Below, one piece after another: positions 1 through 55,602 of a stretch of DNA of 55,602 nucleotides. A model generated the notes under the pieces. That model was not told the DNA's origin. It saw only the letters and a list, made by a program, of their open reading frames with translations, and ran no database searches. The stretch covers positions 1 to 55,602 of the forward strand of contig NZ_VAWA01000015.1 of NCBI RefSeq assembly GCF_005771565.1, in the 5' to 3' direction. This stretch comes from Nesterenkonia sphaerica (GTDB lineage: Bacteria; Actinomycetota; Actinomycetes; Actinomycetales; Micrococcaceae). The translations under genes and the position numbers were made by a program. Position 1 is the first letter of the stretch. The number at the start of each line of letters is the position of its first letter.

Positions 1-128
1 GCGTCGCCTTCCTTCTGGGGTCAGTGGTGATCTACGGTGAACCATAGGAGACCTCCATATCGAGTCGTGAGTGGTGGTACACCCACATCGATACCGGAGG
101 TCTCCGCCTACTTCACGGACCGATCACA

Positions 129-474
129 ACGTGTCGGGGAACTACACCTAGAACGCGGCCTGATGCGGTGATTGCCGATAAGGCCTACTCCAACGGGATC
201 ATTCGGAACTACCTCACCACCCGGGGAGTGAAGGCGGTGATCCCGCAGAAGTCCAACGAGAAGACCTCGCGGAAGAATAAAGGTTCAACAGGTGGCCGGC
301 CGCCGACCTTCGACGCCATGCTCTACAAGGGCCGCAACGTCGTTGAACGCCACTTCGGACTGGCCAAGCAATGGCGCGGCATCGCCACCCGATACGAGAA
401 GCTGGCCATCACCTACCGGGCCACCGCAGTGCTCTGCGCCGTGGTCGCCTGGCTACGCAATTAGGAGACATGCC
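129..474 (+). mobile_element. IS5-family insertion sequence, right-end remnant
   Basis: This is the distal part of an IS5-family (IS427-like) element: a transposase C-terminus followed by about 10 bases of terminal sequence (ggagacatgc, from 465). The element appears to end at 474, directly against a CTAG (475-478). IS427-type elements are known to target short CTAG/TNA-like sites, so the junction fits a true IS end. The left end is not present: recognisable transposase sequence starts only near 130 and a different palindromic sequence precedes it. The element is therefore truncated or rearranged. Confidence 0.7.
132..464 (+). pseudogene. IS5-family DDE transposase, C-terminal fragment
   Basis: About 110 codons remain of a transposase whose full length is usually 250-280 residues. 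Recognisable features are RTRPDAVIADKAYS near the start (containing the second catalytic Asp region), the segment with AVIPQK, and the C-terminal ERHFGLAKQWRGIATRYEK, whose Glu is the last residue of the DDE triad. The stop is TAG at 462-464. The frame stays open upstream only to position 48 and the residues before about 132 do not resemble the family. A GTG at 168 could start a short product, but without the N-terminal half it cannot be an active transposase. Confidence 0.75.
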
Positions 475-1956
475 CTAGTCCACGTATTCGACGCAGGTTC
501 GGTCAGGGGGAACGCCCCGGTGGAGAACCCACAGGCCATAGTCGTCAGCGGTGACGGTATCAAAACCCAACCGCTCTGCTCGGGCGAACGCCTCCTCCGG
601 AGTCAGGGGGTCGCTGCCGCCGAGTTCATCGGCCCAGGAATCGATGATCAGCCAATTGACCCGCTGGTCATCCAGTGTGCCGGCTAGGCCCACGTAGGCT
701 CGGCCGGTCAGGTGGGGCGCAGCGGTGTCGGCGGCCTCCACGCACGCTCCGTCCGGGATGAGATCGACCGCACGCTGATGGGCCTGAGCGCGGTCAGGGA
801 ACTGCCAATTCTGTCCCGTATAGGTCCAGTGGAGGGGAAAGATGTGATGCTCGCGTTCGGTGGCCACCTGCATCACCGCGCCACCCACCAGTGAGAGCGC
901 AATCAGACTCATCGGCAGCACGGCTGCGGGCCGGAACGAGTCCCGGCGTGGGCGCAGCCGGTTGCGGATCCGGCGCAGGGTGTCGAACGCGGCCAACACG
1001 AAAATCACCGCAATGGGCGCGTCGTAGTGGTAGACAAGGCCCCAGACGGTCAACCGGTCGTTGAGGAGCCGGGAGAGCAGCATCGGCAGCGCGATGAGCG
1101 TGTACGGCGAGGCCAGCGGCAGCAGCCACAGCGGCAGCAAGTGCGCGGTCAGCAGCGCGATCTTCAGCGGATGGTCCACCAGCACCGGCAGCGCGTTCCA
1201 GGGTTGGGTGAGGAGGAAGACAGCCGCAGCTCCCGCGCTGGGCCCCAGTGCTGAGTAGTGCCAGTAGGAAAACTCTCCATCGGCGGCAAAATGCGGGATG
1301 ACCAGCCCGACGGCGACCCAGAGCCCAGTGAGCCCCGCGGCACCTAGCACCGCAGCCGGGAGCCAGTGCCGTCGCATCAGCAGAACTGCGGCAATCGCGA
1401 TACAGGTGGCGCCCATATCCTCACGCACCAGCAGCAGCACCGCTGAGAGCACGACTGCGATCCACGGGCGGCGGCGCTCCACAGCCCAGATCACCCAGCC
1501 GAGGATCGGGACCGCGAAAGCGATTTCGTGGAAGTCCCAGTCAATAAACACCTGGAAGGGCCACCAGGCAAGCAGCGCGGCTGCGGCGAGAATACCGATG
1601 CGGAAGCTGAACCACCCCCGCACGAGCAGAAAGATCGGCACCGCGGCGCTGACCAGCAGCACCACCAAGGCGATATTGAGCACGCGCGGGTCGCCCCAGA
1701 GCCAGTACAGCGGGGCCAGCACAGCGATGATCGGGTGGAAGTGATCACCGAGCAGATGAAAATTCTCGCCCTTGATGGGCACCAGCGGTGCCTCGAACTC
1801 AGCGTAGCGGCGTACCGCCTGGTCGAATATCCCAAGGTCATAACCGCGGGCTTCGAAGTTGCGGAACCGCAGCAGAGAATGCGCCAGGTACAGTGCGGCG
1901 AACCCCGCCATGACAGCGAAAAGCGCCAGCATCTCCCGGACAGCAGGGCGGGTCAC
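475..1956 (-). CDS. DUF2079 family polytopic membrane protein
   Basis: The 493-residue protein has about ten hydrophobic segments, the first at residues 8-27. It carries the DUF2079 signatures YDLGIFDQ (39-46) and GDHFHPI (70-76). DUF2079 proteins are distantly related to GT-C membrane glycosyltransferases, but their reaction is not established. The start is GTG at 1956, in a GTGA overlap with the stop of the upstream mannosyltransferase gene, so the two are translationally coupled and probably act on related envelope glycans. The stop codon (475-477) lies inside the CTAG that borders the IS remnant, so the insertion left the protein intact or altered only its extreme C-terminus. Confidence 0.85.
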   Translation of the reverse strand: MTRPAVREMLALFAVMAGFAALYLAHSLLRFRNFEARGYDLGIFDQAVRRYAEFEAPLVPIKGENFHLLGDHFHPIIAVLAPLYWLWGDPRVLNIALVVLLVSAAVPIFLLVRGWFSFRIGILAAAALLAWWPFQVFIDWDFHEIAFAVPILGWVIWAVERRRPWIAVVLSAVLLLVREDMGATCIAIAAVLLMRRHWLPAAVLGAAGLTGLWVAVGLVIPHFAADGEFSYWHYSALGPSAGAAAVFLLTQPWNALPVLVDHPLKIALLTAHLLPLWLLPLASPYTLIALPMLLSRLLNDRLTVWGLVYHYDAPIAVIFVLAAFDTLRRIRNRLRPRRDSFRPAAVLPMSLIALSLVGGAVMQVATEREHHIFPLHWTYTGQNWQFPDRAQAHQRAVDLIPDGACVEAADTAAPHLTGRAYVGLAGTLDDQRVNWLIIDSWADELGGSDPLTPEEAFARAERLGFDTVTADDYGLWVLHRGVPPDRTCVEYVD

Positions 1957-3665
1957 TGAGGGGCCTTGGACTGCTCTGCGGTGACCGGCAGCTCACCGGT
2001 GTGCAATTGTTCAGCGCTGTGGGCTCCTGAGCTGGCGCGGCGTCCCGGCTCCACGGTTTCCAGCCGGATGCGGTCGTAGGTGTGCAGCGCATAGGTGCGG
2101 CCAAGTCCTGGGGCTTTGAAATGCAGCGGAGCGGCAAACCACCCTTGTGTCCACATCCATCGAGCTGAGGGTAGGAGCGCTATGAGCAGCATCGACGCCG
2201 CGGAAGTCGCCAGGGACAGGCGCAGCATCTCTTGATCGAGGTCGAGGAACTCCCACACTGAGAGCTGGTCCTGGGCTCCGTAGCAAATGAAGAAGCCCAC
2301 GGTGAAGACGACCCACTTGGTCTGCCAGTCGTTGCGGACGCCCACCGCGGCAAACAGAGGCAGCAGCCACAACAGGTACCACGGGTGAATGATGGGTGAG
2401 AGCACCACCAGCGCGGCGAACGCCCACGTCATGCGTTGCATGATGTGGCGGTCGCGGCCGATGAACATCAGCAGCACCACGATCAGGACGCTGGCGAGCC
2501 GGCCGGCCAGCCGCAGTGCGTCCAACGTCCAGTCGGCGTCCTGACCCAGCGCATGCAGCGTATTGCTCAACGTGTCATCCACAATCCCGACAGGTGACCA
2601 GAACGACTTTCCTGTGTCGCCGGTGCCTGCCAGCACCATGATCCAGCGGAGCCCGTACCCGTTAACCCACCCGACCAGGAGCAGAATGGCCCCGGTCAAG
2701 CCTGCGGTGAGGCACCAGTACCGGAACTTCCGCATCCAGCCACTTTCGCCTTCAGCCCGGGCAGCAGCCCACAACAGTGCCACGAACGGCAGCAGCACCA
2801 TGGAGATGATCTTCATACCAATGGAGACCGTGACCAGGACAGTGGCCACCACTCCCCGAGACCAATGTTTATCCGCAGTGGCCGCGGCATAGATGCCAGC
2901 CAAGGCGAAACCCATCATCAGCGCGTCGTTGTGGGCGCTGGAGATGAAGCTGATGATGAACAGCGGATTCGCGCACGCTAGCCACTGCGCGCGACCTGCG
3001 TGGGTCCCGAAGTGCTCTGCAAGTTTGGGCAGGTAGATCATGATCAGCACTACCCCGGCCACGCAGGCCAGGCGGAACAACAGCACCGCGGCGTCGACCT
3101 GGTTGCTGGTGAGCCACATGACGGCCGCCTCGATCCACAGGAACATGGGACCATAGGGAGTCTCGGACTGGGCCCACATCGGGTCTGTGCCGAAATGGAA
3201 CCAGTTGTCCAGCTGGGAGACCCCCTCCTGATACGGGTCGCCCCCGGCGAGCACCAGACGCCCCTGATTCAGGTAGGCGTAGACGTCGCGGGAGAAGATC
3301 GGCACACAGACCAGGTGGGGTAACGACCACACGGCGGTAGCAATATTGACGATCCGCAGACTGCCGGCCGGCCAGGGGCTGCGCTCTGGCTCTCGCAGCG
3401 CGCGGCCCAGCAGCAGCCAGGCGTGAAACATCACCCAGCAGCCCAGGGTCAGCGCCACGGTGGTGACCGCGACCCCCCACGGTTCGGTGCGCAGCGGAAT
3501 GACCCAGAACCACCGGTTGATCACCGACCCGTTGGCCAGCCATCCGACACCGAAGGAGCCGAAGAGCACCAGAAGGGAGCCCAGGAACCCCTGAATGAGG
3601 GCGCGAGGAACTCCCTCAGATCTCAGGTGGGGCCGCTCAGCCTCGCCTGCGGCTAGTCTGTGCAC
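1953..3665 (-). CDS. MptB-like polyprenol-phosphomannose-dependent alpha-1,6-mannosyltransferase
   Basis: This is a 570-residue polytopic GT-C-fold protein. Characteristic family sequences are SRDVYAY (125-131), GGDPYQEG (141-148) and the loop DPMWAQSETPYGPM (161-174). Known MptA/MptB proteins extend the alpha-1,6-mannan core of lipomannan-type glycolipids on the outer face of the membrane, using polyprenyl-phosphomannose. It is the first gene of a two-gene unit with the DUF2079 gene downstream. The GTG at 3665 is used as start; a later start close to the first membrane segment (about residue 25) is possible. The assignment to MptB rather than MptA is from recalled family resemblance. Confidence 0.8.
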   Translation of the reverse strand: MHRLAAGEAERPHLRSEGVPRALIQGFLGSLLVLFGSFGVGWLANGSVINRWFWVIPLRTEPWGVAVTTVALTLGCWVMFHAWLLLGRALREPERSPWPAGSLRIVNIATAVWSLPHLVCVPIFSRDVYAYLNQGRLVLAGGDPYQEGVSQLDNWFHFGTDPMWAQSETPYGPMFLWIEAAVMWLTSNQVDAAVLLFRLACVAGVVLIMIYLPKLAEHFGTHAGRAQWLACANPLFIISFISSAHNDALMMGFALAGIYAAATADKHWSRGVVATVLVTVSIGMKIISMVLLPFVALLWAAARAEGESGWMRKFRYWCLTAGLTGAILLLVGWVNGYGLRWIMVLAGTGDTGKSFWSPVGIVDDTLSNTLHALGQDADWTLDALRLAGRLASVLIVVLLMFIGRDRHIMQRMTWAFAALVVLSPIIHPWYLLWLLPLFAAVGVRNDWQTKWVVFTVGFFICYGAQDQLSVWEFLDLDQEMLRLSLATSAASMLLIALLPSARWMWTQGWFAAPLHFKAPGLGRTYALHTYDRIRLETVEPGRRASSGAHSAEQLHTGELPVTAEQSKAPQ

Positions 3666-3689
3666 CAGTAGAAACTACCACTGCGACAC

Positions 3690-5129
3690 TCAGAGTCGCG
3701 GATACTTCGGTGGCTCGGACTGAGCCATGTGTTCCAGCACGCGCACCACCTGCGCCGAGTATCCGTACTCGTTGTCGTACCAGACGTAGAGGATGGCCTG
3801 CTTGCCGTTGACGATAGTGGCCAATCCATCCACTACCCCGGCGGCAGTAGAGCCGACGAAGTCCGTGGAGACCACTTCGGCGGAGTCGATGTAATCCACC
3901 TGGGAATGCAGCGGGCCTTCGAGGGACTGCTTGCGGAGGAACGTGTTGAGCTCCTCCTTGGTGGTCTCCCTCTGCAGCTCCAGGATCAGGATGGCCATCG
4001 AGACATCCGGGGTGGGAACCCGGATTGCATTGCCGGAGAGCTTGCCCGCCAGCTCGGGAAGCGCTTTGGCCACGGCCTTGGCGGCACCTGTTTCGGTCAG
4101 CACCATGTTCAGGGCAGCGGAACGCCCCCGGCGCTCGCCCTTGTGAAAATTGTCAATCAGATTCTGATCGTTGGTGTAGGAGTGGACAGTCTCCACGTGC
4201 CCATGGTCGATTCCATAGTGATCCTGCATCAGCTTCGCCACAGGGGTAATGGCATTGGTCGTGCAGCTGGCAGCGGAGATCACGGGGGCATCTTCATTGA
4301 TCTGGGAGTGGTTGACCCCATAGACAATGTTCTTGATATCGCCCTTCCCCGGCGCAGTCAGCAGCACCCGGGAAGCACCCGCGGATTGGAGGTGTTTGCT
4401 CAGCCCCTCCTCATCTCTCCAGATACCGGTGTTATCCACCACCACGGCGTCGTTGATGCCGTACGCGGTGTAGTCGACCTCTTCGGGGGTCGAGGCGTAG
4501 ATCACCTGGATGTAGGTGCCGTTGGCGATGATGGCACTGTTCTCCTCATCGACCCGGATAGAACCCGCAAAAGGTCCGTGGACCGAATCCCGGCGCAACA
4601 ACGAGGCGCGCTTGGCGAGGTCGTTGCCCTTGCCTTGGCGCACCACAATAGCGCGCAGCCGCAAACCTGTGGCGGAGGAAGCGTGCCCGACCATAATGCG
4701 CGCCAGGAGCCGGCCGATGCGCCCGAATCCGTAGAGCACCACGTCCTGGGGTTCGGCGCGCCCCTGCCCCTTCTGGCCGATGATCTCGGCGAACTCCTCG
4801 CGAAGGAACTCATCAACGTCAGTGATCGGCGAAGACTTGAATCGGTTGTTGAGGCGGGCCAGGTCAATGCTGGCAGCCCCGAGGTCCAATGTGTCCAGCG
4901 CCTGCACCAGCGGCAGTGTCTCGGAGATGGGCAGCTCCACCTCATCGACCTGGCGTGCGAATCGGTGTGCTTTGAGAATGTCGATCGCTGACTGGTTGAC
5001 CAGTTGGCGGCCATAGATGCTGGTGACCACGTTGTTTTCGCGGTAGAGCCGCCCGATCAGAGGGATCATGGTCTCTGCTTGGGCTTCGCGGTCGATCCAT
5101 TCGTTGAGGTGCTTGCTCACTGCGGACAT
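3690..5129 (-). CDS. gap: Long-form glyceraldehyde-3-phosphate dehydrogenase (GapB-like)
   Basis: It catalyses the reversible NAD(P)-dependent oxidation of glyceraldehyde 3-phosphate. The protein is 479 residues from ATG 5129, against about 335 for classical GapA. An N-terminal extension of about 130 residues precedes the Rossmann motif GFGRIGR (134-140). The catalytic cysteine is in SAASCTTN (Cys289). This architecture matches the second GAPDH of corynebacteria and relatives (GapB), which in Corynebacterium works mainly in gluconeogenesis. The ATG at 5129 is preferred over an extension to 5192 because the extra residues look non-coding. A weak AAAGGG lies 13 nt upstream. The gene follows rnpB on the same strand. 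Confidence 0.88.
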   Translation of the reverse strand: MSAVSKHLNEWIDREAQAETMIPLIGRLYRENNVVTSIYGRQLVNQSAIDILKAHRFARQVDEVELPISETLPLVQALDTLDLGAASIDLARLNNRFKSSPITDVDEFLREEFAEIIGQKGQGRAEPQDVVLYGFGRIGRLLARIMVGHASSATGLRLRAIVVRQGKGNDLAKRASLLRRDSVHGPFAGSIRVDEENSAIIANGTYIQVIYASTPEEVDYTAYGINDAVVVDNTGIWRDEEGLSKHLQSAGASRVLLTAPGKGDIKNIVYGVNHSQINEDAPVISAASCTTNAITPVAKLMQDHYGIDHGHVETVHSYTNDQNLIDNFHKGERRGRSAALNMVLTETGAAKAVAKALPELAGKLSGNAIRVPTPDVSMAILILELQRETTKEELNTFLRKQSLEGPLHSQVDYIDSAEVVSTDFVGSTAAGVVDGLATIVNGKQAILYVWYDNEYGYSAQVVRVLEHMAQSEPPKYPRL

Positions 5130-5202
5130 GGGAGGATGGGGACCCTTTCGACTAAGACGTCTTTGTCTTGCTGACGGATCTACTCTATACAAGACCGGCA
5201 GG

Positions 5203-5559
<357 letters not shown>

Positions 5560-5610
5560 GTCCTCTATGGTACGTCCTGACATCAGCGCCCGGCTTGCTA
5601 CCCTGGCCCG

Positions 5611-6390
5611 GTGCTCATCATGCTCCCGCCCAGTGAAGGCAAAACAGCCGCGACCGATCCGCACGCCGAACCGCTCAACCTTGATGCCCTGACCCTGCCG
5701 TGCCTCGCACCGGACCGGAACCAGGTGCTGCAGGAGCTGATCGACGTCAGCGGACGGCAGGAGGCGCAGCAGGTTCTTGGGGTCGGGGACCGTGTCATGG
5801 AACAGGTGAGCGCCAACCAAGAGTTGCAGCAGGCCCCCACGGCGCCGGCTCACCACATCTACTCCGGTGTGCTCTTCGATGCCCTGGCAGCCGAGACGCT
5901 GACCAGCTCGCAACGTCAGCGGGCGGCAGAGCGTGTGCTGATCTTTTCTGGCTTGTTCGGCGTCACCGGTTTCACCGACCGAATACCGGCCTACCGCTGT
6001 GCCATGGACGTCAGGCTTCCCACCCTCGGGAAGCTGAGTGCGTTCTGGAGGCACCGGCTGGCGGCACCGGTGAGCGAACGGATCCGGGACCAATGGGTGG
6101 TCGACTGCCGTTCTGCTGCCTATGCCACAGCTTTCCGGCCGGATCCGCACAAGACCGTCGCGGTGAACAGCTTCACGGAGAAGGACGGCAGGCGCACAGT
6201 GGTCACCCATTCAGCCAAAGCTGCGCGGGGGACGCTGACAGGGATGATGCTGCGCGCAGATTCACCGCCGAAGACGCTCGACGACGTCGCCCACCTCGCT
6301 TCGCGGCGCTGGAAGGTCGAGGTGCGGGCCGCCACCGCGAAGAAGCCTCATCAGCTGGATCTCATTACCTCGGAGGCCACGTCCGAATAA
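5611..6390 (+). CDS. yaaA: YaaA family peroxide-stress protein
   Basis: The 259-residue protein belongs to the YaaA/DUF328 family. It begins LIMLPPSEGK, the family's most conserved N-terminal motif, and has the central segment IFSGLFGVTGFTDRIPAYR. In E. coli YaaA lowers free iron and protects DNA during peroxide stress, and structural work shows a DNA-binding fold. GTG at 5611 is the start because the conserved motif begins immediately after it. The gene is monocistronic, divergent from rnpB and convergent with cysE. Confidence 0.88.
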   Translation: MLIMLPPSEGKTAATDPHAEPLNLDALTLPCLAPDRNQVLQELIDVSGRQEAQQVLGVGDRVMEQVSANQELQQAPTAPAHHIYSGVLFDALAAETLTSSQRQRAAERVLIFSGLFGVTGFTDRIPAYRCAMDVRLPTLGKLSAFWRHRLAAPVSERIRDQWVVDCRSAAYATAFRPDPHKTVAVNSFTEKDGRRTVVTHSAKAARGTLTGMMLRADSPPKTLDDVAHLASRRWKVEVRAATAKKPHQLDLITSEATSE

Positions 6391-6397
6391 ACGGAAC

Positions 6398-6418
6398 CCG
6401 GACCCGCCGGAGGTCCGG
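6398..6418. terminator. Hairpin between convergent yaaA and cysE
   Basis: A perfect 7-bp stem, CCGGACC (6398-6404) with GGTCCGG (6412-6418), encloses a 7-nt loop in the 31-nt gap between the stop codons of yaaA and cysE. The position between convergent genes fits a bidirectional terminator. There is no clear T-tract on either side. Confidence 0.45.
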
Positions 6419-6421
6419 AGC

Positions 6422-7009
6422 TCAGATGAAGAGGGCGGGGTCCAGCGCGTAAGCGGCCGGATCCACCAACGGCTGGTGCTCCTCTTCACGCCGCTTGCGG
6501 TCCTTGGCGGGGACACCGATCAGCACAGACTCTTCCGGGGCGGACTTCACCACCACCGCGTTCGCGCCGACCGCCGAATTCTCGCCGATGTTCACCGGAC
6601 CCAGCACCTTCGCCCCGGCGCCGACGGTGACCCCGTTGCCCAGGGTGGGGTGGCGCTTCTTCTGCTCCAGCGACGTCCCGCCCAAGGTGACACCTTGGTA
6701 GAGCATGCAGTCATCGCCGATCTCGGCGGTCTCTCCGATCACCACTCCCATGCCGTGGTCGATGAAGAAGCGCCTGCCAATGGTAGAGCCGGGGTGAATC
6801 TCTATGCCGGTGAGTCCGCGGGTCACCTGGGAAAGCACCCGCGCCGGGGTCTTCAGCGGCTTCACCCCCCACATCTTATGCGCCAACCGGTGCGCCCAGA
6901 TGGCATGGAGGCCCGAATAGGCCAGAACAATTTCGACGTTCGACCGAGCCGCGGGGTCGTGCTCGCGAGCAGTGGTGATGTCCTCGCGTAGTCGTGAGAT
7001 GAAGCCCAT
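6422..7009 (-). CDS. cysE: Serine O-acetyltransferase
   Basis: It transfers acetyl from acetyl-CoA to L-serine to give O-acetylserine, the precursor used by CysK. The protein is 195 residues, the short form usual in actinobacteria. A short helical N-terminal part is followed by left-handed beta-helix hexapeptide repeats including [16 protein letters not shown] and [18 protein letters not shown]. It lies 31 nt downstream of cysK on the same strand, with an AAGGA-type ribosome site before ATG 7009, so the two form a cysteine-synthesis operon. The truncated N-terminus compared with enteric CysE is normal for this group. Confidence 0.93.
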
Positions 7010-7040
7010 CGTGTGTGTCCTTCCGACGTGCCTGGTGGCC

Positions 7041-7973
7041 CTAGCCGCGGATGTCTTCGAAGAGCATGGTGGAGATGTAGCGCTCCCCGAAGTCGCATGC
7101 GACTGTCACTATGAGCTTATCCCGCATTTCTTCACGTGCGGCGACTTTCAGGGCGGAGGCCACATTGGCGCCGGTGGAGATGCCCCCGAGGATGCCCTCC
7201 TGGCTGCCCAGCTGACGGGCGGTCTCCAGAGACTCCTCCAGGTTGGCGGTGATCACCTCGTTGTAGATGCCGCGGTCGAGAATCTCAGGGACGAAGTTCG
7301 GGCCAATGCCCTGGATCTTGTGCGGGCCCGGGGTCCCGCCGGAGAGGATCGGTGAATCCTCCGGCTCGACGGCCACAATATGGATGTCCGGGCTGTACTC
7401 GCGCAGACGCCGTCCTGCACCGGTGATGGTGCCTCCGGTGCCGATGCCGAAAACCACCGCGTCGACTGCACCGTCGGTATCGCGCCAGATCTCTTCGCCA
7501 GTGGTGTTGTAGTGGACTGAAGGGTTGGCCTCATTGGCGAACTGACGCGCCCAGATGGAGTTGTCGGTCTCCTCCACGATCTGCTTAGCCTTCTCCACCG
7601 CGCCGCGCATACCTTCGGAGCCGGGGGTCAGCACGATCTCCGCGCCGTAGGCACGCAGCATCACCCGGCGCTCGGTGGACATCGTCTCCGGCATGGTCAG
7701 CACCACCCGGTAGCCCCGTGCAGCACCCACCATTGCCAATGCGATACCGGTGTTGCCGGATGTGCCCTCCACAATGGTCCCGCCGGGCGTCAGTGCCCCT
7801 GCGGTCTCTGCCGCGTCGATGATGGCTGCCCCGATCCGGTCCTTCACCGAGGAAGCCGGTGAGTAGAACTCCAGCTTCACCGCGACATTGCCGGGGAGGT
7901 CGGAGTCCAGCTTGTTCAGCCGCACCAGAGGGGTGTTTCCGATGGCCTCAGTGATGTTGTTGAGCATGGGCAT
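7041..7973 (-). CDS. cysK: Cysteine synthase A (O-acetylserine sulfhydrylase)
   Basis: This PLP enzyme converts O-acetylserine and sulfide to L-cysteine. The 310-residue product has the PLP lysine in SSVKDRIG (Lys44), the substrate loop TSGNTG (71-76) and the phosphate-binding [13 protein letters not shown] 7973 is chosen because AAAGGA lies just upstream and the family N-terminus ([15 protein letters not shown]) follows at once; an earlier in-frame start would add 15 unconserved residues. It is the first gene of the cysK-cysE pair. The cysteine made could feed the mycothiol pathway represented by mshC at 50.2 kb. Confidence 0.95.
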
Positions 7974-8042
7974 AGAGCTGTCCTTTCGGTGACATGTCGG
8001 TGGTGCGTCGCAGACCAAGCTGGCTGCGTCGGTGGTCGGACC

Positions 8043-8582
8043 TCAGGCAGAGACTTCCTGCCGCAGCCACTGACTCCATCCGGCGCGCAGCTTGGCCACT
8101 TTGGGATCAATGATGAACTGACAGTAACCCACTCCAGGCTGCCGGGAGTGAAAGTCTTGGTGCTCCGGCTCCGCCTCGTAGACCTGACCCAGGGGCTCCA
8201 GGGCGGTGACAATCGGGGCGGTGAAGTGCCGTTGGGCGGCGTCGATCGCTTGCTGAAATTCAGCCTTTTCCGCCGCAGAGGTGTAGAACATGGCTGAGCG
8301 GTACTGGGTGCCGACGTCGTAACCCTGCCGGTTCAGCGACGTGGGGTCGTGAGTGGAGAAGAAAATCTCGTACAGCACCTCAGCGGGAAGCTCGCCCGGG
8401 TCGAAAGTGATCTCCACCGCCTCAGCATGGCCGGTGGTCCCGGAACAGACCGCATGATAGTGCGCAGGGCCGGTCCCGCCGGTATAGACCGAGCGCACAC
8501 GGCTGACCCCGATGAGCTTTCGCGCGATGGAGTCCAGGCACCAGAAGCACCCGGCGGCGAGAACAACTGTCCGATCCGTCAT
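8043..8582 (-). CDS. msrA: Peptide methionine (S)-S-oxide reductase
   Basis: It repairs the S-epimer of methionine sulfoxide in proteins. The 179-residue protein has the catalytic GCFWC motif (11-15) directly after a short N-terminus, the family sequences YTGG and HAEAVEITFDP, and a C-terminal GYCQF cysteine that may act as resolving residue. ATG 8582 is used; upstream in-frame codons continue but do not look like MsrA. It is divergent from the NIF3-like gene. The matching MsrB for the R-epimer is encoded at 16.1 kb rather than beside it. Confidence 0.93.
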   Translation of the reverse strand: MTDRTVVLAAGCFWCLDSIARKLIGVSRVRSVYTGGTGPAHYHAVCSGTTGHAEAVEITFDPGELPAEVLYEIFFSTHDPTSLNRQGYDVGTQYRSAMFYTSAAEKAEFQQAIDAAQRHFTAPIVTALEPLGQVYEAEPEHQDFHSRQPGVGYCQFIIDPKVAKLRAGWSQWLRQEVSA

Positions 8583-8652
8583 ACCGGTGCCAACTTCCCC
8601 ACCCTGCGGTTCATTCCTGGGGCTCCGTGCCGGAACAGGGTAGAAATGAGCC

Positions 8653-9498
8653 ATGACACACACCCCTTCACTGCAGGAGGTGCTCGACGTCGTCGAGGAC
8701 CTGTGGCCGGCAAACCTTGCCCAGGACTGGGACGCGGTGGGGCTGGTGCTCGGTCGTCGGGATGCGGAGGTGACCAAGATCCATTTCGCGGTGGACCCGG
8801 TCTCCGAGGTGGTGGAGGAGGCCTGCACTGCCGGGGCAGATCTGCTGATCACCCACCATCCGCTGCTGCTGCGGGGGGTGACCAGTGTGGAGGCCGGAAC
8901 CTACAAGGGGGCTGCCGTCCACCGGCTCATCGAGTCGGGATGCGCACTGCTGAGCGCGCACACCAACGGCGATTCGGCGGTCGGCGGGGTCAATGATGTC
9001 CTGTGCGAACTCCTGGGGCTTCAGGAGACCCGCCCGCTGGCCCAGGCGCCGGAGGGCCTGCCCGAGGAAGGCTTGGGACGCGTCGGCAGCCTGCCGGAAG
9101 GTACGACTCTGGGGGACTTCGCCGCCCGCGTGTTCGGGGTGCTGCCCGCGGTCGCGGGCGGCGTGCGGGTCGCGGGCGACCGGAACGCCTTCGTCCAGCG
9201 GGTGGCCCTGTGCGGAGGCGCCGGGGATTCGCTGCTCAGTGCCGCCAGCGAGGCCGAGGCGGATGTGTATCTCACCGCCGATCTGCGTCACCACCCGGCC
9301 TCTGAGGCGCGTGAGGCTGCGGGCGGGCAGCGGCCCTACCTCATTGATGTGTCGCACTTCGCCAGCGAGTGGCTGTGGCTTCCTGCAGCCGCCCAGACAC
9401 TGGACCGGGCGCTGGCTGACCGCGACTACGAGGTGGAGATTGCCGTTTCCGGAATCAACACCGATCCTTGGGACTTTGTCATCACCCCAGGGACGTGA
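8653..9498 (+). CDS. NIF3-like dinuclear metal centre protein (DUF34)
   Basis: The 281-residue protein is a NIF3/YbgI (DUF34) family member. It shows the metal-binding ITHHPLLL segment near residue 75, SAHTNGDSAVGGVND, and a C-terminal DVSHFASEW. Family members form toroidal hexamers with a dinuclear metal site. Annotation as GTP cyclohydrolase I type 2 is common, but the physiological role is unsettled. It is followed by the RNase H gene 52 nt downstream, possibly in one transcript, an arrangement also known in other actinobacteria. Confidence 0.85.
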   Translation: MTHTPSLQEVLDVVEDLWPANLAQDWDAVGLVLGRRDAEVTKIHFAVDPVSEVVEEACTAGADLLITHHPLLLRGVTSVEAGTYKGAAVHRLIESGCALLSAHTNGDSAVGGVNDVLCELLGLQETRPLAQAPEGLPEEGLGRVGSLPEGTTLGDFAARVFGVLPAVAGGVRVAGDRNAFVQRVALCGGAGDSLLSAASEAEADVYLTADLRHHPASEAREAAGGQRPYLIDVSHFASEWLWLPAAAQTLDRALADRDYEVEIAVSGINTDPWDFVITPGT

Positions 9499-9550
9499 CC
9501 CGGCGCTGCCTGCCCCGGGGTCAGGCCTGCCGACGGTAGAGTGCTGGTCT

Positions 9551-10000
9551 GTGACTGACTTGATAGTTGAAGCCGACGGCGGCAGCCGCGGAAACCCTGG
9601 AATCGCCGGTGCCGGCGCGCTCGTTCGTGACCGGCAGGGAGCCCTCCTCGCGGTCAAAGCCGTCCCCCTGGGGAAGGCCAGCAACAACGTCGCGGAGTAC
9701 ACCGGCCTCATCGCCGGACTAGAACTGGCCCGCCAGATCGACCCCGGCGCCTCGGTGGAGGTCCGTATGGACTCGAAACTCGTGGTCGAGCAGATGAGCG
9801 GGCGGTGGAAGATCAAGCACGAGGACATGAAACGCCTGGCCCAGGAAGCCAGCCAGATTCTGTCCCCGTTGCAGGTCACCTACACCTGGATCCCCCGGGC
9901 TGAGAACGCCGACGCTGACCGGCTCAGCAATGAGGCTATGGACGCCTCGGCCGCCGGACGTCAGTGGGACCCGGCGGCCAGCGCCCTGCGCGTGGGGTGA
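9551..10000 (+). CDS. Ribonuclease H-like protein (single-domain)
   Basis: The 149-residue RNase HI fold protein degrades, or is predicted to degrade, the RNA strand of RNA:DNA hybrids. The four acidic catalytic positions are visible: Asp in VEADGGSRGNPG, Glu in NNVAEYTGL, Asp in RMDSKLVVEQM and Asp in NADADRLSNEA. GTG 9551 is the start because the first strand (DLIVEADGG) follows immediately. The mycobacterial homologue is fused to a CobC-type phosphatase domain; here the protein stops after the RNase H domain, 1 nt before the convergent gnd gene. Confidence 0.85.
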   Translation: MTDLIVEADGGSRGNPGIAGAGALVRDRQGALLAVKAVPLGKASNNVAEYTGLIAGLELARQIDPGASVEVRMDSKLVVEQMSGRWKIKHEDMKRLAQEASQILSPLQVTYTWIPRAENADADRLSNEAMDASAAGRQWDPAASALRVG

Positions 10001-10001
10001 G

Positions 10002-11462
10002 TCAGACCTCGGTCTCGGACCTGTCGCCGGACCAGCGGGTGTGAAACGTGCCCGGCTTGTCCACACGCTGGTAGGTGTGCGCGCCGAAGTAGTCCCGCAG
10101 CCCCTGGGTCAGGGCTGCCGGCAGTCGGTCTCTGCGTAGGGAGTCGTAGTACGCCAGCGAGGAACTGAACACAGGCGCAGGCACACCATAGGTGGCCGCC
10201 GCAGCCACCACTCTCCGCCAGGCCGGCAAGCATTCGTGGATCGCTTCGGTGAACTCCGGGGCCAGCAGCAGATTCGCCGGACGTTCACCGGCAGGAGCCT
10301 CATAGGCCCTCATGATCGTGTCGAGCAGATCGGCACGGATGATACACCCAGCACGCCACAGACTGGCGATGGTGCGCATATCAAGTTCCCAGCCGTACTG
10401 TTCTGCTGCGGCGGCGAGCATGTCGAAGCCCTGGGCGTAGGAGACCAGCTTGGAGGCGTAGAGCGCTTTGCGGATGTCCTCCACGAACTCTTGGCGGGCG
10501 TCCCCTGCGCCGTAGAGCTCTTCAGCGGTGACCGCTTCGTTGATACCTGCCGGGAAGGCGCGGTTGGTCACTGCGCGCAGTTCCTGCTGCGAGGAGATCG
10601 ACCGGGCGAAGACCGACTCCGCGATCGTGGTCACCGGTGACCCGACGTCCATGCCGGAGATGGCGGTCCACCGTCCGGTGCCCTTCTGCCCGGCGGCGTC
10701 GACAATCACGTCGACCAATGGCCGGCCGGTGAGCTCGTCCTCCTGCTCCAGAACCTCGGAGGTGATCTCAATCAGGTACGAGGCTAGATCGGTGGTGTTC
10801 CACTCGCGGAAAACTCTTGCCTGCTCCCCTGGCTCGAGACCGGTCAGCGAGCGCATCAGGTCGTAAGATTCGCCGATGACCTGCATGTCCGCGTATTCGA
10901 TTCCGTTGTGGACCATCTTCACGAAGTGGCCCGCACCGTCGGTGCCCACCCAGGCGCAGCAGGGCTCGCCGTGATAGTCAGCGGCAATCTTCTCCAGCAT
11001 TGGGCCCAGCGTGGCGTAGGACTCTTTGGACCCGCCCGGCATGATGGAGGGCCCGTTCAGCGCACCCTCCTCACCCCCGGAGACTCCGACTCCCACGAAG
11101 TGCAGGCCGTGCTCGCGCAGGGCCGCTTCGCGGCGTCGGGTCTCTTCGTAGTGCGAGTTCCCGGCATCGATGACAATGTCGCCGTCTTCCAGCAGCGGGG
11201 TCAGCTCGTCAATCACTGCGTCCACTGGCGCTCCGGCCTTGACCATGACGAGTACGCGGCGCGGACGCTCTAGCGAATCAACCAGTTCTGCCAAAGACGC
11301 CGTGCGGACAAATTCGCCTTCGGAGGAGTAGGAATTGATCAGCGCGTCGGTCCGGCCGACTGTGCGGTTGTGCAGGGCCACGGTGTATCCGTTCCTCGCC
11401 AGATTCCGAGCCAGATTTGCGCCCATGACGGCAAGGCCAGTCACTCCGATGTCAGCGCCCAT
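10002..11462 (-). CDS. gnd: 6-phosphogluconate dehydrogenase, decarboxylating
   Basis: It catalyses the oxidative decarboxylation of 6-phosphogluconate to ribulose 5-phosphate in the pentose phosphate pathway. The 486 residues match the long NADP-type enzyme. The N-terminal Rossmann motif GLAVMGANLARNLARNG is followed by the NADP-site NRT, the substrate motif GVGVSGGEEGA and the catalytic KMVHNGIEYADMQ. The C-terminal tail with HTRW is typical of the family. ATG 11462 begins MGADIGVTGLAVMG. It lies 86 nt downstream of ppk2 and may have its own promoter. Confidence 0.95.
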   Translation of the reverse strand: MGADIGVTGLAVMGANLARNLARNGYTVALHNRTVGRTDALINSYSSEGEFVRTASLAELVDSLERPRRVLVMVKAGAPVDAVIDELTPLLEDGDIVIDAGNSHYEETRRREAALREHGLHFVGVGVSGGEEGALNGPSIMPGGSKESYATLGPMLEKIAADYHGEPCCAWVGTDGAGHFVKMVHNGIEYADMQVIGESYDLMRSLTGLEPGEQARVFREWNTTDLASYLIEITSEVLEQEDELTGRPLVDVIVDAAGQKGTGRWTAISGMDVGSPVTTIAESVFARSISSQQELRAVTNRAFPAGINEAVTAEELYGAGDARQEFVEDIRKALYASKLVSYAQGFDMLAAAAEQYGWELDMRTIASLWRAGCIIRADLLDTIMRAYEAPAGERPANLLLAPEFTEAIHECLPAWRRVVAAAATYGVPAPVFSSSLAYYDSLRRDRLPAALTQGLRDYFGAHTYQRVDKPGTFHTRWSGDRSETEV

Positions 11463-11548
11463 TGAATGCGTCTCCCTCAGCGGTCAGTCAGTGTGGTGTA
11501 TGCGGTGCCTCACTGATCCTACCGTGCAGCTCCCGCTAGGCCGGGGGG

Positions 11549-12481
11549 CTAGTCCCCGACTGCGTTGCGCCCACGCTGGACGATCAGCGGATCGGGCTCG
11601 CCCACCACTGCGTGATCTTTGCCCTCGTATTCGAACTGCGCCAGGAAGTGGCGCATGGCGTTGAGCCGCGCTCGCTTCTTGTCATTGGACTTGATGGTCA
11701 TCCATGGTGCGTGGTCGGTGTCGGTGCGGCGGAACATCTCTTCCTTCGCTTCCGTGTAGTCCTCCCACCGATCCAGGGACTCCAGGTCCATCGGGGAGAG
11801 TTTCCACTGCCGCACGGGGTCGATCTGCCTGATGGCGAACCGGGTGCGCTGTTCTTTCTGCGTCACTGAGAACCAGAATTTTGTCAGGTGAATGCCGGCA
11901 TCGACCAGCATCTGTTCGAACCTCGGCGCCTGGTTCATGAATGTCTCGTAATCGTCATCCGAGCAGAAGCCCATCACCCGCTCCACCCCGGCTCGGTTGT
12001 ACCATGACCGGTCGAACAGGACCATCTCTCCGGCGGTCGGCAGGTAGTAGGCGTAGCGCTGAAAGTACCACTGTCCCTGTTCTCGGTCTGAAGGCTTCGA
12101 CAGGGCCACCACACGCGCCGTGCGGGGATTGAGGTGCTCAGTGAAGCGTTTGATCGTGCCGCCCTTGCCAGCAGCATCCCGGCCTTCAAAGACAATCACA
12201 TGCTTGAGCCCGAAGTCCTCGGCCCAGTACTGGAACTTCAGCAGCTCCACCTGTAGGTGGTACTTCTCAATTTCGTAGAGCTCCCGGCTCATCCGCTCCT
12301 CATAGGGATAGTTCTCCTGCCAGGTCTCCACCGCGTTGCCCTGGGGGTCGATCAGGTCGGGGTCGGGGGTGTGTCCGTCCTGGACGGTGTAGCCGCCCTC
12401 ACGCAGCTGGTCGATGAATTCCCGGAGGTTCTGCCGAGGCTTGTTGGCTTCCAGGCCCTCCCACCATTCCTGCTTGACCAT
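11549..12481 (-). CDS. ppk2: Polyphosphate kinase 2 family protein
   Basis: The 310-residue PPK2 transfers phosphate between polyphosphate and nucleotides. The P-loop is GRDAAGKGG (100-108), the Walker B-like region is FDRSWYNRAGVERVMG near residue 155, and the lid and basic channel segments (RTRFAIRQIDPVRQWKLSPMD, SNDKKRARLNAM) follow. The single PPK2 domain with an N-terminal extension of about 70 residues resembles class I PPK2, which usually makes NTP from NDP and polyphosphate. The class is an inference. It is 22 nt downstream of zapE and probably co-transcribed. Confidence 0.9.
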   Translation of the reverse strand: MVKQEWWEGLEANKPRQNLREFIDQLREGGYTVQDGHTPDPDLIDPQGNAVETWQENYPYEERMSRELYEIEKYHLQVELLKFQYWAEDFGLKHVIVFEGRDAAGKGGTIKRFTEHLNPRTARVVALSKPSDREQGQWYFQRYAYYLPTAGEMVLFDRSWYNRAGVERVMGFCSDDDYETFMNQAPRFEQMLVDAGIHLTKFWFSVTQKEQRTRFAIRQIDPVRQWKLSPMDLESLDRWEDYTEAKEEMFRRTDTDHAPWMTIKSNDKKRARLNAMRHFLAQFEYEGKDHAVVGEPDPLIVQRGRNAVGD

Positions 12482-12503
12482 TGCTGCCTGTCCTTTCTGA
12501 ACG

Positions 12504-13571
12504 CTAGAGCGCCTGCTCGCCCATCTGACCTGCGCGGGCCAGTGCGGTGAGTCGTGAGACTGTCCGGTAGTACTTCTTCATATAGCCGCTGGAGAGCATC
12601 TCCTCGGTGAACATCTGGTCAAAGGGGACCCCTGAGGCGACGATCTTCACGTCTTGGTCGTAGAGCCGGTCGGCCAGGACCACGAAGCGCAGTCCTAAGG
12701 ACTGGCTCTCCACGGTCTCGACGTCCTTGAGGATCAGCACGTCCACTCCCGTGACCAGTTGCCGGTACCGGCTGGGATGAACTTTGCTCAAGTGTTCACA
12801 CAATGTGGTGAAGTCATCCACCGCCCGCTGCTGGTCAGGAAATTCACGTTCGGCGAAACCTTCCAGCTCGCCGGTGCGCAGCGGGGCGGGGGCCTCAGGC
12901 AGCCCGCGGTGACGGTAGTCCTCGCCGTCGACCCGGATCACCCGGAACTGGTCCGCCAGCACCTGAATCTCGCGCTTGAAGTCCGCCGCAGCAAACCGCC
13001 CGTCGCCGAGCGAACCGGGCAGGGTGTTGGAGGTGGCCGCGAGCTTCACCCCAGCATCGGCCAGTTCACGCAGCAGCCGCGACATCAGTGTGGTGTCCCC
13101 GGCGTCGTCGAGCTCGAACTCGTCGATGCAGATCAGCTGATAGCTGCTCAACACCTCCACCGTCTTGCGGAAGCTCAGCGCGCCGACCAGGTTCGTATAC
13201 TCCACGAATGTTCCGAAGGCCCGCTGGTCCTCCGGCACCCCCTGTTCGGCTGCAGCGTGATACAGCGAGGCCAACAGGTGCGTCTTGCCCACTCCGAAGC
13301 CGCCGTCGAGGTAAATTCCAGCTGGCCCGTGCGGCTTGGCTCGGCCGCCGAAGAGCTTGCCGAAGAAGGACGACGACGCCGGTTTCCCCACCGTGCCGGA
13401 GAACTCACGCAGCGCGGTGACAGCCTGCTGCTGGGAGGGGTGGTGCGGGTCGGGGATGTAGCTGTCGAAAGAGACGTCAGCGAACCGGAAGGAGGGGCGC
13501 AGTCCCGCCAGGAGATCATCGACGGTGACCTGGGGTGCGCGTTCGGACAGCGGCGGCACGACAGAAGACAT
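12504..13571 (-). CDS. zapE: ZapE/AFG1-like AAA ATPase
   Basis: The 355-residue AFG1-like ATPase has Walker A GGFGVGKT (90-97) and Walker B LICIDEFEL (146-154). It keeps the family segments FVEYTNLVGALSF and TSNTLPGSLGDGRF. In E. coli ZapE associates with the divisome and affects the Z-ring; mitochondrial AFG1 acts in protein quality control. ATG 13571 is chosen because the family-like sequence begins there; the in-frame extension upstream is low-complexity and overlaps the divergent sufE gene. It is the first gene before ppk2. Confidence 0.88.
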   Translation of the reverse strand: MSSVVPPLSERAPQVTVDDLLAGLRPSFRFADVSFDSYIPDPHHPSQQQAVTALREFSGTVGKPASSSFFGKLFGGRAKPHGPAGIYLDGGFGVGKTHLLASLYHAAAEQGVPEDQRAFGTFVEYTNLVGALSFRKTVEVLSSYQLICIDEFELDDAGDTTLMSRLLRELADAGVKLAATSNTLPGSLGDGRFAAADFKREIQVLADQFRVIRVDGEDYRHRGLPEAPAPLRTGELEGFAEREFPDQQRAVDDFTTLCEHLSKVHPSRYRQLVTGVDVLILKDVETVESQSLGLRFVVLADRLYDQDVKIVASGVPFDQMFTEEMLSSGYMKKYYRTVSRLTALARAGQMGEQAL

Positions 13572-13660
13572 GACCCCCACTTTACGCCCGTGTAGCGGGC
13601 CCATCCGGCCACCCCGGGGCGCTGGCGCCGACAGGCCGACCCGCAGGCTACGCTTAACCC

Positions 13661-14113
13661 ATGACTGAGGATACCCATCTTCCTCCGGCCCTGGCCGAGA
13701 TCGTCGAGGACTTCCACTCCGTCGATGACCGGGAGCGCCTGGAGCTGCTGCTCGAGTTCTCCCGGGAGCTGCCGGAACTTCCGGCGAAATACGGCGAGAA
13801 CTATGCGGCATCCATGGAGCAGGTGGTGGAGTGCCAGTCCCCACTGTTCTTGGCGATGGAGCACCACGAGGACGGCACAGTCGATCTGGTCTTCGCCGCA
13901 CCCGCCGAAGCGCCAACCACCCGAGGGTTCGCCTCCATCCTCCAGCAGGGACTCTCCGGGCTCCGCGGCGAGGAGATACTCGCTGTCCCGGACGATCTGC
14001 ATCAACGGCTAGGGCTGGCGAAGGCCATCACCCCCCTGCGGCTGCGGGGCATGGCCGCCATGCTGGGACGCATCAAGCGTAATATTCGACAGCATCTGGT
14101 GCCGGTCCCGTGA
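13661..14113 (+). CDS. sufE: SufE family sulfur-acceptor protein
   Basis: The 150-residue protein is a SufE homologue. SufE accepts persulfide sulfur from a cysteine desulfurase for Fe-S cluster assembly. The acceptor cysteine is in VVECQSPLF (Cys58), followed by the typical GFASILQQGLSGL helix. Related actinobacterial loci often pair sufE with a rhodanese-type sulfurtransferase gene; none is seen here. It is divergent from zapE and overlaps the downstream glycerophosphodiesterase gene by 4 nt (GTGA), indicating coupling. Confidence 0.9.
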   Translation: MTEDTHLPPALAEIVEDFHSVDDRERLELLLEFSRELPELPAKYGENYAASMEQVVECQSPLFLAMEHHEDGTVDLVFAAPAEAPTTRGFASILQQGLSGLRGEEILAVPDDLHQRLGLAKAITPLRLRGMAAMLGRIKRNIRQHLVPVP

Positions 14114-14868
14114 GCCGGGCTCCCTCTTGGCTGCTGAGCCGTCCGGTGGCGCACCGTGGACTGCACAGCCACCGGCTGCCGGAGAACACGCTGGGGGCTT
14201 TCGGGGCTGCCATTGAGGCGGGGTTCCCCATTGAACTCGACGTGCAGCTGACCGCCGACGATCAGATGGTGGTTCACCACGACACTGATTTGCGCAGGCT
14301 CTCCGACCGGCCCCAACGAGTGCGTGAGCTGACCCTGGAGCAGCTGCGCCAGGTACGAATCGGCGGAACGGATCAGCATCCGCCGGGCCTGGTCGAGACC
14401 CTGGAATACATTGATGGCCGGGTGCCGGTGGTGGTCGAGATCAAAGCGGGCGACCCACGGTATCTGCGCGCGCTGGCCACCGCGGCCGCTCTTCGTCACT
14501 ACAGCGGCCCGCTGACGGTGCAGTCCTTCGACCCCTTCATTGTGGGCTGGTTCCGCCGGAACGCTCCCGAGATCCTGCGCGGCCAGCTTTCCGGCAGCAT
14601 GGCCGATGTGCGGACCATCAACTGGGGAACCCGGCGCATGCTGCAGAACTTGGCCTTCAGCGTGGTCTCCCGTCCTGACTACATCGGATACGAGTTCGGC
14701 TTCACCACCCCCCGGCGTGCCCGGCTGATCCGGAAGAAGTGGCCGCTGCTGCTGTGGACCATCACTACCCGAGAGGACATGGCCCGGGCGCTGACCCTGG
14801 CGGACAATGTGATCTTTGAAGGCTTCGACCCTTCAGCCGGAGGCACCGGGCAGGGGCTCGCTGAATAA
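14110..14868 (+). CDS. Glycerophosphodiester phosphodiesterase
   Basis: The enzyme hydrolyses glycerophosphodiesters to glycerol 3-phosphate and an alcohol. The 252-residue TIM-barrel protein has the family sites in order: AHRG (14-17), PENTLGAF (24-31), IELDVQLT (41-48, metal-binding Glu42 and Asp44) and HHDTDLRRL (56-64). There is no signal peptide, so it is probably cytoplasmic. The GTG start lies in a GTGA overlap with sufE. Its 3' end overlaps the convergent alpha/beta hydrolase gene by 36 nt. Confidence 0.9.
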   Translation: MSRAPSWLLSRPVAHRGLHSHRLPENTLGAFGAAIEAGFPIELDVQLTADDQMVVHHDTDLRRLSDRPQRVRELTLEQLRQVRIGGTDQHPPGLVETLEYIDGRVPVVVEIKAGDPRYLRALATAAALRHYSGPLTVQSFDPFIVGWFRRNAPEILRGQLSGSMADVRTINWGTRRMLQNLAFSVVSRPDYIGYEFGFTTPRRARLIRKKWPLLLWTITTREDMARALTLADNVIFEGFDPSAGGTGQGLAE

Positions 14869-16074
14869 GTCGGTCAACCACTCATAGACCGCAGAGTCCC
14901 ACCGGTCCGGGTCGTAGTTCCGCTCCCTGACGTGACCGGCCTTCTCGAAGGGCACAAAGCTGACCAGCTCGTTGCGCTCAGCCAGCTCCCGACTGGGCTG
15001 ATAGGGGACGACGGCGTCGTCGACGCTGTGCAGTATCAGAGTGCGGGTGTGCAGCTGGTCCGCCCGGGCGATCCAATTCAGCGCTTTCAGGTCCACTGGT
15101 GAGGCCAGGCCGGTGACTTTCCTGCCTGCTTCGTTCGACAGCAGCCACTGGGCCAGGCGGCCGACGGGTTGGGGCACGCGCCGGGACCGGGCCTGATGAC
15201 TGAGCACGTCCATCCAGTCGATGACCGGACCGGTCAGCACCAGGCTGCGGATCCTCGTGGTCAGCGGGGACCGGTCGGCTACCTGCAGCGCCACTGCACC
15301 GCCCATGGACCAGCCGAAGAGGATGACGTCCTCGGCGCCGTGGTCGAGCGCGTACCGAACGGCGACTTCCACGTCCTCCCACTCGGTGCCCCCCAGGCCG
15401 TAGCGTCCGTCCGGACCGGCGGGTGCCTCTCCGTCATTGCGGTGGGATACCAGCAGCGCATCCGCACCGAGCGCCCGGGCCACCGGCAGCCCTTTGATGC
15501 CCTCTGCACGGGTCGAGGTGCGACCATGCACCATAATCGCCCAGACTTTCTTCTCGGCCAAGGGTCCGGCAGGGTTGCCGTGCGGGACGTACCAGGCCGG
15601 AGCATCGCCGACCGGAAGCCGGAGCGTCACATCGGTGTAGTCGAATCCGGCTTCGGCAGGGCTGCGGTACAGCGTGGAGCTGAATGACCCCGTCCTGGTC
15701 CGTCGCAGATCTCCGCCGTGAACGCCCAGCACCCTGCGCGTCACCGTCCGGCGCTCGAGGGCGGTGATCTGACCTATCTGAGCCACGGCTGCACCGCGGT
15801 TGAAGTGCAGCCCGTACCATCCGGGAACCGTGGTCTCCTTGGTGGCGGGCAGGATGACCTGGAGTCCGTCGGAATCCTCGATCACCGCGAGGACCTCTAC
15901 GCGCTCTGAGGCGTCGTGGACCGGGACGACCACCATCCGAGCCAGGTATGCCGAGGCGCTCGACATCAGGCCGGCCAGCGCTGTGCCGACGGCCAACCCC
16001 GTCCCTGCGCCCAGCAGGGCCGAGCGCACCCAGGGGGTGGGCTCGGCTTCGCGCCGTGTGAGCTGAGCTTGCAT
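14833..16074 (-). CDS. Alpha/beta hydrolase, membrane-anchored
   Basis: This 413-residue hydrolase has a hydrophobic N-terminal segment (about residues 18-45) and a beta-rich region before the catalytic domain. The nucleophile elbow is GWSMGG (Ser256). The acid is probably in LHSVDDAVVPY and the catalytic histidine in FEKAGHVRE near the C-terminus. The oxyanion region is MVHGRTSTRAEG. The substrate is unknown. ATG 16074 (MQAQLTRRE) is preferred over an upstream start that would add 16 arginine-rich residues. It is divergent from msrB. Confidence 0.82.
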   Translation of the reverse strand: MQAQLTRREAEPTPWVRSALLGAGTGLAVGTALAGLMSSASAYLARMVVVPVHDASERVEVLAVIEDSDGLQVILPATKETTVPGWYGLHFNRGAAVAQIGQITALERRTVTRRVLGVHGGDLRRTRTGSFSSTLYRSPAEAGFDYTDVTLRLPVGDAPAWYVPHGNPAGPLAEKKVWAIMVHGRTSTRAEGIKGLPVARALGADALLVSHRNDGEAPAGPDGRYGLGGTEWEDVEVAVRYALDHGAEDVILFGWSMGGAVALQVADRSPLTTRIRSLVLTGPVIDWMDVLSHQARSRRVPQPVGRLAQWLLSNEAGRKVTGLASPVDLKALNWIARADQLHTRTLILHSVDDAVVPYQPSRELAERNELVSFVPFEKAGHVRERNYDPDRWDSAVYEWLTDLFSEPLPGASG

Positions 16075-16141
16075 TATCCTCCCGCAGCCTCTGACTTCCC
16101 CCACTGTACGTCTGCTCCGCATCGGCCCCTAAACTGGAGCC

Positions 16142-16552
16142 ATGCAGAACGACCCATTCCGCGAGAATCTCAATGACTTCGAATTCCACGTGCTGCGCGA
16201 AGGCGGCACCGAACGCCCTTATACCGGAGAGTACTGGAACAATAAGGAGCCTGGCACCTATTTCTGCAAAGCCTGCGGGGCCAAACTTTTCTCCTCGGAG
16301 ACCAAGTTCGACTCCCGCTGCGGGTGGCCCAGCTTCTTCAAGCCCGCGGAGAATTCCAACGTGACCTACGTCAACGACTCCAGCATGGGCATGACCCGCA
16401 TTGAGGTGCAGTGCGGATCCTGCGGCTCCCACTTGGGTCACGTGTTCGAAGGCGAAGGGTTCGACACCCCCACCGACCTGCGCTATTGCATCAACTCGGT
16501 GTCCATGACCTTCGAACCGGCCTCCGACGCCCCCGGCACGGTGGGCAACTGA
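16142..16552 (+). CDS. msrB: Peptide methionine (R)-S-oxide reductase
   Basis: It reduces the R-epimer of methionine sulfoxide. The 136-residue protein has two zinc-binding CxxC pairs (Cys42/Cys45 and Cys91/Cys94), the catalytic cysteine in RYCINSV (Cys116) and a probable resolving Cys60 in SRCGWPSF. The next gene begins 1 nt after its stop, so msrB and the aldolase-like gene form a bicistron. Confidence 0.95.
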   Translation: MQNDPFRENLNDFEFHVLREGGTERPYTGEYWNNKEPGTYFCKACGAKLFSSETKFDSRCGWPSFFKPAENSNVTYVNDSSMGMTRIEVQCGSCGSHLGHVFEGEGFDTPTDLRYCINSVSMTFEPASDAPGTVGN

Positions 16553-16553
16553 A

Positions 16554-17618
16554 ATGGGAAAACAGCGCTCGACGGCGACCCATCTGGACCCCAGTTTCGC
16601 CTCCGACAATGTCGCAGGCATCAGCCCCAGCATTATCACCGCCCTCGCCCGGGTCAATGAGGCACCGGCGGCCCCATACGGGGGCGACGCCGCCTCAGCC
16701 GCTCTGGAGGAGTGGGCTCAGCAGGAGTTCGGCTCGCAGGCGGAGATCTACCCGGTCTTCAACGGAACTGGCGCAAATGTCGTCGCCCTGCAGGCGATGC
16801 TCCCTAGGTGGGGCGCGGCCATCTGCAGCGCCGGAGCGCACCTGAATAACGACGAAGGCGCCGCTCCGGAGCGGCTGGGGTCCATCAAGCTCCTGCCCCG
16901 GGCGGCGCCGCAGGGCAAGCTGGACGTCAGCGATATTGAGGCTGAGCTGGGTGCGGTGGGCTTCGTCCACGCTGCCCAGCCGCTGGCGGTGACCCTCACT
17001 CAGTCCACCGAAGTCGGCACCCTCTACAGCCTCGAAGAGCTGGCAGCCGTCTCCGCCGCCGCCCACCACCACGGTATGGGCGTGCACATTGACGGTGCAC
17101 GGTTCGCCAATGCTGCGGTGGCCCTGGGGGTGGGACTCGGCGAGCTGGCCGCGCATTCGGGTGCCGACGTGGTCTCGCTGGGCGGGACGAAGAACGGCGC
17201 GCTGGCCGCGGAGGCTGTGGTGGTGGTGAACCCCGACCGCGTGGCCGGCCTGGGGTTCATCCGCAAATACTCCATGCAGCTGGCCAGTAAACAGCGCTTC
17301 ATCTCCAGCCAGCTGCTCGAACTTTTCAGCACTGAGCTCTGGCACCGAAACGCCGAACATGCCAACGCCCAGGCGGCCAAGTTGGCCCAGCGGCTGCAGG
17401 ATCTGGAAGGAGTGCGGGTGGCTGCCATGCCTTCGGTCAATGCGGTCTTCCCGGAGGTACCTGCAGAGATGGCTGCGCGCATTCAGAGCAGCTACCTGGT
17501 CCATACCTGGGATACCGCGCCCTCAGGAAACCCCGTGCTCCGCCTGATGTGCTCCTGGGAAACGACGGACGAACAGATCGAGGATCTGCTCAGTTGCGCC
17601 CTGCCGCGGCGTGCCTGA
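16554..17618 (+). CDS. Threonine aldolase / beta-eliminating lyase family PLP enzyme
   Basis: The 354-residue fold-type I PLP enzyme belongs to the low-specificity threonine aldolase family, which cleaves L-threonine or L-allo-threonine to glycine and acetaldehyde. The PLP lysine is in SLGGTKNG (Lys213), and the PLP-ring Asp is in VHIDGARFAN (Asp180). Family members sometimes act on other beta-hydroxy amino acids, so the substrate is not certain. It is translated directly behind msrB. Confidence 0.85.
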   Translation: MGKQRSTATHLDPSFASDNVAGISPSIITALARVNEAPAAPYGGDAASAALEEWAQQEFGSQAEIYPVFNGTGANVVALQAMLPRWGAAICSAGAHLNNDEGAAPERLGSIKLLPRAAPQGKLDVSDIEAELGAVGFVHAAQPLAVTLTQSTEVGTLYSLEELAAVSAAAHHHGMGVHIDGARFANAAVALGVGLGELAAHSGADVVSLGGTKNGALAAEAVVVVNPDRVAGLGFIRKYSMQLASKQRFISSQLLELFSTELWHRNAEHANAQAAKLAQRLQDLEGVRVAAMPSVNAVFPEVPAEMAARIQSSYLVHTWDTAPSGNPVLRLMCSWETTDEQIEDLLSCALPRRA

Positions 17619-17653
17619 CCGCCTGCTGTGGGGGTATTCCATAGGCTTAGGTA

Positions 17654-18256
17654 GTGAGCGTATTCGGCCCCCTCGCCGGAAGCCCCGCGCAGCCGGCCTC
17701 CAGCATCGATGAGTTGCCTGCTCGGTTTCGCAGCGCCATCGACCAGCTGCGCCGCGCTTCTCCCCGCGCTGACGCGGTCGTCGAAGAAGTGCCCGCCCCG
17801 GTTCGGCTGGCTCCCTATGCGGCAGCCCTGAGTGCAGAAATCGCCGACCACCCGGCCACCGGTCGCTTTATTCTGCTGCATGACCCTGCTGGACAGCAGG
17901 CCTGGGGCGGGGATTTCCGGGTGGTGATCTACATTCGTGCGGAGCTGGACCCTGAAATGGGCAACGACCCGCTGTTGGCCTCGGTGGCGTGGACCTGGTT
18001 GAGCGACTCCCTGGCCCAGCATGGGGTCCAGCACTCGCACGCCGGCGGGACCGCCACCCGGATACTCTCGGAGTCCTTCGGCTCCCTGGAGCGTCGCGAG
18101 GCCACCAATGATGTGGAGTTGCGGGCCTCCTGGACACCCGAGGACGCCCACTTCGGCGCGCATCTGGAAGCGTGGGCGGACATGGTGTGCTCCTTTGCCG
18201 GACTGCCTCCGCTGCCGGACGGCGTGGTGGCCCTGCCCCATATTCGGAGGAGCTGA
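17654..18256 (+). CDS. DUF3000 domain-containing protein
   Basis: The 200-residue protein belongs to DUF3000, an actinobacterial family of unknown function usually encoded just before RNase D, as here. Visible features are a central beta-rich region (WGGDFRVVIYIRAEL) and a conserved acidic/aromatic stretch (LASVAWTWLSDSL). GTG 17654 is the start. Its stop TGA shares one base with the ATG of the RNase D gene, giving tight coupling. No catalytic motif is evident. Confidence 0.82.
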   Translation: MSVFGPLAGSPAQPASSIDELPARFRSAIDQLRRASPRADAVVEEVPAPVRLAPYAAALSAEIADHPATGRFILLHDPAGQQAWGGDFRVVIYIRAELDPEMGNDPLLASVAWTWLSDSLAQHGVQHSHAGGTATRILSESFGSLERREATNDVELRASWTPEDAHFGAHLEAWADMVCSFAGLPPLPDGVVALPHIRRS

Positions 18257-19485
18257 TGGAGGATCCGGAGACGCCGTCGCTGCCATTGAAGTCCGAGCCG
18301 GAGGAAGGTGTGCCTGCAGTCATTGCCAGTCAACGCGGGCTGGCTCGCGCTGCTGATGCGCTGGCGGCCGGCCACGGACCCGTGGCTGTGGACGCCGAGC
18401 GGGCCTCCGGCTTCCGGTACGGTCAACGCGCCTTCCTCGTTCAGCTCAAGCGCGCGGGAGCGGGAATCTGGCTGGTGGATCCTGAGCCGTTTGACAACCT
18501 GGAGCCCCTGCAGCAGGCGCTTGAGGGCACTGAGTGGATACTTCACGCGGCCACGCAGGACCTGCCGTGTTTGGCTGCTCTGGGCATGCAGCCGCACCGG
18601 CTGTTCGACACCGAACTGGCCGCTCGGTTGGCAGGGCTGCCCCGGGTAGGGCTGGGAGCGGTGGTCGAACAGCTCCTTCAGGTGCGGCTGGCCAAGGAGC
18701 ACTCCGCCGCAGACTGGTCACGCAGGCCCCTGCCCAGTGAGTGGCTGCGCTACGCAGCCTTGGACGTGGACCTGCTCCTCCCGTTGCGTGAGAAGCTCGC
18801 TGCGCTGCTGGAGTCTCAGGGGAAGTCGGTGTGGGCAGAGCAGGAGTTCGAGCACCTGCGCACCTTCGAGCCGGTAACCGTGCCGAAATCTGAGCGTTGG
18901 CGCAAGACCTCTGGGCTCAGCAAGCTCAAGTCCCCCCGGAAGTTGGCCGTGCTGCGCGAGCTCTGGAATGAGCGGGAGTCGCTGGCGGAGAACCGAGACC
19001 TCGCCCCGACCCATCTGCTGCCTGACCGGGCATTGGTCGCTGCGGCCGACGCCCTTCCGCGGACTGTGCCGCAGCTGCTGGCGGTTCCCGGCTTTCAGGG
19101 GCGGGCGGCCAAGCGTGAGGCCCCCCGGTGGCTCCGTGCGATTCAGGCCGGCGCGCAGACGGAGGACCTGCCGGCCCCCCAGCGTTCCACCGGCGCCCCT
19201 CCCCCGCCCCGGACATGGAAGGACCGCAATCCGTTGGCTTTCCGCCAGTTCCGCACCGCCCGAGACCGTCTCGCCCGGCGCGCGGAACAGCTGCAGATGA
19301 TGCCGGAGTCGCTACTGGCTCCCGCGGTGCTGAAACAGATCTGCTGGACACCGCCGGAGGTGATCGATCCGGACACCGTCGCTGGCGCACTGGCTGAGCA
19401 CGGGGCTCGACCCTGGCAGGTCAACCAAGTTTCAGCGATCGTCACCGTCGCGATGCTCGAACCTGAGGACCTCAGCGAGGTGTAG
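18256..19485 (+). CDS. rnd: Ribonuclease D-like 3'-5' exoribonuclease with HRDC domain
   Basis: The 409-residue protein has an N-terminal DEDDy exonuclease domain: VAVDAERASG holds the first Asp/Glu pair, LHAATQDLPCL the second Asp, and YAALDVDLLLPL the Tyr/Asp of the last motif. A helical HRDC-type region follows (about residues 210-300), with a second helical repeat to the C-terminus. RNase D trims structured RNA 3' ends, including tRNA precursors. ATG 18256 is preceded by GGAGGAG, which lies in the end of the DUF3000 gene. Confidence 0.88.
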   Translation: MEDPETPSLPLKSEPEEGVPAVIASQRGLARAADALAAGHGPVAVDAERASGFRYGQRAFLVQLKRAGAGIWLVDPEPFDNLEPLQQALEGTEWILHAATQDLPCLAALGMQPHRLFDTELAARLAGLPRVGLGAVVEQLLQVRLAKEHSAADWSRRPLPSEWLRYAALDVDLLLPLREKLAALLESQGKSVWAEQEFEHLRTFEPVTVPKSERWRKTSGLSKLKSPRKLAVLRELWNERESLAENRDLAPTHLLPDRALVAAADALPRTVPQLLAVPGFQGRAAKREAPRWLRAIQAGAQTEDLPAPQRSTGAPPPPRTWKDRNPLAFRQFRTARDRLARRAEQLQMMPESLLAPAVLKQICWTPPEVIDPDTVAGALAEHGARPWQVNQVSAIVTVAMLEPEDLSEV

Positions 19486-19514
19486 GCCCCGATGGTCACC
19501 GGTATTACCGGCGG

Positions 19515-19537
19515 GTAGGATGTGATGCGGAACGCAT
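19515..19537 (+). promoter_or_regulatory. Possible -10 element and palindrome upstream of fadB-like gene
   Basis: A TAGGAT hexamer (about 19516-19521) resembles an actinobacterial -10 element. Immediately after it is the palindrome ATGCG-GAA-CGCAT (19525-19537), well placed for a repressor operator. This palindrome is different from the site shared by the thiolase and oxidase genes. No convincing -35 was found. Confidence 0.3.
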
Positions 19538-19565
19538 TCTTCCCGCACACCACAGGAGGCCACAG

Positions 19566-21686
19566 TTGCCCGCCGAGTTCTCACGCTACCGTCACCTGAC
19601 CGAAAACTTTCCTCAGGAATTGGTCACTCACGCCCGGGTTGAGGATCTTCCACTGCCAGGAGGATCCGGCACACTGGCCCTGCTCCGGATGGACAACGGG
19701 GACCAGAAGCGGCCCAACACGCTGGGACCCGGGTCACTGATCGCTCTCGGGGAAGCCGTCAGCGAGCAAGCCGATCGCGCCCGGTCCGGGGAAATCACCG
19801 CCCTGGCCATCACCGGAAAACCAGGGGTCTTTGCAGCCGGTGCGGACATTGTCTCCGCCCGGTCGCTGACCGAATCTCAGCACGGCATCGAGCTGGCAGA
19901 GCTGGGCCACACCGTGTTCAATCTGGTCGAAGATTTCCCAGCCCCGACATTTGCGTTCATCAACGGCTCCGCGCTCGGTGGCGGACTGGAAGTCGCCCTG
20001 CCTGCCGACTACCGGAGCATCTCAGCCTCCGCCAAGGCCATCGGGCTGCCCGAGGCCTTCCTGGGTCTGGTGCCGGGGTGGGGAGGCATTTATCGTCTCC
20101 CCCGGCTCATCGGCCCGGAGGCGGCAGCACAGGTCATCTTTGTCAATGCGCTGAACAACAACCAGACTCTCAACGGCCGCAAGGCCTATGAGTTTGGCAT
20201 CGCCGATGCCCTCTGGGACGAACCCACCTTCGAACAGTCTTCGGTGGAGTGGGCGTCCAGGATTCTCGCTGGCGACGACGCCGCCCTGACCGATGTGGCA
20301 CAGCGCCGGGCGCACAATTCCAGCGCGGAGGCGTGGGCGGCAGCTGTCCAGACTGCCGAGCAGACGGTGGCTGCGAAAACGGGTGACACTGCGCCCGGTC
20401 CGCTGCGCGCACTGGACATCTTCCGCCAGGTTCCGCACAGCTCACGTGAGCAGGACAGGGCCCGTGAAGTGGCAGCTCTCGGTGAGCTCCTGGTCAGTGA
20501 CGAGTTCAAGAACGTGGTCTACGGATTCATGGAACTGGTGCAGAAACGGGCCAAGAAACCTGCTGGTGTCCCGGCGGCCAGTCCCCGCCCGATCGGGCGC
20601 GTCGGCGTCGTCGGCGCGGGCCTGATGGCCTCTCAGCTGGCCCTGGTGTTTTCCCAGCAGCTGCGTGTGCCCGTGGTCATCAGCGACGTGAACCAGCAGC
20701 GCGTGGATCAGGCGCTGGCCTACATCGCCGAGCAGAACGCCAAACAGGTGAGGAAGGGGCGCCTGACCCAAGAACAGGCCGAAGCCCTGACCGGCCTGGT
20801 CAGCGGGTCTACGGATAAGTCGGCCTACGCAGAAGCGGATTTTGTCATCGAGGCGGTCTTCGAGGAGCTCGGAGTCAAGAAGCAGGTCTTCGCTGAGCTG
20901 GAGGGGATCGTGTCTCCAGAGACCATCCTGGCAACGAACACCTCCTCCTTGTCAGTCACAGAGATGGCCGCCGACCTGCAGCACCCAGAACGGGTGATCG
21001 GATTCCACTTCTTCAACCCGGTCCAGGTCATGCCTCTGGTGGAGATCGCCCGCACCGCTCGCAGCGCTGATGAGCCGATCGCCACAGCGTTCGACCTCGC
21101 AGCTTCGCTACGAAAGACTCCGGTGCTGACCAAGGACAGCACCGCGTTCGTGGTCAACCGGCTGCTGCTGAGACTGATGGGCCAGGTGCAGCAGGCCTTC
21201 GACCAAGGCACCGACGCCCGCACCGCGGACCAGGCGCTGAAGCCCCTGGGGCTGCCCATGACGCCCTTCGAGCTGCTGGCCATGGTGGGCCTCCCGGTGG
21301 CACAGCACGTCACCGAGTCGCTCCACGCCGCCTTCGGCGAGAGGTTCTATGTCTCCAAGAATCTGCAGACGCTGATCGACCACGGAGTCACCGAAATCTG
21401 GAGCCAGGACGCCGCTGGTGAGCACTACATCAAGGACTGCACCCTGCAGCTGATGGACTTCGGCGACTCGGCGCAGTCCTCCGAGGAGGTGCTGAACACG
21501 GTGCTGGAGGCCTTGGCCGAGGAGATCGGACTGATGCTGCAGGAGCAGGTGGTGGCCTCGGTCAAGGATATTGACCTGTGCATGCTCCTGGGTGCCGGCT
21601 GGCCTTTCCACCGCGGCGGGATCACTCCGTACCTCGACCAGCAGGGCATCAGCCAGCGAGTCCACGGCGCACCTTTCCACCACTGA
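19566..21686 (+). CDS. fadB: Bifunctional enoyl-CoA hydratase / 3-hydroxyacyl-CoA dehydrogenase (FadB/FadJ type)
   Basis: It carries out the second and third steps of fatty-acid beta-oxidation. The 706-residue protein has an N-terminal crotonase domain (AAGADIVSARS oxyanion region, GSALGGGLEVALPADYR) and, from about residue 345, the NAD-binding motif VGVVGAGLMASQ, where the usual MG is MA. The dehydrogenase histidine is in IGFHFFNPVQVMPLVE, and two C-terminal dehydrogenase domains follow. The start is TTG at 19566, supported by AGGAGG six to eleven bases upstream. No thiolase is adjacent; a thiolase operon lies 5 kb away. Confidence 0.92.
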   Translation: MPAEFSRYRHLTENFPQELVTHARVEDLPLPGGSGTLALLRMDNGDQKRPNTLGPGSLIALGEAVSEQADRARSGEITALAITGKPGVFAAGADIVSARSLTESQHGIELAELGHTVFNLVEDFPAPTFAFINGSALGGGLEVALPADYRSISASAKAIGLPEAFLGLVPGWGGIYRLPRLIGPEAAAQVIFVNALNNNQTLNGRKAYEFGIADALWDEPTFEQSSVEWASRILAGDDAALTDVAQRRAHNSSAEAWAAAVQTAEQTVAAKTGDTAPGPLRALDIFRQVPHSSREQDRAREVAALGELLVSDEFKNVVYGFMELVQKRAKKPAGVPAASPRPIGRVGVVGAGLMASQLALVFSQQLRVPVVISDVNQQRVDQALAYIAEQNAKQVRKGRLTQEQAEALTGLVSGSTDKSAYAEADFVIEAVFEELGVKKQVFAELEGIVSPETILATNTSSLSVTEMAADLQHPERVIGFHFFNPVQVMPLVEIARTARSADEPIATAFDLAASLRKTPVLTKDSTAFVVNRLLLRLMGQVQQAFDQGTDARTADQALKPLGLPMTPFELLAMVGLPVAQHVTESLHAAFGERFYVSKNLQTLIDHGVTEIWSQDAAGEHYIKDCTLQLMDFGDSAQSSEEVLNTVLEALAEEIGLMLQEQVVASVKDIDLCMLLGAGWPFHRGGITPYLDQQGISQRVHGAPFHH

Positions 21687-21713
21687 GCGGGCGGCCTTCC
21701 GCCGCTGCGCTCA
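21684..21713 (+). terminator. Terminator hairpin after fadB-like gene
   Basis: An imperfect stem-loop starts at the stop codon: TGAGCG pairs with CGCTCA and GGCGG with CCGCC around a CCTT loop, with a small bulge. It lies just after the gene and before dxs, which is convergent. The remaining 240 nt up to dxs hold no gene I can support. Confidence 0.5.
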
Positions 21714-21956
21714 GTGTATTGGCCTGACAGGTTGGTCCATCTGGTGGCGGGAGGCTGGTGCAGCAGCGGGCATCACCCCTTCCCTTGGTCAGGGTGCGAT
21801 GACATCGCTCCATCTCACCATCAGCGACGGATCTCAGATCCGACGCTCTCAGGCACGAGGGAGGGGTGGAGAACGCACGGAATTGACAGTGGTTGGCGTG
21901 TCAGTGTTCAGATGCACGGATCACACTGAGTCAACCCACGTCTCCGATGGATACAG

Positions 21957-23954
21957 CTAGGGCTGCGCGCGGAAGGCCGGGATCTCCCCAGTGGGCAGAT
22001 CCTCACCGGGAAGGCGCCGGGCAAACGGGACTTTGGTGCCGAGCACCTGAGCCACGGTGTCATGGGCGATCTGCGCGGACGTCAGTCCCACCCGCTCCAA
22101 CACTTGTCCTCGGGATCCGTGGCCGAGGAACTCCACCGGAAGTCCGACCTCATTCAGGGCTGTGTCGACCCCGGCTTCACGCATCTCCTGCCGGATGCGG
22201 GAGCCCACCCCGCCGGCTTTCACACCGTCTTCGATGCAGACCACGATGCGGTGACGAGCCGCCAGCGCCACCACGGACTCCGGCACCGGGAGCACCCACC
22301 GCGGATCCACCACCGTGGCAGTGATCCCTTGATCTTCCAAGCGCCGGGCCACATCGAGGGAGAGTTCCCCCATCGCACCCACGGAGACCAGCATGACGTC
22401 ATTGGTGTAGGAACCATCGTCATCCTTCGCGCTGCTGGTATAGAGCACATCTACGTGGTCCCGCAACCGCTCCACTGCTTCGAGCTCATCATTGACGGTG
22501 CCTTTGGAGAAACGGACCACAGTGGGAGCATCTTCCACCGCGACGGCCTCGCGAAGCTCCTCACGCAATCGTGTTGAGTCCCGGGGTGCTGCGATGCGCA
22601 GGCCGGGCACAATCTGCAGCAGTGACAGATCCCACATTCCATGGTGGCTGGGACCGTCGGGACCGGTGACGCCGGCGCGGTCGAGGACGAACGTGACCCC
22701 TGCATTGTGCAGCGCCACGTCCATCAGCACCTGGTCGAAGGCCCGATTGAGGAACGTCGCGTAAAGGGCCACCACGGGGTGCAGGCCGCCATAGGCCAGT
22801 CCGGCTGCCGAGGCGACCGCATGCTGCTCGGCAATGCCGACATCAATCACTCGATCGGGGTGCCGTGCCGCCAGGGTGCGCAGCCCCACCGGGGTGAGCA
22901 TCGCCCCGGTCAGGGCCACAATGTCCTGGCGCTCATCGGCGATCGCGGCGATCTCCTCTTCGAACACCGAGGTCCAGGAGCGTGCTGATCCGCGGGCGAC
23001 CGGGTCCCCTGTCTCAGGGTCGATGACACCCACAGCGTGGAACTGGTCAGCTTCGTCGGCACGGGCCGGCGCGTAGCCACGACCTTTTTCGGTGAGGGCA
23101 TGCACGATCACGGGTCCTTCATACTTGCGGGCATCCGCCAGAGCCTCCTCCAGGGCTGACTGGTCGTGCCCGTCCACCGGACCGATATATTTCATGCCGA
23201 GGTCCTCAAAGAGCCCCTGGGGAGCCCAGAAGTCCTTTGCGCCCTTCTTGGCGGCATGCAGGCTCCGGTAGACCATCTGGCTCATCGGACCACCGCTGAC
23301 GAGTCGGCGTTTGGTCCCGTCCATCACAGACTCATACACCGGGTGGGTGCGGACCTTGTCCAGGAAGCCGCGCCGGAGTGTCGAGAGCTGATTGGCGATT
23401 CCGCCCACGGTGGGCGCGTAGGACCGGCCGTTGTCATTGACCACAATCACCACCCGGCGGTCCTTGTCTGCGGCAATGTTGTTCAGCGCTTCCCACGCCA
23501 TCCCGCCGGTGAGGGCGCCGTCCCCAATGACCGGGACCACATACCGGTCACCCTCGCCTGCCAGCGCACGGGCCCGGGAGATCCCATCCGCCCACGCCAG
23601 GGAGCTGGAGGCGTGAGAAGACTCAACGATGTCGTGGACGGACTCGCGCCTGTCGGGATAGCCGGCCAGGCCGCCCTCCTGCCGCAGTGTAGAGAAGTCC
23701 TGCCGCCCGGTGAGCAGTTTGTGAACATAGGACTGGTGCCCGGTGTCGAAGATCACCGAGTCCCGGGGAGAGTCAAAGCTGCGGTGAATCGCCAGGGTGA
23801 GCTCAACGACGCCGAGGTTCGGCCCCAGGTGCCCTCCGGTGGCGGAGACATGGGTGATAAGAAACTGCCGAATCTCCTCGGCCAGTCGTTCCATCTGCTC
23901 AGGACTGAGCTTGGACAGCTCCTGGGGTGAGCGGATCGTAGGAAGAATGCTCAT
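21957..23954 (-). CDS. dxs: 1-deoxy-D-xylulose-5-phosphate synthase
   Basis: This TPP enzyme condenses pyruvate and glyceraldehyde 3-phosphate, the first step of the MEP isoprenoid pathway. The 665-residue protein has [14 protein letters not shown] (40-53), the TPP/Mg motif GDGALTGGM (144-152) ending in NN, the catalytic Glu in [15 protein letters not shown], and the C-terminal transketolase domain. ATG 23954 gives the usual family N-terminus; the long in-frame extension upstream is antisense-like sequence inside the MaoC gene. The gene lies 35 nt after the MaoC stop on the same strand, so read-through from the fatty-acid operon is possible. Confidence 0.95.
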
Positions 23955-23989
23955 TTGATTCAGTCTACCGAGTCCCCGGCACCACGCGG

Positions 23990-24907
23990 CTACGGGATGT
24001 TCAGTTCGCCGGTGAAGTGTCTGCGCCCAGTCCGGGGATTCCACCCCACAAAGTGCTGTGTCTTGTTCACCCCCGGTGCCGCGCAGAAGGCGACTTTGCC
24101 CGGCAGAGTCACCGGCGCCTCGAAACTGATGCTCCAGCGGTGTCCGGCACCCTCCGGTTCCCGTCCTTCGAGCATGCGGGCGGCCAGGTACATGCCGTGC
24201 ACGATGGCGCCCTTCTGGCCGAGCGCCTTCCCGGCCAGCCCGCTCAAGTGCAAGGGGTTGAAGTCTCCGGAGATGGACGCATACCTCCGGCCGACGTCCG
24301 CACCGAGAGTCCACAGCCCTGTCTTCTGGGGCGGTGTGAACTCCTCCCGGGGCCCGGAGGTGGACTCGGTCTTCGCGTACAGATAGGTGCCCAGTCCCAG
24401 GTAACAGGACGTCGAGGTGTACAGCAGATCCGCGCTCCCGGTCTGCTGAATATCAATGCCAGCGGGGTACATCTCCAGGACGAGGTCCACCTGTGTCCCT
24501 CTCCGGTGCGGGGCAAAGTTTTCGACCCGAGCCAATATTTGTACCGGGGTGCGCGCCGGCACTGGGTGGTGGTGTGTCACCTGGTTCGACAGGTGAACCA
24601 TCCCGACCAGGGGCAGCGGGAAGTCGGACCGAGACAACAGCGCCATCTGCACCGGGAACCCCGCGATGTGCAACAGGACAGAGGGCAGCGCCTGCCGGTG
24701 TGTGCCGTCGAAAGGCTCTCCCTCGAGCAGCAATCGATACTGCTCCGCCTGTTCCTCGGTGATGCCGGGGTGCTCGGTGAGCAGTGGCCGGTCCGGCAGC
24801 GCTTTGAGGCTGCCGCCTGAGGACAGGCGTGACCTCACGGCGTTCAGCGCCGCCTTCCGGTAGAGACGTCCCAGCTTCGGCAGCGGTATGGGGATTGGGT
24901 CATTCAT
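23990..24907 (-). CDS. MaoC-family hydratase (HtdX-like)
   Basis: The 305-residue protein has a C-terminal MaoC hot-dog domain with the hydratase motif [15 protein letters not shown] and, further on, [13 protein letters not shown]. The Asp/His pair of this motif is catalytic in (R)-specific enoyl-CoA hydratases. The N-terminal half looks like a second, degenerate hot-dog fold ([19 protein letters not shown]), so the protein is a double hot-dog like mycobacterial HtdX. It is the third gene behind thiolase and fabG4, with a 6-nt gap to fabG4. Its product would hydrate enoyl thioesters to the R-hydroxyacyl form. Confidence 0.87.
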
Positions 24908-24913
24908 GAAATC

Positions 24914-26272
24914 TCACGCTCCCACCAGGTTCTGACCGCAGACCCGCAGCGTCATTCCGGACGTACCGGCCGCCGCCGGAGAGGCCAGGTAGGCCACAGT
25001 CTCAGCGACGTCCTCGGGTCGGCCTCCCTGACTCAGTGAATTCAGCCGCCGCGCGACCTCTCGGGTGGCGAAGGGCATCTTCGCGGTCATCTCGGTCTCG
25101 ATGAAACCGGGAGCGACGGCGTTGATGGTCCCGTGCCGAGCCTGAAGCTCCGCGGAGGAGGCCGCGACCATTCCGATCACACCGGCCTTGGAGGCCGCAT
25201 AGTTCGACTGACCGCGGTTTCCCGCGATCCCAGATGTTGAGGCCAGGGAGACGATACGCGGTCCCACCCTTCCCTCGGGGCGGCTGAACAGTTCGGAGTC
25301 CAGCAATGCGCGATTCATCCGCAGCTGCGACTCAATATTGACCGCGATGACGGAGTCCCAGCGGGCGGCATCCATATTGGCCAGGAGCTTGTCGCGGGTA
25401 ATGCCAGCATTGTGCACCACAATGTCCAACCGGCCGTAGTACTGCTGCGCATGCTGGAGAATTCGCTCCCCCGCGTCGTCGCGAGTGATGTCCAATTGCA
25501 GCGCGGTGCCGCCGACCTCGTTGGTGACCTCGGCCAGCTGTTCGCCTGCTGCCGGCACGTCCACTAAGATCACCTGGGCCCCATCACGGTGCAGTGTCCG
25601 GGCGATTGCCGCCCCGATCCCGCGGGCGGCACCGGTGACCACCGCTGTCTGGCCCTGCAATGGAGCCTCCCAGTCAGTCGGCAGCATGCCGTGGTCAGAG
25701 CCGACGGTGATGAACTGTCCGGAGACGAACGCGGAGCGTCCTGAGAGTAGGAACCGCAACGCCCCGGCCGCTGACGGTGCTGCCACGTCCACACCAGCAT
25801 CCAGCATCACCCCGTTGGCGGTGCCGCCGGCCCGCATTTCGTGGGCCAGCGAGCGAGTCAGACCCTCCACGCCCTTACGGGCGGCCCGCTCCGCCGGGAG
25901 CTGACTCTGCGCGGGATCGCGAAAGACAGTGACGACCCGGGCGCAGGATTTCAGCTGCTTCAGCAACCCCCCGACTGCCAGGACTGTCTCACTGAGGTCC
26001 GCTGGGGTGGAGACTGCGTCGAACATGGCGACCACTGCGGCGACCTGCTCCTTGGGACCGACGTGCCGGCGCACGTCGAGCCCCCAACTCAGCAGGTGAC
26101 GAGCCAGGGCATCGGAGGCTTCGGTGGAGCCGATCAGCACCACCGGGCCGTGTATCAGCGGGGCCCCGGGCCGGTAACGGCGCAGCTTTGCTGGCTGCGG
26201 AAGTCCGAGCGCCTTGGTTAGCTTCTTCCCCACGCCGGTAGTGGCGAATTCGGTGTAGGTGTCCTGAGCCAT
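24914..26272 (-). CDS. fabG4: High-molecular-weight 3-oxoacyl reductase, FabG4 type
   Basis: The 452-residue protein has an N-terminal flavodoxin-like/SDR-like domain of about 200 residues without an intact catalytic set (GSTEASDALARHLLSWG), then a canonical short-chain reductase domain. The latter has TGAARGIGAAIA for nucleotide binding, NAG in VVHNAGITRDKL, and the catalytic Ser and YxxxK in SLASTSGIAGNRGQSNYAASK. This two-domain layout matches mycobacterial FabG4, an NADH-dependent 3-ketoacyl-CoA reductase. ATG 26272 is 7 nt after the thiolase stop. The longer in-frame extension into the thiolase gene is rejected. Confidence 0.9.
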   Translation of the reverse strand: MAQDTYTEFATTGVGKKLTKALGLPQPAKLRRYRPGAPLIHGPVVLIGSTEASDALARHLLSWGLDVRRHVGPKEQVAAVVAMFDAVSTPADLSETVLAVGGLLKQLKSCARVVTVFRDPAQSQLPAERAARKGVEGLTRSLAHEMRAGGTANGVMLDAGVDVAAPSAAGALRFLLSGRSAFVSGQFITVGSDHGMLPTDWEAPLQGQTAVVTGAARGIGAAIARTLHRDGAQVILVDVPAAGEQLAEVTNEVGGTALQLDITRDDAGERILQHAQQYYGRLDIVVHNAGITRDKLLANMDAARWDSVIAVNIESQLRMNRALLDSELFSRPEGRVGPRIVSLASTSGIAGNRGQSNYAASKAGVIGMVAASSAELQARHGTINAVAPGFIETEMTAKMPFATREVARRLNSLSQGGRPEDVAETVAYLASPAAAGTSGMTLRVCGQNLVGA

Positions 26273-26279
26273 GGGAAGC

Positions 26280-27569
26280 TCACCGTCCTTCGATGATTGC
26301 AGTGATGCCCTGGCCCCCGGCCGCGCAAACCGAGATGAAACCCAGTTTTCCCGGTTTCCCGTGCAGCAGCTTCGCCAGCGTGGCCACGATTCGACCGCCG
26401 GTCGCGGCAAAAGGATGGCCGGCGGCAAGTGACGACCCATTGACGTTGAGCCTGCTGCGGTCAATGCTGCCCAGCGGTCGGTCCAGTCCCAGTGTCGTCC
26501 GGCAGAAGTCCTCGGACTCCCACGCCTTCATCTGAGCCAGCACCGTGGAGGCAAACGCCTCGTGGATCTCAAAGTACTCAAAGTCCTCGAACGTGAGCCC
26601 ATTGCGCTGGAGCATACGAGCTGCGGCATAGGTGGGGGCCATCAGGAGGCCCTCGGCGCCATCGACGAAGTCGACTGCACTGTGCTCATAGTCCACAAAA
26701 TTGGCCAGCTTGGGCAGGTCGTGGGCATCGGCCCACTCCTCTGACCCCAGCAGCACCGCTGAGGCTCCATCTGTCAGCGGGGTGGAGTTGGCTGCGGTCA
26801 TCGTGGCGTTGGCCCCCAGGTCCTTGCCGAACACCGGGGACAGTTTGGTGAGCTTCTCGAGGCTGGAGTCAGCCCGCATATTGTTATCGGCGCTGAGCCC
26901 GTTGAAGGGCGAGATGAGGTCGTCGAAGAACCCGTCCTGGTACGCCGCGGCCAGGTTCCGGTGTGAAGCGACGGCCAGTTCGTCCTGTTCCTGGCGCGTG
27001 ATTCCCCATTTGTCTGCAGTAATGGCCATATGCTCCCCCATGGACAGCCCGGTCCGCGGCTCCCCTGTGCCGGGGGCTCGGGGAGCTAGGTGCCCGGGCC
27101 GGATCTTCGCCAGTGCCCTCAGCCGCTGCCCGGTGCTCTTGGCTCGCGTGGCCTCCATCAGGATGGCGCGCAGGGCATCACTGACCACGATAGGAGCATC
27201 AGAGATGGAGTCGACTCCCCCGCCGATCGCCGAATCGACCTGACCCAGCTTGATCTTATTGGCCAGCGAGCCAATGGCTTCGGTGCCGGTGGCGCAGGCC
27301 ATCTGCACGTCATAGGCCGGTGTCCGGGGATCCAGGGGGGTGCCGAGCGCTGATTCGCGGACCAGGTTGAAGTTCTTCGAGTGCTTCAGCACGGCACCTG
27401 CCGCCACTGCTCCGAGCTGTTCGCCCTGCAGGCCGAAGCGAGCCACCAGACCTTTGAGTGCGGAGGTCAGCATGTCTTGGTTCGAGGCATTCGCATAGGC
27501 GCCGTGGGCACGAGCGAAGGGGATGCGATTACCACCGATGATGACGGCGTCGCGCGGTGTTGCTGCCAT
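26280..27569 (-). CDS. fadA2: Acetyl-CoA C-acyltransferase (thiolase), FadA2-like
   Basis: The 429-residue thiolase cleaves 3-ketoacyl-CoA or runs the condensation in reverse. The nucleophilic Cys is in QMACATGTEAIGS, the His in FEIHEAFAS, the second conserved His in GSSLAAGHPFAATGGR and the C-terminal Cys in VCAAGGQG. ATG 27569 is chosen over a TTG 24 nt upstream because CAGGAG sits 8 nt before it. It is the first gene of thiolase-fabG4-MaoC. A palindromic site at 27596-27614, 27 nt upstream of the start, also occurs before the acyl-CoA oxidase gene. Confidence 0.92.
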   Translation of the reverse strand: MAATPRDAVIIGGNRIPFARAHGAYANASNQDMLTSALKGLVARFGLQGEQLGAVAAGAVLKHSKNFNLVRESALGTPLDPRTPAYDVQMACATGTEAIGSLANKIKLGQVDSAIGGGVDSISDAPIVVSDALRAILMEATRAKSTGQRLRALAKIRPGHLAPRAPGTGEPRTGLSMGEHMAITADKWGITRQEQDELAVASHRNLAAAYQDGFFDDLISPFNGLSADNNMRADSSLEKLTKLSPVFGKDLGANATMTAANSTPLTDGASAVLLGSEEWADAHDLPKLANFVDYEHSAVDFVDGAEGLLMAPTYAAARMLQRNGLTFEDFEYFEIHEAFASTVLAQMKAWESEDFCRTTLGLDRPLGSIDRSRLNVNGSSLAAGHPFAATGGRIVATLAKLLHGKPGKLGFISVCAAGGQGITAIIEGR

Positions 27570-27595
27570 GGTCTGCTCCTGAGGGATCGCCAATA

Positions 27596-27614
27596 TTACT
27601 CGTCAGTATCTTAG
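27596..27614. promoter_or_regulatory. Putative operator of the thiolase operon, shared with the acyl-CoA oxidase gene
   Basis: On the plus strand it reads TTACTCGTCAGTATCTTAG; the core TACT-CGTC-AGTA is a dyad. Sixteen of 19 positions match the site at 29465-29483. It lies just upstream of the thiolase start, overlapping where the promoter should be. The regulator is not in the window; a TetR-family fatty-acid repressor is the most likely type, by inference. Confidence 0.6.
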
Positions 27615-27761
27615 TGTACCTGCAACCCCATTCCAACCCTTGACCTTCGGGACCAGCACCTCTCGATGCCCCGGCGATATGGAGCCGATTCCCCTGGTGT
27701 CAGTGGGGCAGGACGAGCGCATTGTCGCGGCTACGAACGTGGCTGGGTTCGCAGGGGGTGC

Positions 27762-28400
27762 TCACACGAGGGCCTCGCCCCGAATGTGTGGCGAGGTAGG
27801 CACCGGCAGCCGCGTGGCAGGAAATCGCAGCCGTTCGAGCTGGGTCAGCCTCAGGCCCGAGCGCCGAATGTTCGCCAGCGTGTCGCGACCGGTGTGGCAG
27901 CCGCCGGCGACCTGCGGCCAGAGGGTCGAGTCAAGCAGCTGCTGCAGCCATCGGTGCGCCGTAGCAGGCGGTGCGGCGACGTGTTCGAAGAACCGCAGGC
28001 GTCCACCGGGACGGAGCACCCGCCGGATCTCCTCCAGCGCAGCCGGCTGGTCACGTACCGAGCACAGCACCAGTGAGACGACCGCGGCGTCGAACGAGTC
28101 GCTCTCGGCGGGCAGCCGTTCGGCAACTCCGTCCACGACGCGGATTCGGCCGTCCAGCCGGGCGGCCCGTTGCTCGGCCAACCGGCGGAGGTGCGCCTCG
28201 GGCTCCACGGCGAGGACGTCAGTCACCGTCGTGGGGTAGTGAGCGAAGTTGCTGCCCTCGCCGGCACCGATCTCGATCACCCGTCCTTCGAGGCCGGCCA
28301 CGAGTTCACGGCGGTGGTCCGTGCCTCCGGACCGGTCGAGCTGGCGGGCGACCCGGGGCCAGAGTCGAGCAAACAACGGATGGTGGACCTGTTCGGACAT
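27762..28400 (-). CDS. Class I SAM-dependent methyltransferase
   Basis: The 212-residue Methyltransf_11-type enzyme has motif I VIEIGAGEGSN (41-51), an acidic post-I residue in VLAVEPEAHL, motif II-like FDAAVVSLVLCSV and motif III-like RVLRPGGRLRFFEHV. The overall pattern, including the C-terminal WLQQLLDSTLWPQVAGGC, resembles the METTL7/UbiE-like group of small-molecule methyltransferases. The substrate is unknown. ATG 28400 has GGAGAGG close upstream. It is divergent from the DUF1989 gene and sits between the two halves of the fatty-acid cluster, without the shared operator. Confidence 0.82.
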   Translation of the reverse strand: MSEQVHHPLFARLWPRVARQLDRSGGTDHRRELVAGLEGRVIEIGAGEGSNFAHYPTTVTDVLAVEPEAHLRRLAEQRAARLDGRIRVVDGVAERLPAESDSFDAAVVSLVLCSVRDQPAALEEIRRVLRPGGRLRFFEHVAAPPATAHRWLQQLLDSTLWPQVAGGCHTGRDTLANIRRSGLRLTQLERLRFPATRLPVPTSPHIRGEALV

Positions 28401-28599
28401 GGCCTCTCCTTGTCTGTCGCGCCCCCGTTGCTGAAGGCGGCACCTGGCTCGAGCAGGCCGGCGTCGACTGCCGGAGCGGATTCAACTGCCGATACATTGG
28501 TGAGACGCAGGAACGCGCGCAGAACCAGCTGCTCCGAGAGCCACCGCGGGCCACGGCACCCCCAACCTACCGGACCGACTACCACTCAGGAGACACCTC

Positions 28600-29421
28600 A
28601 TGTATACCCAGGCAGCGGCCTACCGCTCATTACCAGGAGGAGCACTCGACCCCGACCGCCAGCTCTATGATCGCATCGCTGCAGCCGAGCGCCGCTTGGT
28701 CAAGAAGTTCGACATTCCTGTGCGATCAGGGCACGCATGGGAGGTACCGGCTGGGCACGTCGTACGCATAAGCCAGGTGGATGGCCCCCAGGTGGGGGAC
28801 CTGAATCTGTGGAACCTCCACGATCCCCGGGAAAGATTCTGGGCTGCGCGAACGCGCCAGCTGCAGAGATCCTCCATGAGCACCTATGACCGTTTCTGGT
28901 CCACGCTTCCGCACCTGCGACCGTTAGCCACCGTGGTAGCCGACACCCTGGCGGAGCATCCCGACGCCGCCGTGATTCACGACCTTCTGGGCACCCGTTG
29001 CGACCCATACGTCAATCGCATGCTCACCGGCCTCGACTTCGACTACCACTGTCATTCCAACCTGACCCGTGCCGTCCAGCCTTTCGGATTGACAGAGGCC
29101 GACGTCCACGATGTCCTCAACGTTTTCCAGCTGGCCGGACTGAACAACAAATATCAGTACTTCATGGCGGCCTGTCCGGCAAAGCCCACGGACTACTTCG
29201 AGTTTTTCGCTGAGGTCGACCTGCTCTGTGCACTGTCCACGTGCCCGGGTGGGGATCTGTCAGTGGATATGTGGGGCCCCGAGGCCGCCAGTGCCGAGGA
29301 ACAGCTGGAGCACTGTCATCCCCTAGCTATTGAGGTGTACGCCGTGGAGGACACAGCGCTGACCGGGTGGCAGCCTCCTATGCCCGCCCAGTACCAGGGC
29401 GACCACGGAATCCAGGATTGA
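28600..29421 (+). CDS. DUF1989 / urea-carboxylase-associated family protein
   Basis: The 273-residue protein belongs to DUF1989, often annotated as urea carboxylase-associated. Supporting features are VPAGHVVRISQVDGPQVGD near residues 50-68, NLWN, and the strongly conserved ALSTCPGGDLS near residue 220 with its Cys. Members beside urea carboxylase genes take part in guanidine or urea-related metabolism, but none of those genes is here, so the substrate is open. ATG 28600 follows a GGAGA-type site. It is divergent from the methyltransferase gene across a 199-nt gap in which I see no other gene. Confidence 0.82.
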   Translation: MYTQAAAYRSLPGGALDPDRQLYDRIAAAERRLVKKFDIPVRSGHAWEVPAGHVVRISQVDGPQVGDLNLWNLHDPRERFWAARTRQLQRSSMSTYDRFWSTLPHLRPLATVVADTLAEHPDAAVIHDLLGTRCDPYVNRMLTGLDFDYHCHSNLTRAVQPFGLTEADVHDVLNVFQLAGLNNKYQYFMAACPAKPTDYFEFFAEVDLLCALSTCPGGDLSVDMWGPEAASAEEQLEHCHPLAIEVYAVEDTALTGWQPPMPAQYQGDHGIQD

Positions 29422-29464
29422 CGGCGACGGTCGCAGGGAGTCGTGGTCAGGACGACTGGCGAAG

Positions 29465-29483
29465 TTACTGAGCAGTATCTTAG
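29465..29483. promoter_or_regulatory. Putative operator of the acyl-CoA oxidase gene, shared with the thiolase operon
   Basis: The sequence TTACTGAGCAGTATCTTAG contains the perfect dyad TACTG-AG-CAGTA and matches 27596-27614 at 16 of 19 positions, with the differences confined to the spacer. It lies 48 nt upstream of the oxidase ATG. A TTGAC(G) at 29485-29490 directly follows and may be a -35 element. Confidence 0.6.
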
Positions 29484-29531
29484 ACTTGACGTGCTGGCTG
29501 TCACTATCCCCGAATACCTGAGGAGTTCACC

Positions 29532-31601
29532 ATGGGCGCACATGAAGACGTCACCACCGGCCCCATCGACACTGCCGCGGTGGACACCGCTCACCTGGAG
29601 GAGCTCCTGCTGGGCCGCTGGGCCGAGACCCGCCGGACTGCTCGGGAGGTGTTGAAGGATCCGGTCTTTCACAAGGTGGAGAACCAGACCAAAGAGGATC
29701 AGCGCGAGCGCACGTTCAAACAGTGTCATGCGCTGGTGGAGGCCAAAGCGGTTCATCGCGCCTTCCCCGAAGAGTTCGGCGGAGACAATGACAACGGCGC
29801 TAATATTGCCGCCTTTGAGGAGCTGGTGACTGCTGATCCCTCGCTGCAGATCAAGGCTGGAGTCCAATGGGGGCTCTTCGGCGCTGCGGTGCTGCACCTG
29901 GGTTCGCGGGAGCACCAGCAGCAGTGGCTGCCCGGCATCATGGACTTGTCCGTTCCGGGGGCCTACGCGATGACTGAGTTCGGCCACGGCTCCGATGTGG
30001 CCGCACTGGGCACCACAGCCACATACGATCCCGAGACCGAAGAGTTCCTCATTCATACCCCCTTCACCGCCGCCACCAAGCGGTACTTGGGCAACGCTGC
30101 GCTGCACGCCACCGCTGCGGTGGTCTTCGCGCAGCTGATCACCCGCGGGGTCAACCACGGTGTGCACTGTTTCTACATGCAGATCCGCGACGAGTCGGGC
30201 AGTCCGCTTCCGGGTATCACTATCAACGACGACGGCCATAAGGGTGGCCTCAACGGTGTGGACAATGGCCAGCTCAGCTTCGACCAGGTGCGCGTACCCC
30301 GCACTCACCTGCTCAACCGGTACGGGGATGTGGCAGCGGATGGGACCTACACCTCCCCCATCACCTCCCCCGGACGGCGCTTCTTCACTATGCTCGGCAC
30401 TCTGGTGCAGGGCCGGGTCTCGCTCTCCGGCGCGGCAGTTGCCGCCTCGAAGCTCGCCTTGATCGGCGCGGTGACCTACGGCAATCAGCGGCGGCAGTTC
30501 CACGCCGCCTCCAGCACAGAGGAAGAGGTGCTGCTGGACTACCAGCTCCACCAGCGCCGGCTGATTCCGCGCCTGGCTAAGACGGTGGCGCTGAGCTTCG
30601 CGCAGGAGAAACTGTTGGGCAAGCTCGACGAAGTGTTCTCCGGTGCCGACGACTCTGATGAGAACCGTCAGGAACTGGAGACTCTGGCTGCGGCTGTGAA
30701 ACCCGTGGCCACCTGGCACGGTCTGGATATGCTCCAGGAAGCTCGAGAGGCTTGCGGTGGTGCCGGCTTCATCTCGGCTAACCGCTTTACCTCGCTGCGG
30801 GCTGATCTGGATGTCTATGTCACGTTCGAAGGGGACAACAATGTCCTTCTCCAGCTGGTGGCCAAGCGGCTGCTGGCTGACTATGCCGCCGAGTTCAAGA
30901 ACGCTGATGTGGGGGCGCTGGCCAGCTATGTGGCCAATCAGGCCGGTGACCGGATCATGCACCGTTTCGGTCTGCGCCGCGCGCTGCAGGGGGTGCGGGA
31001 CACCGGCAATGAGCGGCGCAGCGCCAACTGGTTCAAGCAGACTGCGGTCCAGCACGATCTGCTGGCTGACCGGGTCCGCCAGATGGTGGCGGATGTGGCA
31101 GCCCAGCTGCGTCCGGTCGCCAAACTCCCGTCTGCGCAGCAGGCTAAGGTGTTCAACGACCATCAGTACGAGATCATCAATACCGCCAAAGCGCACGCGG
31201 AACTGCTGCTGTGGGAAGCGTTCACTGAGGGGCTGGAGAGTGTCCAGGATGCAGGGACCCGTCAGGTCCTGACGTGGCTGCGCGATGTCTACGCGCTGAC
31301 CACCATCGAGGAGACGCTCGACTGGTATCTGGTCAATGGGCGGATCTCAGCCCAGCGCGCTCGGACTCTATCGCCCTACATCAATCGGCTGGTGGCCCGG
31401 CTGCGCCCCCACGCCCAGGACATCGTCGACTCCTTCGGCTACGGACCCGAGCATGTGCGCATGGAGGTGGCCTCCGGCGCTGAGGCCGAACGTCAGCACG
31501 AGGCCATTGAGCATTACCGCGCGCTGCGGGCTTCCTCTGCGGCCCCCGTGGAGGAGAAGACGCTGCTGGAGCGCCAGCGCGCCGCTGCCAAGCGACCCTA
31601 G
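29532..31601 (+). CDS. Acyl-CoA oxidase (ACOX-type flavoprotein)
   Basis: The 689-residue protein is an acyl-CoA oxidase by length and motifs rather than a typical 380- to 610-residue acyl-CoA dehydrogenase. It has TEFGHGSDV (148-156), HKGGLNGVDNGQLSFDQVRVPR, ACGGAGF and FEGDNNVLLQ, whose Glu433 corresponds to the catalytic base of eukaryotic ACOX. A C-terminal ACOX domain follows. Such enzymes are FAD-dependent, make trans-2-enoyl-CoA and pass electrons to O2, giving H2O2. Automated pipelines may label it acyl-CoA dehydrogenase. ATG 29532 is preceded by GAGGAG. It is separated from convergent pepN by 12 nt. Confidence 0.87.
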   Translation: MGAHEDVTTGPIDTAAVDTAHLEELLLGRWAETRRTAREVLKDPVFHKVENQTKEDQRERTFKQCHALVEAKAVHRAFPEEFGGDNDNGANIAAFEELVTADPSLQIKAGVQWGLFGAAVLHLGSREHQQQWLPGIMDLSVPGAYAMTEFGHGSDVAALGTTATYDPETEEFLIHTPFTAATKRYLGNAALHATAAVVFAQLITRGVNHGVHCFYMQIRDESGSPLPGITINDDGHKGGLNGVDNGQLSFDQVRVPRTHLLNRYGDVAADGTYTSPITSPGRRFFTMLGTLVQGRVSLSGAAVAASKLALIGAVTYGNQRRQFHAASSTEEEVLLDYQLHQRRLIPRLAKTVALSFAQEKLLGKLDEVFSGADDSDENRQELETLAAAVKPVATWHGLDMLQEAREACGGAGFISANRFTSLRADLDVYVTFEGDNNVLLQLVAKRLLADYAAEFKNADVGALASYVANQAGDRIMHRFGLRRALQGVRDTGNERRSANWFKQTAVQHDLLADRVRQMVADVAAQLRPVAKLPSAQQAKVFNDHQYEIINTAKAHAELLLWEAFTEGLESVQDAGTRQVLTWLRDVYALTTIEETLDWYLVNGRISAQRARTLSPYINRLVARLRPHAQDIVDSFGYGPEHVRMEVASGAEAERQHEAIEHYRALRASSAAPVEEKTLLERQRAAAKRP

Positions 31602-31613
31602 GGTCAGCTCACC

Positions 31614-34226
31614 TCATCCCATGGCCGCCTGTTGTGCTCGCAGCGAGCGCAGCAGGTGGTCTTCCTCCTCCAGCACGATTCGCCGAAGAGCAGCCGGAGC
31701 TGAGCGGTTCTGCTCCAGCCACTGCTGGGTCAGCTGCGCGATGAGGTGCTCGGCCGGCTCCTGACCGGGCTGAAGGCGCTGGACTCCGGGAAAGAGTCCG
31801 CGGATCACCCGCGTGGCCTGACCCTGGGACATCCGCTCCCACACATCGGTCAGCGCATCGAAGTACTGGGGTTCGTACCCGAGTGCGCGGCTGTGCGGGT
31901 CTGCGCGGAAACCCTCGACGGTCGCGGTGAGGTGGTCATTGGACAGTTCGACGCCGTCCGCATCAGTTCCCGCAATGGCCTGTTCCAGTGCGGCCTGCTT
32001 CACCTGTGGGTCCGGGCGCGCCGCCATTGCCAATCGGTGACCGATCTTGCCCCGGGCGGTGGTGCGCCGGGCGATTTCTGCGTCCAGATCTGTTGCGCTG
32101 ATCCGTCCGTGTGCGGCCAGCGCTTGAAGGAACGCCCAGCGCAGCTCCTCGTCCTGCTCCGTCTCCAGCGCCGCCTGCAGTGAGTCGAGCTGGCTGGGGT
32201 GACGTCGCGAGAGTGAAGCCAGGGTGCGTCTCGCCGCAAGCCGGGCGTCTCCCGGCTGCGCCGCAGCGATGAACCCGGCAAGTCCGGCAGCGAAGCGTCG
32301 TTCCAGGTCCTCCTGTGACGACGCTGGGGTGTAGAGCTCACAGGCCTGATTGGCCTGACGCAGCAGGGACTGCACCACGGAGACTTCGGGGATCTGCAGC
32401 CCGAGCCGCAGCACCGCTTCCACGAAGCGGTCGGCCGCGAGCAGCCCGTCCCGGACCATGGACCACAGCGAGGCCCAGACCGTAGCGCGGGCCAGCGGAT
32501 CACCCAGCGGGTAGGTCAGGGCCGCATCGATGGAGTCTGCATCCAGGACGACTTTGGCATAGGTGAGGTCGTCGTCGTTGGGCAGGACGACCCGCGGTGT
32601 CTCAGCAGCCGGCAGCTGCAGTCCGGTCACCGGGGTCAAGCCTGACTCGGCGGTGGGGTCGATCTCGGCCGGCAGTGACTGCGCGCGGGTGAGCACGCCG
32701 GTGCCATCGAGCGTGAAGAGGCCGACCCGCACCACATGCGGGCGGCTGATCGGTGCCCCGGTGGTGGGATCAGTACCGGCCTGGCGCACCTGCACCATTC
32801 CAGTCTCGTCCACCGGCGCGCTGAGCACCGGGATTCCGGAGGTCTGCAGCCAGGCCGCCGACCAGCTGCGCATATCTTTGCCGGTGGCTTCCTCCAACAC
32901 CTCCAGGAAGTCCTCGAGCTTGGCATTGCCGAAGGCGAAGCGCTGGAAGTACTGCCGAGCGGCCGCCCGGAAGGCTTCGGCGCCGGCGTAGGCGGCCAAC
33001 TGCTTCAGCACGCTGGCCCCTTTGGCGTAGGTGATGCCGTCGAAATTCTGGTCGGCGGCTTCGAGGTCGGGGATGTCAGCGACTATGGGATGGGTCGTGG
33101 GAAGTTGGTCCTGCACGTAGGCCCAAGCTTTGCGCGAGCTGGCGAAGGCCACCCAGGCGGTGGTGAAGTCTGTGGCGGCGTCGACGGCGTAGGAACCCAT
33201 GTAGTCGGCGAAGGACTCCTTCAGCCACAGGTCGTCCCACCACGTCATGGTCACCAGATCGCCGAACCACATATGCGCCATTTCATGCAGGATCGTGTTG
33301 GCTCGTGTCTCGTGCTGCGCCTCGGTGGCGCCGGTATCGAAGACATACTTCTCGGTGAAGGTCACCAGACCGGGATTCTCCATGGCGCCCAGGTTGTACT
33401 CGGGGACGAACACCTGATCGTACTTCCCCCAGGGATAGGGGTAGGCGAACTCACGGTGGAAGAAGTCCAGTCCCTGTTTGGTGATCTTCAGGATCTCCTT
33501 CGCGTCCAGATGCTCGGCCATGGAAGCCCGGCACAGCACGCCCAGGTCAATGCTGAGCCCCTCGGGGCCTGCGCCACGCCAGTGATCAGTGACCATGTGA
33601 TACGGCCCAGCCAGCAGAGCCGTGACGTACGAGCTCATCAACTCCGTCTGGGCGAAGTCGACCCGCACCACCCCGGGACCCACCTGATGCCGAGCGACCT
33701 CGGCGGCGTTGGAGCGCAACTGCCAGGACTCCGGTCCGGTGACTGAGAAGCGAAACCGTGATTTGATGTCCGGCTGGTCGAAGACCGGGAAGACACGGCG
33801 GCAGTCGGCCGGCTCGTATTGGGTATACAGATAGACCGCACCGTCGCTGGGGTCGACAAACCGGTGCAGCCCCTCCCCTGACCTGGAGTACCGTGATCGT
33901 GACTCAATCTCCACCACGTTGGCGCCTGCCGCCAGACCATGAAGCCGGATCCCGGCACCGGTGGCCGCCCGATGCACATCATGTGCCCTCCCGTTGACCT
34001 TCAGAGAATCGACTGAGTCACCCAAGTAGTCGAGAAACGGCACCTCCGCACCTGCCTCCGCCGCAGCGGGGTCATAGTCGAGCTCAATGCGGCAGCTCAC
34101 GGGGTAGCGCAGAGCACCTTCCTGCTGTGCTGCGGAGACGTCAATGTGCACCGCGTAGGAGGAGACTTTCAGACAAGATGAGCGGAAAGCGGCCTGGCGC
34201 CGGGTGAGATTGGCAATTTCTGACAT
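31614..34226 (-). CDS. pepN: Aminopeptidase N (M1 family)
   Basis: This zinc metalloaminopeptidase releases N-terminal residues from peptides. The 870-residue protein has the exopeptidase motif GAMENPG and the zinc site HEMAH (His314, His318) with the third ligand in LKESFADY (Glu337). A long helical C-terminal domain (ERAP1_C type) completes the usual length. No signal peptide is seen, so it is cytoplasmic. ATG 34226 starts MSEIANLTRRQ; no Shine-Dalgarno is evident before it, so the mRNA may be leaderless. The gene is divergent from the ATP-grasp operon with only 38 nt between start codons. Confidence 0.94.
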   Translation of the reverse strand: MSEIANLTRRQAAFRSSCLKVSSYAVHIDVSAAQQEGALRYPVSCRIELDYDPAAAEAGAEVPFLDYLGDSVDSLKVNGRAHDVHRAATGAGIRLHGLAAGANVVEIESRSRYSRSGEGLHRFVDPSDGAVYLYTQYEPADCRRVFPVFDQPDIKSRFRFSVTGPESWQLRSNAAEVARHQVGPGVVRVDFAQTELMSSYVTALLAGPYHMVTDHWRGAGPEGLSIDLGVLCRASMAEHLDAKEILKITKQGLDFFHREFAYPYPWGKYDQVFVPEYNLGAMENPGLVTFTEKYVFDTGATEAQHETRANTILHEMAHMWFGDLVTMTWWDDLWLKESFADYMGSYAVDAATDFTTAWVAFASSRKAWAYVQDQLPTTHPIVADIPDLEAADQNFDGITYAKGASVLKQLAAYAGAEAFRAAARQYFQRFAFGNAKLEDFLEVLEEATGKDMRSWSAAWLQTSGIPVLSAPVDETGMVQVRQAGTDPTTGAPISRPHVVRVGLFTLDGTGVLTRAQSLPAEIDPTAESGLTPVTGLQLPAAETPRVVLPNDDDLTYAKVVLDADSIDAALTYPLGDPLARATVWASLWSMVRDGLLAADRFVEAVLRLGLQIPEVSVVQSLLRQANQACELYTPASSQEDLERRFAAGLAGFIAAAQPGDARLAARRTLASLSRRHPSQLDSLQAALETEQDEELRWAFLQALAAHGRISATDLDAEIARRTTARGKIGHRLAMAARPDPQVKQAALEQAIAGTDADGVELSNDHLTATVEGFRADPHSRALGYEPQYFDALTDVWERMSQGQATRVIRGLFPGVQRLQPGQEPAEHLIAQLTQQWLEQNRSAPAALRRIVLEEEDHLLRSLRAQQAAMG

Positions 34227-34264
34227 AGTGTTATTCAAACAGACCCGCAGAGGAGAGTAGGAAA

Positions 34265-35872
34265 ATGTCAGATCTCTTCGCTGAGTATCCGAAGGCCATG
34301 CAGCGCTCCACGGCATTCGACGAAATGTTCACGCCCGAGGGTCAGCTGCGCTCCGAATACTCTGGGGTCAATGACGTGCTCCAATCGCTGACCGTCCCGG
34401 ATGTCTCGGCCCGGGCAGAGACGATGGCGCGCACCTTCCTCGACCGCGGCGTGACCTTTGACTTCGCCGGAGAGGAACGGGCCTGGCCGTTGGACATTGT
34501 TCCGCGGATCATTCCCGGTGAGGAGTGGAACGGCATCTCCGCCGGCGTCGCACAGCGGGTGAGGGCCCTGGAGATGTTCCTCAATGATGTCTATGACCGG
34601 ATGGAGATTGTCCGCGACGGCGTCATGCCGCGGTCGCTGATCACCACCAGCGCCCACTTCCACCGCGAGGTTCATGGCTTCACCACTCCCGGCAGCGTGA
34701 GGGTGCACATCTCGGGCATCGACCTCGTCCGTGACGATACCGGCACCTTCCGCGTGCTCGAAGACAACGTCCGTGTCCCCTCCGGCGTCTCCTATGTGTT
34801 GGAGAACCGGCGGGCGATCGCCAAAGGACTTCCGGAGGCCTTCTCCGGCGCGGCTATCCGGCCGGTGGAGGAGTACCCGCGGCGGCTGCTCTCCGCGCTG
34901 CGCCGCACCGCTCCCGAAGGTGTCGACGACCCCACCGTGGTGGTGCTGACACCGGGGGTGTACAACTCCGCGTACTTCGAACACACGCTGCTGGCAGGAA
35001 TGATGGGTGTGGAGCTGGTCGAGGGCCGAGACCTGGTCTGCCGCGCCAACCGGGTCTACATGCGGACCACCGAGGGCGAGCAGCGGGTGGATGTCATCTA
35101 CAAGCGGCTCGACGACGACTTCCTGGACCCGCTGCAGTTCCGTGCAGACTCCATGCTCGGGGTGCCCGGTATTGTCAACGCCGCCCGCGCGGGCAACGTC
35201 ACCATCGCCAATGCGGTGGGCAACGGCGTCGCTGATGACAAGCTCGTCTACACCTACGTGCCGGACATCATCCGCTACTACCTCAACGAAGAGCCATTGA
35301 TCCCCAATGTGGACACTTTCCGGCTGGAGGAGCCTGAGGCTCGCGAAGAGGTCATGGACCGGTTGGCTGAGCTCGTGGTCAAGCCGGTGGACGGCTCCGG
35401 GGGCAAAGGGCTGGTGATCGGCCCCGCCGCCAGCCGGGAGGAGCTCGAAGCGCTGCGGCAGAAGGTGCTCGCTGACCCCCGCGGGTGGATCGCCCAGCCG
35501 GTGCTGCAGCTCTCCACGGTGCCCACCCTGGCAGACGACACATTCGGCCCGCGGCACGTGGACCTGCGGCCCTTCGCCATCAACGACGGCGAGGACGTGT
35601 GGGTGCTTCCCGGCGGGCTGACCCGGGTCGCCCTGACCGAAGGATCCCTGGTGGTCAATTCCTCCCAGGGCGGCGGCTCCAAGGACACCTGGGTCGTCGA
35701 TCAGGACGGTGCCGAGACCGGTGAGGTCTCCACCGCAGTGCCGTGGAGCACTCGACGCGGCCGGCGCGCCACCCAGCGAGTCTGGCCCTCGGCCTTCCAC
35801 ACTGACGCCAGCTCCTCAGACGCCTATGATGAGCAGCAGCAGCAGCAGAACCAAGGGGGAGCCCCATGCTGA
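34265..35872 (+). CDS. Circularly permuted ATP-grasp type 2 protein
   Basis: The 535-residue protein belongs to the circularly permuted ATP-grasp family (COG2308, DUF404/407). It shows VLEDNVRVPSGVSYVLENRR, YKRLDDDFLDPL and the nucleotide-binding loop VVKPVDGSGGKGLVIGP. ATP-grasp enzymes join carboxylates to amines through acyl phosphates. This branch, always near alpha-E and transglutaminase-like genes, has been predicted by comparative genomics to form peptide or amide bonds, but no product is known to me. The Gln-rich C-terminus (QQQQQNQ) is likely disordered. GGAGAGTAGG precedes ATG 34265. It overlaps the alpha-E gene by 7 nt. Confidence 0.9.
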   Translation: MSDLFAEYPKAMQRSTAFDEMFTPEGQLRSEYSGVNDVLQSLTVPDVSARAETMARTFLDRGVTFDFAGEERAWPLDIVPRIIPGEEWNGISAGVAQRVRALEMFLNDVYDRMEIVRDGVMPRSLITTSAHFHREVHGFTTPGSVRVHISGIDLVRDDTGTFRVLEDNVRVPSGVSYVLENRRAIAKGLPEAFSGAAIRPVEEYPRRLLSALRRTAPEGVDDPTVVVLTPGVYNSAYFEHTLLAGMMGVELVEGRDLVCRANRVYMRTTEGEQRVDVIYKRLDDDFLDPLQFRADSMLGVPGIVNAARAGNVTIANAVGNGVADDKLVYTYVPDIIRYYLNEEPLIPNVDTFRLEEPEAREEVMDRLAELVVKPVDGSGGKGLVIGPAASREELEALRQKVLADPRGWIAQPVLQLSTVPTLADDTFGPRHVDLRPFAINDGEDVWVLPGGLTRVALTEGSLVVNSSQGGGSKDTWVVDQDGAETGEVSTAVPWSTRRGRRATQRVWPSAFHTDASSSDAYDEQQQQQNQGGAPC

Positions 35873-36798
35873 GCCGGATTGCCGAATCACTGTTCTGGAT
35901 CGGTCGGTATGTGGAGCGCGCCGACGGCACCGCGCGCATCCTGGATGTGCACCTGGAGCGGTTGAATCAGCTGCCGCTGGCGGAGCAGCGCACTGTCTCG
36001 GCGAATCTCATGTCGGTGATGGGAGTTGACACCAGCGACGACGACTCACCTCCCGGTCTGCAGCAGCTGGTCACCCGGATGGCTTTCGACCTCCGGCAGC
36101 CCAACTCCATTGCCGGCTCGCTCTCCGCGGCCCGGGAGAATGCCCGTCGTGCCCGGGAAACGGTCTCCGCCCCCGTGTGGGAGTCGCTCAACGCCACGTG
36201 GAACGGTCTCACCAGTCACCGGCGCGACGTGGTGGGCACCTACCGGTTCTGCACCTGGGTCATTGAGCGCACCGCCACGGTGCAGGGCATGGCCGACTCT
36301 ACGATGAGCCGTGACGACTCCTGGCAGTTCCTCGCGCTGGGGAGGTCTCTGGAGCGGGCGGATATGACCGCGCGCATGCTCGCCACTGGTGATGAGGAGG
36401 CCTTCCGTCTCTCCTGGGCAAACATGCTGCGCTGCGCAGGCGCGTATGAGTCCTTTCTGCGCAGCCGCCGGGCCGCCTTCGGCGATACCTACGCCGTGGA
36501 GTTCCTGCTGCTGGATCGGCTCTTCCCCCGGTCGGTGGTGTCCTCGCTGCGGCAGGTGGAACAAGCGCTCATCGCGCTGGACCCGGAGTACAGCCGTACC
36601 GGGAAGATGGATTCGGCGCGGCGGTTGGTCGGCCAGGCCTGCACGTTCTTGGAGTACCACCACTCTCACGACCTGCTCGCAGAGCTTCCCGAACACCTGG
36701 AGCGGGTCCGCGCTGCGTGCTCAGGTGCGTCGAACGCCATTACGTCGAAGTACTTCGCGCAAGCGGCCGAGCAGGCCTGGACAGGAGAGCACATATGA
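35866..36798 (+). CDS. Alpha-E domain-containing protein
   Basis: The 310-residue, almost wholly helical protein is an alpha-E (DUF403, COG2307) member. It begins with the family signature MLSRIAESLFWIGRYVERAD and has repeated conserved patches such as SLERADMTARML and LLLDRLFPRSVVSSL. The biochemical role is unknown. It is the constant partner of the type 2 ATP-grasp protein and is sometimes fused to it. Translation is coupled on both sides: a 7-nt overlap with the upstream gene and ATGA with the downstream one. Confidence 0.9.
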   Translation: MLSRIAESLFWIGRYVERADGTARILDVHLERLNQLPLAEQRTVSANLMSVMGVDTSDDDSPPGLQQLVTRMAFDLRQPNSIAGSLSAARENARRARETVSAPVWESLNATWNGLTSHRRDVVGTYRFCTWVIERTATVQGMADSTMSRDDSWQFLALGRSLERADMTARMLATGDEEAFRLSWANMLRCAGAYESFLRSRRAAFGDTYAVEFLLLDRLFPRSVVSSLRQVEQALIALDPEYSRTGKMDSARRLVGQACTFLEYHHSHDLLAELPEHLERVRAACSGASNAITSKYFAQAAEQAWTGEHI

Positions 36799-37649
36799 CG
36801 CGGCTGCACGTGGTCCACACCACTGACTACCGTTACGGGGCGCCGGTGACAGTCTCCTACAACGAAGCACGCGTGACGCCGCAGACCGACGCCGCCCAGG
36901 TGGTGTTGGAGACCGATCTGAAGATCTCGCCGCACACCACCGCGTTATCGCATTACCGGGACTACTGGGGTGCCAAGGTGCACACCTTTGACCTGCACTC
37001 CCGCCACGAGCGGCTGACAGTCACCTCACAGGCACTGGTGGAGGTCCACCGCACGGAGAAGCAGCACGCCCCCGAAGACCTTCTCGACTGGGATGAGCTG
37101 ACCAGCGAAGAAAATGTCGAGGAGTTCAGCGACTTCCTTCCCCAGTCCCGCCTTTCTGAGCCCGGCGAGTCTCTTGCCGGGGCCGCTCACGGTCTTGCTG
37201 CGGGAAAGTCCCCGCATGAGACGGCGCGGGCCATTCTGGCCTGGTTGCGCGAGGAGATGGAGTATCAGCCCGGCACCACTGCGGTGCACTACAACGCCGA
37301 GACCTCCTTCTCCGAACGCCGCGGCGTGTGCCAGGACTTGTCACACGTGGTCATCGGGGCCCTGCGGGCGGTCAGCATCCCAGCTCGGTACGTCTCCGGC
37401 TACGTTCACCCCAACCCGGAGGCGGAGATCGGAGAGACCGTCGCCGGGCAGTCTCACGCCTGGCTGGAGTGGTGGGACGGGCGGTGGCACTCCTGGGACC
37501 CCACCAACCACAAGCCCGCCGGCGATCACCACATTCTGGTGGCCCGGGGCCGGGACTACGCGGATGTGACCCCCTTCAAGGGGATCCTCTCCGGCGGCGG
37601 TCCGGACACTAGCCTCGGAGTGAAAGTCGCCATTACCCGTCAGGCTTGA
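36795..37649 (+). CDS. Transglutaminase-like cysteine protease/ligase family protein
   Basis: The 284-residue protein has an N-terminal beta-rich domain (bacterial transglutaminase-like N-terminal) and a transglutaminase-core domain. The Cys-His-Asp triad is visible: RRGVCQDLSH (Cys179), SHAWLEWW (His221) and WDPTNHK (Asp235). Most bacterial members of this group are thought to be peptidases or amidases rather than crosslinkers. ATG 36795 is used because it forms an ATGA overlap with the alpha-E stop and a GGAGAG site precedes it. It is the last gene of the three-gene unit and overlaps convergent tatC by 10 nt. Confidence 0.9.
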   Translation: MTRLHVVHTTDYRYGAPVTVSYNEARVTPQTDAAQVVLETDLKISPHTTALSHYRDYWGAKVHTFDLHSRHERLTVTSQALVEVHRTEKQHAPEDLLDWDELTSEENVEEFSDFLPQSRLSEPGESLAGAAHGLAAGKSPHETARAILAWLREEMEYQPGTTAVHYNAETSFSERRGVCQDLSHVVIGALRAVSIPARYVSGYVHPNPEAEIGETVAGQSHAWLEWWDGRWHSWDPTNHKPAGDHHILVARGRDYADVTPFKGILSGGGPDTSLGVKVAITRQA

Positions 37650-38458
37650 GCGGCTGCCTCCCGCTTGGCTTTGCGTTTGTCGTGGAGCAGGCAGAGCCCG
37701 ATTGCCAGGGCGAACAGCAGGGTCAGGGGGATCATGATGAAGAACATGCTTACAGCTTCTCCCCCGGGGGCGGCCAGGGCGGACATCACCGCGATGAGCA
37801 TGACCACCCCTCGCCATGACCGCAGAATCTGCTGGCCGGTCACGAGGCCCATCATGTTCAGTCCCACCAAGATGACAGGGATCACCATCGCGATCCCGCA
37901 GGCCAGGAACAGGTGCAGCACAAAGGTGAAGTACACATCCGGGGCGATGATGTTCGAGGTGCCCTCAGGATTGAGCGAGAAGAAGAACTGGATGGCCCGC
38001 GGCAAGAGAGTGTAGGCGGTCCCTATCCCGGCCAAGAACAGCGGGACACTGGCTGCGATGAACGCGATGGCGTACCGCTTCTCGCGCTTCTGCAACCCGG
38101 GCATGATGAATGCCCAGATCTGATAGAGCCACACTGGGGAGGAGATCACCACTCCCACGAACAGGGAGAGCCTGATCAGCAGGTCCAGTGGCTGTCCCAC
38201 AGCATTGAATGCTAATGCCGTCAGGCGCCCGTCGTCGTTGTTGCTGTGCTCCACTACCGGCTGCTGCAGCGCGGCGACGAGCCATTCGTAGAGGAAGAAA
38301 CCGGCGACTGCGCCCAGAAGGACTCCTGCAGCCGCGATCAGCAGCCGGCGGCGCAGCTCCCGCAGGTGTTCGCGAAGGGGCATCCGCCCCTCAGGGTCCC
38401 GCCGTCGCTTCCGGGGGCCTCTGCCGGCCGGTCGCTGCCGTTCGGCCAGGGTCATCAC
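37640..38458 (-). CDS. tatC: Twin-arginine translocase subunit TatC
   Basis: TatC is the receptor subunit of the Tat pathway, which exports folded proteins. The 272-residue protein has six membrane segments, the typical cytoplasmic start RMPLREHLRELRRRL, and the conserved periplasmic-loop and TM2-TM4 sequences (FYEW-like FFLYEW, PVWLYQIWAFIMPGLQKREKR). The N-terminal arginine-rich extension (RPAGRGPRKRRRD) is common in actinobacteria. It is 4 nt downstream of tatA. No tatB is seen in the window. Confidence 0.95.
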   Translation of the reverse strand: MMTLAERQRPAGRGPRKRRRDPEGRMPLREHLRELRRRLLIAAAGVLLGAVAGFFLYEWLVAALQQPVVEHSNNDDGRLTALAFNAVGQPLDLLIRLSLFVGVVISSPVWLYQIWAFIMPGLQKREKRYAIAFIAASVPLFLAGIGTAYTLLPRAIQFFFSLNPEGTSNIIAPDVYFTFVLHLFLACGIAMVIPVILVGLNMMGLVTGQQILRSWRGVVMLIAVMSALAAPGGEAVSMFFIMIPLTLLFALAIGLCLLHDKRKAKREAAAQA

Positions 38459-38462
38459 AGTC

Positions 38463-38717
38463 TCAGGCGTGGTCGCGGCGTTCGCGGTTCTTGTCCACGT
38501 CGGCCGTGGGGTCGATCACTTTTCCCTCCACCGCTTTGCGCTCCGGGTCTTCTGCCGAGGCGTCCCGGTCCTCGTCCTGCGTCGTCCTGACCTCAGACTT
38601 GAAGATCCGGGCCGACTCTCCCAGGGACCTCGCCAGCTTCGGCAGCTTGGTCGCCCCGAAGAGCAGCAAGAGAATCAGCAGCAGAATTAACCACTGCCAC
38701 CCAGCAATGTTCATCAT
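38463..38717 (-). CDS. tatA: Twin-arginine translocase subunit TatA
   Basis: This small pore-forming Tat subunit has one N-terminal membrane helix (GWQWLILLLILLLLFG), the hinge and amphipathic helix (ATKLPKLARSLGESARIFKSEV) and an acidic tail. Three possible starts lie together: TTG 38720, ATG 38717 and ATG 38714. AAAGGA is too close to the TTG, so one of the ATGs is preferred, giving 83-84 residues. It lies between pafBC and tatC in the long minus-strand gene train. Confidence 0.93.
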   Translation of the reverse strand: MMNIAGWQWLILLLILLLLFGATKLPKLARSLGESARIFKSEVRTTQDEDRDASAEDPERKAVEGKVIDPTADVDKNRERRDHA

Positions 38718-38774
38718 CAAGTCCTTTCTTTGAACCCCTCAAGTGTAGCCGCGCTGGCGCGGCAGCCGCATCAC

Positions 38775-40724
38775 CTAGGGCCGGGAGCGCTCCACCAGCT
38801 CCAGCGCCCGCGCCGCTACGGCCTGGCGCAGTCCCCCCGGACGAATGACCTCAATGTCCCCGCCGGCCCGCAGGCAGGTGCCGATCACTGCCTCCTCGGT
38901 CACGAAGGAGGTGGAGATGATTCGGGCTCCGCTGGTCTTGTCGGTCTGCTGCCTCACCGGGCTGAATAAGACGGATTGCCCAGCGGCGCTGGGCGAGAAC
39001 CGCAGCACCACAGGGATCGCCGCATCGGCCGGTGCTGATGGGGTGCTGCTGCCGGTTTCGCGCAGCTGCGCGCCCTGCTCACTCTGCTGCTCATGGGGCA
39101 GCGGCCGAAGGTCAGTGATCCGATCCAGGCGGAAGAACCGTTCGCCCTGCGCCCGGCGGCACCAGGCACGCAGGTACACGTGCGGTCCCTGGTGGACCAC
39201 CTGGACGGGGTCGACCACCCGGGTGGTCCGGCGATCGGAGATATCGGTGTAACACAGGTCCACCGGGTGGCTGGCGATGATGGCCTGCTGGGCCTCTTTC
39301 AGCGCGGCCCGGTCGCCGGCCCCGGGTCCCAGGGACATCGACGCCGCAGTCTGGGCCAGCGTCGCCGGGACAATCGCCAGGACCTTCGTGCGCAGACTCT
39401 CAGCTGCCGCAGCGATGTGCTCATCCTCGGGCAAGCCGAGCTCGATGAGGCTCTGCAGGGCGATCAGCAGCCCCAGCGCCCCGGGCTTAGTCAGCGAGAC
39501 CGGCTTGTCCAGCGCACCGCCGCCCGTGGATCGCAGCACGATGGGCTCATCCGCGGCCAGGTACCGGGTGACAAACTCCTCATCGTTGAGAGGAGGAAAC
39601 GGCTGCACGTCGAGTGTGTCCGGGTACTGGTCTGTGGTGACGAGGCTGATGCTGAGCAGATCCCGGAGCAGCTGGGCGGGACTCAGGGAGTACTTCTCCA
39701 TCAGTTCGCTGGGCTGGACTGCGCCCCGGGCCAGCAGCAGCGCGATCATATTGATGACCCGCTCGGTCTTGGCGGCCGCGTCATCCTTGCGCCGCCCAGG
39801 AGTGACACGCGTGAGTTTCGGCAGCGTCCGGGGGGCCTCGCCCTGGTGCGCCCGCAGCGCTCCTTCCAGCACCTGGTGTCCGGTGAAGCCTTCGACGCCG
39901 CGGTCCAGTTCCGCGGCCACATCGAGGTCTTCGTAGCGCTCTGCGCGCGCGATCTGCTCCACGGTGGCGGCCTCGTCCTCACCCAGAGAAGAGGGCGGAA
40001 GCGTGCTGATAGTCCCGGAGACCCGGTCCAGCCGGTAGAGGCGTTGGGCCTTCCGGTCCAAGTCATGGGCCAGCAGGTACCAGTGCCCTCGGGCGCCGGT
40101 GCCCAGCGGCACGGCCCGCCGGGTTTCGGCTTGGGCCCGGCCCCGGGCTGTGTAGCGGAAGGTGATCGGGGTACGCAGACCGATCCGCGCGATCTCCAGC
40201 AGATGGTCCACCTCTTCGGCGGAGCCGATAGACGCCTGGGTGACCTGCGGGGCGCCCGGGGGCGCAGGCTCGGAGGCGTGCGGATCAACAGCCCACACGG
40301 CATGCGGGAGTCCAGCAATGGTGTGCTGGGCGAACTGCAGCTGAGCCTGGTACAGGGCCGAACGCTCTGCGGCAGTCAGGTCCAGGTCCGGAAGTCCGTA
40401 CTGGCTCCGGCTGATCCGGTAGCGGTAGTCCTCATCTGCGGTGGGCTCAATGAGGTCGATGCCGCAGTGTCGGAGGTGGTCTTTGTCGTGGGTGAAGAGT
40501 TTTTCCAATGCGGCGTCAGCCCGCTGGCGCTGAGCGCCGGTGAGCCGGTCTCGCTCGTCGCGGCGTTCGCGGTAGAGTTCGATCTTGTCGAAAATCTGCT
40601 CCCGGGTCAGACCGCCGGGGCGGTTGAGCAGGGCGTTGGCCAGGGACAGGGCGCGGACCACTCCGTCTTCGGCCGTTGCTGTCTGCGGTGCATCCTCCGC
40701 AAGATTCTCCTCATGCCACTGCAT
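38775..40724 (-). CDS. pafBC: PafBC fusion transcriptional regulator (HTH-WYL)
   Basis: The 649-residue protein is a single-chain fusion of PafB and PafC. The N-terminal half has a winged-HTH (VVRALSLANALLNRPGGLTREQIFDKI) and a WYL domain with RAVPLGTGARGHWYLLAHD. A linker leads to a second HTH (AVQPSELMEKYSLSPAQLLRDL) and a second WYL domain (VYLRAWCRRAQGERFFRLDRI). PafBC is the LexA/RecA-independent activator of the DNA-damage response in actinobacteria, and the fused form is known in Arthrobacter relatives. It lies 13 nt after the FKBP gene, in the Pup gene train as is usual. Confidence 0.9.
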   Translation of the reverse strand: MQWHEENLAEDAPQTATAEDGVVRALSLANALLNRPGGLTREQIFDKIELYRERRDERDRLTGAQRQRADAALEKLFTHDKDHLRHCGIDLIEPTADEDYRYRISRSQYGLPDLDLTAAERSALYQAQLQFAQHTIAGLPHAVWAVDPHASEPAPPGAPQVTQASIGSAEEVDHLLEIARIGLRTPITFRYTARGRAQAETRRAVPLGTGARGHWYLLAHDLDRKAQRLYRLDRVSGTISTLPPSSLGEDEAATVEQIARAERYEDLDVAAELDRGVEGFTGHQVLEGALRAHQGEAPRTLPKLTRVTPGRRKDDAAAKTERVINMIALLLARGAVQPSELMEKYSLSPAQLLRDLLSISLVTTDQYPDTLDVQPFPPLNDEEFVTRYLAADEPIVLRSTGGGALDKPVSLTKPGALGLLIALQSLIELGLPEDEHIAAAAESLRTKVLAIVPATLAQTAASMSLGPGAGDRAALKEAQQAIIASHPVDLCYTDISDRRTTRVVDPVQVVHQGPHVYLRAWCRRAQGERFFRLDRITDLRPLPHEQQSEQGAQLRETGSSTPSAPADAAIPVVLRFSPSAAGQSVLFSPVRQQTDKTSGARIISTSFVTEEAVIGTCLRAGGDIEVIRPGGLRQAVAARALELVERSRP

Positions 40725-40737
40725 TGTCGCTGCGGCG

Positions 40738-41142
40738 TCAGTCGGCCTTCTGGACCTTCACGAGATCGACCACGAAGATCAGCGTCTCATTGGGTCCGAT
40801 CGCTCCTCCGGCACCGGCCTCGCCGTAGGCCAGGTGCGGCGGTATCTCCAGGCGGCGTCGTGCGCCCTCCTTCATGCCGATCAGCCCCTGGTCCCAGCCT
40901 TGGATGACCTGACTGATGCCGGCGGTGAAGTCCAGTGGCGTCCCGCGGTTCCATGAGGCGTCGAACTCCTCACCCGAGGCCCAGGAGACCCCCACATAGT
41001 GGCAGGAGATGTGGTCGCCGGGCACCACCTCCGGACCGGAGCCGGGGATCAGCTCCTCTATGACCAGTTCCTCCGGCGGGGTCTCCCCGGGGAAGTCCAC
41101 CTCGGGTCGGGTACGGTCATAGCTGCGCTGTCCGAATGACAT
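40738..41142 (-). CDS. FKBP-type peptidyl-prolyl cis-trans isomerase, cytoplasmic
   Basis: The 134-residue single FKBP domain has VPGDHISCHYVGVSWASGEEFDAS, the active-site VIQGWDQGLIGMKEGARRRLEIPPHLAYGE and the C-terminal TLIFVVDLVKV. There is no signal peptide. ATG 41142 is preferred to ATG 41151 because GAGG is 9 nt upstream of the former but abuts the latter. The start lies inside or directly after the end of the upstream FKBP lipoprotein gene, so the two are coupled. Its position before pafBC is typical of Pup loci. Confidence 0.9.
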   Translation of the reverse strand: MSFGQRSYDRTRPEVDFPGETPPEELVIEELIPGSGPEVVPGDHISCHYVGVSWASGEEFDASWNRGTPLDFTAGISQVIQGWDQGLIGMKEGARRRLEIPPHLAYGEAGAGGAIGPNETLIFVVDLVKVQKAD

Positions 41143-41143
41143 G

Positions 41144-42415
41144 TCACTCATCCTCGTCGTCGGTGTCGTCGGCCTCAGGGGCGTCGTCGTTCTCATCCTC
41201 ATCCTCAGGCAGCTGCTCGAACATCGTCTCCAGCTCTTCGATGGAGGTGACGCCGAACTGCATAGCGAGGCCTTCGAGCTCTTCAGCGGTCATGCCGGTC
41301 TCGGCTGCCAGCTCCTCCAGCCGTTCACGATCCTCGTCGCTGAGCTCAAGTTGGGGGGCCTCGCCCTGTTCAGGCTGTCCGGTTTGGCCCCCCTGGAGCT
41401 GCTCCATCGACTCGTTGTCGATTGTTCGGGCGATGTCGACCACGAAGATCAGCGCACCTCCGGGCTGCCCGCCCTCGGTGGTGCCGTCGTCATTGGTGGT
41501 TTCGCCGTATGCCTGGTCCTCCGGGATGACCAGCAGGACCCGGTCTCCCACACGGTGTCCCGGGATGCCCTCAAGCCACCCATCGATCACCCCTCCGGTG
41601 AGGGAGAAGCCGAAGGGCTCGCCGGCAGTGCCGGGTTCTGCTGAGCCGGCGTCATCGCCGTCGTCTTCGGCGTCGGTGTTCCACGAGGTGTCGAACTCCT
41701 CGCCGTCCTCCCAGCGCCACCCGCGGTACTGGACGAACACGTAGTCGTCGTCCGCAACCTCCTCGCCTTCTCCGGCGATCAGCACTTCGCTGCTGAGCTC
41801 ACTGGGGGCTTCAGCGTCCTCATCGTGATCGTCCAGCTCTGGGACGGCGCCGATCTCGGAGTCGATCTGCGGCAGATCTCCGGACTGCTCCTGCTCCTCA
41901 CCGTCTGCGTGAGCCGGGGTCTGGCCGAGCACCTCGAACAGGTAGATGGCCGGCTCCGCGATGCCCTGCTCAGGGTCGGGCACCAGATAGAAGGCGACAT
42001 CCGCGCCGACGGTGACACCCTCGGCGCTGAGCCCCTCAGCGAAGAACTGCTCGACCTCGAAATCTGAGGCGGCCAGCGCCGGCAGCGCCAGGAAGGGCTC
42101 AACCGGGTCGTCATGGGAACTCTGCTGGATTTCTCCGGTGGAGGGGTCGACGATGCTCAGCTGATAGTCCATCAGGGCGTCGCTGTTGACCTGCTCCCCG
42201 TCACCTTCGTTGACGACGTAGGAGGAATTCTCCTCGGCTTCGATGTCGTCGTAGATCACCACCTCAGGAGCCTCACCCTCGCTGGTGGGGTTGACCTCGA
42301 TGTCGGACAGCGCCTCTGATTCGCCGAGGCCGGAACCATCGGCGCAGGCGGTCAGCAGCAGCGCTGCAGCGGCTGAGAGGGCGAGCGGGGCTTGGGCTCT
42401 GGCATGGATGTGCAT
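41144..42415 (-). CDS. Exported FKBP-type isomerase lipoprotein with acidic tail
   Basis: The 423-residue protein has a lipoprotein signal peptide (LALSAAAALLLTAC, lipobox LTAC at Cys24). Two FKBP-like units follow: a degenerate one (about 65-165, ending PAIYLFEVLGQ) and a better conserved one (about 210-335, with VFVQYRGW, VIDGWLEGIPGHRVGDRVLLVIPEDQAYGE and ALIFVVDIAR). A short helical segment (DRERLEELAAETGMTAEELE...) and a strongly acidic C-terminus complete it. It should fold exported proteins at the outer face of the membrane. The gene is 33 nt after pafA. Confidence 0.88.
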   Translation of the reverse strand: MHIHARAQAPLALSAAAALLLTACADGSGLGESEALSDIEVNPTSEGEAPEVVIYDDIEAEENSSYVVNEGDGEQVNSDALMDYQLSIVDPSTGEIQQSSHDDPVEPFLALPALAASDFEVEQFFAEGLSAEGVTVGADVAFYLVPDPEQGIAEPAIYLFEVLGQTPAHADGEEQEQSGDLPQIDSEIGAVPELDDHDEDAEAPSELSSEVLIAGEGEEVADDDYVFVQYRGWRWEDGEEFDTSWNTDAEDDGDDAGSAEPGTAGEPFGFSLTGGVIDGWLEGIPGHRVGDRVLLVIPEDQAYGETTNDDGTTEGGQPGGALIFVVDIARTIDNESMEQLQGGQTGQPEQGEAPQLELSDEDRERLEELAAETGMTAEELEGLAMQFGVTSIEELETMFEQLPEDEDENDDAPEADDTDDEDE

Positions 42416-42448
42416 CGGGTGGAACTCTACTATCTCCGGGTGGCTTCG

Positions 42449-43939
42449 TCAGATCAGTGGGGGCTCCGGCACCTGTGTGCCGGGCGCTCGGGTGTACTTG
42501 TCCGTCAGCGCGAGCGTGGCTCCCTGACGGCTGCGCTCCTCCAGGCTGCGTTCCTGAAGCTCGCTGCTGCGGTCGCCGAGCTTGTCCAGCAGTGCCTCCA
42601 CGCGCTGATCCTTCGCGGCGAACGGGTCTTTGACCATGATGGCCTCCAGCGGCCGGTCGGTGAGCTTGTGGTGGACCCAGTCCACGGTGCATTCGGCGCC
42701 GTAGGCCCGGGCGGTGGAGAGGAACTCCCCGCGCAGTGCCGCCCGGGTGGGCGGGGGTGTGGTCATGGCGTGGGTGACCTGGGCCCCTGAGACGATGGTT
42801 GCGGCCCGGCCCCGGCGGACCAGCAGGTGGTACAGCCCCCGGTCCGGGTGGACATCGTGATAAGCCATATCGATCTGCTGCAGGCGGGGGTGGTTGAGGT
42901 CCAACCGGCGCTGATGGCTGACCTCTTCGACCAGCCGTTTCTTGATGGCCCAGTCAATCTCCTGGTCGATCAGCTGGTGCTCGCCGGTCTCGACAGCCTG
43001 CAGGGTCCGATCCCACAGTTCGAGGATCTGGTCGACGTGGCTGTGGTGGGCTCCGCGTTCGGAGACGAAGCGGGTGACCCGGCGCAGAATCTCGCGCTGA
43101 ATGTTGATAGCGGTGACCTGCTCCCCGGTGCGGGTGCGCACCCGGGCCTGGCCACTGATGTCGTGGCTGATGGCGCGAATGGCTGCGATCGGGTTCTCCA
43201 GCTCGAAGTCTTCGATAGGCACACCGGCCTCGATCATCCTCAGCACCAGATCTGTGGAGCCGTAGCGCAGCAGAGACGTGGTCGTCGACATGTTGGAGTC
43301 GCCGACGATCACGTGCAGCCGCCGGTGGCTGGCCGCGTCAGCATGCGGCTCATCGCGGGTGTTGATGATGGGGCGTGACCGGGTGGTGGCACTGGAGATG
43401 CCTTCCCACATGTGGTCGGCCCGCTGCGAGAACGCGAAGTGCGCTTCGTAGGTGTCGTCTTCCTGGACTACTCGTCCCGCCCCAGCGATGATCTGTCTGG
43501 TCACCAGGAAGGGAAGCAGGATGCCCGAGAGTCGGCGGAAGTGGGTAGTGCGGGGTATCAGGTAGTTCTCGTGGCTGCCGTAGGAGTTCCCGGCGGAGTC
43601 CACGTTGTTCTTCAGCACGTAGACCGCACCGGTGAAACCGTCCTGGTGGATGCGTTCCTGGGCCGCCATGGCGAGGTCATGCATGACCCGTTCTCCGGCG
43701 CGGTCCGAGGCGATGAGGTCGATCAGGTCATCGCATTCGGCGGTGGCGTATTCAGGGTGGGATCCGACGTCGAGATAGAGACGCGAACCGTTGGGGATGA
43801 AAATATTTGAGCTGCGGCCGAAATCGACTACGGGACGGAACAGGTAGCGAGCAAGCTCGTCTGGGGGCAGCCCTCTACCGGTCTCGGGGCGGTGGGTGAG
43901 TCCGAATTCGGTTTCCACGCCGTAGACACGACGGTCCAC
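42449..43939 (-). CDS. pafA: Pup--protein ligase
   Basis: PafA uses ATP to join the C-terminal glutamate of Pup to substrate lysines. The 496-residue glutamine-synthetase-like protein starts RRVYGVETEFGL (catalytic Glu9 and Glu11 region), with the conserved Asp in YLDVGSHPEYAT, YGSHENYLIPR and GDSNMSTTTSLLRYGSTDLV. These distinguish it from Dop, which starts RLIGMETEYGI. The start is 3 nt after the pup stop. In proteasome-bearing actinobacteria prcB and prcA usually lie between pup and pafA; here there is no room for them. Confidence 0.95.
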   Translation of the reverse strand: MDRRVYGVETEFGLTHRPETGRGLPPDELARYLFRPVVDFGRSSNIFIPNGSRLYLDVGSHPEYATAECDDLIDLIASDRAGERVMHDLAMAAQERIHQDGFTGAVYVLKNNVDSAGNSYGSHENYLIPRTTHFRRLSGILLPFLVTRQIIAGAGRVVQEDDTYEAHFAFSQRADHMWEGISSATTRSRPIINTRDEPHADAASHRRLHVIVGDSNMSTTTSLLRYGSTDLVLRMIEAGVPIEDFELENPIAAIRAISHDISGQARVRTRTGEQVTAINIQREILRRVTRFVSERGAHHSHVDQILELWDRTLQAVETGEHQLIDQEIDWAIKKRLVEEVSHQRRLDLNHPRLQQIDMAYHDVHPDRGLYHLLVRRGRAATIVSGAQVTHAMTTPPPTRAALRGEFLSTARAYGAECTVDWVHHKLTDRPLEAIMVKDPFAAKDQRVEALLDKLGDRSSELQERSLEERSRQGATLALTDKYTRAPGTQVPEPPLI

Positions 43940-43942
43940 GCC

Positions 43943-44149
43943 CTACTGGCCGCCCTTCTGCACAAATCCTTTGACGAACTCTTCGGCGTTGGCCTCCAAC
44001 ACCGTGTCGATCTCATCCAGCAGGCTGTCCAGCTCGGCGGCACGTTCGGTGGCCTGCGGGTTTCCCTGCACCTGGGCGGCGGCGTCTGCGGAGTCCGGCT
44101 GGTCGCCCTCGCCGTGCCGGTGGGGCTGCTTCTGCGGCTGTGCTGGCAT
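43943..44149 (-). CDS. pup: Prokaryotic ubiquitin-like protein Pup
   Basis: This is the 68-residue protein tag. The N-terminal half is Gln/His/Asp-rich and disordered; the C-terminal half has the Mpa-binding helix (ERAAELDSLLDEIDTVLEANAEEFVKGFV) and ends GGQ. The terminal Gln must be deamidated to Glu by Dop before ligation. It lies between dop (9-nt gap) and pafA (3-nt gap). Confidence 0.97.
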   Translation of the reverse strand: MPAQPQKQPHRHGEGDQPDSADAAAQVQGNPQATERAAELDSLLDEIDTVLEANAEEFVKGFVQKGGQ

Positions 44150-44158
44150 GGGACTATC

Positions 44159-45865
44159 CTACCGCTGGCCCAGGATGCTCTGCAGGTCACGCACCAGCTG
44201 CGCGGGATTGGCTGCCTGCTGCAGCACCTGATCAGTCTGCTCTCTGCTGCCGGTGAAGGGGTTGCTCAAGTGCAGCCGCACCACCGGGGAGACCTCGTCA
44301 GGCCGCAGCAGGATCTGGTCCCAGGAGGCACCGGCCACGGATTCGGCATATTGGGTGATGAGCTGTCCGCGCAGCCAGGCGCGGGTTTCCTCGGGAGGAT
44401 GTGCTGCCGCCCAGGCGACCTGCTCGTCGGTGTAGAGCCGGCGCATCCGTCCTGCGCGCACCAGCCGGTAGTACAGGCCCTTCTCGGGGCGCAGGTCGTG
44501 ATACTGCAGGTCAATCATGCCCAGCTGCGCGGAGTCCCAGCTGAGGCCGTCCCGGCGTCGGTAGGACTGCAGCAGCTGCCACTTCGCCACCCAGTCGACC
44601 CGGTCCGCGGCCAGGGTGATGTCCTCGCTGAGGTCGGACAGGACCTCCCCCCAGGCTTCCACCAGCTCGGCTGTCTCGGTATCGGGTGCAGGGGCTGCGC
44701 TGACTTCACGGGCGTGTTCGAAGACCGCCTCCAGATACTGCTGCTGCACCTGAAGAGCGGTCATGGGCCCCTGATTGGTCGCCACGGTGCACGTCAGGGT
44801 GGGATCGTGAGAGATGTCCTTCAACGCTTGGACCGGATCGAGGAGCCTCACCTGGGGTGCTCTTCCGGCCTCGATGAGGTCGAGGACCAGTGCGGTGCTG
44901 CCCACCCGCAGCCAGGCGGAGTATTCGCTCATATTGGCGTCACCGATGATGACGTGCAGCCTGCGCCACCGGTCAAAGTCGGCGTGCGGTTCGTCGCGGG
45001 TGTTGATGATCGGACGCCGCACCGTGGTCTCCAGACCCACCTGCTCTTCGAAGAAGTCAGCGCGCTGAGAGATCTGGAAGCCCGCAGTCTGGGAGCGCTG
45101 GCCGATGCCCACGCGGCCTGCACCGCAGATCACCTGGCGGGTGGCGAAGAACGGAAGCAGCCCGTTGACGATGTCGTCAAACGGCACTGTCCGGGGCACC
45201 AGGTAGTTTTCGTGTGCCCCGTAGGAGACCGACTTGTTGTCGGTGTTGTTCTTGTAGAGCCGGATCTCGGGGGCGCCCGGCTCCTGTGCCAGCCGCTGGG
45301 CGGCCGCGCGGGCGATGAGGTCACCGGCGACGTCGTAGAGCACCGCCCGTTTCGGGCCCACCGTCTCGGGTGCGGAGTATTCAGGGTGGGCGTGATCCAC
45401 ATAGAACCTGGCGCCGTTGCCCAGTACGAGGTTCATCAGCATCTGCGGCTGGCCGGCCTCGGTGCGGTAGAAGTCCCCGCGCCAGTGCGCGGACCCCGGC
45501 GGGTGATCGCCCCGCTCCGCTGCGTCGGCGGGGCTGGGGTCTCCTCCGGAGATGTTCCCCAGGGCGTCCCGGACCGCCCCGGCACCGGGTTCCTGCTCTG
45601 CGGCGTAGCTGACCGCCTCGGAGGTGTCGGTCAGCTGCGTGGGGTGCGCTGCGGACCGGGGCAGTACCCATCCCCTGGCGTCCACCAGGGGGGATTCGGA
45701 CTGGTAGTCCCACTCTGTGCCGGCGACTGCTCCCCCGGATTCGGTCACCTGGGCGGCGTAGGCGTTGATCAGCTCGATGGATAGGCTCACGTGGCTGGCT
45801 CTGGGGTTTGCCGGGGCGTGGATACCGTATTCGGTCTCCATCCCGATCAGGCGCCGGGCGCTCAC
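44159..45865 (-). CDS. dop: Deamidase/depupylase Dop
   Basis: Dop converts the C-terminal Gln of Pup to Glu and removes Pup from substrates. The 568-residue protein shares the fold of PafA and begins RRLIGMETEYGI (Glu10). It has the conserved Asp in FYVDHAHPEYS, YGAHENYLVPR and GDANMSEYSAWLRVGSTALVLD. At 568 residues it is longer than the roughly 500 usual for the family. The extra sequence includes an acidic/proline stretch around residues 90-120, where Dop has its flexible loop. GTG 45865 forms a GTGA overlap with the mpa stop. Confidence 0.95.
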   Translation of the reverse strand: MSARRLIGMETEYGIHAPANPRASHVSLSIELINAYAAQVTESGGAVAGTEWDYQSESPLVDARGWVLPRSAAHPTQLTDTSEAVSYAAEQEPGAGAVRDALGNISGGDPSPADAAERGDHPPGSAHWRGDFYRTEAGQPQMLMNLVLGNGARFYVDHAHPEYSAPETVGPKRAVLYDVAGDLIARAAAQRLAQEPGAPEIRLYKNNTDNKSVSYGAHENYLVPRTVPFDDIVNGLLPFFATRQVICGAGRVGIGQRSQTAGFQISQRADFFEEQVGLETTVRRPIINTRDEPHADFDRWRRLHVIIGDANMSEYSAWLRVGSTALVLDLIEAGRAPQVRLLDPVQALKDISHDPTLTCTVATNQGPMTALQVQQQYLEAVFEHAREVSAAPAPDTETAELVEAWGEVLSDLSEDITLAADRVDWVAKWQLLQSYRRRDGLSWDSAQLGMIDLQYHDLRPEKGLYYRLVRAGRMRRLYTDEQVAWAAAHPPEETRAWLRGQLITQYAESVAGASWDQILLRPDEVSPVVRLHLSNPFTGSREQTDQVLQQAANPAQLVRDLQSILGQR

Positions 45866-47466
45866 GCTGGCGGACCGTTTCCAGCAGGGGCGGCGGCTCC
45901 GGACTCCAGTGAGGTGCGGCGCAGCCCGGCGACCATGTCTCGCTGCTCGGCCAGCTCCTGCTGGATAGCGGCGTCGAGGTGCTGCTGGGTGATGCCTTTG
46001 ACGTGTTCCTGTTCCGCCTGCGCCAGGTACTCCTTGATGGCCAGTTTCTTGGTCCGGTCAATGATGTTGCTCAGCACCGCTCCAGACATCAGCCCAGCGT
46101 GCGCCGGGTAGAGTTGGGAGACGGTAGCCTCGATCAGCGCCTCACGCAGCGCCTGACGCCCTCCGTGCCCTTCGATCAGAGCCGCACGCAGCGGCACCGA
46201 GTCACCCAGGTGGATCCGGAGGATCTCCCGGGCCCCGTCGGCGCTGGGACGCTGCACCCGGATCTTCACATCCAGCCGTCCGGGCCGGAGGATGGCGGGG
46301 TCGATCATGTCTTCCCGGTTGGAGGCACCGATGACGATGACGTTCTCCAGCGACTCCACCCCGTCGATCTCAGCCAGCAGCTGGGGCACGATAGTGGTCT
46401 CGACGTCGGAGGACACCCCGGTGCCGCGGGTGCGGAACAGCGCCTCCATCTCGTCGAAGAACACCACCACCGGTGAGCCCGCCGAGGCCCTCTCGCGGGC
46501 CCGGGCGAAGATGACTCGGATGTGCCGCTCGGTCTCGCCGACGTACTTGTTGAGCAGCTCGGGACCTTTGATGTTGAGGAAGTATGCGCCCGATTCCTCA
46601 CCGGCTGCCAGGGAGGTGGCCACGGCTTTGGCGATCATGGTCTTGCCGCAGCCGGGTGGGCCGTAGAGCAGAATGCCTTTGGGGGCGCGCAGCCCGTGTT
46701 CGCGGTAGAGCTCAGCGTGCAAGAACGGCAGCTCCACCGCGTCCCGGATCTGTTCGATCTGTTCGGCGAGCCCTCCGATGTCGCGGTAGGCGATATCGGG
46801 AGTCTCTTCCAGCACTACATCTTCGACGTCGGAGAGCGGGACCACTTCGGTCGCTGTACCGGTGCGCAGGTCCACCACCACGGTGTCGCCGACCCGGGCG
46901 GGCTTATCCCCCTCAGATTCGGCTCGGGCAGCAGCGGCGGAAAGTTTGACCACCCGTTCCTCCTCCCCCCGGGCGAGCACTACCAGCCGGCCGTCCGGCA
47001 GGATTTCTTTGACTCGGGCAATCTCGCCGGTGCCTTCCGGGTCCAGCACCGCAATCACGGTGTAGTTCTCGTTGAGCAGGACCTGACTTCCCGGGGTGAG
47101 CTCTTCGGGGCGGATCAGCGGAGAGACTGAGACGCGCAGTTTCCGGCCCGAGTGGAGGACATCGCAGCCGGGCGCAGTGGCGGCCTCGATCTCGCGTCCT
47201 TCGGTGCGCTCGCGCTGTTCGCGGTAGCCGATCACCGTGGCGAAGGTGAAGGGTGGCTGCCCGTCTGCTTCCAGTGCTTGTTTCAGCTGGTCGATCTGAC
47301 CGCGGGTGGCCTCCAGCGCCCCGGTGAGGCGTTCATTGCTGCGGCCTGCGCTGTGCAGCTGCTGCTCCAGGGTCCGCTGGCGCTGCCGCAGGTGATCGAT
47401 CTGCCGGTGAGCCTGCTCGAGTTTGCCCCGCAGCTCTGCGGTCTCGGTGGGAGTCTCACTGGTCAT
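45862..47466 (-). CDS. mpa: Proteasomal ATPase Mpa/ARC, lacking the C-terminal docking motif
   Basis: The 534-residue AAA unfoldase recognises pupylated proteins. An N-terminal coiled coil (about 10-65) binds Pup, OB-fold domains follow (about 75-220), then the ATPase domain with Walker A GPPGCGKT (269-276), Walker B VVFFDEME (334-341) and SRH region. In proteasome-bearing species the protein ends in a GQYL-type motif that opens the 20S core; here it ends AAAPAGNGPPA with no such motif. The gene overlaps trmI by 11 nt and dop by 4 nt. Confidence 0.95.
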   Translation of the reverse strand: MTSETPTETAELRGKLEQAHRQIDHLRQRQRTLEQQLHSAGRSNERLTGALEATRGQIDQLKQALEADGQPPFTFATVIGYREQRERTEGREIEAATAPGCDVLHSGRKLRVSVSPLIRPEELTPGSQVLLNENYTVIAVLDPEGTGEIARVKEILPDGRLVVLARGEEERVVKLSAAAARAESEGDKPARVGDTVVVDLRTGTATEVVPLSDVEDVVLEETPDIAYRDIGGLAEQIEQIRDAVELPFLHAELYREHGLRAPKGILLYGPPGCGKTMIAKAVATSLAAGEESGAYFLNIKGPELLNKYVGETERHIRVIFARARERASAGSPVVVFFDEMEALFRTRGTGVSSDVETTIVPQLLAEIDGVESLENVIVIGASNREDMIDPAILRPGRLDVKIRVQRPSADGAREILRIHLGDSVPLRAALIEGHGGRQALREALIEATVSQLYPAHAGLMSGAVLSNIIDRTKKLAIKEYLAQAEQEHVKGITQQHLDAAIQQELAEQRDMVAGLRRTSLESGAAAPAGNGPPA

Positions 47467-48490
47467 TCACAACCTCCTTGGCTGCCTCGGCGTGCTGGAG
47501 AGAGCTGGCTGCTGCCTTGCGGGCCTTCTTCTTGGATACCACGCGAGTCTGGAGAGTCTCCTCATCCCAGGTCTGCTCCTCGCTGGTGCCGGCCCACGCC
47601 TGCACATCGGCAGCGGCGGGTTCGGAGACCTTCTCGCGCTTCTTCAGCTCCAGGGGCAGCTGATTGTCAGCCAGCCGTCGCGTGGACAGCAGGAATCCGG
47701 TGTGCGCGACCATCCGATGGTCGGGGCGCACCGCGAGCCCGTCGAGGTGCCAGGTGCGCAGCATGGTCTCATGCGCCTCAGGCTCGGTGAACCCCCCGCT
47801 GCGCCTGATCTCCTCGGTCAGCCGGGACAGCTGGGTCACGGTCGCGACGTAGCTGACCCACACTCCCCCCGGGGCCAGCACCGTCCGGACCGCATTGAGG
47901 CAGTTCCAGGGTGCCAGCATGTCCAGCACCACGCGGTCCACCCCACCCGGCTGCTCGATCTCCAGTGGTTTCTCTCCGGCGTCACCGATGAAAATCTGCC
48001 ATCCAGGGTGGGGCTCGCCGAAGAACGCTTCCACATTGCTGCGTGCGATGTCGCCGAACTCCTCACGGAGTTCGTACGAATGAAGGGACCCAGCGTCACC
48101 GGTGGCGCGCAGCAGTGAGATGCTCAGTGCGCCGGAGCCCACGCCGGCCTCCAGCACGTGGGCACCGGGAAAGATGTCCGCGACCTGGACGATCTGGGCA
48201 GAATCTTTCGGGTACACCACGGTGGCTCCCCGCGGCATCGAGAGCACGTAGTCGTTCAGCAGCGGGCGCAGCACCTGGTACCGGTAGCCAGCGCTGTTCT
48301 CGACGACGATGCCCTCGGGCTGGGAGATCAGCTGGTCGTGGTGCAGCACTCCGCGGTGGGTATGCCATTCACCACCCTCGGCGAGGGTAATCGTGGACTT
48401 CCGGCCTTTGTAGTCGGTCAGCTGCACACGCTGTCCGGCTCTCAGCAGACCGGTGCGCATGTGCTTGCCGATAGGTGCGCGCCCGGTCAT
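47456..48490 (-). CDS. trmI: tRNA (adenine-58-N1)-methyltransferase TrmI
   Basis: It makes m1A58 in the T-loop of tRNAs. The 344-residue protein has an N-terminal beta domain (LLRAGQRVQLTDYKGRKSTI), SAM motif I VLEAGVGSGALSISLL, the acidic post-I region and DMLAPWNCLNAV, typical of TrmI. The C-terminus carries an unusual lysine/alanine-rich tail (KKKARKAAASS). ATG 48490 forms an ATGA overlap with the upstream HAD gene; a longer frame start would lie inside that gene. trmI upstream of mpa is a common actinobacterial arrangement. Confidence 0.92.
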   Translation of the reverse strand: MTGRAPIGKHMRTGLLRAGQRVQLTDYKGRKSTITLAEGGEWHTHRGVLHHDQLISQPEGIVVENSAGYRYQVLRPLLNDYVLSMPRGATVVYPKDSAQIVQVADIFPGAHVLEAGVGSGALSISLLRATGDAGSLHSYELREEFGDIARSNVEAFFGEPHPGWQIFIGDAGEKPLEIEQPGGVDRVVLDMLAPWNCLNAVRTVLAPGGVWVSYVATVTQLSRLTEEIRRSGGFTEPEAHETMLRTWHLDGLAVRPDHRMVAHTGFLLSTRRLADNQLPLELKKREKVSEPAAADVQAWAGTSEEQTWDEETLQTRVVSKKKARKAAASSLQHAEAAKEVVNDQ

Positions 48491-49188
48491 ACTGCGGCCG
48501 GAGAAGGTTCGCGGACCAGCAGCTGCTGCAGGTCGGCAGGCCCGGTCCCGACAAGCGTCTCCAGCACATGCCACTGCCCGGACGTCGGCAGCGGGGTCAG
48601 GTGCGGCACGGCCACGGTCACCAGCCCGGAGGCTGCCGCGGCGGCAGTGCCGGGGACTGAGTCTTCAATAGCTACGCACTGCTGGCGGCTCAGCGGGGCA
48701 CCGGTGAGTGTTTCGTGATCGGCTGCCATCGTGTCAAAGGCCAGGTGATAGGCCTCCGGGTCCGGTTTCCCGGCCGCCACCATGTCTCCGGTGACCAGGA
48801 ACTCCAGGTGACCGGCCGGCAGGGCATCCGCCACCGCCCGCGCCAGCGGGGGGAAGCTCATCGTGACCATGGCGCTGCGCACCTGGTCGCGGTGCAGCTG
48901 CTCGAGCAGGTCACGCGCACCGGGGCGCCACGGTATCCGCTGCGCGCACCGCTGGACCACCTCGGCGACGAGGTGATCAATGATCTCACCGATGGACATT
49001 TGGACCCCGGCACCTTGAAGCACCGCCGCGGAGTACGGCAACGCCTGGCCCGTCAGATGCTGAGCCTTCTCCTCGCTCCACGTTCCGCCGTGGGCGGTGA
49101 CCAATGTGTGTTCAGCTTCGATCCAGTACGGCTCGGTGTCCACCAGGGTGCCGTCCATGTCCCAGAAAACGGCCTGCAATTCTGACAT
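48487..49188 (-). CDS. HAD-superfamily phosphatase
   Basis: The 233-residue HAD hydrolase has motif I VFWDMDGTLVDTEP (nucleophile and acid Asp about residues 9 and 11), motif II MVTMS, motif III Lys in AAGKPDPEAY and motif IV IEDSVPGTAAA. It has a helical cap of the beta-phosphoglucomutase/phosphatase type. The substrate cannot be read from the sequence. ATG 49188 is chosen since motif I follows within 10 residues; upstream extension runs antisense into the PAC2 gene. It is the first gene of the minus-strand train leading to the Pup system. Confidence 0.88.
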   Translation of the reverse strand: MSELQAVFWDMDGTLVDTEPYWIEAEHTLVTAHGGTWSEEKAQHLTGQALPYSAAVLQGAGVQMSIGEIIDHLVAEVVQRCAQRIPWRPGARDLLEQLHRDQVRSAMVTMSFPPLARAVADALPAGHLEFLVTGDMVAAGKPDPEAYHLAFDTMAADHETLTGAPLSRQQCVAIEDSVPGTAAAAASGLVTVAVPHLTPLPTSGQWHVLETLVGTGPADLQQLLVREPSPAAV

Positions 49189-49240
49189 GCCCACCATCGT
49201 ACGCTTCCACCAGCATTGGCTTGCCAGTACTGTGAGAAAT

Positions 49241-50194
49241 GTGAGTGAGGACAAAGAAGCATCCGGTGCGGAGGATCCCGATGCCCCTGTGGAGCGGGTG
49301 GATCGCTCCCAGATGCTGGCCGCCCACCTGCGCCGGACCGCACCCGGGGGCGAGGACCGGCACAGTCGTCCCACCGTGATGGTGCTGGCTTTTGAGGGGT
49401 GGAACGACGCCGGCGGGGCCGCCTCGACTGCCGTGCGCACCGTGGCTCAGGCCTTCGGCGCGGAGCTGGTCGAGAAGCTCACCGACGAGGAGTACTACGA
49501 CTTCCAGTTCTCGCGGCCCAAGATTGGCCGCACTCCGGCTGGTCGGGAGATCATCTGGCCTTCGACCAGCATTCTGCGCGCCAGCCCGGCCTCCGGTGAG
49601 TTCGACCTGCTGTTCGTCCACGGCGTCGAGCCCAGTTTCCGGTGGCGGGCGTACACGGCGGAGCTGCTGACCAAGGCGGCGGAGCACCAGGTGGCCGCAG
49701 TGGTCCTGGTGGGGGCCCTGCTGGCGGATGTGCCGCACACCCGGCCCATTCCCGCCTCGTTCTCCTCCGAGGACGCCGAGATTCAGGAGTTGCTGGACAT
49801 TGACGAACCCACCTATGAAGGGCCGGTGGGGATCGTTGGTGTCCTGGCCCATACCGCGTTCCAGGCCGGGATCCCGTCCCTGTCCCTCTGGGCTGCGGTG
49901 CCGCATTATGTGGGGCAGGCCCCCTCCCCCAAGGCCCAGCTGGCCCTGATGAGGAAGTTGGAGGAGCTGTTGGGCGTGCCGCTGGACCCGGAGCAGGCGG
50001 AGGAGATCTCCGAGGACGCCGCCGCGTGGGAGCGCGGGGTGGATGACCTGGCCGAGGAGGACGCGGAGATCGCCGACTACGTCAAACGGCTCGAAGAGGC
50101 CACAGACACCACGAATCTGCCCGAAGCCTCCGGGGACGCGATAGCGGAGGAGTTCGAACGCTACCTGCGGCGCCGCAAACCTCCGGAGAACTGA
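49241..50194 (+). CDS. PAC2 family protein
   Basis: The 317-residue protein has a PAC2 domain: VMVLAFEGWNDAGGAAS, YYDFQFSRPKIG, LLFVHGVEPSFRWRAYT and GIVGVLAHTAFQAGIPSLSLWAAVPHYV. The family is named after a eukaryotic proteasome-assembly chaperone, but the bacterial role is unproven. The C-terminus is acidic and predicted helical. GTG 49241 is the start because upstream in-frame sequence overlaps the divergent HAD gene. It is convergent with mshC. Keeping a PAC2 protein in a genome whose locus lacks 20S genes argues against a strictly proteasomal function. Confidence 0.87.
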   Translation: MSEDKEASGAEDPDAPVERVDRSQMLAAHLRRTAPGGEDRHSRPTVMVLAFEGWNDAGGAASTAVRTVAQAFGAELVEKLTDEEYYDFQFSRPKIGRTPAGREIIWPSTSILRASPASGEFDLLFVHGVEPSFRWRAYTAELLTKAAEHQVAAVVLVGALLADVPHTRPIPASFSSEDAEIQELLDIDEPTYEGPVGIVGVLAHTAFQAGIPSLSLWAAVPHYVGQAPSPKAQLALMRKLEELLGVPLDPEQAEEISEDAAAWERGVDDLAEEDAEIADYVKRLEEATDTTNLPEASGDAIAEEFERYLRRRKPPEN

Positions 50195-50223
50195 ACCCGC
50201 ACCTCAGGGCCCTCAGGAGCCGC

Positions 50224-51507
50224 TCAGGCGGTGAGGTCCAGACCTAACAGGGCCAGCACGACGTCGCGCACCTGAGCTGCTGAGTCCTGTGCCGCCAGGT
50301 GCCCTGCCGCCCAGAGGTCGAGGGTGTCGAGGGCCGCAGGAGAGTTCAAGTCACCGGCCAGCGCGCTCATCAGTGCGTAATGAAGTTCACCCGGGGCGGC
50401 GGCCTCGTGCGCACTGTCTGCGGCCCGGTGCTCCCTGGTATGGAGGGCTGACTTCCAGCTCGCGAGCCGCTCAGCGGCTGCCTCGAGCGCCGCCTCCGTG
50501 AAGGACCAGTCCTGCCGCCAGTGGTGGGAGAGGATGAGCACACGAATCGCTTGAGGGTCCCACCCTTGGGCTCGGAGCTGGGAGACCAGCACCAGGTTGC
50601 CCTGCGATTTGGACATCTTCTCCCCCGCCAGGCCCACCATCCCGGTGTGCATGTATCCCTCGGCCAGCGGTTTGCCGTCGGCGGCGGTGGCATGTGCCGC
50701 AGAGAATTCGTGGTGGGGGAAGCGGAGATCAGAACCGCCGCCCTGAATGGTGAACGGCGCAGGCAGGTTCCGCCGCGCAATGACGGAACACTCGATGTGC
50801 CACCCCGGGCGGCCCCGCCCCAACTGCCCACCTGCCCACTGCGGCTCCCCGTCGCGGGCGGCACGCCACAGCAGCGGATCCAACGGGTCACGCTTTCCGC
50901 GCCGGTCGGGGTCTCCCCCTCGCTGCGGAAAGAGCTCCTCCATATCAGCGCGGCCGTAGGCCCCGACACTGCCCAGCCGCCACTGGGTGCTGCGCTCGGC
51001 GGCCGAGATGTCAAAGTAGTAGTCCTCTCCGGCAGCATCAGCGGCACTGACCGGGTAAGCGATGCCGCGCTGCAGCAGACTCTCCACGTCCTCCACCACT
51101 GCAGGGATCATCTCGACTGCCCCCACATAGTGGTCCGGGGGGATCACCCCCAGGGCGGCCATGTCTTCACGGAACAGCTCGGTCTGCGACTCCGCCAGCT
51201 CTCGCCAATCGACGTCCGTGGCCGCAGCCCGCTCTAACAGCGGGTCGTCGATGTCGGTGACATTCTGCACATACTGCACCTCCAACCCGCAGGCACGCCA
51301 ATACCGGACCAGGGTGTCGAAGTGAACGTAGGTGTTGGCATGGCCCAGGTGCGTCGCGTCGTAGGGAGTGATCCCGCAGACATAGAGCGAGGCGATCCCT
51401 GCTGTAGAGGTGGTGCTGACCGTGGTCCCCTGCGGTGTGTCGTACAGTTCCAGGCTTTCCGGCACCGCCGGCAGGACTGGCACAGTGGGTGCGCTCCACG
51501 ATCTCAC
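50224..51507 (-). CDS. mshC: Mycothiol ligase MshC
   Basis: MshC joins cysteine to GlcN-inositol in mycothiol synthesis using ATP. The 427-residue protein is related to cysteinyl-tRNA synthetase, with the HIGH-like THLGHANTY, zinc-site cysteines in LYVCGITPYDAT and GWHIECSVIA, and KMSKSQGN. The SLELYDTPQG start and the lack of a tRNA-binding C-terminal domain separate it from CysS. GTG 51507 has AAAGGA 9 nt upstream. Together with cysE-cysK it indicates mycothiol-based redox control. Confidence 0.93.
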   Translation of the reverse strand: MRSWSAPTVPVLPAVPESLELYDTPQGTTVSTTSTAGIASLYVCGITPYDATHLGHANTYVHFDTLVRYWRACGLEVQYVQNVTDIDDPLLERAAATDVDWRELAESQTELFREDMAALGVIPPDHYVGAVEMIPAVVEDVESLLQRGIAYPVSAADAAGEDYYFDISAAERSTQWRLGSVGAYGRADMEELFPQRGGDPDRRGKRDPLDPLLWRAARDGEPQWAGGQLGRGRPGWHIECSVIARRNLPAPFTIQGGGSDLRFPHHEFSAAHATAADGKPLAEGYMHTGMVGLAGEKMSKSQGNLVLVSQLRAQGWDPQAIRVLILSHHWRQDWSFTEAALEAAAERLASWKSALHTREHRAADSAHEAAAPGELHYALMSALAGDLNSPAALDTLDLWAAGHLAAQDSAAQVRDVVLALLGLDLTA

Positions 51508-51629
51508 GCAATATTCCTTTCACAGGCGGGTGACTCCACCACCGGTCAACTCCGTGCAGCCGGTGATAATTCCACAACGGGAGCGTCAACCACGAGCCTG
51601 CTGGCAGGGCGGGTGTGGCCGGGAGGGTT

Positions 51630-51893
51630 TCAGTCCTGTTCGACGTCCTCATCGAGGTCATCGTCTTCGAGGATGTCGTCCTCGTCGGCGTCTTCGTCGT
51701 AGAGATCCAGCGGGGTCACCTCTCCGGTCGAGGCGAAGAGGGCATCCTCATATGCTTCGAAGGCGTCGGAGATGTTGTAGAACGCGGTCTCCACCGAAGG
51801 GTCGTCCTCGCCCCGGCGATTGACTGCTGCGGAGAGATGTTCCTCAAGTGCGTTGTTGAGCGCGTTGAGAGCGATGCGAGGATCGAGGTTCAT
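51630..51893 (-). CDS. Small acidic conserved hypothetical protein
   Basis: The 87-residue protein starts MNLDPRIALNALNNALEEHL, is helical in its first 60 residues and ends in an Asp/Glu-rich tail (residues about 66-87). I do not recognise a named family; similar small acidic proteins occur near mshC in other Micrococcales, as I recall. It is 122 nt upstream of mshC on the same strand and divergent from the DUF5703 gene. Coding status is supported by the clean ATG start, compact length and biased composition. Confidence 0.65.
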   Translation of the reverse strand: MNLDPRIALNALNNALEEHLSAAVNRRGEDDPSVETAFYNISDAFEAYEDALFASTGEVTPLDLYDEDADEDDILEDDDLDEDVEQD

Positions 51894-51962
51894 ATCGCCA
51901 CAGTACCAACGTCTCAGCCCTCAACGGTACCCCCTCTTGACGGGTGTTCTACAGTAGTGCTG

Positions 51963-52205
51963 ATGGCAGAGCAGACTCCCTCCTCCGCGCTAGGCCGGTA
52001 CACCGTTGAGGACGATGACGGGCGCGGTTGGGAGTACATGGTGCTGACCTGCCAGCCGCGGGAGTCGCTGGCTGAGGTGAGGCGACAGGTCGTGGACTAT
52101 GCCGAGTACGGCCGCTGGGAGCTGCGGCGCTCAGCCCTTTACACCGGTGGTGTCCGCAAGTACTGGCTGCGCCGGCGCATGATGCGGGTGCGGCGCACCT
52201 TTTGA
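51963..52205 (+). CDS. DUF5703 family small protein
   Basis: The 80-residue protein matches the actinobacterial DUF5703 pattern: GWEYMVLTCQPRESL, then a basic, aromatic second half (YGRWELRRSALYTGGVRKYWLRRRMMRVRR). The last third is arginine-rich, which could bind nucleic acid or phospholipid head groups; function unknown. ATG 51963 is chosen because upstream in-frame sequence crosses the divergent acidic-protein gene. It is convergent with the M20 peptidase gene, 14 nt away. Confidence 0.8.
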   Translation: MAEQTPSSALGRYTVEDDDGRGWEYMVLTCQPRESLAEVRRQVVDYAEYGRWELRRSALYTGGVRKYWLRRRMMRVRRTF

Positions 52206-52219
52206 GCACCGTTACCGTA

Positions 52220-53509
52220 TTACTGCTCCAGCAGGAACCGGTGAAGCACCCGGACACCGAATTTCAGGGCATCGACCGGAACACGTTCGTCCACCCCGTG
52301 GAACATGCCGGTGAAGTCCAGCTCTGCCGGAAGACGCAGCGGCGCGAACCCGTAGCCGGTGATCCCCAGCTTGGCCAGGTGCTTATTGTCGGTGCCTCCG
52401 CCCAGCATGTAGGGAAGCACCACCGCATCAGGATCCTCGGCGCGCAGCGCCTGGACCATCTGCTCCACCAGCGCCCCGGAGAAGGGGACCTCCAGGGCGG
52501 GCCCTTCGTTCATCAGCTCGAAGTCGACCTTCTCCCCGGCCAGTTCGCGCAGAGTGGAGGCAACTTTCTGATCCTGCTCGGGCAGGGTGCGGGCATCCAC
52601 CAGCGCCTGAGCCTGGCCGGGCACCACATTGTGCTTATACCCGGCCTCCAGCAGCGTGGGGTTGGAAGTGTTGCGCAGGGTGGCGGCGATGAACTTCCCC
52701 GCAGAACCGGACGCGTCAATGAGCGGCTCAGGGTTCTCGGGGTCGAAGGGGATGCCGGTGATCTCTGAGAGCTGCTCAAACAGAGCGCGGGTGGTCTTGG
52801 TGTACTCCAGGGGCCACTCATGGGCGCCGATAGCCGCCACCGCCTCTGCCAGGTGCACCACGGGGTTATCCCGGTGAACCGCTGAGCCGTGCCCGGCAGT
52901 GCCGCGCGCGGTCATCTTTGTCCAGTGGATGCCCTTCTCCGCAGTCTGGATGAGATAGGCCCGGGTGCCGGCGATGTCAGCGGAGAATCCTCCCACTTCG
53001 CTGATCGCCTCGGTGGCACCGTCGAAGAGCTCCGGGTGGGCATCGGTGAGCCAGCGCGCCCCGTAGGCGCCGTTGTCCTCCTCATCGGCGAAGAAGGCGA
53101 AGATGATGTCACGTCTGGGGCGGTGTCCGTCTTGAGCCATCTGCAGCATGGAGGCCAGGATCATGGCGTCCATGTCTTTCATATCGACTGCCCCGCGGCC
53201 CCAGATCAGCCCGTCGATGATCTCGGCGGAGAACGGGTCCACCTGCCAGTCGGCTGCTTGGGCGGGGACTACATCCAGGTGACCGTGGACCACCAGAGCC
53301 CCAGCGGCGTCGTCGGTGCCCTTCATCCGGGCCACGACGCTGGTCCGGCCCGGGGCCTTTTCGAAAAGCTGCGGTTCAAGTCCCGCCTGCCGCATGATGT
53401 CCGCACAGTATTCGGCGGCCTCGCGCTCGCCATTCGATTTGCCCTCACCCCAGTTGGAGGTGTCGAATCGAATCAGGTCCCGGCAGAAGTCAACGACGTT
53501 ACTCTCCAT
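52220..53509 (-). CDS. M20 family metallopeptidase (ArgE/DapE/dipeptidase type)
   Basis: The 429-residue zinc peptidase has the metal-site sequences [10 protein letters not shown] (His ligand, about 73), [12 protein letters not shown] (bridging Asp), [12 protein letters not shown] (catalytic Glu pair) and the dimerisation-domain motif [11 protein letters not shown] final His lies near [14 protein letters not shown]. Members cleave dipeptides or deacylate amino acids; the exact substrate is not evident. ATG 53509 starts [19 protein letters not shown], the usual N-terminus. It is divergent from rpmE2. Confidence 0.9.
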
Positions 53510-53660
53510 ATCGCCACCCTATCGCCATCCCTCCGGAGGAGTCCGGTGTGGCACCGGGTGGGTGTGTAGGGTAGGATCGAGTGTTGGCCCTTCAGCGGCC
53601 TGCGATCTTTATTTTCCCAGCTTCTGGCAAAAACCAGCGGCGCATGAAAAGGAACTGAGC

Positions 53661-53918
53661 ATGAAACCTGATATTCACCCCACGTACCAGCCGGTAATCT
53701 TCAACGATCTCTCCTCCGGCGAGAAGGTGCTGACTCGCACCACCGCCACCAGCGAGAAGACCATGGAATGGGAGGACGGCAACACCTATCCGGTGATTGA
53801 CGTCGAGGTTTCTGCAGCCTCACATCCCTTCTACACCGGTAAGCAGCGCATCATGGACTCCGCCGGTCGTGTGGACAAGTTCAACAAGCGCTTCGCCGGT
53901 TTCGGCGGCAAGAAGTAA
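53661..53918 (+). CDS. rpmE2: 50S ribosomal protein L31 type B
   Basis: This is an 85-residue L31. It starts [16 protein letters not shown] and has the type B insertion ([21 protein letters not shown]) and the C-terminal [24 protein letters not shown]. It lacks the CxxC zinc motifs of type A, so it is the zinc-independent form, often induced by zinc shortage. AAGGA precedes ATG 53661. A TAGGAT at 53572-53577 may be the -10 element; I could not see a convincing Zur box. Confidence 0.95.
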
Positions 53919-53924
53919 GAGTTT

Positions 53925-53952
53925 CTGACTCGGCCTGCTCGCGTGCTAAGCT
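53925..53952 (+). promoter_or_regulatory. Putative promoter of tRNA-Leu
   Basis: CTGACT (53925-53930) and TAAGCT (53947-53952) are spaced 16 nt and lie 30 nt upstream of the tRNA 5' end, a fair match to actinobacterial -35/-10 elements. Confidence 0.4.
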
Positions 53953-53982
53953 CTCTTGGCTTCACGTTGAGGCAGGCACCCT

Positions 53983-54069
53983 GCGCGGGTGGCGGAATAG
54001 GTAGACGCGCTAGCTTGAGGTGCTAGTCCTCTATTAATGAGGGTGGGGGTTCAAGTCCCCCTCCGCGCA
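53983..54069 (+). tRNA. tRNA-Leu (GAG)
   Basis: The 87-nt class II tRNA folds completely. The acceptor GCGCGGG (53983-53989) pairs with TCCGCGC (54062-54068) and A is the discriminator. The anticodon stem CTAGC/GCTAG encloses the loop TTGAGGT with anticodon GAG at 54017-54019. It has a long variable arm (CCTCTATTAATGAGGG) and a T-arm with GGTTCAAGTCC. CCA is not encoded. It decodes CUC/CUU. Its 3' half is the likely attachment site of the integrase encoded just downstream. Confidence 0.96.
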
Positions 54070-54090
54070 CAGAATGATAGGCGGAATGAC

Positions 54091-54125
54091 GGGGATGCAG
54101 AGCCACTGACTGGCTCTGTATCCCC
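54091..54125. terminator. Strong hairpin between tRNA-Leu and the integrase gene
   Basis: GGGGATGCAGAGCCA (54091-54105) pairs with TGGCTCTGTATCCCC (54111-54125) over 15 bp with one G-T wobble and a 5-nt loop. It could terminate the tRNA transcript, though no T-run follows. Alternatively it is part of the recombination site or integrase operator. Confidence 0.5.
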
Positions 54126-54150
54126 AAATTTCCCGGAATTATCCCCAAAT
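54119..54150 (+). repeat. 11-bp direct repeats upstream of the integrase gene
   Basis: TATCCCCAAAT occurs at 54119-54129 and 54140-54150, 21 bp apart start to start (two helical turns). The location between the presumed att site and the integrase start suits integrase arm-type binding sites or an autoregulatory operator. Confidence 0.5.
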
Positions 54151-54169
54151 GAGGGAATAGACTCGCGTC

Positions 54170-55333
54170 ATGGCAACGATTGAGACGCGCAAGGGCAAGA
54201 AGAAAACCTCTTACAGGGTGGTCTGGTATCACCGCAAAGATAAGCGCCACCAGACCTGTGACACCTTGGTTGACGCCGAGCTCTGGAAGGCCCTGATAGA
54301 GCAGACCGGTGGCGATGATGCGGCCGCCCGGCGTGCTGTAGAGGCTCAGGCGTCAACGGCGCCCATGCTGTCGGACGTGGCTGAATCGCACATCGACCGG
54401 CTCATAGACATCACGCCCTACACCCGTGGCAAGTACCTTGCGATGGTTCGCAATCAGTGGAGCATGCTGGATGCGCCCGTAGACACACTGACCGAAGACG
54501 ACATCATTCGTTGGGTGCAGTGGATGCGGCGCGACGGCCGCGACGGCGAAGGCTATTCGGCCAAGTCCATCAAGAATTCGCACGGGCTGCTGTTCAGTGT
54601 CCTGGCATATGCCGTCAAACGTGGCCACCGGCCAGACAATCCTGCAGCAGACACGCGGTTGCCAGTGGTGCGACGCACTCAGACTGCCGAGCGCAACAAA
54701 TACATGACGGCCGAAGAAGTCGCGGCTCTGCGCCATCACATTGGCGACCGTCACCTGCCACATTTCGACCTGCTATGGGGCACCGGCATGCGTGCCGGCG
54801 AATTGCTCGCACTGACACCGGAAGACTTCACAGTCATTGATGGCGTGGTGCACGTCAGTGTCACTAAGTCAATCAAGATGCCAGAGCGTGGCACACGCGC
54901 CTACATCGGCGAACCGAAGTCGCAGCGATCCTTCCGCACCATTGATGTGGACGACGGCACCATGAGCACCGTGTGGCCATTGGTCAGGGCTGCCGGTCAC
55001 GGGCAGCTGGTGTTCAGCCTGTCGACCTCAGAGCGCCTGACTAACTCCAGAGATCTCTGGGTGCGAATGTGGGAACCTGCTCTGCGGCGCGCGCAGGCTG
55101 CCGGCTTTACCAAATCGCCCAGCGTCCATTCTCTGCGCCACTCGCACGCCTCGCACCTCATAGCCCACGGCGTGCGCATGGAAGATGTGTCAGACCGGTT
55201 GGGGCATGGCTCTGTAGGTATTACTGACGCTGTCTACCGGCACCGGGTGCCGAGTACCACGGCGACCGCGTCAAGCACCTTCGCCCGTGGCAACCTGGTC
55301 ACGCACGCTGCACCGGCAGAGATTCCCGCGTGA
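54170..55333 (+). CDS. int: Tyrosine-type site-specific integrase
   Basis: The 387-residue phage/island integrase has a basic N-terminal arm-binding region (KGKKKTSYRVVWYHRKDKR), a SAM-like core-binding domain (about 65-165) and the catalytic domain. All active-site residues are visible: Arg208 (GTGMRAGELLAL), His320 and Arg323 (HSLRHSHASH), His346 (LGHGSVG) and Tyr356 (DAVYRH). It reads away from tRNA-Leu, 100 nt downstream, the standard arrangement for an element integrated into a tRNA 3' end. No excisionase or other island genes are inside the window. Confidence 0.93.
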   Translation: MATIETRKGKKKTSYRVVWYHRKDKRHQTCDTLVDAELWKALIEQTGGDDAAARRAVEAQASTAPMLSDVAESHIDRLIDITPYTRGKYLAMVRNQWSMLDAPVDTLTEDDIIRWVQWMRRDGRDGEGYSAKSIKNSHGLLFSVLAYAVKRGHRPDNPAADTRLPVVRRTQTAERNKYMTAEEVAALRHHIGDRHLPHFDLLWGTGMRAGELLALTPEDFTVIDGVVHVSVTKSIKMPERGTRAYIGEPKSQRSFRTIDVDDGTMSTVWPLVRAAGHGQLVFSLSTSERLTNSRDLWVRMWEPALRRAQAAGFTKSPSVHSLRHSHASHLIAHGVRMEDVSDRLGHGSVGITDAVYRHRVPSTTATASSTFARGNLVTHAAPAEIPA

Positions 55334-55363
55334 CCTCGAAAATATCCTGGGCAAACGAAGCGC

Positions 55364-55602
55364 CTAGTTGTACTTCCCCGTGAGGTTGTGAACGCGGGCT
55401 GAGGGAACAGTCCCTCCGATCGCGGTGTGGGTTCGGTGGTGATTGTAGTAGTGAAGGAACTCCTGGTAGGAGGTTTCACGGGCTGATTCGTTGGAGTAGG
55501 GCCTCGCGTAGGCCCATTCCTGCATCAACGTCCTGTTGAACCGCTCGACCTTGCCGTTGGTCTGCGGCCGGCGGGGCTTAGTCCGTTGGTGTTTGATGGC
55601 CT
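55364..55602 (-). pseudogene. IS481-family transposase, C-terminal part, cut by window edge
   Basis: The minus strand encodes the last 78 or so residues of an integrase-core transposase: RPQTNGKVERFNRTLMQEW, with the final catalytic Glu, then FLHYYNHHRTHTAIGG and a terminal VHNLTGKYN before the TAG at 55364-55366. These match IS481-type enzymes. The gene continues beyond 55602, so whether it is intact is unknown. It ends 30 nt after the integrase stop and is convergent with it; I see no clear terminal inverted repeat in that gap. Confidence 0.8.

Follow-up and report, generated by a model that had tools for sequence, protein, structure and literature searches.

What does the tag Pup do in a bacterium where it cannot mean 'destroy'? 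The accessible part of a 2012 review suggests that answers on the role of Pup might come from species that lack a proteasome (PMC3511204), and a pupylation locus of Nesterenkonia sphaerica addresses this question. The locus lies in a stretch of 55,602 nucleotides (contig NZ_VAWA01000015.1 of assembly GCF_005771565.1; the whole stretch is called the window here), in which mpa, dop, pup and pafA follow one another head to tail and contiguously between positions 42449 and 47466, all on the minus strand. The mpa and dop frames share 4 nt; 9 nt separate dop from pup, and 3 nt pup from pafA. A first-pass annotation, made from the letters alone, had described four contiguous genes with gaps of at most 9 nt and no prcBA between pup and pafA, and its coordinates, order and strand are correct. 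The features are:

42449 to 43939, minus strand: pafA, Pup ligase (TIGR03686, 668 bits against a cut-off of 551; motif DVGSHPEYATAE common to relatives).
43940 to 43942, minus strand: the pup-pafA junction of 3 nt, the site of prcB and prcA in 20S-encoding relatives (sequence and locus comparison).
43943 to 44149, minus strand: pup, 68 residues with C-terminus GGQ (TIGR03687, 70.7 bits against a cut-off of 41.5; alignment).
44159 to 45865, minus strand: dop, Pup deamidase and depupylase (TIGR03688, 608 bits against a cut-off of 492; motif YVDHAHPEYS common to relatives).
45862 to 47466, minus strand: mpa (arc), Pup-dependent AAA ATPase of 534 residues, without the docking tail and without the beta-grasp domain (NCBIfam equivalog, 626 bits against a cut-off of 505).
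45865 to 45936, minus strand: shortened C-terminus of Mpa, residues 511 to 534, replacing the last beta-strand region and GQYL (alignments and predicted model, the model of low confidence from residue 520).
46087 to 46107, minus strand: site of the missing beta-grasp hairpin of Mpa (4 residues there in an alignment of 196 Mpa; phmmer gap at residues 489 to 513 of the M. tuberculosis protein).
46252 to 46674, minus strand: AAA motor domain of Mpa, residues 265 to 405, with Walker motifs and pore loop KYVG (PF00004, 131.5 bits; alignment columns mostly invariant).
46837 to 47244, minus strand: interdomain OB domains of Mpa, residues 75 to 210 (PF17758 and PF16450 over cut-off).
47263 to 47451, minus strand: N-terminal helix of Mpa, residues 6 to 68 of the predicted model, corresponding to the coiled coil with which the M. 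tuberculosis homologue binds Pup (role from the accessible part of PMC8755798).

PafA, Pup, Dop and the Pup ATPase are all present and intact, and all score above their NCBIfam equivalog cut-offs. Pup ends in GGQ and Dop is therefore needed; the C-terminal half of Pup is common to relatives in the alignment. The shared PafA and Dop motifs are, we assume, those of the active sites. Upstream of the locus lies a TrmI-like tRNA methyltransferase (PF14801, PF08704), and downstream lie two FKBP-type isomerase-like proteins (matches below NCBIfam cut-offs), a PafBC-like regulator and tatC, which we take to be the usual surroundings of a pupylation locus.

A search of the full genome for prcA and prcB had been proposed at first pass, and none was found by PF00227: the profile gave 0 matches in the whole genome (2.79 Mb, 86 contigs, 99.27% complete) even at an E-value of 10, and in the controls it matched 11 of 14 genomes, 10 of them above cut-off. 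Across the genus, PF00227 was above cut-off in 0 of 30 Nesterenkonia genomes (five gave sub-cut-off matches at E-values of 0.2 to 0.6; four are only 62 to 82% complete). A search with PF10759 for Bpa/PafE found none in the window's genome. As first described, the locus thus joins a group already known for proteasome-free pupylation, and the general idea is in print. Pupylation without a proteasome, which the first-pass annotation named for some corynebacteria and Micrococcus relatives, is documented for some actinobacteria in the accessible part of PMC3511204, where pup stands directly before pafA and the ATPase is retained without its C-terminal docking motif. For C. glutamicum, the parts of a 2021 review available to us hold that ARC is thought to take apart pupylated ferritin, with recycling by Dop (PMC8223512), and remodelling without degradation has been proposed for that species (PMC8223512, PMC3511204, as far as their accessible text goes). 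By the same accessible passages, C. glutamicum, with ARC, Dop, Pup and PafA, resembles the window's genome in lacking prcBA, in having pup adjoin pafA, and in an ATPase without docking motif (PMC3511204, PMC8223512).

As described in the available portion of PMC8755798, the C. glutamicum ATPase keeps the hairpin with an altered loop, whereas in the window's Mpa the beta-grasp domain has lost each of its pieces, the hairpin as well as the last strand. The hairpin measures 22 to 36 residues in the other Mpa of the family. An AlphaFold model of the window's protein (mean pLDDT 81.5) retains the coiled coil together with the OB and AAA parts, and beyond residue 403 it shows no strand as long as 3 residues; in a fold comparison, Mpa and other AAA relatives were among its matches. 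In M. tuberculosis the beta-grasp hairpin contacts the gate helices of the 20S core, and hairpin and GQYL are the 20S contacts published in the accessible text of PMC9599533 and PMC8755798; unlike that Mpa-20S system, the window's genome is without 20S, Bpa, GQYL and beta-grasp domain. The ending AAAPAGNGPPA in place of a GQYL-type end, on which the first-pass annotation had rested, is confirmed in the sequence. That annotation nevertheless understated the change, since the whole domain that touches the 20S core is lost and not the tail alone. Sequencing error as the cause of a falsely short Mpa end was rejected because the short C-terminus is common to 13 Nesterenkonia genomes. The Mpa of G178 and G210 have terminal residues nearly identical to the window's, and the best Mpa segment identities to the window are 81% (N. 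ebinurensis) and 67% (N. halophila). Judged from sequence and model, loss of the entire proteasome-facing domain would be the step beyond the published state; the literature available to us, seen in part, held no report of an Mpa without the beta-grasp domain, nor of pupylation together with Nesterenkonia.

The association of these parts with the 20S core was examined in 197 evenly drawn Micrococcaceae genomes, with all 196 Mpa C-termini inspected (that of G067 is cut by the contig end). PF00227 was present in 106 of the 197 genomes and Mpa in 196; the sole genome without Mpa, G189, is 91% complete with 6% contamination, and every one of the 189 genomes with at least 90% completeness and at most 5% contamination has Mpa. 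A comparison of Mpa C-termini with prcBA presence had likewise been suggested at first pass: Mpa ended in GQYL in 101/106 genomes with PF00227 and in 1/90 without, an association that is not due to chance. Bpa (PF10759) was found in 91/106 and 1/90, respectively, one of the 91 (G076) scoring below cut-off. The hairpin was missing from 4 of the 196 Mpa, all from Nesterenkonia (4/90 without PF00227, 0/106 with it). When only hairpins of 23 residues were counted, which leaves out 17 of the 90, the loop pattern A-x-G-[DE] occurred in 91/106 Mpa with PF00227 and 3/73 without, in agreement with the accessible part of PMC8755798, which describes the loop as conserved only where a 20S core exists. The terminal residues of Mpa vary between relatives, and no conserved new docking motif was seen among them.

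Within Nesterenkonia, the hairpin is absent from 13 of 28 intact Mpa and kept in 15, and the reading frame of Mpa is broken in 2 of 30 records (G197, and G207, whose genome is 62% complete). The genus offers a neat test, with congeneric species that have and lack the beta-grasp domain and, as far as found, none with a 20S core. As a separate observation, the 15 Mpa that keep the domain point to some use of it without 20S or to slow loss, and they weigh against a free-standing role for Mpa. When Mpa core and Dop were combined in one tree, the 13 domain-less rows required 3 changes, fell together in 0% of 200 bootstrap trees, and were rejected as one clade by the AU test (p = 0.0017); if only branches with strong support are counted, no more than 1 change is forced, and the tree represents one locus, in which recombination could mimic multiple losses. 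The domain was thus perhaps lost more than once within Nesterenkonia.

The pattern recurs elsewhere in the order. We searched 396 genomes with the window's hairpin-less segment and examined 28 non-Micrococcaceae Mpa among the matches listed and 19 further Mpa from 20 stretches, of which G249 yielded none; matches were ranked by similarity to the window, and the counts are therefore not frequencies. Among the matches listed, a family of the same order (f9) ranks straight after the window and G012. All 26 of the f9 Mpa examined (25 and G363) lack both the hairpin and the last strand, and PF00227 was found in none of these 26 genomes. The f9 proteins are like the window's in these respects and differ in family and in a helical C-terminus with different final residues; as f9 is another family, its loss is most likely a separate one. 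In G330, of family f3 and also without PF00227, the last strand of Mpa is missing and an unrelated stretch of 17 residues occupies the place of the hairpin, which is likely, though not certainly, a further loss. By sequence comparison, the proteasome-facing domain of Mpa thus appears to have been removed in at least two families. This recurrence suggests that the core job of Mpa needs the coiled coil, the OB ring and the AAA motor, and that tail and beta-grasp domain serve the 20S core only.

Selection on the four genes was estimated from pairwise comparisons. Between the window and G178, dN/dS is 0.041 for Mpa, 0.074 for Dop, 0.020 for Pup and 0.082 for PafA, values that are rough because dS for this pair is 1.4 to 2.6 and near saturation; between the window and N. 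ebinurensis it is 0.16 to 0.20 for all four genes. Over nine pairs the values range from 0.02 to 0.46, the highest (0.40 and 0.46) being those of Pup in domain-keeping pairs. The pupylation genes are under purifying selection while the docking parts are gone.

We consider it fairly probable that these genes carry out a complete pupylation cycle without 20S degradation, in which Mpa is a free-standing, Pup-guided unfoldase and Dop recycles Pup and target. Dop would deamidate Pup-GGQ and PafA would then couple Pup to target lysines. Mpa, presumably a hexamer, would grip Pup by its N-terminal coiled coil and pull the tagged protein through the AAA pore; as no 20S core is encoded and the known 20S contacts are lost, the polypeptide would exit on the far side of the ring. 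The target would be extracted from its complex and unfolded or refolded, and Dop would strip Pup for the next round. Remodelling is preferred to 20S degradation because no 20S core was found and the tailless ATPase is intact and under purifying selection. These findings bear out the part of the first-pass proposal (unfolding and recycling instead of 20S degradation) that excluded the core; free-standing unfolding by Mpa and recycling by Dop themselves we infer. Retention of Mpa by nearly all genomes of the family, although PF00227 is found in little more than half, was counted in favour of a proteasome-independent role.

Pup might instead be a reversible signal in itself, set by PafA and removed by Dop, with Mpa binding or stripping Pup and unfolding little. 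The intact PafA, Dop and Pup under purifying selection would fit, as would S. coelicolor pup or pafA phenotypes unlike those of prc mutants, cited in the accessible part of PMC8223512. We regard this as unlikely: Mpa keeps its AAA and OB domains, and its dN/dS, second lowest of the four against G178, indicates more constraint than a Pup-binding scaffold seems to need. Somewhat less probable still is a transfer of Pup-tagged proteins to another peptidase, for example Clp. It would account for a translocating motor kept though there is no 20S core; against it, both tail and beta-grasp domain are missing on the docking side, and the variable Mpa ends show no shared motif that could replace them. 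A vestigial system, decaying since the 20S core was lost, might be read from the successive losses in Mpa, first the tail, next the hairpin loop and finally the domain, and from the two broken Mpa frames in the genus, but dN/dS well below 1 for four genes in nine pairs and the near-universal presence of Mpa in the family, complete among its good-quality genomes, make it highly improbable. A 20S core that escaped the assembly, which its 86 contigs might permit at 99.27% completeness, has a negligible chance, as its canonical site is closed to 3 nt and the genome-wide and genus-wide PF00227 searches reject it.

The first-pass annotation had assumed that prcBA were lost and the tail then decayed. 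We placed PF00227 presence on a tree built by a quick method from the cores of 92 family Mpa, for which a long-branch warning was given; on it 8 changes are needed and at least 5 are forced by strong branches. Nesterenkonia groups with g4, g14, g16, G001 and Enteractinococcus (g21) at 97% SH-aLRT, and within this group PF00227 occurs only in G001 and 4 of 9 Enteractinococcus genomes. These five have no GQYL on Mpa and no PF10759 match (G167 is 71% complete, so that absence of Bpa is weak there). In G093, G110, G155 and G001, prcBA lie at the canonical place between pup and pafA, the catalytic threonine of PrcB is kept, as are the two pocket residues of PrcA; the pup-pafA interval of prc-bearing loci was estimated at 1483 to 1656 nt in 10 of 11, the eleventh, G167, being cut by the contig. 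The PrcBA of Enteractinococcus and G001 form one clade (98/87), in a tree for which 36 loci were entered and ten without a readable prcBA pair dropped; the clade belongs to a set of 20 rows whose branching the tree does not resolve and which also takes in other Micrococcaceae and three members of f6 and f11.

Because nearby lineages that encode the 20S core are already without GQYL, prcBA are canonical where read, and PrcBA form one clade, the tail was probably lost before the 20S core in the branch of Nesterenkonia. One basal tail loss followed by several 20S losses is also the shorter history. Regain of prcBA by Enteractinococcus and G001 is not favoured, given the single clade and, where read, the canonical place, but transfer keeps some probability because the set around that clade includes f6 and f11 rows. 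The opposite order is suggested by G008, where the roughly 272 nt between pup and pafA contain a remnant, a PrcB-start-like piece (E-value 0.7, weak alone) abutting the end of PrcA (E-value 1e-4), and where Mpa and an internally deleted Bpa both still end in GQYL; prcBA seem to have been removed there by one deletion with GQYL remaining. Both orders, tail first and 20S first, thus seem to occur, and the assumed sequence of prcBA loss and then tail decay is doubtful in the branch of Nesterenkonia, where 20S-bearing neighbours are tailless, and is seen in the lineage of G008. G008, as a recent loss, and the genomes with an orphan 20S core may let the order of loss be read.

For the free-standing unfoldase, Mpa would probably have been undocked before the 20S genes were lost, with the beta-grasp domain deleted afterwards, perhaps repeatedly. 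A bolder version, which we offer tentatively and at somewhat less than even confidence, puts undocking first for the branch of Nesterenkonia, g4, g14, g16, G001 and Enteractinococcus: there Mpa would have turned into a free-standing, Pup-guided unfoldase in cells that still encoded the 20S core, the orphan core would have been lost repeatedly afterwards, and some Nesterenkonia Mpa would then have shed the proteasome-facing domain. In that case Mpa would be the bacterial counterpart of p97/Cdc48, Pup replacing ubiquitin, and the orphan core still present in G001 and four Enteractinococcus genomes would depend on a new activator or on a gate that stands open. A DNA pattern for a GQYL-ending activator, which recovered Mpa and Bpa in 4 of 4 controls (G004, G026, G144, G008), returned in G093, G110, G155 and G001 only frames of 4 to 65 residues and, in G155, a single longer one of 128, all judged non-coding by eye; G167 and two Enteractinococcus places, one ending in TGG with no stop, were left out. 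According to the accessible part of PMC4254994, Propionibacterium acnes has a 20S core but neither the ATPase nor Bpa, so an orphan 20S core in itself has a precedent.

In families f6, f11 and f20, 7 of 8 genomes with PF00227 had no GQYL on Mpa, although selection for short Mpa biases this sample. Loss of GQYL alone is accordingly no proof of undocking, an observation that counts against a free-standing Mpa.

The substrates of such a cycle may differ from those in C. glutamicum. A PF00210 search of the window's genome gave one match, Dps-like at 107.8 bits and below the Dps cut-off of 114. As a Dps-like relative is the only PF00210 match, in place of the ferritin substrate of C. glutamicum, that case cannot simply be carried over, and as far as PF00210 reaches, ferritin release is disfavoured as an explanation here. 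Dps, a shell of many subunits, would be a fair first candidate for a pupylation substrate.

In the window's part of the Mpa tree, the 20S proteasome is encoded by some Enteractinococcus genomes and by genome G001, and at all four loci read (L180 in G093, L181 in G110 and L182 in G155, all Enteractinococcus; L184 in G001) prcBA lies at its canonical place, between pup and pafA, and the catalytic threonine is present. 20S genes were also found in genome G167. The C-terminal docking tail GQYL was not found on Mpa of any of these five genomes, and profile searches gave no match to the Bpa profile (PF10759) in them, G167 being 71% complete. By sequence, all five are orphan 20S genomes, predicted to have no known activator. 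PMC8223512 states that every 20S-bearing actinobacterium has Bpa, and PMC4254994 already lists Propionibacterium acnes with 20S present and both ARC (Mpa) and Bpa absent.

Profile searches further identified 10 genomes with the proteasome subunit profile (PF00227) and a GQYL-bearing Mpa, yet without a PF10759 match:

Genus g15 (Tersicoccus): G015, G045, G069
Genus g25: G025, G053
Genus g31: G057, G145, G158, G171
Genus g10: G106

PF00227 was likewise present with a GQYL-less Mpa in 7 genomes of families f11, f6 and f20 of the same order (G273, G567, G517, G448, G427, G437 and G346), which come from a sample picked for short Mpa; G567 and both f6 genomes form long branches in the PrcBA tree.

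A likely prcBA remnant was located in genome G008 (genus g9):

L136:3332-3590, minus strand: putative prcBA remnant between pup and pafA

Here a piece resembling the PrcB start continues straight into the PrcA end. GQYL still terminates both Mpa and Bpa, the latter with an internal deletion, and the loss of prcBA looks recent and the product of a single deletion.

Two other features of the window stand out:

38775-40724: PafBC-like protein, 649 aa, single chain
45443-45625: extra stretch of about 60 residues in dop (residues about 81-141)

The former, which matches two WYL stretches, HTH_PafC and WCX, appears to be PafB and PafC fused in one chain, as is known for Arthrobacter.

Pup ends in GGE rather than GGQ in five Nesterenkonia (L097-L100 and L107; G107, G188, G042, G089 and G066), so Dop deamidation should be unnecessary there; Dop is encoded in all five. 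In the alignment, the extra Dop stretch, presumably at about the place of the regulatory loop, is mostly common to the window and its Nesterenkonia relatives G178 and N. ebinurensis, and is short or absent in Enteractinococcus, Rhodococcus and Streptomyces.
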